Program-made: the position numbers and the translations under genes | Source: Rugalucina vietnamica | Lineage: Eukaryota; Mollusca; Bivalvia; Lucinida; Lucinidae | Reading direction: 5' to 3' | Length of the DNA: 64,000 nt | NCBI GenBank assembly: GCA_964017185.1 | Contig: OZ024876.1 | Location: 18,054,226-18,118,225, forward strand | Notes under the pieces: model-generated | Databases searched by the model: none | Seen by the model: only the letters and a program-made list of their open reading frames with translations | Told to the model about the DNA's origin: nothing | In this document: positions 1 through 64,000 of the stretch, piece by piece | Position numbering within the stretch: position 1 is the first letter of the stretch | How the letters are laid out: every line of letters begins with the position of its first letter

Positions 1-1257
1 TGAATTTTGGGCTGTTTTAAAGCTTAATTGTAATCCCCGTTTGGCTGTTCCATTTTGTTTACATTTCGTAAAAGCATATTCTTTTTGTCTCATATCCTTC
101 CATAGTGATTCTAATTGGTCATTCCAGTAAGATTTGTATGTTTTATAACGCTTCCTAGATCTCTTTGAGCAATCAAATGAGGGGATAGTGGTATTCATTT
201 CCTTAATCAAAGTATCGCAAAACTGGTCATAGATGGAATCAACATTTTCCTGTGTTTCTCTACTTAATTCAATACGATTGATTAAGTCCAGGAAAGCTCT
301 TCTGATCAAATCTGAGGCTAAGAATGCTTCTGGAATTTGTTTCAGTTTATATTTACGACAGTAAAACAGAGTCTTATTGGGGACTGAATTTTGTTCTAAT
401 GACGTACCATCATTTATTTTCCCGCGATTTCGAAACTCACACCTCAATATATAATGGTCGGGCAACTTATTTCGTTCTCCGGTGTAGTCATGCAAGTTGT
501 GTTTGGTTACCAACGACGACGGTGAGATTACTTGAAAATCAGAAAAATTGTCATGAGGAACACAGAAGTAATCGACCACGGATTTTCCTTTCGTTGAAAC
601 AGATGTGAAGTTATCTTTGCTTTCATTAAACCTTCCATTTAAAACACACATCTTTGAGTCATTTAAGAACTCAATTAAATTATGCCCGTGTGAGTTGATT
701 GTTGAATCCAGGCAGCGCTCGAGAATACTATCCATATCCGAAATTGTGTCCGACATATTACCGATTTTCGCATTGAGATCACATGCGAGTACAACGGTGT
801 CGATATCTGACGTAAGATACACTTGCCCTAGAAGGTGCGAATAAAATTCTGTCGCATTTCTACCCCAGGGTGAGTTTTCGGGTGGGAGATATGTTGTAAA
901 AATAGCGATTTTATACGATGTTAACTTATTTGTAAGAGCTAAACCTAGTATGCCGTCATATAACTTATCAATAGTGGAGATATCAAATGTGTCATAAAGG
1001 GTATTCCGAACAAAGATCCCAACTCCCCCAGAGCCTTTCAGTGCATTAATGTGTATAGAAGTGCGATTATAGCCATAGAAATGATAGCCTTCAAGTTCAA
1101 TTACTTGTGTAGCTTTTAAATGGGTTTCATTAATGCAAATAACATCAGAGTCTATGTGTTGTAAAAGATTCACTTGTAAAGATTCATTTTTAGTTGTCCA
1201 TCCGCATACTTTTAAATGGGAAATAGATAGAATGTCATCATTGTGCCGGTTGTTGTA
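1..1257 (-). pseudogene. Non-LTR retrotransposon ORF2 fragment, endonuclease domain (runs off left edge)
   Basis: An open frame of about 419 codons runs on the minus strand from just after the TAG at 1258-1260 to base 1 without a stop. It reads as an exonuclease-endonuclease-phosphatase (APE-type) domain. Visible motifs, in order, are DSDVICINETHLK (E-T motif), GSGGVGIFVRN, LACDLNAKIGN (the D-x-N catalytic strand), KGKSVVDYFCV (S-x-x-D-Y) and LPDHYILRCEF (the S/P-D-H motif). A basic linker leading to the reverse transcriptase follows (SYWNDQLESLWKDMRQKEYA). In such elements this domain nicks target DNA to prime reverse transcription. No ATG lies near the start of the homology, and the frame is the same as that of ORF1 upstream. 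The RT domain, if present, lies left of the window. The clade looks like the CR1/L2/Jockey group but was not resolved. The ORF1 upstream is broken, so this copy is probably inactive. Confidence 0.9.
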
Positions 1258-2099
1258 CTAAGCATCGCCCGTTCGTGTCTCGGCTGACTGGCCGGCACCT
1301 GGTGGTCCCCGTGTTGGACTGGTTCCCGCCTGTTTCTTTACTATTCGACCGTTAGCTGTAACACGGTATTGGTTTCCGTTTGGTAGTTCTGATAGCAATG
1401 TTTTTGCGTTCAGTTATAGGAGTCGCTCAGTGTGGGTTTTACTTCCACACATATACACTTTTTTGTAAAACAGTGACTGCTTAAGTTCTTGTTTTGCCCT
1501 AAGCACTTTCACTTTCTGTTCAACGTTTTCAAATGCAATTTTTAAAACAGGAGGTGTACCCTGATTTCTCTCATTGCACCGTTTAGTGTCCATTATAACT
1601 GTATTTTTGAATACCTCATCACCTAGAGCCCGGATTAACTGTTTTGCTGCTTCTAACAGTATTTCATCCGGCCTCTGACGTAGATTCGACACAATGACAG
1701 TCACGTCACAGTTATTTACCGTATTATCAATTATTGGCATACCATCCGTCGAAAACAAGGTCATGGCTCGTTCAAGCTCATAATGCAAATTGTAGGTCAA
1801 CATCCACCTTTACGGCCTTTATTTTATCGTCAATTGTAGACAAAATGTCTCTTCTCAATCTCTCGATCTTACTATCGAAAGTTTTTTGTAAAGCTTTCCT
1901 GACCCTTTTTGACAGAAAGCAGGATTTCCATCATTTTATCGATTCTCTCATCCTGAGACTGCTTTGAAGATGGTGAAAATGACTGAAACTCACTTGTGTT
2001 AGCGTCTTGTTCCGCCATATTTGATTGTTTATGAACAGGGCTTGTCGTACCCGGAGATTGTAGCGGTCGTTTATCACGTCCTGAAGGGGTTGTCGTCAT
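1258..2099 (-). pseudogene. Non-LTR retrotransposon ORF1 (RNA-binding protein), decayed
   Basis: Reading minus from the ATG at 2099, the N-terminus is serine/threonine/glutamine-rich (MTTTPSGRDKRP...) and leads into a predicted coiled-coil (IDKMMEILLSVKKG, then IERLRRDILSTIDDKIKAVK). A domain resembling the RRM-like fold of LINE ORF1 proteins follows (CDVTVIVSNLRQRPDEILLEAAKQ... and TPPVLKIAFENVEQKVKVLRAKQELK), ending in KTLLSELPNGNQYRVTANGR and a G/P-rich tail. The frame is broken three times: a shift near 1875, a shift near 1785, and an in-frame TAA at 1414-1416, after which homologous sequence continues in the same frame to the TAG at 1258-1260. ORF1 proteins coat the element RNA and act as nucleic-acid chaperones. 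ORF2 follows immediately in the same frame. Confidence 0.8.
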
Positions 2100-2400
2100 A
2101 ACTTACACATCATCTGTTCATACAAACATCATATTTATTACATATCCTGTTTACATTGTAATCATATCACTAAAACAATGTCTAATTAAATAATTCCTCA
2201 CTCCGATCAAAGAGGATCGAAAAAACACAACCGTCCGTTGCGCATGCGCGTATCTGCATATTGATACTTTTGGTTTAAGTTTTGGGAAAAAAAAGTTTTG
2301 TTCTTTTTTGTGTGTTTTTGTTTTTTAAAAAATCAATTAAGTTGTTAATTCTATCAGAATGTACATTTTGTTATGTTCTGCCTCATTTACTTTAAATGAG
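2100..2400. other. Unassigned spacer left of a TIR element
   Basis: AT-rich sequence between the LINE 5' end and the next element. It has a poly-T/poly-A patch at 2285-2340 and a CpG-containing block around 2230-2255. I see no coding frame or recognised repeat. It may hold the 5' untranslated region of the LINE. Confidence 0.4.
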
Positions 2401-3766
2401 TACCGTATTCCGTTGACTACAACCCGCACTTTTTTGCCACAAAATTAGGAGTCAGTTTTAGGGGTGCGGTTAGTACTGCCGACAAAACTTTTTACAACTT
2501 TTTTAGCAGAAAATTTCGGCTCAAAAATGCCTTTCCGCAACAATCAGACAAGTTTACTGTCCGAGAAATAAAAAGAGAGAAAAAACAACGTGCTAATTTG
2601 ACCCCCGGTACATCGTACTCACATATGCTGTGTCCGTGCATTGGCCATAACGTTTATACCAAAATTATTCCTTTAATTTGCGGGAAAACACGTTTTTTTT
2701 CTCGCTTGAACGCCATTAGTAAACAATAAACAAATACACATGCCATGACCTCGTGATCATCCGATAATTGGATTTGATTGGCAGTTGTTATTGTCACTTG
2801 ATCAGAACGAGGTTGTTATGCTTCTTGAACACGAATTCCGATTTGTGTCACTGAACTTCCCATTGAAATAATACAGTAAAATCGGATTCAAGTTTTGATT
2901 ACATAAAATAATCTTGTAAGAGTTTGTTCTCTTGGATCAATATAAATAGAACAGAATATAACAACGCAGGATCGGACGAAAACAAACATTCAGACAGTAT
3001 AAAGGTTTCTTTCGGACAGGTAAGTTTTCTTTCAGACAATAGGTTTATCTTTCTGTCTTATGACAAGAAATGATAACAATCAAAAGATTGTGTGTGACAA
3101 CTCAAAATTCTCAACGCTCTTATATACAAGTACTTCTTCTCAATGTCACTTCTCAAACTTCTCCAATTATCACTTTGGCAAACAATTAATAGATGTCCGT
3201 CTTTAATCATAAACCGATCAAGTGGATTAACGATCGATTAAAGCACACACTGGAAAATTGGACAGTGATTAATCTTCCAATTATTGGGTCAGTTGGACAT
3301 CAAACACGCCGCTAATTTGTTGTTTACATGCGTGACCGCTTTGATCACAGTGCACAATGGAAAATTAGGACTGGTATTGTTGGAAGGAAAGGTATGTCAA
3401 ACTTGGTTTTGGATGAAATAAGACGAACTTACTTTACAGAAATGTGTATTATTTCAATTTATTTTCCAGAATAATTATTTTGCAATACCAATATTTTAGT
3501 AGTTTATTACTTTTCTGGTAGTTTACAACTGCCGCCAATAGTGATTCAACGCACGTGCGTTTTCCCGCCAAAACAACGTATACTACGATTTTTTTTTTTG
3601 TTTATTTATCATTTTGCTGCCTGTTTGACTTTCTATATATGACCGTGGAAATTTCAATTTTTCAGTGCGGGTTTTACTTCCGAACTTAGTTTTTACTCCC
3701 TATTTCACTCCATATTTTGGGTGCGGGTTGTATGAAAATGCGGGTAGTACGACACGTTATACGGTA
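2401..3766. mobile_element. Non-autonomous TIR DNA transposon, TA-flanked
   Basis: The left end reads TACCGTATTCCG...ACTACAACCCGCAC. The reverse complement of the right end reads TACCGTATAACGTG...TACAACCCGCACCC, so the element has imperfect terminal inverted repeats that carry several GTGCGGGT blocks. The outermost TA at each side fits a TA target duplication, as in the Tc1/mariner/pogo group. The interior (about 1.37 kb in all) has no transposase-like frame, so this is a non-autonomous or deleted copy. The superfamily is inferred only from the TA flank. Confidence 0.65.
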
Positions 3767-3828
3767 TGGTACCACTTGAGAATGAATTGTAAATGTTGTT
3801 AATTGAGATACAGGAAATAATATTTATA

Positions 3829-4673
3829 ATATACTAAAGGACTTTGAAAACGGATCACTATAACATCCGTTAACATTTTGCTTAAAACTGGTGAAAATTA
3901 ATCTGAAGTATAAAATACACATAATAGTGTGTATCTTACCATGATAAACATTATTTATTTATAAAGATTTGTTTGATAAATTGTTTGCTAATACCGTTTT
4001 CTTGAGACGTAACGTTTCTGTTGTTTTGTCAAAGAAAACCTTAGGACGGCTACAAAAAAGGCCTTTTGTGAAAACAAACCATCTCCAGTGATAGAGTACA
4101 ACCTTAAGCACAAGAAAAAAATAAAAATGGAGACTGTCCTTCAATGCTGTTTAAGGAGCTAGCGTTTTTCGTTTACGTCACGCGTGAAGTGGTCAAAACA
4201 CAAAAGGCATACGGTTACAGCACCAAACGTTATGGTAATTTTTACCAAAGTCTGTGCCTATTTAGTGTGTTTGAAAACTTTCTATTTTGTTTCATTTTAT
4301 GTGCAAAATTAAAGTTTTCTTCAAAAACTTAAATGTAACATAATTACCACAGTTTTAGATCAATTGAAAGACAACTATACTAACAGCATTTGCTTGGCTT
4401 TTGTTGTTTCTTTCCAGAAATCATGCTGAACCGGATGAATATTTTTTGTCCTGGTAGTTTGTTTTTGTTGAATATTTGGTAATGTTTGAAATCATACTAT
4501 ATGACGTAAATCTCTGGCGTTCAATGACGTTTCGGTTTTGGTATGAAAATTAAGCAGACTGATTGTACTTTTTTTGTTCGAAAATATTGTTGCCGAAATA
4601 TCCTGTATTCTAAAAGGAATAATCATCATTTTGACCAATTATAGTGAGGTGTTTTCAAAGTCCTTTAGTATAT
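3829..4673. mobile_element. Non-autonomous TIR element, about 845 bp
   Basis: The 22-bp sequence at 3830-3851 (TATACTAAAGGACTTTG then AAAAC) recurs exactly as its reverse complement at 4651-4672. Similarity continues inward for some bases (TCACTATAA on both sides). TA or TATA flanks are consistent with a Tc1/mariner-type MITE. The short frames inside (for example 3959-4144 and 4144-4332) have no recognisable protein features. Confidence 0.7.
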
Positions 4674-4884
4674 ATAGAGTAGAGTGATTTTACACAGTAC
4701 AATTGCTTCAAACATAAATGCTTTAAAGCCAGTGCTTTTTTTTTTAAAATTTCATTTCTATCATTACTATTACAATTAAATATCGGAGTAGAAAAAATGA
4801 ATAAAAATCAAACAAGTCAGAGATAAACTGTTCACTTGGTTTATGATGTGTTTTCTCAGTATAAGTACCATAGTGTTAATTTAG

Positions 4885-4975
4885 TTCTTTACCTACCTTT
4901 GTTTTTGGAGTGGGATTTTCTTTCTGATTGTGCCATTTCCTGATCCTGATTGCCTACTTTTACTTTTACTTATAT
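4885..4975 (+). repeat. Dispersed repeat fragment shared with 9935-10000
   Basis: The phrase TTTTTGGAGTGGGA-TTTCTTTCTGATTG...CCATTTCCTGAT...TTGCCTACT occurs here and again near 9938-10000 with few differences. Its terminal structure is not clear, so it is recorded only as a dispersed repeat. Confidence 0.5.
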
Positions 4976-5023
4976 TTCTTCACAAGGTCTTTAACCAACT
5001 TGTAGGAATTAATTGATATTAGT

Positions 5024-5269
5024 CACGGGGGTGATTCAAATGATGCTACCTGTGCTGTCGTCCGAGTACTATGTATATCATTGCATGCAAAAGCTTGCTG
5101 TCATCCGAGTATATCTACGGTCGTATCATGTCTCGGACGACAGCAAAATCACTAGTATCATACTTACGGCTGTCGACTATATACTCAGACGACAGCAGTG
5201 CTTTGCATGTGATGGTATACAAAGTACTCAGACGACAGCACAGGTAGCATCATTTGAATCGCCCCTGTG
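5024..5269. mobile_element. Palindromic MITE with 5-bp target duplication TTAGT
   Basis: A 246-bp foldback element. Its first about 68 bases (CACGGGGGTGATTCAAATGA...) pair with its last bases (reverse complement CACAGGGGCGATTCAAATGA...). The repeated core word is CTGTCGTC(C/T)GAGTA. TTAGT is duplicated exactly at 5019-5023 and 5270-5274. A CAC terminus with a 5-bp duplication is recorded for Transib/RAG-like transposons, but that assignment is only a possibility. Overlapping short frames are products of the palindrome. Confidence 0.8.
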
Positions 5270-5376
5270 TTAGTTGTTCTATTGTACAGTGAAGTTATTG
5301 TATGGATTTTAACGTCCTTCAGCATTTGATTGTTCTCAGTATACAATTGTACAAAAACTAAAAGGAAAAACAGAAA

Positions 5377-5613
5377 TGAGCCTGTGCGTGAGAAAACCAA
5401 CAATTTGGGCTTCGACCAGGTCCGACACAAACCAGGCTGTACAAGCACAGAAGATGGCTAGAGACTGGAAATTTTGGATTTAGAAAGAAGAGAAATTGTA
5501 CTAACCGTGTAGCGAAAACAAAGGCGCTGATCAGCTTCACGGTTACCGCGAAGCTGATCTGCGTCTTTGTTTTCGCATTTGCAAATTGTTGGTTTTCTCA
5601 TGCACAGGCTCAA
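5377..5613 (+). repeat. Family A MITE, copy A1
   Basis: Begins TGAGCCTGTGCGTGAGAAAACC and ends GGTTTTCTCATGCACAGGCTCA. The centre is a strong palindrome (GGCGCTGATCAGCTTC.CGGTTACCGCGAAGCTGATCTGCG) next to TTTGTTTTCGC. Many copies of this family occur in the window; this one is close to full length. Confidence 0.85.
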
Positions 5614-5799
5614 ATTATACTAGAATGTGTTAAGAGTTAGAGGATGGATTGCATGTAAGGGTTATTATTTTCTCGAAGTATAATTTGACAAGATGCCGTT
5701 CTTTAACCGGTAAGCTTTTTTACATTATAAAACCTACAATTATTGTTATATGAGCCACAGAACTTGGTAGGACAGAACTTTATTTAGTAATTAGCCTCA

Positions 5800-6092
5800 G
5801 GAAAAAATCATGCCTGAATCATCATCTGAATTTATCTGATTCCATGCTGAAAACTTTCTGAATATGTCTGAATCATCAAATCATTGCATGTCTGAAATGC
5901 ATACTGAAATTGGGAAAATGTCAGAAAGATTCAGAAATATTCAGACACCTGAATTACCGGTATGTCTGAATCTCATCTGAATCTCTCTGGAAATTGTCTG
6001 AATATTTCTGATGCTAATGTCTGAATTTGTCTGAATCTTTATATGTTGAAATTGAGAAATATTCAGATACCTGAATCTTTCTGAGACAGATA
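5800..6092. repeat. Degenerate TCTGAAT-rich repeat
   Basis: The words TCTGAAT, CTGAATC and their complement ATTCAGA recur more than fifteen times at irregular spacing, including an imperfect inverted pair (AGAAATATTCAGACACCTGAA and AGAAATATTCAGATACCTGAA). There is no coding potential; the 64-residue frame here is a by-product of the repeat. Confidence 0.6.
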
Positions 6093-6430
6093 TATTATGA
6101 TGCAACTTATACAGATGACATGATAATACCATCAAGGGTTTTTTCTGACCATGTCAGTGAAAAAACACAAGCAGAAGACCAGACCAGAGAATTTTAAAAC
6201 CCATAGTGTGTACATTCTCTTAACTCCAAAAATCCACTTTGGTCATTAGACACCCATGGTGCAAAAGGCAGTAAAACCAATTAGCAGGGATAAATTCAGT
6301 TCAGCAGCCTCTGATAAGAAATTCCAGGTAAGGAACATCTGCTCTGATCAGCATGTACAAATGGCCATACAAAATCCTCAATATAGAACCAATTTAGACC
6401 ATTGAAAATGTAATGTCGCTTAACTTTTTT
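6093..6430. other. Unassigned sequence before H1
   Basis: No repeat family or coding exon was recognised in this stretch. A short purine-rich frame around 6150-6200 has no convincing splice borders. Confidence 0.35.
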
Positions 6431-9021
6431 AGCTCACCTGAGCCGAAGGCTCACAAGGTGAGCTAATAGGATAGCCATGATCCGGCGTCCGTCCGTCGTC
6501 CGTCGTCGTCCACAATTTCAAAGATCTTCTTCTCTGAAACCGCTTGGCCAATCTAGTTGAAATTTTATGTGGAGCCTCCTTGGGTAGTGGCATTTCAAGT
6601 TTGATCGCGAAATCCAGGTCACATGACCAAGATGGCCGCCACGCCCATATATGGTAAAAACCACTCAAAAATCTTCTTCTCCAGAACCGGTGGGCCGATT
6701 TCCACGAAACTTGGTATGTAGCATCGGGGATGTCAGCCCATCATAGTTTGATAAAATGATGACCCCTGGATGACCTTGAATTATTTTACGGCAAGGTCAA
6801 ATTTGGAAACATAGGCTTTTACATGGGAAAAAGTGAAAACTATGGATTTTTGGAAAACTATTGCAGCCTGAGGCCTGAAAAGTGGTAGATGCAAACAACT
6901 TATGGAGTAGATGAAGGTATGTGATTAATATAGGTCAAGGTCATCTCTTGACCTTGGCCAGTCTTTCGTCCATACACACTTTTCAAAGATCTTCTTCTCT
7001 GAAACTGCTTGGCCAATCAAAGTGAAATTTTATGTGGAGCATCCATGGGAAGGGGATACGAAAGTTTGATCGCGAAATCCAGGTCACATGACCAAGATGG
7101 CCGCCACGCCCATATATGGTAAAAACCACTCAAAAATCTTCTTCTCCAGAACCCGTGGGCCGATTTCCACGAAACTTGGTATGTTGCATCAAGGACCTCA
7201 GCCCATCATAGTTTGATAAAATGATGACCCTTGGATGACCTTGACCTATTTTATGGCAAGGTCAAATTTGGAAACATAGGCTTTTACATAGGAAAAAGTG
7301 AAAACTATGGATTTTTTTAAAACTATTGCAGCCTGAGGCCTGAAAAGTGGTAGATGCAAACAACTTATGGAGTAGATGAAGGTATGTGACTAATATAGGT
7401 CAAGGTCATCTCTTGACCTTGGCCAGTCTGTTGTCCATACACACTTTACAAAGATCTTCTTCTCTGAAACTGCGCGGCCAATCAAAGTGAAATTTTATGT
7501 GGAGCATCCATGGGTAGGGGAGACGAAAGTCTGGTCGCGAAATCCAGGTCACATGACCAAGATGGCCGCCACGCCCATGTATGGTAAAAACCACTCAAAA
7601 ATCTTCTTTTCCAGAACCGGTGGGCCGATTTCCACGAAACTTGGTATGTAGCATCAACGACCTCAGCCCATCATAGTTTGATAAAATGATGACCCTTGGA
7701 TGACCTTGACCTATTTTATGGCGAGGTCAAATTTGGAAACATAGGCTTTTACATAGGAAAAAGTGAAAACTATGGAATTTTTTGAAAACTGTTGCAGCCT
7801 GAGGCCTGAAAAGTGGTAGATGCAAACAACTAATGGAGTAGATGAAGGTATGTGATTAATATAGGTTAAGGTCATCTCTTGACCTTGGCCAGTCTGTTGT
7901 CCATACACACTTTTCAAAGATCTTCTTCTCTGAAACTGCGCGGCCAATCAAAGTGAAATTTTATGTGGAGCATCCATGGGTAGGGGAGACGAAAGTTTGA
8001 TCGCGAAATCCAGGTCACATGACCAAGATGGCCGCCACGCCCATATATGGTTAAAACTACTCAAAAATCTTCTTCTCCAGAACTGGTGGGCCGATTTCCA
8101 CGAAACTTTGTATGTAGCATCGGGGACCTCAGCCCATCATAGTTTGATAAAATGATGACCCCTGGATGACCTTGAATTATTTTACGGCAAGGTCAAATTT
8201 GGAAACATAGGCTTTTACATAGGAAGAAGTGAAAACTATGGATTTTTTAAAAACTATTGCAGCCTGAGGCCTGAAAAGTGGTAGATGCAAACAACTAATG
8301 GAGTAGATGAAGGTATGTGATTAATATAGGTCAAGGTCATCTCTTGACCTTGGCCAGTCTGTTGTCCATACACACTTTTCAAAGATCTTCTTCTCTGAAA
8401 CTGCTTGGCAAATCAAAGTGAAATTTTATGTGGAGCATCCATGGGTAGGGGAGACGAAAGTTTGATCGCGAAATCCAGGTCACATGACCAAGATGGCCAC
8501 CACGCCCATATATGGTAAAAACCTTTCAAAAATCTTCTTCTCCAGAACCGGCAGGCCAATTTTCATGAAACTTGGTATGTAGCATTTGGGACTCCAGCCC
8601 ATCATAGTTTGTTGAAATGATGACCCTATGATGACCTTGACCTATTTTACGGCAAGGTCAATTTTGGAAACATAGGCTTTCACATGGGAAAAGGCGAAAA
8701 CAGCTGTTGCAGCCTGAGACCTGACAGTTGCTAGATGCAGACAACTAATGGAGTCAATGAAGGTAAGTAATTAATGAAGGCCAAGGTCATGACTTGACCT
8801 TGGCCCAAGGTCATTTAAATATCAAAATTAAAATTGTGGTTTTCTCAGAAATCACTGGGTTTGGAAACTATTGCAGCCTGAGACCTGAAACTTTGCAGAT
8901 GCAGACAACTTATGAAGTCAATAAAGGTGTGTGAGTATTCAAGGTCAAGGTCATTTCATTATGACTTAATACTCCAAGATCAGGCTTCAGGTGAGCGTTC
9001 TCAGGACCAATGGTCCTCTGG
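6431..9021 (+). mobile_element. Helentron-like element H1 with ~465-bp tandem core
   Basis: The 5' end is a hairpin (AGCTCACCTGAGCC-GAA-GGCTCACAAGGTGAGCT), followed by a CCGTCCGTCGTC-rich stretch. The core is about five tandem units of ~465 bp, marked by TTCAAAGATCTTCTTCTCTG near 6514, 6980, 7446, 7912 and 8377. The 3' end carries CAGGTGAGCG (complementary to the 5' GCTCACCTG), then a hairpin AGGACCAATGGTCCT and CTGG. Flanking bases are T|...|T. Subterminal inverted repeats, a 3' hairpin and T|T insertion match non-autonomous Helentron/HINE elements. The short minus-strand frames inside are not genes. Confidence 0.8.
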
Positions 9022-9236
9022 TATGATTATTTCAATTATTTTGATTAAATTGTATTTTGATGAAAAAAGAACAAAAAATTATTTTTGGGTTTGGTGGTTT
9101 CTACTGTAAAATACCTGGAATTCTAGATATCAGATTACAGTAAATCCGACCATTCCTTGCATAATTAACCAGGAGAGACAGCTCAATACTGATAAGCTGT
9201 ACATAATCACAGCAGGTATTACAGCATAAGTGGGCA

Positions 9237-9282
9237 CCGCACTTTACCCCCAAAACAGAGGAAAATGGGGGTAAAGTGCGGT
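9237..9282. repeat. Short perfect hairpin
   Basis: CCGCACTTTACCCCC at 9237 pairs with GGGGGTAAAGTGCGG ending about 9282, around a ~15-base loop. It is perhaps a solo remnant of a foldback element. The flanks 9022-9236 and 9283-9520 show nothing else recognisable. Confidence 0.6.
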
Positions 9283-9520
9283 TATTGAGATAAGAGGATG
9301 TACACAGTATGCGGGGGTTGTTCAACCAAAATTAGTATTTATCATCTTTTATGGTTTGCCTCAGAATTTTGTAGAAAATATTTCCTCAGTTTCTACAACA
9401 GATGGTAAATAGAGTTAGAAAGTGTTTATGTTATGGAATAAAGTACACTTTTAAACTCACATCCTAGGTCTTATTGTGTTAATTGTCTTGAGTGCACTTT
9501 ACCGTTCATGTACTTTACAT

Positions 9521-9798
9521 CAGGAAAACATGTCCGTGCAATATATACCCCCTTAAACCCCACTTTTATATAGAAAAACTGGGGTATGCAGGGGTATACC
9601 TATTTTTCTTATTTTTGCTCCAAAACATAGATTGTGGGTACTCGTTAGAACCGCCTCGGCGAGGCGGTTCTAACATGTACCCACAATCTAAGTTTTGAGC
9701 AAAAATAAGAAAAATATAAAAAAAATTCTACTGAAATTTTCCATTTTTTACAACTTTAAAAATCTCTGTATATTGCATGGGCAAGTTTTCGTAATGCT
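9521..9798 (+). repeat. Family B MITE, copy B1
   Basis: Starts CAGGAAAACATGTCCGTGCA and ends TTGCATGGGCAAGTTTTCGTAATG, giving imperfect inverted ends. The centre is a long palindrome (TTCTTATTTTTGCTCC...GATTGTGGGTAC...GAACCGCCTCGGCGAGGCGG and its complement). This is the best-preserved reference copy in the window. Confidence 0.85.
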
Positions 9799-9802
9799 TG
9801 AC

Positions 9803-10145
9803 ATCAGGAAAACATGACTGTGAAATATACACCTCAGTTTTATACAATGAGGTTTACAATTATTCTTATTTTTGCTCTAAAAATGAGATTTTCTTATAGT
9901 ACAAGGACTTGATTGTTAAGCAAGGCTTTCCCACCTTGGTTTTTGGAGTGGGAATTTCTTTCTGATTGCCCCATTTCCTGATCATTGCCTACTGTTACCA
10001 TTATGAGTACATCTCGTTGTTAAAACAGGCTGTGTTTTGACCAAAAATATGGAAAATGTTAAATTTTTCAGCTTAAAATTTTCAATTTTACAACAGAAAA
10101 AATCGCTGTTCATTGCAAAGGTTTGTTTTCATAATGATCATCTTG
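9803..10145 (+). repeat. Family B MITE, rearranged copy
   Basis: The left half of family B (CATCAGGAAAACATGACTGTG... to TTGCTCTAAAA) is followed by ~130 bp of other sequence, including the fragment shared with 4885-4975. A right half follows (TTTTTCAGCTTAAAATTTTC...TTGCAAAGGTTTGTTTTCATAATG). Confidence 0.6.
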
Positions 10146-10178
10146 TGAACATGGAGACCCAGTGGGGTAATATAAGAG

Positions 10179-10360
10179 CCAGTTGTTCAAAACTAACGAC
10201 GTCGTTAACGTTTTGTTAAAATTTCAAACATTAATATTACAAATACACTGTTGTTTTTTGTTGAAAAAATAACAGTGTATTTGTTACTTTAGTTGATATT
10301 TGCTTAACAAATTTATGTCTTAACGATATCGTTCAGCTAATGATGCTTTGATCAACTGGG
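10179..10360. repeat. Palindromic MITE (CCAGTTG ends)
   Basis: The ends CCAGTTGTTCAAA and TTTGATCAACTGGG are inverted. The centre pairs ACAAATACACTGTTGTT with AACAGTGTATTTGT around a T/A-rich loop. No coding frame. Confidence 0.65.
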
Positions 10361-10418
10361 TCCAGTGTTATTGTAAGAAAAGATGACAGTTTGGAGTCAC
10401 CATCAGTACAGTTCATTA

Positions 10419-10835
10419 ATAATAAAAATAAAACTGAGATCCTTTAAGAGCAGTGAGCATATTAATGAGAAGGGCGATGGGCCATACCACGGTTTCAGCT
10501 ACTTAAGCTTCGTCAGTGGCGGGCCTTTAGATTTGGCAACATGGAGCTGAAGAGAATCTCTAATTTTGCAACTTTCAACAGGGCAGTCGATATTAGACTA
10601 GCATAATCCAAATGAGGTCAAAAAAACATTAATTAAAGGTTGGTTAGAAAATGAATCTTAACCGATAATAAATTTCTGATTTCTCAGAATACCCTCGCTG
10701 ATCTCAAAGGACCGAAAGAAAAATATAATCTGCACTATGGATGATGTACGGGGAGACTTTTTACGGCCGCCACACGGCACAACACCAGCTGCAGTAATAG
10801 CAAATAAAAATAAAACTGAGATCCTTTAAGAGCAT
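10419..10835. repeat. Pair of 32-bp direct repeats before the RT fragment
   Basis: AATAAAAATAAAACTGAGATCC followed by TTTAAGAGCA occurs at about 10419-10450 and again at about 10804-10835. The ~385 bp between has no recognised identity. The second copy lies about 70 bp before the LINE RT fragment, so the pair might reflect an older insertion or a local duplication. Confidence 0.5.
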
Positions 10836-10859
10836 TAGAGATGCATATTGGAAGCATGT

Positions 10860-12186
10860 TACCAATATCTTCTCTTTTGAAAATGATAAGCCCCATCCCA
10901 ATTGTCCCCGAAAAATGAAAAGGCAAAAAAGTTTTGGTCATTTGTCAAGTCCCTTAAAAAAGACGCGTCTGGGATCAATACTCTTAGAGAAAACGGTATC
11001 TTGAAGACTCATACTTTGGATAAGGCTAATATTTGTAATAGGCAGTTTCAGTCAGCCTTCACTCGCGAATCAAATGATGAAATCCCCTCCAAAGGCACAA
11101 GTCCCTTCACCGCTATGGGTGAAATTACAGTTGACCCCAAAGGGGTCATTAAACTGTTGAATAATCTGAATATACATAAGGCGCCTGGGCCAGATGGCCT
11201 GAGTGCTAGGGTGTTGAAAGAATGTAGTTCTGAAATTGCTCCTGTCCTGACCTATATCTTCAATGAGTTGCTTGCTCAGGATGCTGTACCAGACAATTGG
11301 CGACAGGCAAATGTACCCCCGGTATTTAAGAAAGGTGAGAAATATGATGCAGCTAATTATCGACCGGTATCGCTTACTTGTATCTGTTGCAAAACTCTAG
11401 AGCATATAATAGTCAGCAACATAAACAAACACTTGGCTCTTGAAAACATTCTTGCTGACTGTCAACATGGTTTCCGAAGTCAAAGGTCTTGCAAAACCCA
11501 GTTAGTTCAGTTTTATCATGACTTGGTTAGTAATCTGGATCGAGCTGTGTGTCCTGACCACAGGCAGATGGACGTGATTGTCATGGATTTCACTGAGGCC
11601 TTTGACAAGGTCCCTGGACGTGATTGTCATGGATTTCACTGAGGCCTTTGACAAGGTCCCTCATAAAAGGTTGTTATACAAACTCGACTTCTACGGGATT
11701 AGAGGATCTACACATAAGTGGATAGACTCATGGCTCTCTGAGCGCTCTCAAAAAGTGGTATTAGATGGCCGTGCCTCAGATCCAGTCCCGGTTCTATCTG
11801 GTGTCCCACAAGGATCGGTCTTAGGACCGGTCCTATTTCTTATTTTCATTAATGATCTTCCTGACAATATCAGGTCATCTGTTTGGCTATTTGCTGATGA
11901 TTGTGTTTTGTACAGGAATATTAAGTCACCATTGGATTGTCAAATTTTACAAGATGACCTGAATAGCTTGGCCAAATGGGAAATGGATTGGCAAATGAAA
12001 TTCAGTGTTAGCAAATGTCATTCAATGAGGGTGACACGGCTACATCCAAGCAGGCATATACAATTTAATTACACACTGCATCAGCAAACATTAGAACAGG
12101 TTCAGTCCGCAAAATACCTAGGTTTAACTATCACAGATGATCTGGATTGGGGTCAACATATTTCCGAAATTACATGCAAGGCCTAA
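10860..12186 (+). pseudogene. Non-LTR retrotransposon reverse transcriptase fragment, frame broken by 46-bp duplication
   Basis: The frame from about 10902 reads KKFWSFVKSLKKD..., then the RT core HKAPGPDGLSARVLKE, NWRQANVPPVFKKGEKYDAA and NYRPVSLTCICCKTLEH, and CQHGFRSQRSCKTQL. Motif A (VIVMDFTEAFDKVP) follows. After a break come LSGVPQGSVLGPVLFLIFIN, then FADDCVLYR with the catalytic DD, and SAKYLGLTITDDLDWGQHI. The break is an exact tandem duplication of 46 bp (11570-11615 and 11616-11661) that repeats motif A and shifts the frame. The sequence stops at HISEITCKA, short of the usual C-terminal part; the endonuclease is absent upstream. It therefore looks like a dead, internally truncated LINE of Jockey/CR1 type. 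It lies upstream of the IQGAP exons, in the same orientation, probably within an intron. Confidence 0.9.
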
Positions 12187-12233
12187 CTCATTACAGTATC
12201 GCCCTGTATAGGAGTGACTCTTACAGAGCAAAT

Positions 12234-12435
12234 TGATGCAACATCTCACAACACATGACAAAATGGAGTGCTGTGATTGTAAGCCTTATCAATTGGCAAC
12301 GACATACATTCTGGAGTTCATTGTCTTCACTAAATGTTGTCAAATCAATATTGCTTCACTGTAAGTTGTTGCCAGACTGATCTAGCTTCCAATCACTTCA
12401 CTCCATTTTGTTGTGTGTTGTGGCATCTGCAATGT
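12234..12435. repeat. Foldback repeat in IQGAP intron
   Basis: The arm at 12234-12286 (ACAACACATGACAAAATGGA...) pairs imperfectly with 12385-12435 (TCCATTTTGTTGTGTGTTGT in complement sense). It is a MITE-like inverted repeat whose outer limits were not determined. Confidence 0.6.
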
Positions 12436-12541
12436 GAGAAATTTTTGTTGCATCATAGGTATATAGTGTGAGTAGGCACACCCATATAATGATATGAACA
12501 TGTTTGTATAATGATTAATGAACAATATCCATTATTTACAG

Positions 12542-12661
12542 ATCCCACAAAGCAAAAGCTAACAAGGCTGCCAAGAAAGCACATGGAACTATCAAGTATA
12601 ATGGTGCCAAGTTACATGAGAAAGGTGTCATCTTGGAAATAGAGGGACTTACACATAATCA
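12542..12661 (+). CDS. IQGAP: IQGAP scaffold protein, third-last coding exon
   Basis: The exon is bounded by TTATTTACAG and GTAAGT. It is 120 nt long, beginning with the last base of a split codon and ending with the first two (CA of a glutamine codon). It encodes SHKAKANKAAKKAHG, then TIKYNGAKLHEKGVILEIEG and LTHNQ. This matches the RasGAP C-terminal (RGCT) domain of IQGAP proteins, in which human IQGAP1 has LHEKGVLLEIEDL at this point (from recall). IQGAPs are cytoplasmic actin-, calmodulin- and Cdc42/Rac-binding scaffolds; the RGCT domain binds partners such as E-cadherin/beta-catenin and CLIP-170. The next exon joins in phase to give ...THNQ|FKNV. Earlier exons (calponin homology, IQ, GRD) were not found in 1-12541 and should lie to the left of the window. 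Confidence 0.93.
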
Positions 12662-12762
12662 GTAAGTTTTCTTTGTCCAAGGTCAGTAAGACAAAATTTG
12701 TCTAGAAAATAGTACATCTGTCTAAAAAAAAAAAAAAACACATCTAATAATACACATTTAGA

Positions 12763-12870
12763 TGAGCCATGATATGAGAAAATCGGTCATCTGGGTTTCT
12801 GACAAGGTCTGAAACCAGCCTGTGCAGCTACAGAAGAAAGTAGAGAAGGAATTTTACTATCAGTGTAGCG
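12763..12870 (+). repeat. Family A MITE, left fragment
   Basis: TGAGCCATGATATGAGAAAA begins a truncated family A copy (…CAGCCTGTGCAGCTACAGAA…) that breaks off where the splice-junction repeat array starts (GTGTAGCGATATTTTGTAGG). Confidence 0.7.
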
Positions 12871-13576
12871 ATATTTTGTAGGTTCTGATATAGCTGCAGC
12901 AAGACTTGCCATTATTTTGTAGGTTTAAGAATATATAGTAAAGACAGATCCATTTACTTTATAAATTTTGAGATAGCTGCAACTACACATTCGTCATTAT
13001 TTTGTTGGTTTAAGAATGTTCAGTAGCTGTGTCCTCGTCAATAATTTTTCAGTCATGTTGGGAGGGAGCCATCGCTTCCTTGGTATTAACCAGTACTGTG
13101 GGTAGTTAATGTGCCTTGCTCAAGGACACTACACGGTGCTGCCAATAAGCTAAAGAATGCTCACACCTGCAAATCCCTTAATTATGTAGTTTGAGATAGC
13201 TTCAACGACAGATCCATTTATTTTGTATTTTTGAGACACCTGCAACTGCACATTCGTCATTATTTTGTAGGTTTAAGAATGTTCAGTTTAAGATAGCTGC
13301 AACTGTTCAGTTTGAGATAGCTGCAACTGCACATTCGTCAATATTTTGTAGGTTTCAGAATGTTCAGTTTGAAATAGCTGCAACAGCACATTCGTCAATA
13401 TTTTGTAGATTTAAGAATGTTGGTTTTGAGATTGCAACTGCACATTCGTCATTATTTTGTAGGTTTAAGAATGTTCAGATTGAGATAGCTGCAGCTGCAC
13501 ATTCGTCAATAATTTGTAGGTTTAAGAATGTTCAGTTTGAGATAGCTGCAACTGCACATTTGTCATTATTTTGTAG
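12871..13576 (+). repeat. Tandem array of IQGAP 3' splice-site/exon-start copies (~57-bp units)
   Basis: Units of the type ATTATTTTGTAG|GTTTAAGAATGTT, continuing through CAGTTTGAGATAGCTGC, repeat the intron end and first ~35 bases of the following IQGAP exon. The five units nearest the exon start after AGs ending at 13270, 13351, 13408, 13462 and 13519, with spacings of 81, 57, 54, 57 and 57 bp, all multiples of three. Frame 0 is open from 13200 to 13685. Older, more diverged units lie at 12871-13049 and 13183-13260. They are separated by ~130 bp of other sequence that resembles a diverged SINE (TTGCTCAAGGACACTACACG). Confidence 0.9.
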
Positions 13577-13685
13577 GTTCAAGAATGTTCAGTTTGAGAT
13601 AGCTGCAACTGCAGATCCCGGTGTGTTTGAAGTTAGTGCCAAGTTGATGGGGGTAGACGTAGAGAAAGTGGAACTCATCTTCCAG
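13577..13685 (+). CDS. IQGAP: IQGAP scaffold protein, second-last coding exon
   Basis: 109 nt between the acceptor TTTTGTAG and the donor CAG|GTCAGT. It completes the split glutamine codon and encodes FKNVQFEIAATADPGVFEV, then SAKLMGVDVEKVELIFQ. This aligns with the FKNV.FEI.....G.FEV.AKFMGV segment of vertebrate IQGAP RGCT domains (from recall). The exon ends in phase 0 and joins DLLQLQYEG in the last exon. The exon start is the original of the tandem junction array immediately upstream, so several in-frame alternative acceptors exist. I prefer this acceptor because it alone leads directly into the conserved ADPGVFEV segment with no inserted module. A family A MITE begins only 23 bp after the donor. 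Confidence 0.93.
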
Positions 13686-13708
13686 GTCAGTTATCTTATC
13701 TCATCAAA

Positions 13709-13891
13709 TGAGCCTGTACATGAGAAAACCAACAATTTGGGTTCTGACCAGGTCCGACACAAACCGGCCTGTACAGTCACAGATGATGGCTAGAAGTTTG
13801 AAATTTTGGATATAAGTAGAAGAGGGATTGGACTATCCGAGTAGCGAAAACAAAGGCTGATCTGCGCCTTTGTTTTCGCCTAAGCATTTTT
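13709..13891 (+). repeat. Family A MITE A2, left part (interrupted by H2; right part 16043-16074)
   Basis: Begins TGAGCCTGTACATGAGAAAA 23 bp after an exon donor. It runs through the central palindrome to CGCCTAAGCATTTT, where H2 is inserted. The right end of A resumes after H2 as TGTTGGTTTTCTCATGCAGT then GGCTCA. Confidence 0.85.
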
Positions 13892-16042
13892 AGCTCACCT
13901 GAGCCGAAGGCTCACAAGGTGAGCTTATAGGATGGCCATGATCCGGCGTCCGTCCGTCGTCCGTCGTCCGTCCGTCGTCGTCGTCCACAATTTCAAAGAT
14001 CTTCTTCTCTGAAACCGCTTGGCCAATCTAGTTGAAATTTTATGTGGAGCCTCCTTGGGTAGTGGCATTTCAAGTTTGATCGCGAAATCCAGGTCACATG
14101 ACCAAGATGGCCGCCACGCCCATATATGGTAAAAACCCTTCAAAAATCTTCTCCAGAACCGGTGGGCTGATTTCCACGAAACTTGGTATGTAGCATCGGG
14201 GACTTCAGCCCATCATAGTTTGATAAAATGATGACCCTTGGATGACCTTGACCTATTTTACGGCAAGGTCAAATTTGGAAACATAGGCTTTTACATGGTA
14301 AAAAGTGAAAACTATGGATTTTTTGAAAACTATTGCAGCCTGAGGCCTGAAAAGTGGTAGATGCAAACAACTAATGGAGTAGATGAAGGTATGTGATTAA
14401 TTTAGGTCAAGGTCATCTCTTGACCTTGGCCAGTCTGTCGTCCATTCACACTTTTCAAAGATCTTCTTCTCTGAAACTGCTGGGCCAATCAAAGTGAAAT
14501 TTTATGTGGAGCATCCATGGGTAGAGGAGATGCAAGTTTGATCGCGAAATCCAGGTCACATGACCAAGATGGCTGCCACGCCCATATATGGTAAAAACCA
14601 CTCAAAAATCTTCTTCTCCAGAACCGGCAGGCCGATTTTCATGAAACTTGGTATGTAGCATTTGGGGCTTTAGCCCATCATAGTTTGATAAAATGATGAC
14701 CCTAGGATGACCTTGACCTAATTTACGGCAATGTCAATTTCGGAAACATAGGCTTTTACATGGGAAAAAGTGAGAACTATGGATTTTTTGAAAACTATTG
14801 CAGCCTGATGCCTGAAAAGTGGTAGATGCAAACAACTAACGGAGTAGATGAAGGTATGTGATTAATGTAGGTCAAGGTCATCTCTTGACCTTGGCCAGTC
14901 TGTCGTCCATACACACTTTTCAAAGGTCTTCTTCTCTGAAACTGCTGGGCCAATCAAAGTGAAATTTTATGTGGAGCATCCATGGGTAGGGGAGACGAAA
15001 GTTTGATTGCAAAATCCAGGTCACATGACCAAGATGGCTGCCACGCCCATATATGGTAAAAACCACTCAAAAATCTTCTTCTCCAGAACCGGCAGGCCGA
15101 TTTTCATGAAACTTAGTATGTAGCATCTGGGACTCCAGCCAATCATAGTTTGATAAAATGATGACCCTAGGATGACCTTGACATATTTTACGGCAATGTC
15201 AATTTTGGGAACATAGGCTTTTACATGGGAAAAAGTGAAAACTATGGATTTTTTGAAAACTATTGCAGCCTGATGCTTGAAAAGTGGTAGATGCAAACAA
15301 CTAATGGAGTAGATGAAGGTATGTGATTAATTTAGGTCAAGGTCATCTCTTGACCTTGGCCAGTTTGTCGTCCATACACACTGTTCAAAGATCTTCTTCT
15401 CTGAAACTGCTGGGCCAATCAAAGTGAAATTTTATGTGGAGCATCCATGGGTAGGGGAGACGAAAGTTTGATCGCGAAATCCAAGTCACGTTACCAAGAT
15501 GGCCGCCACGCCCATATATGGTAAAAACCACTCAAAAATTTTCTTCTCCAGAACCGGCAGGCCAATTTTCGCGAAACTTGGTATGTAGCATTTGGGACTA
15601 CAGCCCATCATAGTTTGATCAAATGATGACCATAGGATGACCTTGACCTATTTTACGGCAAGGTCAATTTTGGAAACATAGGCTTTTACACGGGAAAAGG
15701 CGAAAACAATGGATATTTTGGAAACTGTTGCAGTCTGAGACCTGGAAGTTGCTAGATGCAGACAACCAATGGAGTCAATTGAGGTAAGTAATTAATGAAG
15801 GCCAAGGTCATTTCTTGACCTTGACCCAAAGTCATTTAAATATCAAAATTAAAATTATGGTTTTCTCATAAATCACTGGGTTTTGAAACTATTGTAGCCT
15901 GAGACCTGAAACTTTGCAGATGCAGACAACTTATGAATTCAATAAAGGTGTGTGAGTATTCAAGGTCAAGGTCATTTCATGATGACTTAATACTCCAGGA
16001 TCAGGCTTCAGGTGAGCGTTCTCAGGACCAATGGTCCTCTGG
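13892..16042 (+). mobile_element. Helentron-like element H2 (four ~465-bp core units), inserted in family A
   Basis: Same 5' hairpin (AGCTCACCTGAGCC...) and same 3' end (CAGGTGAGCG, AGGACCAATGGTCCT, CTGG) as H1. Core units are marked near 13990, 14455, 14919 and 15384. It lies in the last IQGAP intron. The host on both sides is one family A MITE split at the T-run after its central palindrome. Confidence 0.85.
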
Positions 16043-16074
16043 TGTTGGTTTTCTCATGCAGTGGCTCAAATTGC

Positions 16075-16301
16075 AGAATTTAACCCATTTTGTGAGGAAT
16101 GGACTTAACCATCATTACACGACAAAAACCAAGCTGTACAGTTACAGAAAACAGTCAGAAATAGTCTTGAAATTTCAGATTTAGATAGATAAGGCATCAA
16201 ACTATCTATGGAGCAAAAACAAAGGCCCTATAAAAGTAACAGCTGATCTGCGTCTTTGGTTTTCCACATGCAGATTGTTGTTTTCCTGATGTGGCGGCTC
16301 A
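16075..16301 (+). repeat. Family A MITE, diverged copy
   Basis: Diverged family A sequence (CCAAGCTGTACAGTTACAGA..., GCAAAAACAAAGGCCC..., CTGATCTGCGTCTTTGGTTT) ending in GATGTGGCGGCTCA at 16301. H3 begins two bases later. Confidence 0.7.
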
Positions 16302-16303
16302 TT

Positions 16304-17969
16304 AGCTCACCTGAGCCGAAGGCTCACAAGGTGAGCTTATAGGATGGCCATGATCCGGCGTCCGTCAGTCCGTCCGTCGTCCGTCCGTCGTCCACAATTT
16401 CAAATATCTTCTTCTCTGAAACCGCTTGGCCGATCTAGTTGAAATTTTATGTGGAGCCTCCTTGGATAGTGGCATTTCAAGTTTGATCGCGAAATCTAGG
16501 TCACATGACCAAGATGGCCGCCACGCCCATATATGGTAAAAACCACTCAAAAATCTTCTTCTCCAGAACCGGCTGGCCGATTTCCACGAAACTTGGAATG
16601 TAGCATTGAAGACCTCAGCCCATCATAGTTTGATAAAATGATGACCCTTGGATGACCTTGACCTATTTTACAGCAAGGTCAAATTTGGAAACATAGGCTG
16701 TTACATAGGAAAAAGTGAAAACTATGGATTTCTTGAAAACTATTGCAGCCTGAGGCCTGAAAAGTGGTAGATGCAAACAACTAATGAAGTAGATGAAGGT
16801 ATGTGATTAATATAGGTCAAGGTCATCTCTTGACCTTGGCCAGTCTTTGTCCATACACAGTTTTCAAAGATCTTCTTCTCTGAAATTGCGCGGCCAATCA
16901 AAGTGAAATTTTATGTGGAGCATCCATGGGTAGGGGAGACGAAAGTTTGATCGCGAAATCCAGGTCACATGACCAAGATGGCCGCCACACCCATATATGG
17001 TTAAAACCACTCAAAAATCTTCTTCTCCAGAACCGGTGGGCCGATTTCCACGAATCTTGGTATGTAGCATCGGGGACCTCAGCCCATCATAGTTTGATAA
17101 AATGATGACCCTTGGATGACCTTGACCTATTTTACGGCAAGGTCAAATTTTGAAACATAGGCTTTTACATGGGAAGAAGTGAAAACTATGGATTTTTTGA
17201 AAACTATTGCAGCCTGAGGCCTGAAAAGTGGTAGATGCAAACAACTAATGGAGTAGATGAAGGTATGTGATTAATATAAGTCAAGGTCATCTCTTGACCT
17301 TGGCCAGTCTGTTGTCCATACACACTTTTCAAAGATCTTCTTCTCTGAAACTGCTTGGCCAATCAAAGTGAAATTTTATGTGGAGCATCCATGGATAGGG
17401 GAGACGAAAGTTTGATCGCGAAATCCAGGTCACATGACCAAGATGGCCGCCACGCCCATATATGGTAAAAACCTTTCAAAAATCTTCTCCAGAACCGGCA
17501 GGCCAATTTTCATGAAACTTGGTATGTAGCATTTGGGACTCCAGCCCATCATAGTTTGTTGAAATGATGACCCTATGATGACCTTGATCTATTTTACGGC
17601 AAGGTCAATTTTGGAAACATAGGCTTTCACATGGGAAAAGGCGAAAACAAACTGTTGCAGCCTGAGGCCTGAAAGTTGCTAGATGCAGACAACTAATGGA
17701 GTCAATGAAGGTAAGTAATTAATGAAGGCCAAGGTCATGTCTTGACCTTGGCCCAAGGTCATTTAAATATCAAAATTAAAATTATGGTTTTCTCAGAAAT
17801 CACTGGGTTTGGAAACTATTGCAGCCTGAGACCTGAAACTTTGCAGATGCAGACAACTAATGAAGTCGATAAAGGTGTGTGAGTATTCAAGGTCAAGGTC
17901 ATTTCATTATGACTTAATACTCCAAGATCAGGCTTCAGGTGAGCGTTCTCAGGACCAATGGTCCTCTGG
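16304..17969 (+). mobile_element. Helentron-like element H3 (three core units)
   Basis: 5' hairpin AGCTCACCTGAGCCGAAGG at 16304. Core units are marked near 16397, 16866 and 17330. The 3' end has CAGGTGAGCG, the AGGACCAATGGTCCT hairpin and CTGG, followed by T. It sits directly after a family A right end inside the last IQGAP intron. Confidence 0.82.
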
Positions 17970-17995
17970 TTTTCATTTTGTTTCTCATCAAGCAA

Positions 17996-18195
17996 ACAAT
18001 GTCCGTACAATAAATACCCCCTTAAACCCCACTAAGTGAAGATGGGGTTTGCACGGGTGTACCTTACTTTTCGAAGAAATGTTTGGTCCAAAACATAGAT
18101 TGTGATGGGTACTCGTTAGAACTGCCTCACCTCAATGTTTTGAGCAGAAAAAAACTATAAACATTTTTTTTCAATGAAATTTTCAATTCTTACAG
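17996..18195 (+). repeat. Family B MITE, diverged copy
   Basis: AACAATGTCCGTACAATAAA...CCCCCTTAAACCCCAC leads to the centre CAAAACATAGATTGTG.TGGGTACTCGTTAGAA, and it ends near the next B copy (GTATATTGCATAGGCAGG). The central palindrome is partly lost. Confidence 0.65.
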
Positions 18196-18196
18196 C

Positions 18197-18298
18197 TGTA
18201 TATTGCATAGGCAGGAAAACATGTCCGTGAAATGTATACCCCCTAAAACCCCACTTTTATACAGTAAGACTGGAGTATGCAGGGGTATACCTATTTTT
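18197..18298 (+). repeat. Family B MITE B2, left part (interrupted by H4; right part 21507-21682)
   Basis: CAGGAAAACATGTCCGTGAA...GTATGCAGGGGTATACCTAT then TTTT, where H4 begins. Family B resumes after H4 with TCTTATTTTTGCTCCAAAAC and ends GCATGGGCGTGTTTTCGTAA then TG at 21682. Confidence 0.85.
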
Positions 18299-21200
18299 AG
18301 CTCACCTGAGCCATTAGGCTCACAAGGTGAGCTTATAGGATGGCCATGATCCAGCGTCCGTCCGTCGTCTGTCAGTCAACAATTTCAAAGATCTTCTCTG
18401 AAACCGCTTGGCCAACCAAAGCCAAATTTTATATGAAGCATCTACACGGCTAACAAACCTTTAAATGCGTAACCGCCGGTTAAGAAAGAAAATCCGATTC
18501 ACGCCTTTCCGGTTCCGCATATGAAGACCAAGAAAAGGTAAACAAAACATACACTACTAGGATCGATTGATGATTATATTTTAGTACAGAAATATATCGA
18601 TTATCTATGAATGCTATTTTGTCACTTATTTACTATTGTAACTCAGCACCAAAGTAGTTCGCAAAATAATTTGATGGTCTTTGAGTAATTTATTCCCTTC
18701 TTCGAAGCTGGTGTTCCAACAAGGCCAAAGACGGCGAAATACAACTAAAAATTGGACAATTTGCTGGTAAATATCAAATTTTAGTGATTATTCCACGACA
18801 AATTTACAGATATGTATTAACTAAATTGCATCTGATGTTTGTGCCAGTATTTCGTTGTGTTAGTGCCCGTCATTATCGATTTGAATGGAAGGAACAGATG
18901 GGTACGCATTTAATCATTAAAATATGAAGGATATATTTCAAGATACGTTTGAAAACCTCAACCTGTTCAAGTTATGATATTTATTTCCCTGTAAAGCGTT
19001 TTGAAAGACATAAAACCAAGAAAAAAAAACAAATTAAAGTATACAGAATGCTGTAAAATCGTCTTCATGAACAGGAATATCATGCATGTGAACTATTGTA
19101 CTACATGTATTTCATAGACAGTTTGTATTATTTTATATCAAACATTTTCACTGCAAATATCACAAACACACAAAATTTGAGTAAGCAACTATTAAGAAAG
19201 GACGAGAGAATGTGACAATAATCTTCAGCGTGAAACAATTAACAAAAACAAAAACTTTAATACATGTGTTCTATAATGACTATATTGCTATCGTTCTAAT
19301 GATTAAATTCGTAACCGAAATGTTGACACAGCTTTTAACCACATATGCATAGAATGCATTGGCCAGAGGCAACGAAACTGTCACCAGACCTCACACAATG
19401 TTAAAATCATCTGCGCACTGTATTGTTTTCCGTTAATATGGACGTAATGAGCGGAAATCTAAAAATATCCCTGCGACTGACCCACATTTTCGTCGTGTAC
19501 AATGCAATCCCAACATTTGTTTTGGGGTAGGGAATAAAAATCATGATTATAAAGAAAAAATTCTGGAAATCCTTTGGGGTCCAAATATAGCAATGTCTAA
19601 CTAATAAAATAGCATTGAGAGCATTATAATATTTGTCTTCGAATCGAAATATTTTACTCGGAAACACGAGCTGCAAAAGTTTGTTTACCTTTTGTTGGTC
19701 ATCTGATGCAAAACCGGAAGGACATGAATCGGATTTCCTTTCTTAGCCGCGGTTACGCATTTAAAGGTTTGTTAGCCGTGATCTATAGGAAGGGGTAACC
19801 AATGTGTAAGAAATCCAGGTCACATGACCAAGATGGCCGCAATGCCCATATATGGTAAAACCTTTCAAAAATCTTCTCCAGAACCGCTGGACTGATTTCA
19901 ACGAAACTTAGCAAGAAGCATCGATGGCTCAAGCACTACAATGTGTATATAAATCATGACCCTGTGATGACCTTGACCTATTTTACTGCAAGGTCAACAT
20001 AGGTCGCCAATGCATTTGAATGGGGAAAACTTTTTAAATGGCATTTAAAGTCATTTAAAGTGAGAGTCTTGCAGGAAATGGGCAGTAGGACTAAATATTA
20101 ATGATTCTGAAAGAAATTGGACCCCAGGGGCTCATATGCCTCCACCCCGGGGCAGTATACATGTATATTACCATAATATTCAAACATCATCTCCTCTGAA
20201 ACCGCTTGGCCAATCACAGCCAAATTTTATGTGAAGCATCAATAGGAAGGGGTAATCAATGGGTATATAAATAATCCAGGTCACATGACCAAGATGGCCG
20301 CATTGCCCATATATGGTAAAAACCCTTCAAAAATTTTCTTCTCCAGAACCGGTGGATCAACATAGGTCGCCAATGCATTTGAATGGGGAAAACGAAAACT
20401 TTTAAAATGTCATTTAAAGTGAAAGTCTTTCAGGAAATGGGCAATAGGACTGAATATTAATGATTCTGAAAAAAAAAATAGGACCCCAGGGGCTCTTCAG
20501 CCCCCACCCCGGGGCAGTATACATGTATATTACCATAATATTCAAACATCTTCTCCTCTGAAACCGCTTGGCGAATCAAAGCCAAATTTTATGTGAAGCA
20601 TCTATGGAATGGGTGAATTAATGTGTATATAAATTATCTAGTTCACATGACCAAGATGGCTGCCATGCCCATATATGGTAAAAACCCTTCAAAAATCTTC
20701 TTCGAATCTGGTGGACTGATTTCAAAGAAACTTGGCATGAAGCACCAATGGCTGAAGTACTACAATGTGTATATAAATCATGACCCTGTTGTAACCTTGA
20801 CCTATTTTATGACAAGGTCAGCATAGGTCGCGAATGCATTGGAATGGGGAAAACTTTTTAAAAGTCATTTGAGGTGAAAATCTGACAGGAAATGGGTAGT
20901 AGGACTAAATATTAATGATTGTGAAAAAAAAAATGGACATGAGGGCTCATATGCCCACACCCCGGGGCAATATACATGTATATTACCATCATATTTAAAC
21001 ATCTTCTCCTCTGAAACCACTTGACAAATTGAAGCCAAATTTTATGTGAGGCATCTATAGGATGGGGGAACCAATGTGTATATTAATAATCTAGGTCACA
21101 TGACCAAGATGGCCGCTATGCCCATATATGGTAAAAACCCTTCAAATATCTTCTTCTCTGAAACCAATAGATTGATTTCAATGAAACTTGGTGTGAAGCA

Positions 21201-21506
21201 TCCATGGCTAAAGTGCTACAATGTATATATAAATCATGACCCTGTGATGACCTTGACCAAGTTTATGGCAAGGTCAACATGGGTTGCCCATGCATTTGAA
21301 TAGGAAAAACTGTTAAAATGTCATTTGAAGGGAAAAGCCAGCATGAAATTCGCAAATGGACAGAATATTGATTATGCTGAAAAAAGAAAACGGCCCAAGG
21401 GCTTCATCTGCCCCTTCACTGGGGTTAAATACCATAATATTCAAACATGTTTATTGGTATATGCAGCAGACTCAGGTGAGCGTTTACAGGACCATTGGTC
21501 CTCTGG
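18299..21506 (+). mobile_element. Helentron-like element H4, inserted in family B and itself interrupted
   Basis: 5' hairpin AGCTCACCTGAGCCATTAGG. The core is a second subfamily, marked by CCGCTTGGCCAATCA.AGCC, GACCAAGATGGC.GC and CACCCCGGGGCA.TATACAT. The 3' end is AGGTGAGCGTTTACAGGACC, then ATTGGTCCTCTGG. The TIR transposon at 18445-19780 is nested in its first unit. It lies in the last IQGAP intron. Confidence 0.82.
18445..19780. mobile_element. TIR DNA transposon (CACGGCTAAC ends), 5-bp target duplication ATCTA
   Basis: The left end CACGGCTAACAAACCTTTAA, continuing ATGCGTAACCGCCGG..., is matched by the reverse complement of the right end (CACGGCTAACAAACCTTTAA, then ATGCGTAACCGCGG...). 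The terminal repeats extend with mismatches for ~70 bp or more. ATCTA is duplicated at 18440-18444 and 19781-19785; the restored host sequence GCATCTATAGGAAGG agrees with uninterrupted H4/H5-type units. The interior is AT-rich with no transposase frame. The CAC terminus and 5-bp duplication suggest, but do not prove, Transib-type transposition. Confidence 0.85.
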
Positions 21507-21682
21507 TTCTTATTTTTGCTCCAAAACATAGATTATGGGTACTTATTAGAACCGCCTTCGTGTACCCACAATCTATGTTTTGAGCAAAAATAAGAAAAAT
21601 ATTTTTAAAAATTCTACAGAAAATTTTCTATCTTTACATCTTGAAAAATCTCTATATATTGCATGGGCGTGTTTTCGTAATG
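21507..21682 (+). repeat. Family B MITE B2, right part, ending 18 bp before the last IQGAP exon
   Basis: Continuation of the B copy split by H4: TCTTATTTTTGCTCCAAAAC...CAATCTATGTTTTGAGCAAA...TTGCATGGGCGTGTTTTCGT. Only TAATGTTCTATGTTTCAG separates it from the exon. Confidence 0.85.
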
Positions 21683-21700
21683 TAATGTTCTATGTTTCAG

Positions 21701-21823
21701 GATTTACTGCAGCTGCAGTATGAAGGTGTGGCTGTTATGGAGATGTTCGGCAAAACCAAAATTAATGTTAACTTGCTCATCTTTCTCATTAATAAGAAAT
21801 TCTACAGCAGTGCTAGGAAATAA
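21701..21823 (+). CDS. IQGAP: IQGAP scaffold protein, last coding exon and stop
   Basis: The acceptor CTATGTTTCAG is followed by 40 codons and TAA. The product reads DLLQLQYEGVAVMEMFGKTK, then INVNLLIFLINKKFYSSARK. This is the extreme C-terminus of the RGCT domain: human IQGAP1 has DLLQLQYEGVAVMKLFDRAK followed by a near-identical hydrophobic tail (from recall). Phase 0 agrees with the previous exon, about 8 kb upstream. The 3' untranslated region starts at 21824; its end was not determined. An AATAAA at about 26332 is a possible but unproven polyadenylation signal. Confidence 0.95.
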   Translation, partial: DLLQLQYEGVAVMEMFGKTKINVNLLIFLINKKFYSSARK

Positions 21824-21934
21824 CACATAGTGTAGCAGTAAAACAACAGACGCCCTAGTAAAATTTGGGTTTTTGCATCATGGTTGATACCAATGTGCAC
21901 TCAGTGGCATAACAACCAGCATAAATGAAAACAT

Positions 21935-22168
21935 ATGAGACGTGTCATGCAAAAACCAACAATGTGAGTTTTGGAACAGGTCCAACACAAAGCTGTTCAA
22001 GCATAGAAGATGGCTAGAAATGGACAATTTTGGGTGTATAAGGTAGAAGAATTGTTCTATCTGTGTGGGTTAAACGAATGTGCTGGTCAGCTTCGCAGTT
22101 ACTGCGTAGCTGATCTGCGCATTTGTTTTCACACATACATAATGTTTGTTTTTTCATGACGTAGCTCA
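21935..22168 (+). repeat. Family A MITE, copy A4
   Basis: TGAGACGTGTCATGCAAAAACC at left, central GGTCAGCTTCGCAGTTACTG with CGTAGCTGATCTGCGC, and GTAGCTCA at right. It begins ~110 bp after the IQGAP stop codon, so it may lie in the 3' untranslated region. Confidence 0.8.
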
Positions 22169-22200
22169 TATATAGTTTCCAACACAGACCAAACAATAGT

Positions 22201-22434
22201 TGAGCGGCCTCAAGAGAAAACCAACAGTCTGCATATGCGAAAAAAAACAAAACAGATCAGCTTCGCGGTAACCACGAAGCTGATCAGCACCTTTGTTTTC
22301 GCTACACGATAGCAAAATTCCTCTTTTCTAAAACCAAAATTTCAAGCCTCTAGCCATCTTCTGTGCTTGTACAGCCCTGTTTGTGTCAGACCTGTTCGGA
22401 AACCACATTGTTGGTTTTTTCACGAGGTGGCTCA
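22201..22434 (-). repeat. Family A MITE, copy A5 (reverse)
   Basis: TGAGCGGCCTCAAGAGAAAA at left, central CAGATCAGCTTCGCGGTAAC, then CTAGCCATCTTCTGTGCTTG and right end GAGGTGGCTCA. Orientation is opposite to A4. Confidence 0.8.
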
Positions 22435-22587
22435 GTGTTATAAAATTATGAGTCGGATAGGGTTCTGTTGAACTTTTTGTCAACATTCCAAAATATGAGC
22501 TGCAATGTGAAAAAACCTGTTAACAAACGAGAATACGAAGCCCCAAATCTGCTGCACAGTGGGCTGCGTCTACACTGCTGATCTGTA

Positions 22588-22968
22588 TGAGCCTGTGCGT
22601 GAGAAATACAACAATTTGGGTTCCGACTAGGTCCGACACAAACCAGGCTGTACAGTCACAGAAGATGGCTAGAGGCTTGAAATTTTGTATTTAAGTAGAA
22701 GAGAGATTGTACTTTTATTGTTTTTTTTCTTATGCATTGGCACATAAAATAATGAGCCTTCACATAAGAAAACCAACAATCTGGGTCTCTCACTAGGTCA
22801 GACAGAAACCAGGCTGTGCAGTCACTGAAGATGGCTAGAGACTGGAAATTTTGGATTTAAATATAAGAGAGAATATACTATCCATGTAGCTAAAACAAAG
22901 GCGCTGATCAGCTTCACTGTTACAGCGAAGCTGATCTGCGCCTTTGTTTTTGCCCAAGCATTTTTAGC
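22588..22968 (+). repeat. Two family A copies: truncated A6 and left part of A7 (interrupted by H5)
   Basis: A6 runs from TGAGCCTGTGCGTGAGAAAT at 22588 and lacks its centre (to ~22744). A7 starts TGAGCCTTCACATAAGAAAA at 22753, passes the palindrome and stops at TGCCCAAGCATTTT, where H5 begins. A7 resumes at 24461 (TGTTGGTTTTTTTATGCAGT, then GGCTCA). Confidence 0.8.
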
Positions 22969-24460
22969 TCACCTGAGCCGTTAGGCTCACAAGGTGAGCT
23001 TATAGGATGGCCATGACCCGCCGTCCGTCGTCCGTCCGTCCGTCCGTCCGTCCACAATTTCAAAGATCTTCTCCTCTGAAACCGCTTGGCCAATCAAAGC
23101 CAAATTTTATATGAAGCATCAATAGGAAGGGGGAACCAATGTGTATATAAGAAATCTAGGTCACATGACCAAGATGGCTGCCATGCCCTTATATCGTAAA
23201 AACCCTTCAAAAATCTTCTTCTCCAGAACCGGTGGACCGATTTCAACGAAACTTGGCTTGAAGCATTAATGGCTCAAGCACTACAATGTGTATATAAATC
23301 ATGATGCCCTGTGATGACCTTGACCTATTTTACGGCAAGGTCAGCATAGGTCGCCAATGCATTTAAAATGGGGAAAACTTTTAAAATGTGATTTTAAGTG
23401 AAAGTCTTGCAGGAAATGGGCAGTAGGACTGAATATTAATGATTCTGAAAAAAAAATTGGACCCCAGGAGCTCATGTGCCCCCACCCCGGGGCAATATAC
23501 ATGTATATCTCCATAATATTCAAATGTCTTCTCCTCTGAAACCACTTGGCCAATCAAAGCCAAATTTTATGTGAAGCATCAATAGGAAGGGTTAACAAAT
23601 ATGTATATAAAAAATCCAGGTCACATGACCAAGATGGCCGCCATGCCCATATATGGTAAAAACCCTTCAAAAATTTTCTTCTCCAGAACCAGTGGTTCCA
23701 TTTCAACAAAACTTGGCATGAAGCATTGATGGCTCAAGCACTACAATGTATATATAAATCATGACCCTGTGATGACCTTGACCTATTTTACAGCAAGGTC
23801 AACATAGGTCGCTAATGCATTTGAATGGGGAAAACTTTTAAAATGTAATTTAAAGTGAAAGTCTTGCAGGAAATGGGCAGTAGGACTGAATATTAATGAT
23901 TCTGAAAAACATTGGACCCCAGGGGCTCATGTGCCCCCACCCCGCAGCAATATACATGTATATTTCCATAATATTCAAACATCTTCACCTCTGAAACCGC
24001 TTGGCCAAACAAAGCCAAATTGTATGTGAAGCATCTATAGAATTGGGGAATCAATGTGTATATAAATAATCTAGGCCATATATGGTAAAAACCCATCAAA
24101 AATCTTCTTCTCTGAAACCAATAGACTGATTTCAAGGAAACTTGGCGTGAAGCATCGATGGCTAAAGTACTCCAATGTGTATATAAATCATGACCCTGTG
24201 ATGACCTTGACCAAGTTATGGCAAGGTCAACTTGGGCTGCCTATGCATTTGAATTGGGAAAACTGTTAAAATGTCAATTGAAGGGAAAAGCCAGCAGGAA
24301 ACTGGCAAATGGACAGAATATTGAAGATTCTGAAAAAAGAAAATGGCCCAAGGGCTTCATCTGCCCCTGCACTGGAGTTAAATACCATAATATTCAAACA
24401 TGTTTATTGGTATATGCAGCAGATCTCAGGTGAGCGTTTACAGGACCATTGGTCCTCTGG
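22966..24460 (+). mobile_element. Helentron-like element H5 (second core subfamily), inserted in family A
   Basis: 5' hairpin AGCTCACCTGAGCCGTTAGG, then a (CCGT)n stretch. About three ~460-bp units follow, of the H4 type (CACCCCGGGGCAATATACAT). The 3' end is AGGTGAGCGTTTACAGGACC, then ATTGGTCCTCTGG. The split family A copy shows the same insertion point as H2. Confidence 0.85.
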
Positions 24461-24494
24461 TGTTGGTTTTTTTATGCAGTGGCTCATGTAATAA

Positions 24495-25140
24495 TGAGCC
24501 TTCACATGAGAAAACCAACAATCTGGGTCTCTGACCAGTTCCCACAGAAACCAGCGGCCTATACAGTCACACAAGATATTTAGAAGCTTGAAATTTCAAA
24601 TTTAAGAAAAAAAAAGGCATTGTACTATCTGTATATTAGCAGAAACAAAGACACTGATCAGCTGTGAAGTTACTGCACAGCTGTCCTGTGCCTTTGTTTT
24701 CTCATACAAAGATTGTTGGTTTGGTGGCTGTACATATTTAGACCTGGTTGGTTGGAAACCTGAACTTAGGTTTTCTCATGATGCAGCTCATATGTGTTTC
24801 CAAAGGATTTTAACCTCATTCATATTTTCTTCAAGTTTATACATTGAGAGTTACTAATTAAAGGGACCAAATAATAGTATGGGACCAATGTGTATGTAAA
24901 GTGATAAGAATTGGGGCCAAAATGAGCAGAGATTTGAGAAACCTGTTTTGAGGATTTCCAACCAGGTTTGACAAAACCAGCCTGTTCAGTCTCAGAAGAA
25001 GGCTAGAAGCTTGAAATTTTGAATCTAAGAAGAAGAGAAATTGTACTGTCCCAGAAGTGAAAACAGGCGCTGATCAGCTGTGCAGTTACTTTGCTGCATC
25101 TTTGTTTTTGCATAGACAAAAATCTGGTTTCTTGGCTCAA
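24495..25140 (+). repeat. Family A MITEs A8 and A9 with an A fragment between
   Basis: A8 starts TGAGCCTTCACATGAGAAAA (24495) and reaches TTGGTTTGGTGGCTG (24730). An A right-end fragment (GGTTTTCTCATGATGCAGCT) ends near 24789. A9 (TGAGCAGAGATTTGAGAAAC, 24922) ends at TGGTTTCTTGGCTCA (25139). All three are diverged. Confidence 0.7.
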
Positions 25141-25165
25141 ATGTGTTCCAATGTAGTTGAATATA

Positions 25166-25851
25166 TACTGAACAAAAAAAGAAACGCAACAATTATATTC
25201 CACTGAATTTTGAGAAAACTAGGATACAATCAGAAATCATTGCATTTTCTACTTACGCATGAGATGTCAGGCTTCCGAATGCAAGAAACCGATTTTAATT
25301 TTGATGAGTATTTACGGAGTTATTCGATGCCGACTGTAAGCATGCCGAAAGTAGAAAACCATACAGTGCGCATGCGCAAGCATTAAAATAATGGTACGAT
25401 TTAAATCCGCTATAAACCCCCATTCAAAATCACAACGTACCACTCGGCAGATAACTCACATGTTAAAGAAATAAAACAAACAAAATTGAAATTATCCCCC
25501 TTTCAATTAAACATATAGGGATTTTGATGGTTTTAATTACGTGCTTGTGTGTCGTGGAACTTTACTTCTTTTTCATGAATTTTAATTAGGGAGCAGCTGA
25601 CATTGTTTTTTGATGATTTGGAGGTTCAAAAGTATGCGCATGCGCAGAGCAAATTTTTCCCGATTTGCATTAAGAAGACAAAAAATTCTCATTCATTTTT
25701 TATCGAAATGAAAATCAGTTTTTTGCATGGTATACCCTAATATCCCATAAATGGGAATCATACAGCTAAAGACCTGAAATTATCAACGTTTTACCTTTAA
25801 ACTCAAAAATTTTTGGTGGCCCATTGTTGCGTTTCTTTTTTTGTTCAGTAT
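25166..25851. mobile_element. Mariner-like MITE (ACTGAACAAAAAAAGAAACG ends)
   Basis: The 29-bp terminal sequence TATACTGAACAAAAAAAGAA, continuing ACGCAACAAT, is found in exact inverted copy at the right end, with TA at both borders. The ~690-bp interior lacks a transposase frame. Similar ends and TA duplication are known from Tc1/mariner-type MITEs. Confidence 0.8.
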
Positions 25852-25865
25852 AGATTGTGTGACAG

Positions 25866-26092
25866 TCAAAACTTTGCTTCATGAGAAAACCAACAATGGT
25901 TTCCCAACTGGTCTGACATAAACCAGGCTGTACAGTCACAGAAGATGGCTAGAGGCTGGAAATTTTGGATTTAGAGAGTAGAGGAATTGTACTATCCCTG
26001 TAGTGAAAACAAAGGCGCTGATCAGCTTCACAGTAACCGCGAAGCTGATCTACGCCTTTGTTTACACATATGCAGAATGTTGGTTTTCTCAT
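25866..26092 (+). repeat. Family A MITE, copy A10 (outer ends lost)
   Basis: CATGAGAAAACCAACAATGG...AGGCGCTGATCAGCTTCACA...TTGGTTTTCTCAT. The TGAGCC/GGCTCA tips are missing or mutated. Confidence 0.75.
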
Positions 26093-26387
26093 ATTTTTCC
26101 CCTCACGTACTACCATTTAGCATTGCTTTGTGTTTATATACTGTTTGTTAGTATGGAATCATGTTGTAATGTACGTGTAACTTTGCAAGCCTATACTGTT
26201 AAACAGCAATAATTTATATAATTATGAACCTATTTTCAGCATTTGATAGTGAAAAACATCTTTTTTAGATGTGAAGCTGTGCTTTTGCTTTTATTTTGTA
26301 TAATGTTGTTAGATTTCTTGTTAATGATTGAATAAAGTGCTGTTGTATATTATTACTGCATTTTTATAAAACTAAATTAATGAAATT

Positions 26388-26623
26388 TGAGCCGCCGCGT
26401 GGGAAAACCAAGAATGTGGTGTTTGAACAGGTGTGACACAAACCAACCTGTGCAGCTACAGACGATGTCCAGAAGCTTGAAATTTCAAATTTAGGAAGAT
26501 GAGGAATTGTACTTTCCGAGTAGCGAAAACAAAGGCGCTGATGAGCTTCGCAGTTACTGCGAAGCTGATCTGCGCCTTTCTTTTCGCATAGGCAAAAATC
26601 TGGTTTTCTCATGATGCGGCTCA
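26388..26623 (+). repeat. Family A MITE A11 flanked by a 27-bp direct repeat
   Basis: TGAGCCGCCGCGTGGGAAAA...ATGATGCGGCTCA is a full copy. The 27 bases before it (26361-26387, TTTTTATAAAACTAAATTAA then TGAAATT) are repeated right after it (26624-26650), with one difference (TGACATT). Confidence 0.9.
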
Positions 26624-26840
26624 TTTTTATAAAACTAAATTAATGACATTTCATTGAAGATTGTGGATGGTGTCCATAGTGATAGAATTAGAGCATTCTT
26701 TAATCTACCAAAAGTGATTGGATTTTCTTAGATGGTGGCCTATTAAGGCCATGAGGTTTAATATTGGTTGCCTATTAAGGCCATGAGGTTTAATATCAAA
26801 CTTTTTTCTTTCTTTTTTTTTTTTTTTTTTTTAAATTCAG

Positions 26841-27025
26841 GTTTACGTCCCTTTCAAGATTATTTCAGCTCATATGAGACGGACCAATCAGTAGGTGGGC
26901 GAAAACGGGAGAACCCTTGCACCCTTGCCCTGGCACATCTGCAAGCAGAACTTGGCTTGTCTCACATGTGGCAAGTGCGGGGCTCGAACCCACACCAGAC
27001 ACAGCGGTGAGATGATTGAGTAATT
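26841..27025 (-). repeat. tRNA-derived SINE
   Basis: In the minus sense, CTCACCGCTGTGTCTGGTG and GGGTTCGAGCCCC look like the T-arm (B box) region of a tRNA-derived head. A body follows, ending GATTATTTCAGCTCATATGA in plus sense. A related copy is at 33148-33350. A poly-T run (26815-26832) lies at the far side. Confidence 0.6.
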
Positions 27026-27044
27026 AAGAAACAGCGCATTTAAC

Positions 27045-27546
27045 AAGGCCGCTAAACTTTTTTCATGCTCAACTCAGCTCAGTCTAAAATTTATCCTGCA
27101 ACTTAATGTTAATATGCCAACAATTTATTACCAGAATAAGTTACTTGCTTTGTTGATTTATACATGAAATATCCATTTAATTTGGCTATTTTAGTATTTA
27201 TGAGCAGTTTAAACATTATGCTCACATCATGAAAACATGTCCGTGTAATGTATACCCCCTTGAACCCCACTTTTATATAGTAAAACTGGGGTATGCAGGG
27301 GTATACCTATTTTTCTTATTTTTGCTCTAAAACATAGATTGTGGGTACTCGTTAGAACCGCCTCAGCGAGGCGGTTCTAACGTGTACCCACAATCTATGT
27401 TTTGAGCAAAATTAAGGAAAATATCAAACATTTTCCTCTGGAAATTATCGATTTTTGACCTGAAAAAAATTACTGTATATCATATGGGCATGTTTTCGTA
27501 ATGAACTGAGTTGACCATGAAAAATGTTTTATAACCTGGTGACCAG
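27045..27546 (+). repeat. Family X MITE X1, interrupted by family B copy B4 (27231-27505)
   Basis: The left part (ACTTTTTTCATGCTCAACTC...TTTATCCTGC...GAGCAGTTTAAACATTATGC) and the right end (CATGAAAAATGTTTTATAACCT) match X2 at 53866-54106. Between them sits a complete family B MITE (CATGAAAACATGTCCGTGTA...GCATGTTTTCGTAATG) with an intact palindrome. Confidence 0.75.
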
Positions 27547-27559
27547 GCTGATCCGTTTA

Positions 27560-28226
27560 GTTAGCTAGTCAAAATGAACAGGGCAATAACCTTTGTTAAA
27601 CCATAAGTTTGATCTGAGTGACTCTGTGGAAAGAGTTAAGGAGCACATACATTTCTTGTATCTTTTATTAAACTTTTTAGTCTGAATATTTTTGTCATTT
27701 TACTTTTGATATTTCTACAATTAGAATCTGATGTATAGGAGTGCTAATATTGTGTATATGATTGATGTACATTTATTTGTTCATATAAATGGAATCTAAA
27801 ATGTGTTCATTATCAACATAACTGATGTGGGTATTCCAGCCATGTCAGAATACCTGTCTTTGTGTGTTTCGACCAGACTTGTACAGCCGCAGAGCTTGAA
27901 GGATCTTACTATGTAGAGGCAGTAAAGCTCTAATTAGCTGCCTACTATGCAGATAATAAACTTTTTATTCAAAGCTCCTATATTGTTGAAATCTCATTCA
28001 GGATATTTCTTGCTTTATTACCATTTTTCTCTTAGAGCCTTACGTTACTATATTGGTGCACTATTTGTTTTACACATTTTGTGTACTTGTATCTGCAATA
28101 ACTAGTGAAAATGAAATACAGAAATTTGCGGTCTGTTAACAGCCAGATTGATTGTAAAATTATAAACTACTTTTTTTTTCTTATAGTGGGGCATTGATTG
28201 ATATTTTTTGTAAATGTTAAATAAAA
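27560..28226. other. Unassigned AT-rich sequence
   Basis: No coding frame is supported. A short stretch near 27868-27900 (TTTCGACCAGACTTGTACAG) is a family A remnant. AATAAA-type signals occur near 27955 and 28222, but nothing links them to a transcript. Confidence 0.4.
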
Positions 28227-28228
28227 GC

Positions 28229-29000
28229 ACCATACATGTGCTATTCCCCGATATCGGCGTATTCCCCCGACATCAAGGGCCCTTATATGCCCCTTACCCG
28301 ACGGTCCCCCGATATGCCCTGTCTCCCGATATGACAAAAAGTCCATTTATGTACTTTATTTTACACCTTTTTTTATCCAAGTGTCCATTTCTTTATGTAA
28401 AGTGTAGTATAAATACGGTACCCAATACAGCAGTGTGTATTCAATATTGACTCGATAATTTGTGTCACTGATACCTGGAGGCTATTTATAGAGTTGTTAA
28501 TCAGCCTGTGTTGGAGTGTCAAATAACTGATGCTTTTACAACAAGGATTATTTAAAATTAACTGATTAATCAAGCCTGGTGTCAGCTATTTAATTGATCA
28601 CCAAAATAAACAATGTGCCTTCAAGTGACAAGCGCTGTAAAAATAGATACAAATAGAAAGATTTCATTCAATTATGGAATGACCAAAATCTACGGAGCGC
28701 ATCACAGTGAGTCCAAAGAAAATCCCATTGTAATGCTGACATTGGATTTAAGCACTTCATATTCAAAATAGTTTGGATGTAATTGTTGCTTTGTTAAAAT
28801 TAAATGGTAAGAATTTACAACCTATCTAATGATATCTTTTTTTTCTACTTCAAAAACATCCCCCGAAACCACTGAGCTCTTGAATGTTATTGGTGATGAC
28901 CATGAGAAAAGAAACCTCCCGATATGACAGGCAAATTTACGATATCAAACTGAAAATCTCCCGACCCCGGAGAAGGAAAATATCACATGTATGAAAAGCA
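28229..29000. mobile_element. Probable TIR element (ATACATGTG ends)
   Basis: Left CATACATGTGCTATTCCCCG and right (reverse complement) ATACATGTGATATTTTCC are inverted, with TCCCGATAT words repeated near both ends. AAAGCAC occurs just outside both sides, suggesting a 7-8-bp target duplication as in hAT elements. The borders are imperfect and the call is tentative. Confidence 0.45.
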
Positions 29001-29018
29001 CTGCAGGCATGCATGATA

Positions 29019-29327
29019 CCCCGCCACGCAAATTTAATTTAGCAAAAATGTTTGTCAATAAATACTCAAGATAGAGCCCGTAAACGAAATTTTAACGTAA
29101 ATCAAGGGCCATTACTCTGTACTTATTTGACGAAATTTACCCATCTTCAATCCCAAACCACTCCTTTCTGATATGAACTCCTGTACAAAGTTTGAAGAAA
29201 ATCAGTCAATAAATGCTCAAGATAGAGCCCAGAAACGAAACACGGACGGACGGATGGACACTCGAACGCAAATTTTTTTGGAGGGTATAACATAATACCC
29301 CGCACTTTTTTAAGTGGCGGGGTATAA
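29019..29327. mobile_element. Short element with ATACCCCGCC ends and 3' hairpin
   Basis: The 5' end ATACCCCGCCACG is complementary to the 3' end GTGGCGGGGTAT. Just inside the 3' end, ATACCCCGCACTT pairs with AAGTGGCGGGGTAT as a hairpin. The interior has two diverged repeats (TCAATAAATGCTCAAGATAG, then AGCCC) and a GGACGGACGGATGG stretch. The layout is the same as that of the larger element at 57507-60349. Confidence 0.65.
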
Positions 29328-30568
29328 AAAGCTGATAACAGAATCTCGTCATGTTTTGCTAAGCCTAACTTGTAATATGATTATGAAACAGAGAACTTTT
29401 GAACATTTCAATTTTTTTTCTTAACATTTTTTTTCTCTAGAAAAAAAAAATGAAATAAAAAAAGGAGACATCAATTCCTGTATTTCATTATCTCTGGCAG
29501 TAAGAATAGATTTCTTACGATGTTAATAAAGCTTTTATTAATAATTCTTGTGTTGTTTTGTCAGTTCTGACCTTCTGGGAGCATGAGGGCACATTGTCAT
29601 GGGCTGTAAAGTGGTTTTCAGTACAATGTAACAAAGATTTAGCATCTATAGAGATGAAACTCCATTTTATTGAAGGATTTAGAGGTCCTGGGTTCAAACA
29701 TTTCCTGGAACAAGACATTAACTTCTACTGTATATTTATAATGTTATGGTACACTATGTTACAGGTTTTTGGCTTTTTGCAAACCAGTCTTAACACTTCA
29801 ATTCACATTTGATACAGATGTGAGCAAAACAGCCATTGGTCAAATTTTAGATAAACATAAATAAAAACAGCCAGATTACATGTCTTAATTTATAGACGTA
29901 TTCATAGAAGCAATGCTTACATTTATGGAAGCTTGGTCATACTTATTTAAATGGACCAATGTTTCTTTTATCAAAGCTTTTAAAGTCATTGTTTAGTCTT
30001 TTGTTATTGAACAATTACAAGTTTGACCTTAGGTTGAGTATGATGGCACCACCCATGATTTGGAGACGCAGAAAACAGGTCACATGCACATGCAAGGTTT
30101 GACACGGATCATGCCATGTACTTTATCATTCTGACACTCATTAGGCTATCTAAATTACAGAAAATGCAAAAATTAAAAAACAAATTACATGCATCTTGGG
30201 TACAAGACTGATTTTAAGAAATGACAGCCATCTTGGATGTCATCTTGAATACTGAAGTTTGCAGGGTTTGCCAAGGTGGCAAACACTGGATTTTAAACTT
30301 TGAAACTACAGACCAAGACAAACATTTAGGGTCATTGTACACTTCCCTGGTTTAAGTAGTAAAACACAACATAATTCTGCAGCATATAATCATGTCTAAT
30401 CTTTAAAAATATGCATTCTATTATAATTCTAAACATCATTTATCCTGCAACAAACTTTATTACCCTGATTGGAAAAGAAAAACCAATTGGAAGTTGAAAC
30501 CTAGATAATGAAACAAGTACATTATCCCATGGTCACATGATGTCATGGTCAACTACAGATAAACAGAG
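29328..30568. other. No gene supported
   Basis: AT-rich, with poly-T/poly-A runs near 29410-29460. A frame at 29558-29812 follows a TTTTGTCAG-like acceptor but has no recognised homology, and it contains a tRNA-like GGTCCTGGGTTCAAACATTT. I see no other structure. Confidence 0.4.
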
Positions 30569-30572
30569 TTAA

Positions 30573-31516
30573 GGATGTTCGCTGCCAATGAAAAAGTATT
30601 CAAACTTTTTTTCTAACCACTCTTTTTTGATTCCAAAATACAACACAAGACATTTAAAAACAAAATAAATATAGGGTAGTGTGCATTTATTCAAGCTACA
30701 GGCCTCTGAATGAGACCTCTGAGCACCATGTTTTAAATTTAGTAAAATTAATTTAATTTTCAATTCTTTGAAACATATCTGTCTTGAACAAACATACACC
30801 TAAAATGCTTTCAAAAGTCCTAATATTTACGTAACGCAGACTATTTTGGACCAAAAGCATAGACAAATTTGCAACTTGAAGTGAATGACAAATTTTTACG
30901 ATTCTTTTTTCAACCCTACCCCCATACTTGAAAAGTTGGAAAAACTCAATATTTCAAAATGTGCCAAACCCATATTTGTTGATTCAAACTTTTTCTTGTA
31001 TTTTCACACAACATAGAACTTGGTAATATTGTTCGAATAAAAGCAAGAAATATATAGGGTAGTGTGCATATAAGAGAGAACCAATAACTTGAAAATCGCC
31101 ATTTTCAGCCTTTTTTCGCCTGTTTTGTTTCTTAAAGCCCATTTTATAAAATCACCTAAAATTTTAAAACCAGCACACCAAAGACACAAAAACTGACTTA
31201 GAAGACCATGTACACATATACTGCAGCTAAAATAAACATCGAACGAGTGCAGTTAATTTGAAGATGTGTAATATTCAAGTTTAATCTACCCCACCCCCTA
31301 AATTTTACTGACAACTAAAATTTTCTGAAAATTTGCAGAAAATGGGGTGAAAAAATGAAGTTTCTTAGATTGACAATTTTCATGGCTCATTCAATGCATA
31401 TCATCAATATGTATCCACATATAAAATATTAGGAAAATATCTGCAACCATTTACGAGATATTCATCAAAAGAAAAACCGGAAGTTCCGAAATGTCAAATG
31501 TTAGCAGCGAACATCC
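30573..31516. mobile_element. TIR element with TTAA target duplication
   Basis: The left end AGGATGTTCGCTGC and the right end GCAGCGAACATCCT are inverted, each next to TTAA (30569-30572 and 31517-31520). TTAA duplications are typical of piggyBac and Kolobok groups. The word ATATAGGGTAGTGTGCAT occurs twice inside (near 30670 and 31051). No transposase. Confidence 0.8.
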
Positions 31517-31520
31517 TTAA

Positions 31521-31929
31521 TGTAATTCATCTACTGCCATCAACGCTACATGTAAATTATAGACGTTAAATGCTTCACGCCTTCATCTAGGTACAATGGT
31601 CAAAAAGATCTATGTGAATAAATGGGATATTTATGGCACTAATTATAAAGAAATAGAAATTTTGCAAGAGTTCATAATTGTACATGTAAAACTTGATACA
31701 TGTGTTTTAATCAGATCTGTCTCATAGCAGCTTACTCTGATCAGTCTGTCATTCCTCGGATACAAAATAACCCCGGGATTTATTGGATCCGAGGTCATTC
31801 GTAGAACAGATTCATATATATATACACAGATTTCAGACTGATTCTCAGAAATAACTGTTTTATGTCCACTTCTGAAATCTTGTCTACTGATCAAACAACA
31901 CACAAACAGCGGCATTAATTCATTCTTGA
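31521..31929. other. 3' flank of small membrane protein gene 1
   Basis: Probably includes the 3' untranslated region of the gene that ends at 31930 (minus strand). A short inverted repeat (CCTCGGAT...ATCCGAGG, 31754-31794) is the only structure seen. Confidence 0.4.
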
Positions 31930-32430
31930 TCATTTCTTCTCCTGCATGCCATTGTAAATTGCTGCCAGTATGATACCAGACGACATTCCCACCACACCTC
32001 CAAACATGGCGCTAGTTCCCGCGCTGAAAGTCGCCAACCCGGCACCGGCAACGCCACCAACAAAGGAAGCCTGGTCCACACGAACTTGACCTAGATTCCT
32101 TCTAAGCCTGTAGCAACGATCTATGACCTCTTCCTCCGTTTTGATTGACCTCAATCTACCGTACGTCATCAAAGGGCCTGTGATCAGTCCAAGAATCATG
32201 CCGTTTCGGCCGTATCGTCCCATCCGATTTTTTATTTCTGGCCAGTTCCGATTCTGTTTTTTCACCATAGCAGAAATTGGCGCGATAAAGAGAGAACCAA
32301 GTAATCCGAATGCCTGGACATCCTTAATTGTCACGTGCGTTATCAACTCAAACTTGGGATATGGAATGTTCTCCATCTCTTCGTCGCTAAGCGACACACC
32401 AAGCATGTTCTTTAACCAAGGGACACTCAT
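31930..32430 (-). CDS. Small glycine-rich membrane protein, paralog 1
   Basis: A 166-residue protein with the chosen start MSVPWLKNMLGVSLSDEEME; the minus-strand sequence just upstream has an acceptor CCTTTCTTGCAG. Hydrophobic stretches near residues 45-63 (FGLLGSLFIAPISAM), 80-95 (MILGLITGPLMTY) and 125-160 (glycine-zipper-like VGGVAGAGLATF...GGVVGMSSGIILAAI) suggest three to four membrane segments. The conserved middle motif is IDRCYRLRRN--QVRVDQ. I do not know a function. It may belong to a metazoan DUF (possibly DUF1757, from memory), and the R..D/glycine pattern loosely recalls TIM17-like proteins. Two paralogs follow at 35008-35502 and 36547-37059. A donor-like CTGCAAG|GTAAGA near 33707 (minus) could end its 5' untranslated exon. 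Confidence 0.88.
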   Translation of the reverse strand: MSVPWLKNMLGVSLSDEEMENIPYPKFELITHVTIKDVQAFGLLGSLFIAPISAMVKKQNRNWPEIKNRMGRYGRNGMILGLITGPLMTYGRLRSIKTEEEVIDRCYRLRRNLGQVRVDQASFVGGVAGAGLATFSAGTSAMFGGVVGMSSGIILAAIYNGMQEKK

Positions 32431-32732
32431 TCTGTTTGCATGGATATCTGCAAGAAAGGTCATACGAACTGAAACAATATAGACATACTACTTTGATATT
32501 GATGTCAAGTTGTCAACAGAACAAAAGTTGCGTGCATTATATGCCTTAGGACTGAGACTTGCTTGAAAAACATGCAGCATGCGGTCACAAGTTGATACTT
32601 TAATGTCCCTACACGATGAGGCTGTGCAAATCATTTATAGGGATGTGCCTTACAGGCGTTCACGTGTGCCATTCCGATTACGCATACAGCAACAACACGG
32701 AAACAATGGCTTACAGTAGTAGCATGTAACTT

Positions 32733-33062
32733 AGTAATAATAATAATCTCTATATTTTAGGAGAATAACGTACTAGGTACAAATGCCAGTTTCCATACGG
32801 TCCTCCAGTGAATACAGACATTGATTATTATCGGACTGGCAGTCCTTTTCATACTTTTTCGCTAGACATGCGATGTTTTTGTGGGAGACCTTATAGGCCT
32901 AATGCTGAGCGCCAAGCAAGGGAATCACGGTACCATTTTAAACGCCGGTCTTTGGAATGACAGGGCCCAGGATCGAACCCACGACCTCCCGCTCCCGAAG
33001 CGGACGCCGCTTAATAATGAGTGACGGCGACCACAGGAGACCGGCGCTAGATGGTGCATTTT
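32733..33062 (-). repeat. tRNA-derived SINE (Pro-like head), reverse copy
   Basis: In the minus sense, GCGTCCGCTTCGGGAGCGGG and AGGTCGTGGGTTCGATCCTG form a tRNA-like head. A body follows (TTTAAAATGGTACCGTG..., TGCTTGGCGCTCAGCATTAG) and an (ATT)n tail at 32737-32752. It is the same family as 44183-44525 and lies in the putative 5' intron of paralog 1. Confidence 0.8.
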
Positions 33063-33147
33063 TCCAAAGTCAATACCTGGGCTTAGAACCTCGATGCCCA
33101 TCATGTTAACATTTTCAGGATTAACCTGAACGGACTTCGCAAGCTAA

Positions 33148-33350
33148 TATTTCGTCCCTTTCAAAATTATTTCAGCTAATTTGAGACAGATCAATATGGA
33201 CATAGGTGCGAAACCATGCATTGTCCCGAGAAAAAAAATGTACACAACCAACAAAAGTTATGGCACAACCGCAAGCAAAACTTGGCTCGACTCGCGATCC
33301 CCGTCTGGGGCTCGAACTCGCACGCCGTACCAGACACAGCCGTGAGATGA
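33148..33350 (-). repeat. tRNA-derived SINE, second copy of the 26841 family
   Basis: CGTCCCTTTCAAAATTATTT...CAAGCAAAACTTGGCTCG...GGGGCTCGAACTCGCACGCC...CAGACACAGCCGTGAGATGA parallels 26841-27025 over most of its length. Confidence 0.6.
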
Positions 33351-33360
33351 TGGTGTTAAT

Positions 33361-33525
33361 GAAAAAGGCGCTGGTCAGCTTTAACCGCGAAGCTGCTCAC
33401 CGCCTTTGTTTTCGCTACACGGATAGTACAATCCCTCTTCTTCTTAAATACAAAATTTCAAGCTTCTAGTCTGCTTTTGTGACTGTACAGCCTGGTTTGT
33501 GTCGGATCTGGTCTCCAGTGTCTAG
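33361..33525 (-). repeat. Family A MITE, partial
   Basis: Reverse family A sequence from the palindrome (AAGGCGCTGGTCAGCTTTAA) through CTACACGGATAGTACAATCC to GGTTTGTGTCGGATCTGGTC. The left end is missing. Confidence 0.75.
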
Positions 33526-35007
33526 ACTAATACACAGGCATAATAATCAATGGTTCAGTGCTTATGCAGATCAAACGTCGGCCCATGATGGGTCAAACTA
33601 TAAACCTACGCTTTCAGAAAGCTTTCGACATGGTTGGAACAATTGTACCAATAACATTCTTCATTAAAATTAATAAGAATAATAAAATATACGATAAATC
33701 TTACCTTGCAGGCCCTGTACTTTATTGCTGATTGCTGTAGAAGGTCATCAAATATAATTGTTTACATCTCGAGTATGGGAAGCCGTTAACACTAATGTAA
33801 AATTGGAGAATAAATTATGCAGTTTAATTATTATTTTTTTTTTTTTACGACAATCTAGACAACTATCAAGTGTCCCAACGCCAGATTTGATTTTTTCTTT
33901 CTTTCATATTATGTATGGACTGTTTCAATGACAAATCATATTCTGCAATTTACATGTTTTCAATGGTTATTGGTAGTTTACAAACACAACTGGCGTTCAA
34001 TACTGTCGAGGCTCGCAAGAGGGGAAACATGCAAACCCAGTCACGGGTGTTCTGATTTTTGCACTGAATGTGCAAACACTCATCCGGGACAAATGGCATA
34101 GTAAAACTTAAATTTGAGGTTCTTATCTAATCAGTTATGTTGAAAATGCCAAATATTGATCTGGGATCGTCTTTCGAGAGGTTGTGAATAAATGGGTTGC
34201 CTAGTGCCTTCGCGCAAAGCTGCAGCGTACATCATCAGACTGACCAACGAAACACTGGTAAGAAGGCCTGAGGAAACAAGGGTAACTTTGGTAAGAAGGC
34301 CTGAGGAAATGTGGGTAACTTTAAAACCACCCAAACACACAAGCCGTACATGTAGTTGTAGCCTAAATAGTCAGATGTGAGATGAAATTTCTTATAGATC
34401 TATCTACAGCTCTATATTTCAAATTTTGATACAGTTGTTCATGATGGACAGTTGTCGTTGATGGGCACTTAAAAATCGGTGCTGAGTTTCATGCAACAAA
34501 CCACTCAACTCAAACCTTTTCAGTTAGCTTAGTGTAAAGTATGGTGCGGAATGTTAACAGAATTTAGGTATGGTCAGCTGGTGACTGATGTACTTTTGGG
34601 AATATAATTCAACATCCACGACGGAAATCAGTGATTATCAATCTAATCGTTAAATGGAACAAAAATTAGCAAAGTGTAAATAAAAATATTAAATTGTGAA
34701 TGAAAATTTTAAATGCTTTAACATGATTAATGGCACATGGTTATGAAATGACACACCTCAATGTAAACTTGATATCGGGAATGTTTAATGTTTGTAATAT
34801 ACACGTATGTCATACGTCTAAATATACATTTGGTTTTAGAAAAAGAAAAAAAAAAAAAAAAAAAAAAAAACGAGAAGCATCTGACCAAAGTTCTCAATAT
34901 TGACAGTCCATCTAAAATATGAACAGTCTTAACATCGAGTCATGATAATATTTATGGCACTTCAGTGGGTTGTATACGGTGATACGATAAACCGATGTCT
35001 TTCCTAA
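33526..35007. other. Intergenic region between paralogs 1 and 2
   Basis: Contains a possible 5' untranslated exon of paralog 1 (donor near 33707, minus strand) and a poly-T run near 33832. There is also a 33-bp tandem duplication at about 34258-34323 (GGTAAGAAGGCCTGAGGAAA), a poly-A run at 34850-34870 and AT-rich sequence. No other coding frame is supported. Confidence 0.45.
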
Positions 35008-35502
35008 TTAATGGTTCATAGAGTTGTAAACAATTGCCGCCAAAATCCCTGCCGGAATGCCGATAGTAATTCCAAACATTGTGCTGGGCAAAAGACCGAG
35101 TGACGCCAAACTGTAACCAGCAACGATACCCAGCATCGTTCCCCGGTCCACTCTAAGCTGAACTCGATTCTTCCGTAACCTATAGCAACGGTCTGTGACC
35201 TCCTCCTCTTTCTTTGCGCTCATGAGCCTTAAGTAGGTCATCAGTGGTCCTACAAACAACGCTATCATTATGGCCGTCCTCCCGTAACTTGTCATTCGTC
35301 TCGTAATTTCACCGAGACCCCTCGTATCAGAACTCAACATCGCCGAGATGGGTGCAATCAGACATGATCCCAGTACTACAAACGCTTGTATAGCTTTGCA
35401 TGTCACGTGTACAGTAACCTCAAGACGGGGGTATGGTATTTGTTTCATTTCATGGTCTGTCAGAGAGAAGCCAAGCATATTCTTGAGCCATGGAACGCTC
35501 AT
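35008..35502 (-). CDS. Small glycine-rich membrane protein, paralog 2
   Basis: A 164-residue protein. I chose MSVPWLKNMLGFSLTDHEMK as the start because it aligns with paralog 1; the acceptor TTTCTCATTGCAG lies 20 bases upstream (minus), so the longer open frame to 35577 is intron. The core is shared with the other two copies: IPYPRLEVTVHVT, LGSCLIAPISAM, GPLMTYLRL, VTDRCYRLRKNRVQLRVDR, and a C-terminal hydrophobic GITIGIPAGILAAIVYNSM. As in the others, the coding sequence is one exon behind a 5' intron. A candidate 5' exon donor (GCTCG|GTAATG) is near 35697. No function assigned. Confidence 0.88.
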   Translation of the reverse strand: MSVPWLKNMLGFSLTDHEMKQIPYPRLEVTVHVTCKAIQAFVVLGSCLIAPISAMLSSDTRGLGEITRRMTSYGRTAIMIALFVGPLMTYLRLMSAKKEEEVTDRCYRLRKNRVQLRVDRGTMLGIVAGYSLASLGLLPSTMFGITIGIPAGILAAIVYNSMNH

Positions 35503-36546
35503 AGTCGAGCAGGTGTGGAAACTGCAATGAGAAATACGGTCCAATGCTAAGAAATTCACGAGACCGTTTGATTTCAATACTATTTTAACTGTTTTATTTC
35601 TTTATCACTGTTTCGGCAATTTGATCAATAACTCAAAATAAGCATCAAGATAAAATTTCTACACATAATAATACATTTATCTAAGTAAATCATTACCGAG
35701 CGTTCATTTGATTTTTATGGGGTGGGGTCGGGCCTGTGTACTTTTGCTACTCGCACATCCCGTCTTTTTATTTGTATCTGGTATAAAGCATACAAGCGGC
35801 CACAGTTCTGTCCTTGAACTTCTGTTCAACAAATCTTCCACCAAACCTTCCATCACTAAAATCAATTGGTTGCTCATTTATCTGTACAAAGGCGCAGTTA
35901 AAAAGCGTGATGGTTTGCAAAGTTCTGTTTTAGAATGTTAGCGGCTTGCAATTCAGTAACACACAGTCATTGTCATTTTGTGCATATTATATCGGATCCA
36001 AAAACGTTACCATTGGATCCGAGATATTATATACCACAAGAATTTAGGCGTGTCTTTGTTCTCAACACAGGCGTTAGTATAATAGTTCAAAGGCGTTGTC
36101 AAATGTTAAAAGCATTTTTGTGAAATAGCGATGCAGGTTTCGCAATTTAAACATGGTGTTAAACGCGGCAGTTTGAAAACTAGTATGCGTATACGACAGC
36201 TAAACGATTCCAAACTACGCATTAGCCTATGTGGAGTGGAACCTTTCAGTCTGAACCATTTCTCGCCCACAAATAATGTAAACTGTTGCAACAAAAACGT
36301 GGGCACTTGTCATTTTGATGTTTCTTGATGTTTCTTTGTCACGGTCGCTCTTTAAGACAGATTTATAATGCAGTTCTTTCAAACCTTGGGTATAAAAGCT
36401 ATGGCACTTTGTAATGAAATGAGATCTTCCTCGTCCACTATAGTGTACTTTTATCACATTAACTCCCAGAAAAACATCCCATAAAATTCTTTAACGATTC
36501 ATTGTCCGTTAAGTCTACCGTTGCTCATGTTCGTGCGCGTTATTTC
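35503..36546. other. Intergenic region between paralogs 2 and 3
   Basis: Contains a possible untranslated exon of paralog 2 and an inverted repeat (ATATCGGATCCAA...TTGGATCCGAGATAT, about 35990-36029) related to one near 31754. The remaining short frames are not convincing. Confidence 0.4.
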
Positions 36547-37059
36547 CTACGATGATACTACGCTGTTCAAAAGTGCTGCAAAAACAATTCCAGATGACAT
36601 GCCGACAACCGAACCGAACAAGAGACTATTGGCAAAGTCTCCAAAGGAACCGTGAGCGACCACACCATAGCCAGCAAGCGCACCAAGGATTGACCCCTGA
36701 TCTACACGAACTTGATTTCTGTTCCTTCGTAGTCGATAACATCGGTCCCTAACAGCGTCGTCCGTTTCGATACTACGGAGCCTCATCATGGTCAGGAATG
36801 GTCCGAGGATTAAACCAACGATTACCCCATTTTTGCCGTAAATCGCCATTCGTTGTTGGATTTCTGCCCAGTTTCTGGTATCAGTGCGTATTGCAGCGGA
36901 TATGGGAGCGACGAGACAAGAGCCGAGCAATCCTCCAGCCTGGACCGTCTTGATTGTCACGTGAGTGGTAAGTTCCAATTTTGGGAACGGGATATCTTCC
37001 AACTGCTTGTCGCTCAGTTTAAAACCGAGCATATTCTTTGTCCACGAAACCCCTGGCAT
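36547..37059 (-). CDS. Small glycine-rich membrane protein, paralog 3
   Basis: A 170-residue protein starting MPGVSWTKNMLGFKLSDKQL. The acceptor TTCTCTTTGCAG is 17 bases upstream on the minus strand, so the open frame to 37080 is not all coding. Shared blocks: IPFPKLELTTHVTIK, LLGSCLVAPISAAI, GLILGPFLTMMRLRSIE, VRDRCYRLRRNRNQVRVDQ, and a glycine-rich C-terminal hydrophobic region (GALAGYGV...FGSVVGMSSGIVFAALLN). A candidate 5' untranslated exon ends with CTCG|GTAAGT near 37788. The three genes share orientation, single coding exon and leader intron, so they arose by tandem duplication. Function unknown. Confidence 0.88.
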   Translation of the reverse strand: MPGVSWTKNMLGFKLSDKQLEDIPFPKLELTTHVTIKTVQAGGLLGSCLVAPISAAIRTDTRNWAEIQQRMAIYGKNGVIVGLILGPFLTMMRLRSIETDDAVRDRCYRLRRNRNQVRVDQGSILGALAGYGVVAHGSFGDFANSLLFGSVVGMSSGIVFAALLNSVVSS

Positions 37060-38206
37060 TTTAACTGGCTTAGGCTGCAAAGAGAAGAATTTCCCATAGG
37101 TCAGTAATCCACTTTTTTCGTATTTCCGTTTTTAAACATATTCGACATTATGTACTCTTGCAATATGCTTGAAATTGGCAGCCTTTTTTCTGATCAGCTT
37201 GAATAATCAATGGACATTGAAACTATTTGTGTCCAGAAACAAGCTTGTCTCACTTGACGCTTGATAAATACACCCAAATGCAACTGAAAGGTTCCACTCA
37301 GTACATACATCAGGGCAAATGAGCACATAGGTCTACAAGGCTTGTGATGAAATGTATTGAAAAAGATCAGAAACTCAGTCTGAAACTGGCAGAAAAGATG
37401 TTAGTTCATCATAAGCGCATGCATTTAATGCCACCTCACCTGTACTGACTGCGATCCAATGCTGAAGTTTATATTGCCTAACTGGCGGCCCATAGGTTAA
37501 ATTAAGTCGGTTAGTAAATAGACAAACCTTCCACATATTTGATTTTGACACTTTCAAACAGAGCCCAGGACATTGCATACAGAATGGATAACAACGAATC
37601 AATCAAAATATTGAAAACCTCTCGGCCCAGCTAAACAACGAAATGGCCCGCAGTAGAACCGCGAGTTGATGCCCTTGGAGACGCGGTCTTTGACCCTTAG
37701 GCTTAGCTCATCAGCCGCGAAACAATCTCCGGGCTTAAGAGCCCAACTACACCGCTTCCAGAATATAAAAAAGAAAATTCACTTACCGAGTTTGGGTAAA
37801 AATTCAAAGAAGAAATGCAAACAAGGTCATACGATCGCTTGATATTAAAATACAGGGGCTTTCTGCGGGGTAATCGGTTATACAAAATATTGTTAAAGCT
37901 GGTGTGAATAAGTGGAGTGGAATGGAGTACCGACATAAGTTCAAATCGAGTAGATGCGAGACAGTTTAGCAGCTAGTCACATGCTCGACTTCCTGTTACC
38001 TAGCAGCAATAGAACACTGGTAAAAGATACTTGGCCACGACTCTTAAAACTGTTGCAATGGTAACAGGAAAGACACTGAACAGTCTATAGACTAAGTCCT
38101 CCCGTAAGTCCTACAAGGAGCACATATCTGTGCCCATAAATTTCTCCTACATTTTTTTATCAACACTCTGACATTAATTGTTGTTTTAACCCTGTTTGAC
38201 TGGGAA
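37060..38206. other. Upstream region of paralog 3
   Basis: Probably holds the leader intron and an untranslated first exon (about 37788-37980, minus) of paralog 3. No other coding exon or repeat family was recognised. Confidence 0.4.
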
Positions 38207-38731
38207 TAGTCTGACTGGGCAGCCGTCAAAATGAAGAATCATACCCAGTGGTTCATTTTGCCGTCTGACTCCAGCACATTATCAAAATGCCAAGCTGTTA
38301 GCCACTTTTGGGTGAAAGCCATTATTTACAGAATAAAAAGTTTTTATGCAAAACAAATGGTGTAAAACACTGTAAAACAAAATAATAAACAAACCTCCAT
38401 TTGAAAATTCATAAAATATATCCAAGTTTTGTTTATTTTGATGATTTTTTAAAAGAATCCATACATCATGGCTGACATGTTTTTCTTCAAAAAGTCATCT
38501 TGAGAGGGGAGACATTTCAAATTGCGAGCTTCTGATTGGCTCTCAGAGAGTGCATGACCTCAGCACCCAGCCATCAACCAATCAGATTAGGAATTTCCAT
38601 AAAATCAATGTCTAAAAACAGCTTGCAGAGATATTAATAGAACTTGGGAAATTTTGATAGTGTTGGAGCCAGACGTCAAAATGATAAATCAGTTATCAAA
38701 AATAAATTTTGACGGCTGACCCGCCAGACTA
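38207..38731. mobile_element. MITE with 9-bp target duplication GACTGGGAA
   Basis: The ends TAGTCTGACTGGGCAGCCGT and ...GACCCGCCAGACTA are inverted (TAGTCTG-C-TGGC/GG, then CAGCCGTCAAAAT). A second inverted layer follows (GCCGTCTGACTCCAGCAC against GTGTTGGAGCCAGACGTC). GACTGGGAA is duplicated at 38198-38206 and 38732-38740. Nine-base duplications are typical of Mutator-like elements. No transposase inside. Confidence 0.82.
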
Positions 38732-38871
38732 GACTGGGAAATGTTTGGTTTCAATATCAGAGCTTGGTAATTACTCTGCCACAAGTTAGTTTGATTGTTT
38801 TAGAAATTGTTGCTCTTTGTTGTTTTCGCTTGCTGGGTTTGGATATAAACTATATCATGTTATCATAGTTG

Positions 38872-38937
38872 ACACAGATTAGACTGTTGAAAAAAATGTG
38901 AATTTTGACACAGATTAGACTGTTGAAAAAAATGTTA
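38872..38937. repeat. Short tandem duplication (~33 bp x2)
   Basis: TTGACACAGATTAGACTGTT, then GAAAAAAATGT, occurs twice in direct succession. Confidence 0.7.
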
Positions 38938-38989
38938 ATCTCTCTGATTCAGAATGTGTTTTTGTAACAGTGCAAATAAGTAAGCTAAA

Positions 38990-40880
38990 TAAGAGATGTC
39001 GCAGGACAGCGCGCTCGACTGCTTCTGACCTTTGTCAAACATAAGGCCAAACCCGAACTGTAACCCAAAGCATTATGCTCATACATCTCTTTGCCTTATT
39101 GCAATAAGGTGAAATCACTGAACCATGAAAGTTAACTATAACTACCTAAGATTTAAAGGTCTCACTTTATTGTGAAAGAAGTGTGTTCATATACCAACTG
39201 AGTGCTAAGATACAAGGCAAAATCACTGAACCGTGAAATAAGGTCACACTGACCTGTAAGTTCTTCAGGGTCAAAGGTCTAGTCATACTTACCCATTATG
39301 TGAAAGAAAATATGATCATATACCCATTTAGTGTTGAGATATAAAGCAAAATCACTAAACCATGAAATTAGGTCACAGTGACCTATAAGTATGTTTGGGT
39401 TTATGGTCTGGTCATTATCATTCATAATCAGAAAGAGGAATGAAAAATACCAACTGAGTGTCGAGATATAAGGCAAAGTCACTGAACCATGAAATTAGGT
39501 CACAGTGACCCAGGGATACTTTACGGTCAAAGGTCTTGTCATACGCAAACATATCGTGAAAGAAGTATGTTCATATACCAATTGAGTGCCGAGATATAAG
39601 GGAAAATCACTGAACCGTGAAATAAGGTCATAATGGCCTAGGTCTACTTTGGGTCAAATGTCTTGTCATAGGCAAACATAGTGTGACAGAAGTTTGTTCA
39701 TAAACCAATTGAGTGGCGAGATATAAGGCAAAATCACTGAACCGTGAAATTAGGTCACAGTGACCTATAAGTATATTGGGGTCAAAGGTCTGGTCATACT
39801 CACTCATAATCTGAAAGAAGTATGAAAATATACTAATTCAGTGTCAAGATATAAGGCAAAATCACTGAACCATGAAATTAGGTCACAGTGACCTATAAGT
39901 ATATTGGGGTCAAAGGCCTGGTCATACTCACTCATAATCTGAAAGAAGTAAGAAAATATATTTATTGAGTGTTAAGATATAAGGCAGAATCACTGAACCA
40001 TGGAAAGTAGGTCAACCGACCCTTACCGTCATATACGAACAAGTCAGTGTCGCAAATTCAAAAGATGAATGACCAACCATCTTCCTAAGTTGTTTCTATT
40101 AAGAAAAAAAAAAGAAAAAGAAATTCAGGGAGTTCTAGATTTTGACCTCTAGCCCCACCCCCTGACTCTGACCCAGAGGTCCGATGTCATGGAACCTAAA
40201 GTGTATGAAGTATGAATGCTTTATGTTAAGTTGTTGTCAAGATATGGACTTCTTGTAAAAGTTACACAGCAGTAGATCTGTTTTTTACAATGTTCTAGTT
40301 TTTAACCTCTAGCCCCTCCCCCCAGGCATGGACCCAGAGATCCGATGCCATAAAATGAAACTCAACTCTTCAGGGTACCTATGGTCCGAGTATAAAAGCC
40401 CCCTGATAAAAAGTCTTCAAGATATAGACTTCTTGAATACTATATCACAGAAAAGCCATTATTATTATTAATGGTGTTCTAGATTTTAACCTCTAGCCCA
40501 CCCCCTGGCATGGACCCAGGAATCCAATGCCATGGAATAAAAGCCGATCATACAGGGTGTCAATGGCCAAGTATCAATGCTTTCTGATGAGTGATTGTCA
40601 AGATATGGACTTCTAGAAAACTTTAACGCAAGAATAGCCATTTTTGAAGGTGTTCTAGATTTTAACCTCCAGCCCTACCCCCTGGCCTGGACCCAGGGGC
40701 CCGATGCCATGGAATGAAAGCTAACCCTACAGGGTATCTATGGTCCAAATATGAATGCTTTCTGATGAGTGGTTGTCAAGATATGGACTTCTAGAAAACT
40801 TTAACGCAAGAGTGACGCGCACGGGAACGGTAACGGAAAGTGACTGCAATAGCTCCATGCACTTCGTGCAGTCGAGCTAA
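38990..40880. mobile_element. Helentron/HINE-like element with two tandem arrays
   Basis: Subterminal inverted repeats GCTCGACTGC (39013-39022) and GCAGTCGAGC (40868-40877), and a small hairpin TGCACTTCGTGCA just before the right one, give the same plan as the H elements. The first array (39107-40015) has about eight units of ~126 bp, marked CAAAATCACTGAACC.TGAAA and GGTCACAGTGACCTA. The second (40131-40810) has four units of ~160-180 bp, marked GTTCTAGATTTTAACCTCTA. No genes. Confidence 0.7.
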
Positions 40881-41690
40881 CAAAAATAAAATTCAATTAC
40901 ATGTATCACCGGTCCTACACATTTCAAGTTGAAAAACCACCTCTGCTAACTTTCAGTTCACATGCACGGAGATTTATGGCAGACAAATGGTTTTATCTGA
41001 TGCTGTAGAGCAGATTGTGTTTATTTTAAAATTAAAATACACCCATGACGTCATCCTTTTATAAAAACTGTCCATTATTTTTCGGGAATGGACAGTTTAG
41101 TGTCCATTATTTTTCGCATGAGCTCGTGTGAGCACAAAAGTCATGGTCACCAATGAAGTGTTCATTTTCCCATTGCTGCACCCCAAAACAATGTGTTCGC
41201 AATGTTCAGAGACATTAAATTTTGTGCAGGCTGATTGGAAGCTTTTCAAGCAAATGGTTTAGAATCTACCTAATATTAAATACAATTTGAAATCCTTTGC
41301 GATGAAATAGTCGGTATCATAAATTCCCCTAAAAGATCATCGCATATATCTGTATGAAAAAGGTCCTTGCTCCCTGGTTTCATAGTTAGAAGGTTAGGGT
41401 TAGTGTGAGGTGAATGAGAAACCTGGCAGTAGGAACCGACTTCACACAGTTATTTATGACCAGCTGTTTCCCCCCAAAACAGCCGGGCATTATAATGGTC
41501 CTCTGTCTTTCGAGCATGGAGATTAGCCCTTAACAGATCCATGTACGCTGTCTCATCGATTAACACACATTATTGCATAAATAACCGTGTCAGACGATAT
41601 TAACAGCCATTTATCAATGAAGAGAAAGCCATGCATTAATATTGCAATTCACGCGCGCACGTGCTGTTAATACATGGCTTTTACGTATGC
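40881..41690. other. Unassigned region with small hairpins
   Basis: Contains ACTGTCCATTATTTTTCGGG followed by AATGGACAGT (a hairpin near 41067-41098) and a TGACGTCA palindrome near 41046. No gene or repeat family identified. Confidence 0.4.
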
Positions 41691-42026
41691 TCGTTACCGG
41701 GCGCCACGCAAAGCACGTGCTAGTAATAAGAAACTGAAGTCCGCCCGGAACGAGCATAAAAACGAAAGCTTTTACGCGTATGAAAATGTGATGAGGCTGT
41801 AAAATATAGTGCACCATATTTCTTTCGTTTCTGCACCTTATTTCTTTCGTTTCTGCAGAATTTATGCAATAATAGCGATCAAAAATGATTTTGTCATTCA
41901 TTAACATTCGCTAGGTCCCTCGGGGAGTGTGTAAACCTCGGGCTACGCCCTCGGTTTTCAACACTCCCCTCGGGACCTAGCGAATGTTAATGAATGGAAA
42001 ATCATATTTGATCCCTATATTATGTA
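41687..42026. repeat. Two adjacent foldback structures
   Basis: TATGCTCGTTACCGGGCG pairs with CGCCCGGAACGAGCATA (41687-41760). Then AACATTCGCTAGGTCCC, with ~60 bp in all, pairs with GGGACCTAGCGAATGTT around CCTCGGGCTACGCCCTCGG (41868-42026). They look like MITE cores, but no target duplication was found. Confidence 0.65.
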
Positions 42027-42326
42027 TTTATACAAAATCATAATTAAATGGTATTGAACATAGACACTACGTTTAACGACGTGTAAAAAGGGAAACTACT
42101 GTGAATGCTCTATTTGTACATGGATGCACGAGAAAGTGTTAACATCGTTCACAGTTAGTTTCCTCGTTATGTCCGTGGGATAGTTTGACCAACATATCAT
42201 GTCGCGAGAAAAGAAAATTAAGCGGAAATATGTTGAGCAAGGTCTGGTCAACCGGCTTGCTGTCTAAAGATTAAAAGCGCTTGTTATAACGAAACAAAGG
42301 CGCCAGTGTATGGTGTATTTTAAGTC

Positions 42327-42382
42327 GGAGAAAGTCCTCGTAAGTATCCATTCCTGAAAAATAACTTACTCGGACTTTCTCC
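42327..42382. repeat. Hairpin
   Basis: GGAGAAAGTCCTCGTAAGT and ACTTACTCGGACTTTCTCC form a 19-bp imperfect stem. The flanking 42027-42780 holds nothing else recognised. Confidence 0.6.
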
Positions 42383-42779
42383 TATACATAAAGCTGTCAG
42401 GGTGTTGATACCATGTACTTTAGGACTGCCAGAAAATACAGGGGCACTTGGTCTATAGACTGTGAATTGTTTTGTTTTGTTTTCCTGTTACTCCCATCAA
42501 TCAATTTCTGATTATTCTTGGGAGGTGTACACTCTGGTGTGTTTGCAGGCTGAGCCTACATGCATGAGGATAGAACCTGTGTAGGCATCTTTAACCTGCA
42601 TAGAGGATGACTGTCCCTGCACAGGGGGCCGAAGGATGGCGCACTGTATCATGTCATTCCTGCAAATGACACGAAGAGAATTAAGTGTATTCACAGTTTC
42701 TTTTTTAACACCTTACTAAATCTCAGATAATGTAATCTGATGGATACTTTAAAAATGACACCCAATAAAAGATGAATAA

Positions 42780-42780
<1 letters not shown>

Positions 42781-42827
<47 letters not shown>

Positions 42828-42828
42828 T
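42781..42828. repeat. (ATA)n microsatellite
   Basis: About 15 uninterrupted ATA/TAA triplets. The tyrosine run in the overlapping minus frame is an artefact of it. Confidence 0.95.
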
Positions 42829-43626
42829 TATCGATTGAAGGGTGTAAAATGTGGTTAGAGGTTCAATTCCAGCTACAATTAAATTGATCATTTATATGCC
42901 TATTTGTTTCTGCAAGTGACGCGTTGTACAGTAATTGCGACAAAATGCAAATCTCAGATAACGCAATCATGGATTCGTTGCCTAGCAACCAAAATATATG
43001 GAAAATACATAAAGCCGAAAATGCATAGGTAATGGCGTTGCTAAGCAACAGTTAACACATGTTGGGCTCCATGAACATTCCAGTTGCCTGGAAAGTTCTG
43101 GCTAAACTTACATTACACAAACATGTAAATATATAGCTATTAAAACACCATCAAAGAAATACCAAAGCTTTATGGTTATTTGATTTTTAAAAAGAGGTTT
43201 TCGCGGCAATGACCCCTTTGCTGGCATTCTATGGTTGCTAAGCAACATAAAGTATATGGTCCGATTTAGATGATCTATATTTTCCTGAATGCAGATTTAA
43301 TCAAACTTTAAGAAAATAAAAACATTACCTCTGTCAGATGAATATACACAAAAAATACGCTACAAATTGCATTACTTTTTGAATAACCCACGTATGCACT
43401 TGGCCTCCACGACATTTCGTAAAAAATCACATTCGTCGAAAATGCACTTGATTGCGCAGCTAGATCATAACACACTCGTAAAAGAATGCATGAAGTCGCA
43501 ACATCCCTGTATAAACTTGAAAAGTTCCACGATCAGATACAAATGGACAGTCTGATGCTTGCAAAGATCAGAGGCATGATAGGGTGAAGGCTACACCAAC
43601 AACTAACTTACATGTCCCAATCATAA
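42829..43626. other. Unassigned region with three GTTGC(C/T)(T/A)AGCAAC palindromes
   Basis: GTTGCCTAGCAAC (about 42976) and GTTGCTAAGCAAC (about 43036 and 43232) resemble RFX X-box sites. No gene or repeat was identified around them. A 62-residue frame at 43367-43555 has no recognised features. Confidence 0.4.
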
Positions 43627-44182
43627 CAAGAGGACCACTGGTCCAGAAAACGCTCACCGAAGATTTTGCATGTCAAAAATGACCTTTGACCAAAATGACA
43701 TTGACATTGAATATTAACATAACCTTTTAACTCTTATAAGTTTCAGGCGAAGTTTGGTTTGATTGGTCAAGTGGTTTCTGATAAAATTAAGTTTTAAATT
43801 TGATATGTAAATCAATACTCACATAACTTCATTTACCCAACAAGTAATCTGTACCTACTTTTTTCAGGTCACAAGCTACAAAACTTCTTAACTCTTTAAA
43901 AAAGGTCAAGGTCAGCCCAAGGTCATCACTTGTACAAATTATGATGGGCCAGAGTCCCTGATGCTACATACCAAGTTTTGTTGAAATTGGTCCACCAGTT
44001 CCAGAGAAGATTTTTTAAGGTTTTCACCATATATGGACACGGTGGCCATCTTGGTCATGTGATCTGGACCATTTATACAAAATGCTCCCCCCTAGCTAAG
44101 GATGATCCGCTTGAAATTTGGCTTTGATTGGTCAAGCCTTTTATGAGAAAATTAAGCTTTAAATTAAATATATAAAAAGGAT

Positions 44183-44525
44183 AAATCCCACCCAAGGCGT
44201 AATGGTTAGAGCGTCCGCTTCGGGAGCGGGAGGTCGTGGGTTCGATCCCGGGCCGGGTCATACCAAAGACTTTAAAAATGGTACCAGTGGCTGCCTTGCT
44301 TGGCGCTCAGCATTATAAGGCAACCACTGGCTTCTCTTCTCCCAAAACAAAATATAGCATAACTAACATCGCATGTCTAATATGAAAAAGTCCGAATAAT
44401 AACAAAAAAGGTCTGAAAATAATCAATGTCTGTATTCACTAGAGGACTGTATGGAAGACTGGCCATTGTTCTAAATACGTTATCCTCTATAAATATAGAG
44501 ATTATTATTATTATTATTATTAAAA
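44183..44525 (+). repeat. tRNA-derived SINE (Pro-like head)
   Basis: GGCGTAATGGTTAGAGCGTC contains an A box. An anticodon-arm-like CCGCTTCGGGAGCGG (loop TTCGGGA, CGG anticodon, Pro) and a B box GGTTCGATCCC follow. The body (GGTACCAGTGGCTGCC, TTGGCGCTCAGCATTATAAG) ends in (ATT)n. It is the same family as 32733-33062. It is a SINE rather than a tRNA gene because of the shared body and tail. Confidence 0.85.
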
Positions 44526-45459
44526 GAGGCGGAAAAGAAAGTACAGCACAAAACATCACAAAAATGTTACAATATGGATGGTGAGCAAGATGACTAGCTC
44601 TTTCTCAAAAAGGTAGCCATCTGGCCAGTATCAACCTAATACAAAAGTATTGAGTATAACAGAGGCAGACAGAATAAACAGAAAACATGAACTAAATAAG
44701 TTGTTCAAACGGCAATGATCGCTCATCAGTGTCACAAAGTACAGTCACTGGACCAAAGAAGTATTTTTTTTGCCGTACTCTGTTCGACGCCAGGGGCATG
44801 GATGGTCAATGCTACACACAAACTGTAAAAGCTCTAGGCCTTGTGCTTTCAGAGAAGACTATGTTCTTCCCATTATAAGCCTATGGCAGATAATTACACC
44901 CCTGGGCTTGGTCAGTTTGGACCCCAGGGGCATGTTTGGCAGGATTTATAAAGGGGTCTACTGGACGATGTTTTACACAAAATACCAGAGGACCAATGGT
45001 CTTACAAACGCTCATCTGGTCTGGACAGCTTCACTTGTAGGGGAGCTAATGACCGCCGCCCAGGCATGTGACCTGTATGGACCCCAGGAGGTAGGATTTT
45101 TAATAGAATTATCAAACATTGCTACGCACACTTTTCCAAAGTTATTCAACCATGAAACAAAGGTCAAGGACACCAGTTCAAGACTTTTGCTAAAGAGTCT
45201 AGAACTGTCAAGGTCAGTTACTGTGCAGGGTTACATGCTTACAGCTATTACTGCTATAGAGAAATATACTTTAGTTCTAGCCTGGATGCAACTCTAGCCT
45301 GGATGCAACTAAAAGTAATTTTTTAGAAAGCCTTTCTGTAACTGTAACATACAAATCAGCAGCACTGGGTCAATGAGTGTGGCTGAGAAGTACCGGTATG
45401 TTAAGCATAACTTCTATGCACGAGTATTTCCAATACTATTGTGCTCCAGAACACAAACA

Positions 45460-45535
45460 ACAAAGGTATGTACCCAACCCAGGAACCCTCGCTCTGGAGT
45501 CATGTACTCTACCACTAGGCCACACCACTTCCCAA
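45460..45535 (-). repeat. Diverged tRNA-like SINE head
   Basis: Minus sense GTGTGGCCTAGTGGTAGAGT resembles an A box, and GAGGGTTCCTGGGT a degraded B box. The body and ends were not determined. Confidence 0.45.
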
Positions 45536-45617
45536 TATCAAGAAATATAAGTATTTTAATATACAAGCTATACAGAGGATCTTACACGAGAGGTTGTTTC
45601 ATATGAAATTTATTAAA

Positions 45618-45854
45618 TGAGCCTCGACGCGAGAAAACCGGTCTTCGGGGTTTCCGACCAGGTCCGACACAAACCGGCCTGTACAAGCTCAGAAAAGAGC
45701 TAGAAGCTTGAAATTTCGGATTTAAGTAGAAGAGGAATTGTACTATCCGAGTAGCGAAAACAAAGGCGCTGATCAGCTTCGCGGTTACCGCGAAGCTGAT
45801 CTGCGCCTTTGTTTTCGCCTAGGCAAAAATCCGGTTTTCTCACGATGCGGCTCA
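45618..45854 (+). repeat. Family A MITE, well-preserved copy
   Basis: TGAGCCTCGACGCGAGAAAA...CACGATGCGGCTCA with an almost perfect centre (GGCGCTGATCAGCTTCGCGG and TTACCGCGAAGCTGATCTGC). Probably a young copy. Confidence 0.9.
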
Positions 45855-47481
45855 AATGATCTTTGACAGGGTGTGGCCTGTACGGACCCCAGGGCACTGT
45901 TGGCAGGATTTGTAAAGATAACTGCTATACACTGCTAAACATAAAATATAAATGCTCTGGGCCTTGTGGTTTCAGAGAAGACTTTTCTTTAAAGTTTTTC
46001 CCATTAATAGGCTATGGGAGCTAATGACCCTTTATGACTCCAGGGGCATGATTCACAACCATTTAAAGCTCCACATAACAATGCTGCATACTAAATACAG
46101 AAGTTTTGGGTCTTGTGGTTTCAGAGATTTTCTATATTTTTCCCATTGTAAGGCATTGGAAGCTAATGGCCCCATGGGGTGTGGTCATTTTTGACCTCAG
46201 GGGCATGAGTTATGTAAAGCTCCACATAACAATGCTGCATACCGAATATAGAAACTTTGGGTCTTGTGGTTTCAGAGATCTTTATATTATAAGCCTATGA
46301 GTATAATGACATAATGACACCCACATGGCATGGCCTATATGGACCCCAGGGGCACGGATGGTATGATTTATAAAGAAGAGTACTATACATTGCTATGCAC
46401 AAAATTTGAAAACTCTCGTGGTTTCGGAGATTTTATTTTTTTTTGTTTTTTCCCACTAAAATTTATGGAATCTGTCTGATGTCATGGAAACCAGATTTCT
46501 CATCCGATCTACTTGAAAACCTAATGCAGTCAATCCCCCACCTAAACCAGAGGACCAACGGTCCTGTAAATGCTCACCAGAGATCTGCTATATTAACCAA
46601 ATATTTATTTAAAAAATTTGCCCTTTATGGGGCCCCACCAACCAATCGAAATAAAGGATTAGGACAAAAGTCAACCAAACTGTAGAGGCCTACTCTATAA
46701 ACATTTCTGCAAAAAAAGAGTTCAAATATCTGCGATTGGACCAGAAAAAAATAGCCAATTTCCACTTTTCCCATTTTAAGTATATCGAAACTAAGTTGCC
46801 ATAGATTTCTTAGCCGACTGAAATAAAAAACACAAATTATATAGAGACTACTGTCAGGAACATGTATACAAAGTACAGGCTTCATGCCATAGACAATTTC
46901 TGAGATTTTTAAATGTTTTTTCGAAATTTTACCCTTTATGTGGCCCCAGCAACCAATCAAAATAAAGGATTAGGACAAAAGTCACATGAAACAGAGATAT
47001 ACTCAATAAATATTTCTGCAAAGACAAAATTCAAATTTAATACCTACGATTGGTCCAGAAACAACAGCTAATTTCCACTTTTCCCATTATAAGTCTATGG
47101 AAACCATAGCAACCAGAGTTCTTATCTGACTGGAATAAAAAACACAAATTATGTAGAGGCTACTGTCAGGAACATGTATACAAAGTACAGGATTCATCCA
47201 CTTAACAGTTTCTGAGGAGAAGATTTTTGAATGTTTTTTTTTTTCTTCAAAATTTTGCCCTTTATGGGGCCCCAGCAACCAATCAAAATAAAGGATTAGG
47301 ACAAAACTCACAAGACACGTCAAACACTACAGGTCTTTCTGCAAACATGATAGTGACGCGTTGGAACATACTATGATAGAGAGGGTAGACCGTTATATAC
47401 CGTTATTAACGGTGAAGTAACGGAGACAACCTACGTGGCATTTAACTAGTAGTATAAAAATGGAAGCGATGTTGTCTACCC

Positions 47482-47573
47482 GTCATAGCTCAAATGGTAG
47501 AGGATACGACATACATAATGTTTATTCGGCGTTCAGGAAAGTTATGATGAGGGTTCGAATCCCTGTATTTCAT
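47482..47573 (+). repeat. tRNA-like sequence (A and B boxes) near the left end of the transposon
   Basis: GTCATAGCTCAAATGGTAGA fits an A box and GAGGGTTCGAATCCCTG fits a T-arm/B box. The anticodon region between is long (about 50 bases) and does not fold into a standard arm, so a working tRNA is doubtful. Confidence 0.55.
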
Positions 47574-47844
47574 TTAATTTTTATCATCTTTGTTGCTTTT
47601 TTGTAATTTCATTGTTTGTCTGTTTGTTTTGGTTGTTTTTGATGTTGTTGTTTTACACCAGTGTTTTTGTTGTTTTTTTCAAATATGTCAATGTTCTTTT
47701 TTTTTCATCTTCATATTTTATTTATTTTTCGTACACATTTAAAATTCATTTATCTGTTTTCTGTATTTTTATTCAAATTTCGGTGTCAATGAATAGATGG
47801 ACAATTCAAACTGTCATGACAGAATGGTTTCTTTTCAAGAGAGT

Positions 47845-48408
47845 TTAAGATGTTTCATTGGCTGACTCAGTATCTGAATAGTCCGAACACTCTGATGCCG
47901 TGTCTGTATCTTCGTCACTAGATGTCACCTGGATAACTATCTTCTCTATTTCCTCTTCGATAGCAATATCCGATTTCCAGTACTTTTCTTCGATGCCGAC
48001 AACATGTCTACAACATTTCATCCAGTCGTCAGCCGTCACCCTGGCAATTGCATCATGAGTCAGCTGCACCACATCCGCCATCTTGAAAGTCACATTGTGC
48101 CTGGCTACATATCCTTTAATGTTTGCCCAGATCAGTTCGATGGCGTTGAGGTCAGCGTGATATGCTGGGAGCCTGAGGCAGTCATGACCATGTTCTTTAA
48201 GAAGAGCGTCGAGGATAAAACTTTGGGCGGGTTTCTGCTGCTTACACAGCTGTAGTAGCTCTGCCTTCAACATAGTAGCTTCAAAATTTATCTGATGTCG
48301 TGTCATCCATGCCTGAATTTCTGCTTTCCTGGAAGCTTGCGTGGGACACTTGTCTTCTTGGAGATTGTGATAGGGCACATTATTTACGAGGACTGACTTT
48401 GGTGGCAA
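47845..48408 (-). pseudogene. DDE-superfamily (Tc1/mariner, IS630-like) transposase, C-terminal fragment
   Basis: A 187-residue frame. It begins MPPKSVLVNNVPYHNL, which corresponds to the second catalytic block (normally V.DNA/VPYH); the aspartate is asparagine here. The third block is intact: LRLPAYHADLNAIELIW then ANIKGYVARHN, with the D/E pair. A serine/acid-rich tail ends the protein. The first catalytic aspartate and the DNA-binding helix-turn-helix are missing upstream, so this is a dead remnant. The family is inferred from the PYH and LNxIExxWxxxK motifs. Confidence 0.8.
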
Positions 48409-48591
48409 ATTTGGAATTAATTTTTCTTTAGAGTAGACACGGGCATATTTGAAAAGAAAGCAGCAGCATCAGCTTGTCTTCATCTTCTCATCTTTCTTTC
48501 AAAATAACTGATTGGCAAACAAAAAGTAAAAATCAAAACGCAAAATAATGATAATAATAATAATGAATAAATAAATAAAATAAAAAAGATA

Positions 48592-48692
48592 TTCGTTAAG
48601 CGGGATTCGAACCTGCGACAGCGACACTTCAGCGAAACATTATATACATGCATTGGGTCTAGCACTATACCACTGCGCTAATGTGATAACGA
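48592..48692 (-). repeat. tRNA-like sequence near the right end of the transposon
   Basis: In the minus sense, TTAGCGCAGTGGTATAGTGC (A box) and GCAGGTTCGAATCCCGCTT (T-arm/B box) are separated by ~50 bases. The arrangement mirrors 47482-47573. An AT-rich microsatellite follows on its 3' side (48548-48590). Confidence 0.6.
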
Positions 48693-49570
48693 CGAAAATT
48701 TAGGTTAAAATAGTTGAGTTAACAACAGTAGCAAAACTGGATTACCTATTTACAACAGTCGGCAATGCCCATTTACCGTTACATTCTCTGACGTCACTAT
48801 CATGTTTATTGCCGAGACCTGTACTCAATAAACATTTCTGCAAAAACAAAATTCAAATGTCTGCAATTTTAGCGGAAAAATAGCCGATTTCCACATTTCC
48901 CATTATAAGTCTATGGAAACTTTTAAGTTGCCATAGCAACCAGTTCTTACCTGCCTGGAATAAAAAACACAAATTATGTAGAGGCCACTGTCAGGAACAT
49001 GTATATAAAGTACAGGCTTAATCCCCTTGACAGTTTCTGAGAAGATTTTTGAATGTTTTTTGTAATTGCCCTATATGGGGCCCCTGCAACCAATCAAAAT
49101 AAAGGATTAGGACAAAAGTCACATGAAACGTCGAGGACTACTCAGTAAACATTTCTGCAAAAACAAAATTCAAATATCTCCAACAAGACAGCAAAAACTG
49201 GCAATTTTCACTTTTTTCCATTATAAGTCTTTGGGAAGCATAAGTTACCATAGCAACCACAGTCCTTATCCGATCAAAACAAAAAACACAATTATTCTTT
49301 CCCCCTACCTGTAGATGGTGTATGTGTAATATGAGAACAATCGTCCCAGCGGTTTCAGAGAAGATCTTTGAAATTGTGGACGACGACGGATGGACGGACG
49401 CCGGAGCATGGGTATTCTATAAGCTCACCTATGAGCCTTCGGCTCAGGTGAGCTAATAATGCTTCAAGTAAAATTTGATTGCAATTGGCTGACTAGTTGC
49501 AGACATATTTGTATTTGAAAATTTGAACAGACGCATGTAGGGATGGACAATGGCTCGTGTCCAATCCTAT

Positions 49571-49604
49571 AAGCTCACCTTGTGAGCCTTCGGCTCAGGT
49601 GTGC
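49571..49604 (-). repeat. Solo Helentron-like 5' hairpin
   Basis: AGCTCACCTTGTGAGCCTTC, then GGCTCAGGTGTGCT, repeats the H 5' terminus ~120 bp beyond the one that closes H6. It marks another, mostly lost, copy. Confidence 0.7.
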
Positions 49605-50266
49605 TAAAATCAAACATGACCTTTCACCAGTAAGGTTGCAGGGCTACTGAGTGTAGGCTCGATTGTCACTGCTATACAAAACACTACAAAAGTTGGTGAA
49701 AATTTTATAATGAACCACTAAAAATAAGTTTTCTTAAATACTTTGTTAACGTGAAGACTTGATTATTCATGATGAATAATGGCCAGGTCTGAATGGATCA
49801 CAAAGATACAAGATGTATATAAATTTATACTATACTATGAGATTTAGGTAATGTACATCAAACAAGTTTAAGGTCCATAAAATAATATACCACCTTACAC
49901 CCCAATTTTTTTCATAGTAAAACAATCATCCATGTAAACAACTCAGTAAGGACAGCTTGACTTAACCATTTTTCCTGGACAGGCTCAAACCTTTAAAGCA
50001 GTTAACCAGTCATAAGTTGGTCAGTTACAAGCCTTGCCTGGCAGCATAACTGACCATCTATGGGGTCCAACCAGGGGTTTGGGGGATCAATTATTTTCAG
50101 GGAGCTGGGGAGAAAGCAAAAACTTCTGGAGGTTTAGAGAGTAGGGAGCAAGAATCGGATAAACAAAAATTTAGGAAGCTGGGGAGAATGGGGAGAAAAG
50201 TATTTTTTCTTTCAGACAGCAAAGGGCTAAGACCCATCCCCCACCCCCCTGGTAGGGCCTCATCTA
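49605..50266. other. Unassigned sequence, G-rich at its right side
   Basis: No gene or family recognised. The words GGAGCTGGGGAGA and GGAAGCTGGGGAGAATGGGG recur at 50100-50200. Confidence 0.4.
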
Positions 50267-50671
50267 CAGGGTTGCCACCCTCTGCCGGAATCAAAATTCC
50301 CTGACATTTTCCTGACAGAATTTCAGATTTCCTTGACAACATCTTGGCATGCGTCTCTATGTGCAGCTAGAGACAATTCTTAAACTTTGGAAAGTCATTA
50401 ATTGCTAAAACACACAAATCGGAACTTAATTCAACATAAATGCACTTCTGGGTACAATCTGCTTTATTACTGCACCACAGACTTTGATGAGATGATGATG
50501 AAATCACTTAGTATCTGGACTTGAATCTGGCATTTTCAAAATTCCCTGACAATTCCGACATCTGCCGACAATTCCCAATTTCCCCGACAGTTTGCAAAAT
50601 TTCCTGACAATTCCCTGACCTTGAAAAAAAAAAAATTTTCCCTGACTTTTCCCTGAAGCGTGGCAACCCTG
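50267..50671. mobile_element. 405-bp TIR element (CAGGGTTGCCAC ends), 5-bp flank duplication ATCTA
   Basis: CAGGGTTGCCAC at left is matched by GTGGCAACCCTG at right. ATCTA is present at 50262-50266 and 50672-50676. The interior repeats TTCCCTGACA and TTTCCTGACA many times. CAGGG termini are common in hAT elements, but those normally make 8-bp duplications, so the superfamily is open. Confidence 0.75.
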
Positions 50672-50705
50672 ATCTATTTCTCATAGCCAAAATTGGAGGG
50701 GTACT

Positions 50706-50844
50706 AACATGTCCGTGTAATGTATACCCCCTCGTACCCCACTTTTATATAGCAAAACGGGGGTATGCAGGGGTATAACTATTTTTCTTATTTTTGCTCC
50801 AAAACATAGATTGTGGTACTCGTTAGAACCGTCTTGGCAAGGCG
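50706..50844 (+). repeat. Family B MITE B5, left part (interrupted; right part 52483-52620)
   Basis: AACATGTCCGTGTAATGTAT...CATAGATTGTGGTACTCGTT then AGAACCGTCTTGGCAAGGCG, where a CAGGCTG element is inserted in the central palindrome. It resumes ACGGCGGTTCTAACGTGTAC and ends TGGGCGTGTTTTCGCAATG. Confidence 0.85.
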
Positions 50845-52482
50845 CAGGCTGTCAACCAAGTCTTCTAAAAAATATAGGAGTTTATATAGGAATTTTTTCT
50901 AAGAAATATAGGAGGTTTTAGCTCATTTTGAGGAACAAATATACAGTTGAACCTGCTGAATCAGCCACCTTTATAAGAGCTCCACCTGCATAAGAGAGCC
51001 AGTCTGAAACATTCCCAATCATTTTCACTATATTTTATCTCTGCATAAGACAGCCACCTCCACAAGACAACCAGCAGCCAGTAAAATCAATCCCAAAATG
51101 CTTATAACTCTCTATAAGACAGCCACATCATACTTGCCTTAAGTCAAATATCCCATTTACAAGCTGTTAATTGGACAATTATTATTCATTATAGTATTTA
51201 AAACAGTTAATTAGCAGAAAAAATCAATTAAGTTAATACCCATGAGGCTTTGTATATATTTTTGTGTAACGAAGCATGAAATGATGTCAACTTATGAAAC
51301 ACATACAGGTAGTCCTTCCTTAGAAAGGATTTTTCTTGTGACAGTAAGAATATTTTCTACATGACAACTGCTCTGACTGAACCTTGATAAGACAGCCACC
51401 TGTGTATAACAGCCAGCTTAGCTCACTCCCAAAGGTGGCGCTTTTATAGAGGTTTGACTGTAGGAGTTTTCTCGTGAAAATAGCTTCATTCTAATGCTCT
51501 TATACTAAGAATCCTTACCTCCACACTCACTTTTTCTATATTAAGTAATATCTAAAATATCTAGATAAAGCCAAAGCATTCACAATCCAGATAGGTGACC
51601 ATTCATGTGATGAAGTGTGCTGAAGCATTATGCAGGATGGTCATACTACACAAGCCCATTAGCTGACTCTCACAGAATTAAAGGTTTTTTAAAGGCATTC
51701 TTTTGGTAAAATAAAGGCTTTTTCACTGAAAATATATACATATTCAAAGAATAAAGAGATAATTAAGGTCAATTTTTTCTCTACATCTAAACTTAGACCC
51801 ACTTTTTATTTTTCACACTGATCATTTATAAAAGGTGATCTAAATCCACAACTCCCAAGCTTAGCTGAAATTCTAAAGACCATAACCTAGAACATAATGT
51901 TTAATAGCACATGATTGTACTGTATGTTATAATGTTTTGAAATTAGGCGGGGGTCTGGGGGCCGCCTAGGCCCCCAGAAGCTCTAAGGTGTATACCTTTG
52001 TCTCCTGTGATCTCAGCCTTTCCTGGGATCAAATGTACACAGTACAGATGCATCATTTTACAACAAAATTAAAGCATAGAAAGAAAGAAAATAGATAAAA
52101 AAAGACACACTATAAAACATGACAACTTTCATGGAAACTAGGATACATAACTTATTGTTAATATGAAAATGGGACATGCTTGGGACTTAAAAGTAACCCT
52201 GACTAAGGAGTGACATAATGGCCATTTATGCACTATATAATATACATTATGAATATGATTTTATTTTAAAAAATAATGAAGTATAAAGAGGCAAAAGGCA
52301 GTTTCAGAGCACTACTATTTACTATATATGATCATTCATCGGCAACAAATTTTCCAAAAAATATAGGAAATATTTTCAAAATATAGGAGAATTTATAGGA
52401 ATATAGGAGGTGCTTACAAATATAGGATTTGGACCCAAAATATAGGAGTTTAATAGGAAAATAGGAATTGGTTGACAGCCTG
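50845..52482. mobile_element. CAGGCTG-TIR transposon with ~6-bp target duplication
   Basis: 15-bp exact terminal inverted repeats CAGGCTGTCAACCAA. Flanks AAGGCG (50839-50844) and ACGGCG (52483-52488) match at 5 of 6 bases. Both subterminal regions are filled with AATATAGGA/TATAGGAG words, which could be transposase-binding sites. There is no transposase frame. It shares ends and subterminal words with 57151-60541. A Tigger-like MITE is nested at 50951-51463. Confidence 0.8.
50951..51463. mobile_element. Nested Tigger/pogo-like MITE
   Basis: TACAGTTGAACCTGCTG at left and CTATAGAGG-type right end (TATAGAGGTTTGACTGTA) are inverted and TA-bordered. The interior repeats ATAAGACAGCCACCT. Ends of the form CAGTCAAACCTC are typical of pogo/Tigger MITEs. 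Confidence 0.65.
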
Positions 52483-52717
52483 ACGGCGGTTCTAACGTGT
52501 ACCCACAATCAATGTTTTGAGCAAAAATAAGAAAAATATAAAAAAATCTATTAATTTTTTTTTCAATTTTTACAACTTAAGAAAAATCTGTATACTATAT
52601 GGGCGTGTTTTCGCAATGTGAATTTGTAATGATGAGTGATGCTGGTGGAAGTAATGTGACAAGTTGTAGTGTTGCTATTACATTCTTGTGAAAGTAATTG
52701 TATGGTTTTTAGTATTT

Positions 52718-52953
52718 TGAGCCGCCGCATGGGAAAACCAGCAATCTGCATAGGCGAAAACAAAGGCGCAGATCAGCTTCGCAGTAACTGCGAAGCTGAT
52801 CAGCGCCTTAATTTTTGCTACACAGATAGTACAATTCCTCTACTTTCTAAATCCAAAATTTCCAGCCTCTAACCATCTTCTTTGAATGTACAGCCCGGTT
52901 TGTCTCGGACCTGGTCGGAACCCAAATTGTTGGTTTTCTCACACACAGGCTCA
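52718..52953 (-). repeat. Family A MITE, copy A14 (reverse)
   Basis: TGAGCCGCCGCATGGGAAAA...GGCGCAGATCAGCTTCGCAG...TTTTCTCACACACAGGCTCA. Confidence 0.88.
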
Positions 52954-53050
52954 TTTGTCTATCTTGTGAGGTGTGTATGCTATTTTTGTGCCTCCTGCAA
53001 GGTGTATTTTAATTGCATATTCCTGCTGACCCTGTGATGGATAAAAGTTT

Positions 53051-53298
53051 ACAAAAACTTGCCCATGCAATATACAGAGATTTTTTTCAGTTGTAAAAGT
53101 TGAAAATTTCTTTGGAAAAATTTTGATAATTTTTAATATTTATGCTAAAAAAAAATGATTGTGGGACAGAGGTGATTCTAGCAAGTACTCACAATCTATG
53201 TATTGGATCAAACATAAGAAAAATATGTACCCCTGTAAATCCCCGTCTTACTATGTAAAAGTGGGGTTTAAGTGGGCATACGTTGCACGGACATGCTA
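53051..53298 (-). repeat. Family B MITE, copy B6 (reverse)
   Basis: ACAAAAACTTGCCCATGCAA at left and GTTGCACGGACATG at right are the family B ends in reverse. The centre (GATTGTGGGAC...GTACTCACAATC) is reduced. Confidence 0.75.
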
Positions 53299-53416
53299 TA
53301 CTGATGATGTGCTGTGGAGTAAGTTGCTCTGTACCTGTAAGTGATTTAAATAGTTTGTTTGTGGTTTAACTCCCCAGTGACCATGTCAACCATTTTTCAG
53401 TCATGTCAGTACATAT

Positions 53417-53658
53417 TGAGCCGCGTCATGAGAAAACCGGATTTTTGCGTATGCGAAAACAAAGATGCAGATCAGCTGTGCAGTGACTGCACAGCTGACT
53501 GATCAGCGTCTTTGTTTTCACTACATGGATAGTACAATCCCTTTTCTACTTAAATCCAAAATTTCAAGCTTCTAGCCTGCTTCTGTAGCTGTACAGGCCG
53601 GTTTGTGTCGGACCTGGTCGGAATCCCCGAAGACCGGTTTTCTCGTGTCGAAGGCTCT
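53417..53658 (-). repeat. Family A MITE, copy A15 (reverse)
   Basis: TGAGCCGCGTCATGAGAAAA, centre CAGATCAGCTGTGCAGTGAC, right end GGTTTTCTCGTGTCGAAGGC. Confidence 0.85.
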
Positions 53659-53865
53659 ATTTATACAGAATGTGAATGTTGTTTTTTGATTCTCTTGTAT
53701 GGCTTAATGTCCCAGTCAATAATGTTTCAGTAAATTAAAAAGTGTAATAGATTTTTCATTTAATCTATCATCTTAACACATTTAAGTTTGCAAGTTTTTC
53801 AACTGTTTTTCTTTGGTATCATCTGAGCCACAATGTCTGAGTGTTCTGATCAGGGGGCGAGGTTA

Positions 53866-54106
53866 TAAAACTTTTTTCATGCTCAGCTCAGCTGAGACTA
53901 AAATTTATCCTGCTCATAAATGTTAAAATGCCAACATTTGTTGGAATTTTTAAAATGCCAACATTTGTTGGAATTTTAACATTTAAAAGCAGGATAAATT
54001 ACAGGTTTTGGTGATCTAAACCTGAAATTTCAATTTATTTGGGCTATTTTGTTATTTATGAGCAGTTTAAATTTCTTGCTTGAAAAAAGTTTTATAACCT
54101 TGGGGC
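53866..54106 (+). repeat. Family X MITE, copy X2
   Basis: GGCGAGGTTATAAAACTTTT...TCATGCTCAGCTCAGCTGAG at left; ...CTTGAAAAAAGTTTTATAAC then CTTGGGGCC at right. Inside, AATGCCAACATTTGTTGGAA occurs twice in tandem. Confidence 0.8.
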
Positions 54107-54301
54107 CAGGTCTAACACAAACTGGCCTGAAATGTCTCAGAAGGCTAGAAGCTTAAAAATTTAAATTTCAGAAGTAATGAAAATTTCAGAAGTAATGAGA
54201 TTGTACTATCTGAGAAGCGAAAAATAAAGGCACAATCAGCTCAGCTGATCTACATTTTTGATTCCGCATAGGCAACAATCCTATTTTCTTGACATGGCTC
54301 A
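54107..54301 (+). repeat. Family A MITE, diverged partial copy
   Basis: CAGGTCTAACACAAACTGGC...AGAAGCGAAAAATAAAGGCA...TTTTCTTGACATGGCTCA. A 20-bp piece (GAAATTTCAGAAGTAATGA) is duplicated inside. The left end overlaps the X2 border. Confidence 0.65.
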
Positions 54302-54441
54302 TCTATCAAGTGTGTGTAATTTTCCCCTCAACTCATCTAAAATTGTCTGTTCTTGTTGCACAGCCTGAAAGAAAATGAGCCACATTTTGAGAAAAATTCT
54401 TCTTGCATATACAAACATATAGGTGTGGTGATATTGATAAT

Positions 54442-54670
54442 TGAGCCGCCTCATGAGAAAACCAACAAACTGCATTATGAAAAAACCAAAGGCGCAGATC
54501 AGCTTCGAAGTAACTGCGATGCTGATCAGCGTCTTTGTTTTCAGTACACATGTAGTACAATTCCTCTGTTTTCTAAATCCAAAATTTCCAGCCTCTACCC
54601 ATTTTCTGTGCTTGGTTTGTGTCGGACCTGTTCGGAAACCAAATTATTGATTTTTTCACCAGGCGGCTCA
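54442..54670 (-). repeat. Family A MITE, copy A17 (reverse)
   Basis: TGAGCCGCCTCATGAGAAAA...GGCGCAGATCAGCTTCGAAG...CACCAGGCGGCTCA. Confidence 0.85.
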
Positions 54671-54753
54671 ATTGTTTTTGTTTTACATCACACTCAACAG
54701 CTTGGGTCAAATGGAGACATGACCTTGGTAAAAACTTCATCCTTCAGACTGCA

Positions 54754-54992
54754 TCAGGAAAACATTTCCGTGTAATATATACACCCATGAACCCCACTTT
54801 TACATAGCAAAACTGGGGTATGCCGCGGTAAACCTTTTTTTCTTATTCTTGATCCAAAACATAGATTGTGGGTACTCTTTAGAACCGTCTCGGCAAGGCG
54901 GTTCTAACATGTACCCACAATCAATGTTTTCAGCAAATAAATTAAAAACTTGAAAATATTTCTGTATATTGCATGGGCGTGTTTTCGTAATG
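54754..54992 (+). repeat. Family B MITE, copy B7
   Basis: CAGGAAAACATTTCCGTGTA...GAACCGTCTCGGCAAGGCGG...GCATGGGCGTGTTTTCGTAA. The central palindrome is intact. Confidence 0.85.
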
Positions 54993-55041
54993 GGAGAAGC
55001 TTGAGATCAGACCCACCTGCTTCACAAGGCGAGTGGCATAA

Positions 55042-55228
55042 CATAAACAGGCCCCGAGGTTATAAAACTTTATTCATGCTCGAATGAGCATTAAATTTCA
55101 ATTCCTAATAAATATTGAACTTGCGAAAATCACAAAAGCCAAGATGGCATTTTTGCATTTACGTGCAAGATAAATTTAAGTCTCAGCTGAGTTGAGCATG
55201 AAAATATTTCTATAACATCAGGGCCATT
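55042..55228 (+). repeat. Family X MITE, copy X3
   Basis: GGCCCCGAGGTTATAAAACT at left and ATAACATCAGGGCC at right, with GATAAATTTAAGTCTCAGCT inside. Diverged from X2. Confidence 0.7.
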
Positions 55229-55299
55229 TATGTGATAGCTGTGAAGCTGAACAAAGGTTCTTTTTTTCCTTTTGCTGTGTACTGAGTTGATCTATTTCT

Positions 55300-55430
55300 G
55301 ACCCTCACCTCAGGAGCTGTGGAAATGTGACTTGCTCAGGGCCTCAACGAAAGGCGCCTCGGCTGAGGACCAAACCTGGGACTGGAGTTCTACACTCTAC
55401 CCCTGCACCAGTTTGCTTACACTCTTAATG
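55300..55430 (-). repeat. Diverged tRNA-like SINE head
   Basis: Minus sense CTGGTGCAGGGGTAGAGTGT resembles an A box and CCCAGGTTTGGTCC a decayed B box. TTGCTCAGGGCCTCAACGAA recalls the body near 13110. Ends unknown. Confidence 0.4.
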
Positions 55431-55691
55431 CATACATGCACTCCAGGTACCATGTAATTTGGCTAGAGTCAACCCAACATGCCACCATGAGCCTCATCCA
55501 TAATCCAGAAAATGAGTACTTTATCTGCCATACAAAAATATGGCCCAAACCATCAGTCTTTCATATGAAAACAGTTGTACATGCATTTAAATTCAGTACC
55601 ATGATCATGACAACCTTTGAGAGAAAGAAAAAGTGCCAGAAACAAAAGGCAAATAGTGTTATCAATGCAATTTCACTTCAGAGAGACAAAC

Positions 55692-55890
55692 CTGTTCCAT
55701 ATTTGCCATGAGGTTGACCAACTTATCCCTTGATCTGAGCAGACGATTCTCCCTTTTCTGTTCCTGATCCTGTAGAAGCTTGTTCTGTGCTTCAAGGTCA
55801 GTCAGGCTCTTTTCAAGCACCTGGAGTTGCTCTTTCTTCAACATGGCTGCAAAAACTCTGGTGTCTGCTTCTACATCACCTGATGGCCGC
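55692..55890 (-). CDS. Coiled-coil protein, internal exon (unidentified gene)
   Basis: Minus-strand exon of 199 nt between the acceptor GTATTTGACAG and the donor GGAACAG|GTTTGT. It encodes (W)RPSGDVEADTRVFAA, then MLKKEQLQVLEKSLTDLEAQ, then NKLLQDQEQKRENRLLRSRD and KLVNLMANMEQ. The charged residues and heptad-spaced leucines indicate a coiled coil. The first base completes a codon left open (TG) by the exon at 61216-61316, which is strong support that both belong to one gene. The protein was not recognised. A family B MITE ends 17 bp from the acceptor. Later exons should lie at lower coordinates but none was found with confidence. Confidence 0.75.
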
Positions 55891-55908
55891 CTGTCAAATA
55901 CATGTATC

Positions 55909-56181
55909 CCGAAAACATGTCCATGTAATGAATACCCCCTTGAACCCCACTTTTATATAGCAAAACTGCGGTATGCAGGGTATACCTATTTTTCTTATTT
56001 TTGCTCCAAAACATAGATTGTAGGTACTCGTTAGAGTTACAATTAGAGGCAGTTCTAACGTGTACTCACAATCTATGTTTTGAGCAAAACTAAGAAAAAT
56101 ATCAAAATTTTTCAGCTGAAAATTTTCAATTTTAAAAGCTCAAAAAATATCTGTTTATTGCACGGACAAGTTTTCGTAATG
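55909..56181 (+). repeat. Family B MITE, copy B8, next to a 3' splice site
   Basis: CCGAAAACATGTCCATGTAA at left, central palindrome rearranged (GTTAGAGTTACAATTAGAGG), right end CACGGACAAGTTTTCGTAAT. Its left end is 17 bp from the acceptor of the exon at 55890 (minus strand gene). Confidence 0.82.
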
Positions 56182-56446
56182 AATACTGTAAGTTAAACTA
56201 ATTTCCATGTGACTTTTATTTTCCGAAATTTTCTGTTTCCGAATAACAAGCAAATACTTGAATTTGTAAGAGAGTACTTGTACAGTCTGTAAAACTCATT
56301 ATTTTTGAAAACTTTGAATATAAGTTCAAATATAGTCACATCAGATCAGTCAGATTGCAATGTTAGTTGTCCTTATTCAACATTTGATAAAACCATAATA
56401 GACATATAATGGCGATAATGGCGTCACTATCTGAGGTGTCACTATC

Positions 56447-56655
56447 TGAGCCGTTTCATGATGTATCCCTATGCGAAAATAAAGATGCAGATCAGCTATG
56501 CAGTAACTGATGCCCCAGCAGATCAGCCCCTTTGTTTTCGCTACATGGAAAGTCTGAAATATCAGGCTTCTAGCCATCTTCTGTACCTGTACAGGCCGCT
56601 TTGTGTCGGACCTGGTCAGAAACCCCGAAGACCACTTTTCTCGTGTTGTGGCTCA
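56447..56655 (-). repeat. Family A MITE, copy A18 (reverse, shortened)
   Basis: TGAGCCGTTTCATGATGTAT...CAGATCAGCTATGCAGTAAC...TTTTCTCGTGTTGTGGCTCA. The central palindrome is damaged. Confidence 0.75.
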
Positions 56656-57506
56656 TTTCTTACCAGATCTTTATTTAATTTGCAAGGAACCAGGACAGAA
56701 CCAAGAGCTAAGGTGAGCTTGAAATTCTATATGGATCAACTTCAGACCTCAGGTTGTCAGTGGTGTAAGCTTGTGACTTTATACGGAGAAAATGTTGCCA
56801 GCACTTTTCTACCCCATATGTGATTGGACATTCCCCATACTTGAAGCAAACAAGGGCATGTACAAGAGCTTGAACGAGTTCAAAATTCAGCCAGTTTCAA
56901 TCACCAATGCAGACTTAGCTCCCCTTGACATTCTTGAAAATTAGCATGTGGGCATACTATAGGGATCTTATATAGTATGGCACTCGAGCCAGCTTCTGTT
57001 CGACCGGCCGTCCGTGTGTCCACATTTTCAAAGATCTGCATCTCTGAAACCACTTGGCCAATCAAAGCCAAATTTCATATGAAGCATCTATTATAGGAAA
57101 GTAGAACCAATGTGTATATAAATAATCTAGGTCACATCATGACATGACCACAGGCTGCCCAGTGCAGTTTGGTACAAAATATATATTTTGGGCTTCAAAA
57201 AATAGGAAGTTTATGTCCAAAAAATAGGAGAAAAATAGGAAATTATCGGCCTAAAATGGCTTTTTTATAGCATTGAAAACCATAAATATTAACATATAGC
57301 AGCAAGAAGGCAAATCTTACTGGTGTAATTTTGGTATAGGTGTGTGATCCATTATTTTAAAACCTACTCAAGTTGTAGAAGTAACTTACTTCACGGGAAT
57401 ATCTTGTTTTCTGATTAAGAAAAAAAACTTTATTTATCAAGTTACGAGCGAGCGAAGCGAGCGAGGAAAAAAATGAATGCAAACTAGAATTGTCAGAGAA
57501 TCTGAC

Positions 57507-60349
57507 TATAGCCCCGCTTCTCAGCTTTTTTGCAGGGTGAAAAAAACAATGACAGGTAACAGTTAACTATCACAAGCTAGATCTCGTCAATATTGATGCA
57601 CATACAAAATTTGGTCTGATTATGTCAATTCGTTCTCAAGATATTGAGCGGAAACGAAATTCTGACCTCAATAAAGGGCCATAACTCCATCAAAATTTTG
57701 CGAAAAATGACGGGTAACAATCCCAAGCTAGATCTTGTCAATGATGATGTGCATACAAAATCTGGACGGATTCTGTCAATTCGTTCTCAAGATATTGAGC
57801 GGAAACGAAATTCTGACGTCAATCAAGGGCCGTAACTCCCGTCAAAATTTTGCGAAAAATGACGGGCAACAATCCCAAGCTAGATCTTGTCAATGATGAT
57901 GTGCATTCAAAATTTGGTTGGATTCTGTCAATTCGTTCTCAAGATATTGAGCGGAACTGAAATTCTGATGTCAATCAAGGGCCGTAACTCCGTCAAAATT
58001 TTGCGAAAAATGACGGGTAACAATCCCAAGCTAGATCTTGTCAATGATGATGTGCATATAAAATTTGGTTGGATTCTGTCAATTCGTTCTCAAGATATTG
58101 AGCGGAAACGAAATTCTGACGTCAATCAAGGGCCGTAACTCCGTCTAAATTTTGCAAAAAATGACGGGTAACAATCCCAAGCTAGATCTTGTCAATGTTG
58201 ATGTGCATACAAAATTTGGTCGTATTCTGTGAATTCGTTCTCAAGATATTGAGCGGAAACAAAATTCTGATGTCAATCAAGGGCCGTAACTCCGTCTAAA
58301 TTTTGCGAAAAATGACGGGTAACAATCCCAAGCTAGATCTTGTCAATGTTGATGTGCATACAAAATTTGGTCGTATTCTGTGAATTCGTTCTCAAGATAT
58401 TGAGCGGGAACGAAATTCTGATGTCAATCAAGGGCCGTAACTCCGTCAAAATTTTGCGAAAAATGACGGGTAACAATCCCAAGCTAGATCTTGTCACTGT
58501 TGATGTGCATACAAAATTTGGTCGTATTCTGTGAATTCGTTCTCAAGATATTGAGCGGAAACGAAATTCTGATGTCAATCAAGTGCCGTAACTCCGTCAA
58601 AATTTTGCGAAAAATGACGGGTAACAATCCCAAGCTAGATCTTGTCAATGTTAATGTGCATACAAAATTTGGTCGTATTCTGTGAATTCGTTCTCAAGAT
58701 ATTGAGTGGAAACGAAATTCTGATGTCAATCAAGGGCCGTAACTCCGTCTAAATTTTGCGAAAAATGACGGGTAACAATCCCAAGCTAGATCTTGTCAAT
58801 GTTGATGTGCATACAAAATTTGGTCGTGTTCTGTGAATTCGTTCTCAAGATATTGAGCGGAAATGAAATTCTGATGTCAATCAAGGGCCGTAACTCCGTC
58901 AAAATTTTGCGAAAAATGACGGGTAACAATCCCAAGCTAGATCTTGTCAATGATGATGTGCATATAAAACTTGGTTGGATTCTGTCAATTCGTTCTCAAG
59001 ATATTGAGCGGAAACGAAATTCTGACGTCAATCAAGGGCCGTAACTCCGTCTAAATTTTGCGAAAAATGACGGGTAACAATCCCAAGCTAGATCTTGTCA
59101 ATGTTGATGTGCATACAAAATTTGGTCGTATTCTGTGAATTCGTTCTCAAGATATTGAGCGGAAACAAAATTCTGATGTCAATCAAGGGCCGTAACTCCG
59201 TCTAAATTTTGCGAAAAATGACGGGTAACAATCCCAAGCTAGATCTTGTCAATGTTGATGTGCATACAAAATTTGGTCGTATTCTGTGAATTCGTTCTCA
59301 AGATATTGAGCGGGAACGAAATTCTGATGTCAATCAAGGGCCGTAACTCCGTCAAAATTTTGCGAAAAATGACGGGTAACAATCCCAAGCTAGATCTTGT
59401 CACTGTTGATGTGCATACAAAATTTGGTCGTATATTGTGAATTCGTTCTCAAGATATTGAGCGGAAACAAAATTCTGATGTCAATCAAGGGCCGTAACTC
59501 CGTCAAAATTTTGCGAAAAACGACGGGTAACAATCCCAAGCTAGATCTTGTCAATGTTGATGTGCATACAAAATTTGGTTGTATTCTGTGAATTCGTTTT
59601 CAAGATATTGAGCGGAAACGAAATTCTGATGTCAATCAAGGGCCGTAACTCCGTCTAAATTTTGCGAAAAATGACGGGTAACAATCCCAAGCTAGATCTT
59701 GTCAATGTTGATGTGCATACAAAATTTGGTCGTATTCTGTGAATTCGTTCTCAAGATATTGAGCGGAAACGAAATTCTGATGTCAATCAAGGGCCGTAAC
59801 TCCGTCAAAATTTTGCGAAAAATGACGGGTAACAATCCCAAGCTAGATCTTGTCAATGTTGATGTGCATACAAAATTTGGTCGTATTCTGTGAATTCCTT
59901 CTCAAGATATTGAGCGGATACAAAATTCTGACGTCAATCAAGGGCCGTAACTGCGTCAAAATTTTGCGAAAAATGACGGGCAACAATCCCAAGCGAGATC
60001 TTGTTGCTGTTGATGTGTATACAAAATTTGGTCAGATTCTGTCAATTTGTTCTCAAGATATTGAGCGGAAACGAAATTTTGGCAATAATGAAGGGCCATC
60101 CAAGGGCAATAACTCTTCTGCAAATTTGGGGAAACTGACAGCATTTACACATAAGTAGATGTTGTCAATATTGATGCATATGCCAAATTTGGTTAAAGTC
60201 TAACAACTGGTTCTCAAGTTATGTGTGGTAATGGTATGACGGAAGGACGGAAGGACGTAATAACGGAATAACAGAATAACGGAATAACGGAACTACGGAA
60301 GGACAGAGTGAATCCAGTATAGCCCCCAATTTTTCAAAGCGGGGCTATA
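57507..60349 (+). mobile_element. Tandem-core element with TATAGCCCCGCTT ends
   Basis: The 5' TATAGCCCCGCTT (57507-57519) is complementary to the 3' AAGCGGGGCTATA (60337-60349). Just before the 3' end, TATAGCCCCC (60319-60328) can pair with the same 3' arm as a terminal hairpin. A (GGAAGGAC/GGAATAAC)n stretch lies at 60240-60300. This is the layout of the small element at 29019-29327 and resembles bivalve pearl/HINE elements (from recall). Confidence 0.75.
57545..60165 (+). repeat. 151-bp tandem repeat array (about 17 units)
   Basis: The anchor GACGGGTAACAATCCCAAGC recurs from 57710 to 59976 as sixteen units, fifteen periods of 151 bp (one of 152). A diverged unit lies at each side. Units contain ATTGAGCGGAAACGAAATTC and CAAGGGCCGTAACTCCGTC. 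All 60-100-residue frames here are shadows of the repeat. Variant units recur at 906 bp (6 x 151). Confidence 0.95.
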
Positions 60350-61059
60350 AAGACATCAAAACTGGCATTTCAAACCAAAATTCCATGATTTTTCCTTTAT
60401 ATTTCATTATTATCTGCAGCATTTTGAAAAATATAGGAATTTGATGGAAAAATATAGGATTTGGGATCAAAATATAGGAAAAAATAGGAAGCCCTGAAAA
60501 TATAGGAAAAAATAGGAAAAATAGGAGCACTGGGCAGCCTGTGACCAAGATGGCTGCCATGCCCATATATGGTAAAAACCCTTCAAAAAGCTTCTCCAGG
60601 ACTGGTGGGCCAATTTCAAAGAAACATGACATGAAGCATTAGGTCGCGTCGCCTATGCATTTGAATGGGGGAAAACTGTTAAATTTAAAATGTCATTTAA
60701 AGGGAAAATCTTGCAGGAAATGGGTGGTAGGACTAAATATTAATGATTCTGAAAACAATTGGACACCAGGGGATCATCTGGCCCCATCCCGGGGTAGGTA
60801 ATACACATGTATATTACCATAACATTCAAACAACTTCGCCTCTGAAACCGCTTGGCCAATCAAAGCCAAATTTACGTGAGTTCACCTAGTTATAAGTTCC
60901 CCTTTTTAGCCTTGTCTCAGGTCAGCTAACAATTACTATAGGGAGTCGATGTCTTTCGTTCAAAGGCAAAACTTAGCACCAGTACTGTTTAGACATAGGA
61001 TCTCTCAATTCAGAGATGGACGCACTATCACTATTTTACCTCTAAATGACAATGCTAAA

Positions 61060-61213
61060 GCCTACGTGGCGCAGTGGTAATGTCACTCGCCTCGTAAACC
61101 AGGGTCGCAGGTTCGATCCCAGGCTTCTCCAGCATGTCAGATAAACTGTGTCCTGTCTCCATATGACCTTAGCTGTTGGTGGGATGTTTAACCCCAATCA
61201 ACCAACCAACCAT
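61060..61213 (+). repeat. tRNA-derived SINE (Thr-like head) abutting an exon donor
   Basis: GCCTACGTGGCGCAGTGGTA (A box), ACTCGCCTCGTAA (Thr CGT-like anticodon region) and CGCAGGTTCGATCCCAGGC (T arm) form a tRNA-like head. The body ends in AACCCCAATCAACCAACCAA. The damaged anticodon stem and the tail argue against a working tRNA gene. Confidence 0.75.
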
Positions 61214-61215
61214 AC

Positions 61216-61316
61216 CATCTAGTTTTCTCTTTTTCTGCTGTATTCTCCACCATCTCATCCAAACCATTGAGTAAACTGGCGATGTTTTCTTCTTCATATA
61301 TAGCCTCAATTTCAGC
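61216..61316 (-). CDS. Coiled-coil protein, internal exon (same unidentified gene)
   Basis: Minus-strand exon of 101 nt between the acceptor TGATGTTTCAG and the donor AGATG|GTATGG. It encodes AEIEAIYEEENIASLLNGLD, then EMVENTAEKEKTR, and ends with two bases (TG) of a split codon. The exon at 55890 starts with G, giving TGG (tryptophan), so the two exons fit in phase across a ~5.3-kb intron. The peptide is acidic and helical. No family was recognised. A SINE lies immediately beyond the donor and a family B MITE 6 bp from the acceptor. Confidence 0.7.
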
Positions 61317-61324
61317 CTGAAACA

Positions 61325-61506
61325 TCATTACTAAAACTTGCCCATGGATGCAATATATTGCGATTTTTTTGCATTCTAATCTTTTTTTTTTTTTAAATTT
61401 TCATACTTTTACTCAAAACATAGTGAGCAGGCCTACATGTTAGAACAGCATCACTGAGGCAGTTTAAACAAGAACCCACAATCAAAGTTTCGGAATAAAA
61501 TTAAGA
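61325..61506 (-). repeat. Family B MITE B9 (reverse), interrupted by H7 (rest at 63829-63855)
   Basis: CATTACTAAAACTTGCCCAT...ACATAGTGAGCAGGCC...GAACCCACAATCAAAGTTTC then GGAATAAAATTAAGA. H7 follows, and the B sequence goes on after it as AAAAATAGAATACCCAGTTT. Confidence 0.72.
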
Positions 61507-63828
61507 CTAGAGGACCATTGGTCCTGTAGCTCACCTGAGAGATTATCACATTGTAAGCTCATGAGTTTTAATTAATTGAGAATCGACCAATGAAAGTCTA
61601 TGCATGGACACTATTGACCCCTGGGGCATGGCCAAATTTGACCCAGGGGCATGACTGGCACAATTTATAATGGGGACTACCAAACATTGCTACATACAAA
61701 ATATAGAAGCTCTGGGCCTTTTGGTTTCAGAGAAGAAATTTTTTTTTAGTTTTTCCCATTGTAAGTCTATGGAGACTATCTACCCCCGGGGCGTGGCCAA
61801 ATTTGACCCCAGGGGCATGGCTGGCACAATTTATGTAGAGGACCATTAGCCATTGCCACATACAAAATATCAAAGCTGTGTGCCTTGTGGTTTCAGAGAA
61901 GAAGATTTTTTAATTTTTTTCCCATAGCAAGTCTATTGAGACTATCAACCTCCGGGGCCTGGCCAAATTTGACCCCAGGGGCATGAATGGCACAATTTAT
62001 GTAGAGGACCATTAGCCATTGCTACATACCAAATATCAAAGCTGTGGGCCTAGTGGTTTCAGAGAAGAAGTTTAGTTTTTCCTATTGTAGGTCTATGGAG
62101 ACTATCGACCCCCGGGGCGTTGCCAAATTTGACCCTGGGGACATGATTGGCATAATTTATGTAGAGGACCATTAGCCATTGCCACATACAAAATATCAAA
62201 GCTGTGGGCCCTGTGGTTTTAGAGAAGAAGAATTTTGAATTTTTTTCCCATAGTAAGTCTATGGAGACTATCAACCCCCGGGGCGTGGCCAAATTTGACC
62301 CCAGGGGCATGAATGGCACAATTTATGTAGAGGACCATTAGCCATTGCTACATACCAAATATCAAAGCTGTTGGCCTAGTGGTTTCAGAGGAGAAGATTT
62401 TTTTAGTTTTTTTCCTATTGTAGGTCTATAGAGACTATCGACCCCCGGGCATGGCCAAATTTGACCCCAGGGACATGATTGGCATAATTTATGAAGAGGA
62501 CCATTAGCCATTGCCACATACAAAATATCAAAGCTGTGGGCCCTGTGGTTTCAGAGAAGAAGATTTTTTTAATTTTTTTCCCATAGTAAGTCTATGGAGA
62601 CTATCAACCCCCGGGGCGTGGCCAAATTGGACCCCAGGGGCATGAATGGCACAATTTATGTAGAGGACCATTAGCCATTGCTACATACCAAATATCAAAG
62701 CTGTGGGCCTAGTGGTTTCAGAGAAGAAGATTTTTTTAGTTTTTCCAATTGTAAGTCTATGGAGACTATCGACCCCTGGGGCGTGGCCAAATTTGACCCC
62801 AGGGGCATGGCTGGCACAATTTATGTAGAGGACCATTAGCCATTGCCACATACCAAATATCAAAGCTATGGGCCCTGTGGTTTCAGAGAAGAAGATTTTT
62901 GAATTTTTTTTCCCATAGTAAGTCTATGGAGACTATCGACCCCCGGGGCGTGGCCAAATTTAACCCCAGGGGCATGAATGGCACAAATTATGTAGAGGTC
63001 CATTAGCCATTGCTACATACCAAATATCAAAGTTGTGGGCATAGTGGTTTCAGAGAAGAAGATTTTTTTAGTTTTTCCCATAGTAAGTCTATGGAGACTA
63101 TCGACCCCCGGGGCGTGGCCAAATTTGACCCCAGGGGCATGAATGGCACAATTTATGTAGAAGACCATTAGCCATTGCTACATACCAAATATCAAAGTTG
63201 TGGGCATAGTGGTTTCAGAGAAGAAGATTTTTTTAGTTTTTCCCATTGTAAGTCTATGGAGACTATCGACCCCCGGGGCGTGGCCAAATTTGACCCCAGG
63301 GGCATGGCTGGCACAATTTATGTAGAGGACCATTAGCCATTGCTACATACCAAATATCAAAGCTGTGGGCCCTGTGGTTTCAGAGAAGAAGATTTTTTAA
63401 TTTTTTTCCCATAGTAAGTCTATGGAGACTATCGACCCCCCGGGGCGTGGCCAAATTTGACCCCAGGGGCATGAATGGCACAATTTATGTAGAGGACCAT
63501 TAGCCATTGCTACATACCAAATATCAAAGCTGTGGGCCTAGTGGTTTCAGAGAAGAAGATTTTTTTAGTTTTTCCCATTGTAAGTCTATGGGACCTATCT
63601 GTTGCCATGGAAACCACAATTTTGATACAATCTGCTCCAAAACCTAATGCCATCAATCCCCCAACCCAATTATGGTTCACATTAAATTTGATCAAGATCG
63701 GCCTACTAGCTTCAGAAATATTCTTCTTTGAAATTGTGGACGGACGACGACGGACGACGACGACGACGGACGACGGATGCCTGCCTATCCTATAAGCTCA
63801 CCTTGTGAGCCTTCGGCTCAGGTGAGCT
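61507..63828 (-). mobile_element. Helentron-like element H7 with 166-bp tandem core, inserted in family B
   Basis: The reverse 3' end CTAGAGGACCATTGGTCCT is at the left (so the element ends in CTAG). The reverse 5' hairpin AGCTCACCTTGTGAGCCTTC and GGCTCAGGTGAGCT is at the right, next to a GGACGACGACGGACG stretch. The core has about eleven units of ~166 bp (61776, 61939, 62099, 62266 ... 63427), marked GGAGACTATCGACCCCCGGG and GACCCCAGGGGCATG. The phrase is shared with H6. All frames inside are shadows. Confidence 0.85.
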
Positions 63829-63852
63829 AAAAATAGAATACCCAGTTTAACT

Positions 63853-64000
63853 ACTGTACATCCGTAAATATTCGCGAGAACTTAATTTTCGCTAATATTC
63901 GCGAATTGGTTACCTCACAAATTCAAAGTTCTCGCTAATAAAAAGTCGCTATAAACTTAATAGAATACATGGACACACACTCGCGAATTCAAGAACTCGC
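63853..64000 (+). repeat. Left part of a further repeat element (runs off right edge)
   Basis: TACTGTACATCCGTAAATAT opens a sequence rich in TTCGC(G/T)A words (ATTCGCGAGAAC, TTTTCGCTAATATTCGCGAA). It truncates the right remnant of B9. It looks like a TIR-element end, but the other end lies outside the window. Confidence 0.5.

Follow-up and report, generated by a model that had tools for sequence, protein, structure and literature searches.

One intron of an IQGAP gene ends in a tandem array whose units each carry a copy of the junction between that intron and the following exon. As a ladder of possible splice sites, such an array would lengthen IQGAP without breaking the protein. Do the upstream copies feed extra modules into IQGAP, or has a repeat simply grown across a splice junction that continues to be used as before?

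An IQGAP splice junction inside a tandem array

The window (the whole 64-kb stretch of DNA that was analysed) contains three IQGAP coding exons, all on the + strand; the gene and its introns point to an animal. The exon before the array (12542–12661, boundaries from sequence reading) ends in LHEKGVILEIEGLTHNQ, the second (13577–13685, FKNVQFEIAATADPGVFEVSAKLMGVDVEKVELIFQ, donor CAG|GTCAGT) forms the end of the array, and the last coding exon (21701–21823) carries the stop codon TAA. The intron at 12662–13576 is of phase 2 by sequence reading; its donor is CA|GTAAGT and its acceptor TTTTGTAG|G. When exons 12542–12661 and 13577–13685 were joined and compared with PDB chains using phmmer, they matched IQGAP2 (E 1.7e-18), IQGAP1 (2e-16) and IQGAP3 (4.4e-12), as the gene and exon assignment of an earlier, sequence-only reading had anticipated. 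The Pfam RasGAP_C score was 25.8 bits, slightly below the cut-off of 26. Judged by these matches, exon 13577–13685 belongs to the IQGAP C-terminal domain. The alignment runs without a gap across the exon junction NQ|FKN (SH|FRN in IQGAP3), and the insert-free form is thus the conserved protein. A search of the window with human IQGAP1 baits for the RasGAP part and the region before 12542 found no earlier IQGAP exon.

Six TTTGTAG acceptors lie on the + strand at 13270, 13351, 13408, 13462, 13519 and, as the true site, 13576; their spacings in the repeat-family comparison are 81, 57, 54, 57 and 57 bp. Sequence reading and the repeat search gave the same positions, motif and spacings as the sequence-only reading. 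TRF reports a repeat at 13304–13613 with a period of 57, 5.5 copies, 88% matches and a score of 501. The repeat spans the 3′ splice junction, so each unit consists of an intron end, an AG and an exon start, and the last unit is the real exon. A unit straddling the junction had been proposed before; its size, given then as ∼12 intron plus ∼35 exon bases, is ∼20 plus ∼37 in our alignment. The young, in-frame part of the array occupies 13230–13576. Within it, a 24-bp internal duplication (13280–13329, TRF) made the 81-bp unit from a 57-bp unit.

Upstream of this part lie older copies, also on the + strand. Decayed junction copies at 12872–13024 have acceptor-like ends at 12881 and 12922 and a third end at 13007 that lacks the AG (AG to TG), and a further old unit at 13178–13228 keeps exon-like bases up to GATCC and ends in AT instead of AG at 13228. 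The spacings of these four ends are 41, 85, 221 and 42 bp. Nine extra junction copies can therefore be counted; the five near copies with TTTGTAG reported earlier are present, although five is not the total. The AG is lost in two of the nine and kept in all five proximal ones. Between the older and younger copies, the stretch at ∼13025–13177 does not resemble the unit and has no second copy in the window; it is probably an insertion. BLAST of 13520–13685 (E up to 1) against the window matched only 12872–13685, and no known structured RNA was found in 12400–14000 (Rfam, gathering threshold). Repetition on this scale far exceeds chance expectation, which cannot be said of the open frame.

Reading frame and constraint

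The stop-to-stop open reading frame 13200–13793 encodes 197 aa and remains open past the donor at 13685. An open frame from 13200 to 13685 with spacings in multiples of three was part of the sequence-only reading, and both hold. Every acceptor from 13270 on keeps the exon frame and would add Q followed by a module of the type FKNVQFEIAATAHSSLFCR, as given before, in our frame translation. Modules are mostly 18–19 residues long (27 for the longest unit), and the peptides predicted from them are of the FKNVQFEIAATAHSS type. Measured by distance, the older end at 12922 is in phase with the exon, unlike those at 12881 and 13007; exon-frame stops, the last at 13197, separate these three outermost copies from the exon.

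Several comparisons bear on whether this openness reflects constraint. Six stop-free stretches in the window, on both strands and with the array's own included, reach 197 aa. Of 5112 57-mers assembled from the 37 exon bases, a 17-mer from introns of the window and TAG, 74% had no stop in the exon frame. When 13, 15 or 17 random substitutions were placed in six consensus copies (20 000 runs per substitution number), 57%, 53% and 49% of the simulated arrays had no stop. The six array units show 15 codon changes relative to their consensus, 12 nonsynonymous and three synonymous, a small sample. At kappa 2 the neutral expectation for a unit is 0.72 nonsynonymous : 0.24 synonymous : 0.04 stop, roughly 3:1, and the simulations predict 3.0–3.8 synonymous changes against the three observed. 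Since the observed 12:3 lies near the simulated expectation, no constraint is seen, at low statistical power.

The length changes in the young part give the best evidence for constraint that we found. All three of them (−15, +24 and −3) are divisible by three (P = 0.037 if they are independent single events). Neither of the two in the old part (−16 and +28) is, so that over the array three of five countable changes are divisible by three (P = 0.21 for at least three of five; spacings taken as single events, leaving aside the 221-bp interval, which contains the stretch unlike the unit). The open frame is mildly suggestive of constraint at most. The sequence-only reading had suggested that units which stay open and in frame could be sometimes spliced in, or that the array could be young. 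Youth suffices, and as an argument for splicing the observation is weak, because about half of the simulated arrays stay open and the codon changes stand at 12:3. The older copies have shifted frames, acquired stops or lost their AG, and the open frame needs no explanation beyond a young, neutrally evolving array.

Splice signals

Crude measures, the pyrimidine count and the length of the AG-free zone, were used to compare the acceptors. The 18 bases before the AG contain 12 pyrimidines at the true site and 12, 11, 11, 12 and 10 at 13270, 13351, 13408, 13462 and 13519. The AG-free zone measures 29 nt at the true site and 33, 29, 20, 30 and 23 nt at these five. By these measures 13270 and 13462 equal the true acceptor, and 13351 nearly does, with two mismatches between its AG-free zone and that of 13576. 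Upstream use could therefore be substantial. In the scanning model the first AG downstream of the branch point is chosen (PMC1431707). Since AGs are present inside every unit, a branch point above the array would not reach 13576 under this model. The branch point for 13576 should thus lie within about the last 30–45 bases, inside the last repeat. Given the near-identical acceptor context in several copies, some in-frame use of upstream acceptors is plausible, and there is no obvious reason for every one of them to be silent.

The donor side is different. The donors at 12661 and 13685 match GTRAGT at six and five of six positions, against one or two for the donor-like hexamers in the array; the one after 13408 lacks the GT.

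Origin and possible use of the array

We consider it probable that the array originated in tandem duplication of the junction and is a neutral minisatellite, with mainly canonical splicing and at most low-level leakage. We infer that a short tandem duplication took in ∼20 bases from the end of the intron and ∼37 from the start of the IQGAP exon, and that further slippage or unequal exchange then produced a minisatellite lying in the intron and ending in the true exon; its evolution would be neutral. The mature mRNA would mainly use the acceptor at 13576 and encode the conserved protein, and the upstream copies would at most yield small amounts of in-frame isoforms that are longer by 19, 38, 56, 75 or 102 residues. 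The neutral reading is supported by an array whose units cross the junction and whose last unit is the true exon, and by the decay of the outer copies. Points against it are the young length changes, all in steps of three, the AG kept by all five proximal extra copies, the acceptors at 13270 and 13462 that equal the true one by the crude measures, and the small number of codon changes. Nothing in the sequence itself indicates that selection maintains the array, which is most likely neutral.

That the upstream copies form a ladder of alternative acceptors that is used appreciably, adding modules to the IQGAP C-terminal domain, perhaps in numbers that vary with allele length, seems to us rather unlikely. 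Much of the anatomy would suit such use: Q plus an in-frame module results from all acceptors from 13270 on, the upstream AG-free zones (20–33 nt against 29) and pyrimidine contents (10–12 of 18 against 12) resemble those of the true site, the branch point for 13576 is predicted within the final repeat, and 13351 has an AG-free zone that is two bases off. However, purifying selection on the modules is not seen (12 nonsynonymous to three synonymous, in a small sample), the three paralogues matched in the PDB have no insertion here, and the AG-free zones of 13408 and 13519 are shortened to 20 and 23 nt. A more specific proposal makes each unit a self-contained acceptor module of branch region, pyrimidine tract, AG and exon start, with allele length and splice choice setting the number of ∼19-residue modules; we regard it as unlikely.

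The frame, open throughout, would also accommodate a constitutive long exon that starts after 13270 and places 102 residues in all transcripts, and its 415 nt are an acceptable exon length. This is nevertheless quite improbable, as the residues would interrupt a conserved domain whose structure has been solved (3iez, 4eza, 1x0h and 3isu) and the codon changes look unconstrained. Short tandem arrays are prone to misassembly, and the copy number in the assembly could be off. Yet substitutions and indels distinguish the copies, and the old ones are strongly diverged, which makes an assembly artefact very improbable. Barely conceivable is the birth of introns, with the AG|GT units acting as acceptor and donor of 57-nt mini-introns or as recursive splice sites. 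Introns have been described as arising when AGGT segments are duplicated in tandem (PMC2891723, PMC3443670), but array hexamers that match GTRAGT at one or two of six positions, with the GT lost after 13408, are too weak as donors, and we dismissed mini-introns and recursive splicing.

Comparison with known systems

Intronic minisatellites, or VNTRs, are a familiar kind of repeat, and the IQGAP array resembles them in its 57-bp tandem units, its internal duplication and its diverged edge copies. It differs in that it includes the 3′ splice site and the exon start, which makes its last unit part of the coding sequence. New splice sites have been described as originating from segments with AGGT that were duplicated in tandem; the tandem copy holds AG|GT and duplications in multiples of three allow frame-keeping variants, but the segment is exonic and yields a new intron (PMC2891723, PMC3443670). 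The IQGAP unit lies across an acceptor that already existed, occurs in ∼10 copies and lacks good donors; a usable donor in each unit, which marks that type of intron gain, is absent, with one or two of six matches to GTRAGT. NAGNAG tandem acceptors likewise compete and keep the frame (PMC3250501). Their candidate counterparts here are spaced by 54–81 nt, and each brings a tract and a possible branch region of its own. The IQGAP C-terminal region itself (RasGAP_C and the following domain) is represented by the true exon, which matches the IQGAP1–3 chains; the matched proteins, compared at the protein level, have no insertion at the array's junction position.

An array of this kind in IQGAP was not described among the literature matches listed, in their titles and the starts of their abstracts, which is no proof of absence. 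A 21-base pattern had no match in viral_contigs, a viral collection, nor had the IQGAP peptide, whose 103 pattern matches in genome_contigs yielded none that was confirmed. The collections searched hold viruses and prokaryotes, so few matches were to be expected there.

If several of the acceptors are used, the locus would be a natural multi-copy experiment on duplicated acceptors, with near-identical sites at regular spacing. It would help to test how the spliceosome selects one of several equivalent sites, and would illustrate a minisatellite route to extra protein modules with the frame intact. If they are unused, the array is an example of a repeat that has expanded over a splice junction in a conserved gene with no obvious damage.

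Surrounding repeats

A diverged piece of a dispersed ∼160-bp repeat lies directly upstream of the array (∼12762–12871). The repeat is also found at 13706–13865, with relatives at 5374–5535, 22587–22713, 45612–45777, 52795–52957 and elsewhere; its copies in the window are numerous and occur in both orientations. TRF identified three large tandem arrays of a 464–465-bp unit (6516–8701, 13991–15823 and 16398–17753) whose consensus sequences start nearly identically; two of the three sit in the IQGAP intron after 13685. Two overlapping open frames at 10890–12186, which from their protein letters we take to resemble reverse transcriptase, have a 46-bp tandem duplication (11569–11661, TRF) at their overlap. 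At 57564–60078 and 61604–63599 TRF found long arrays with tandem units of 151 bp and 166 bp.
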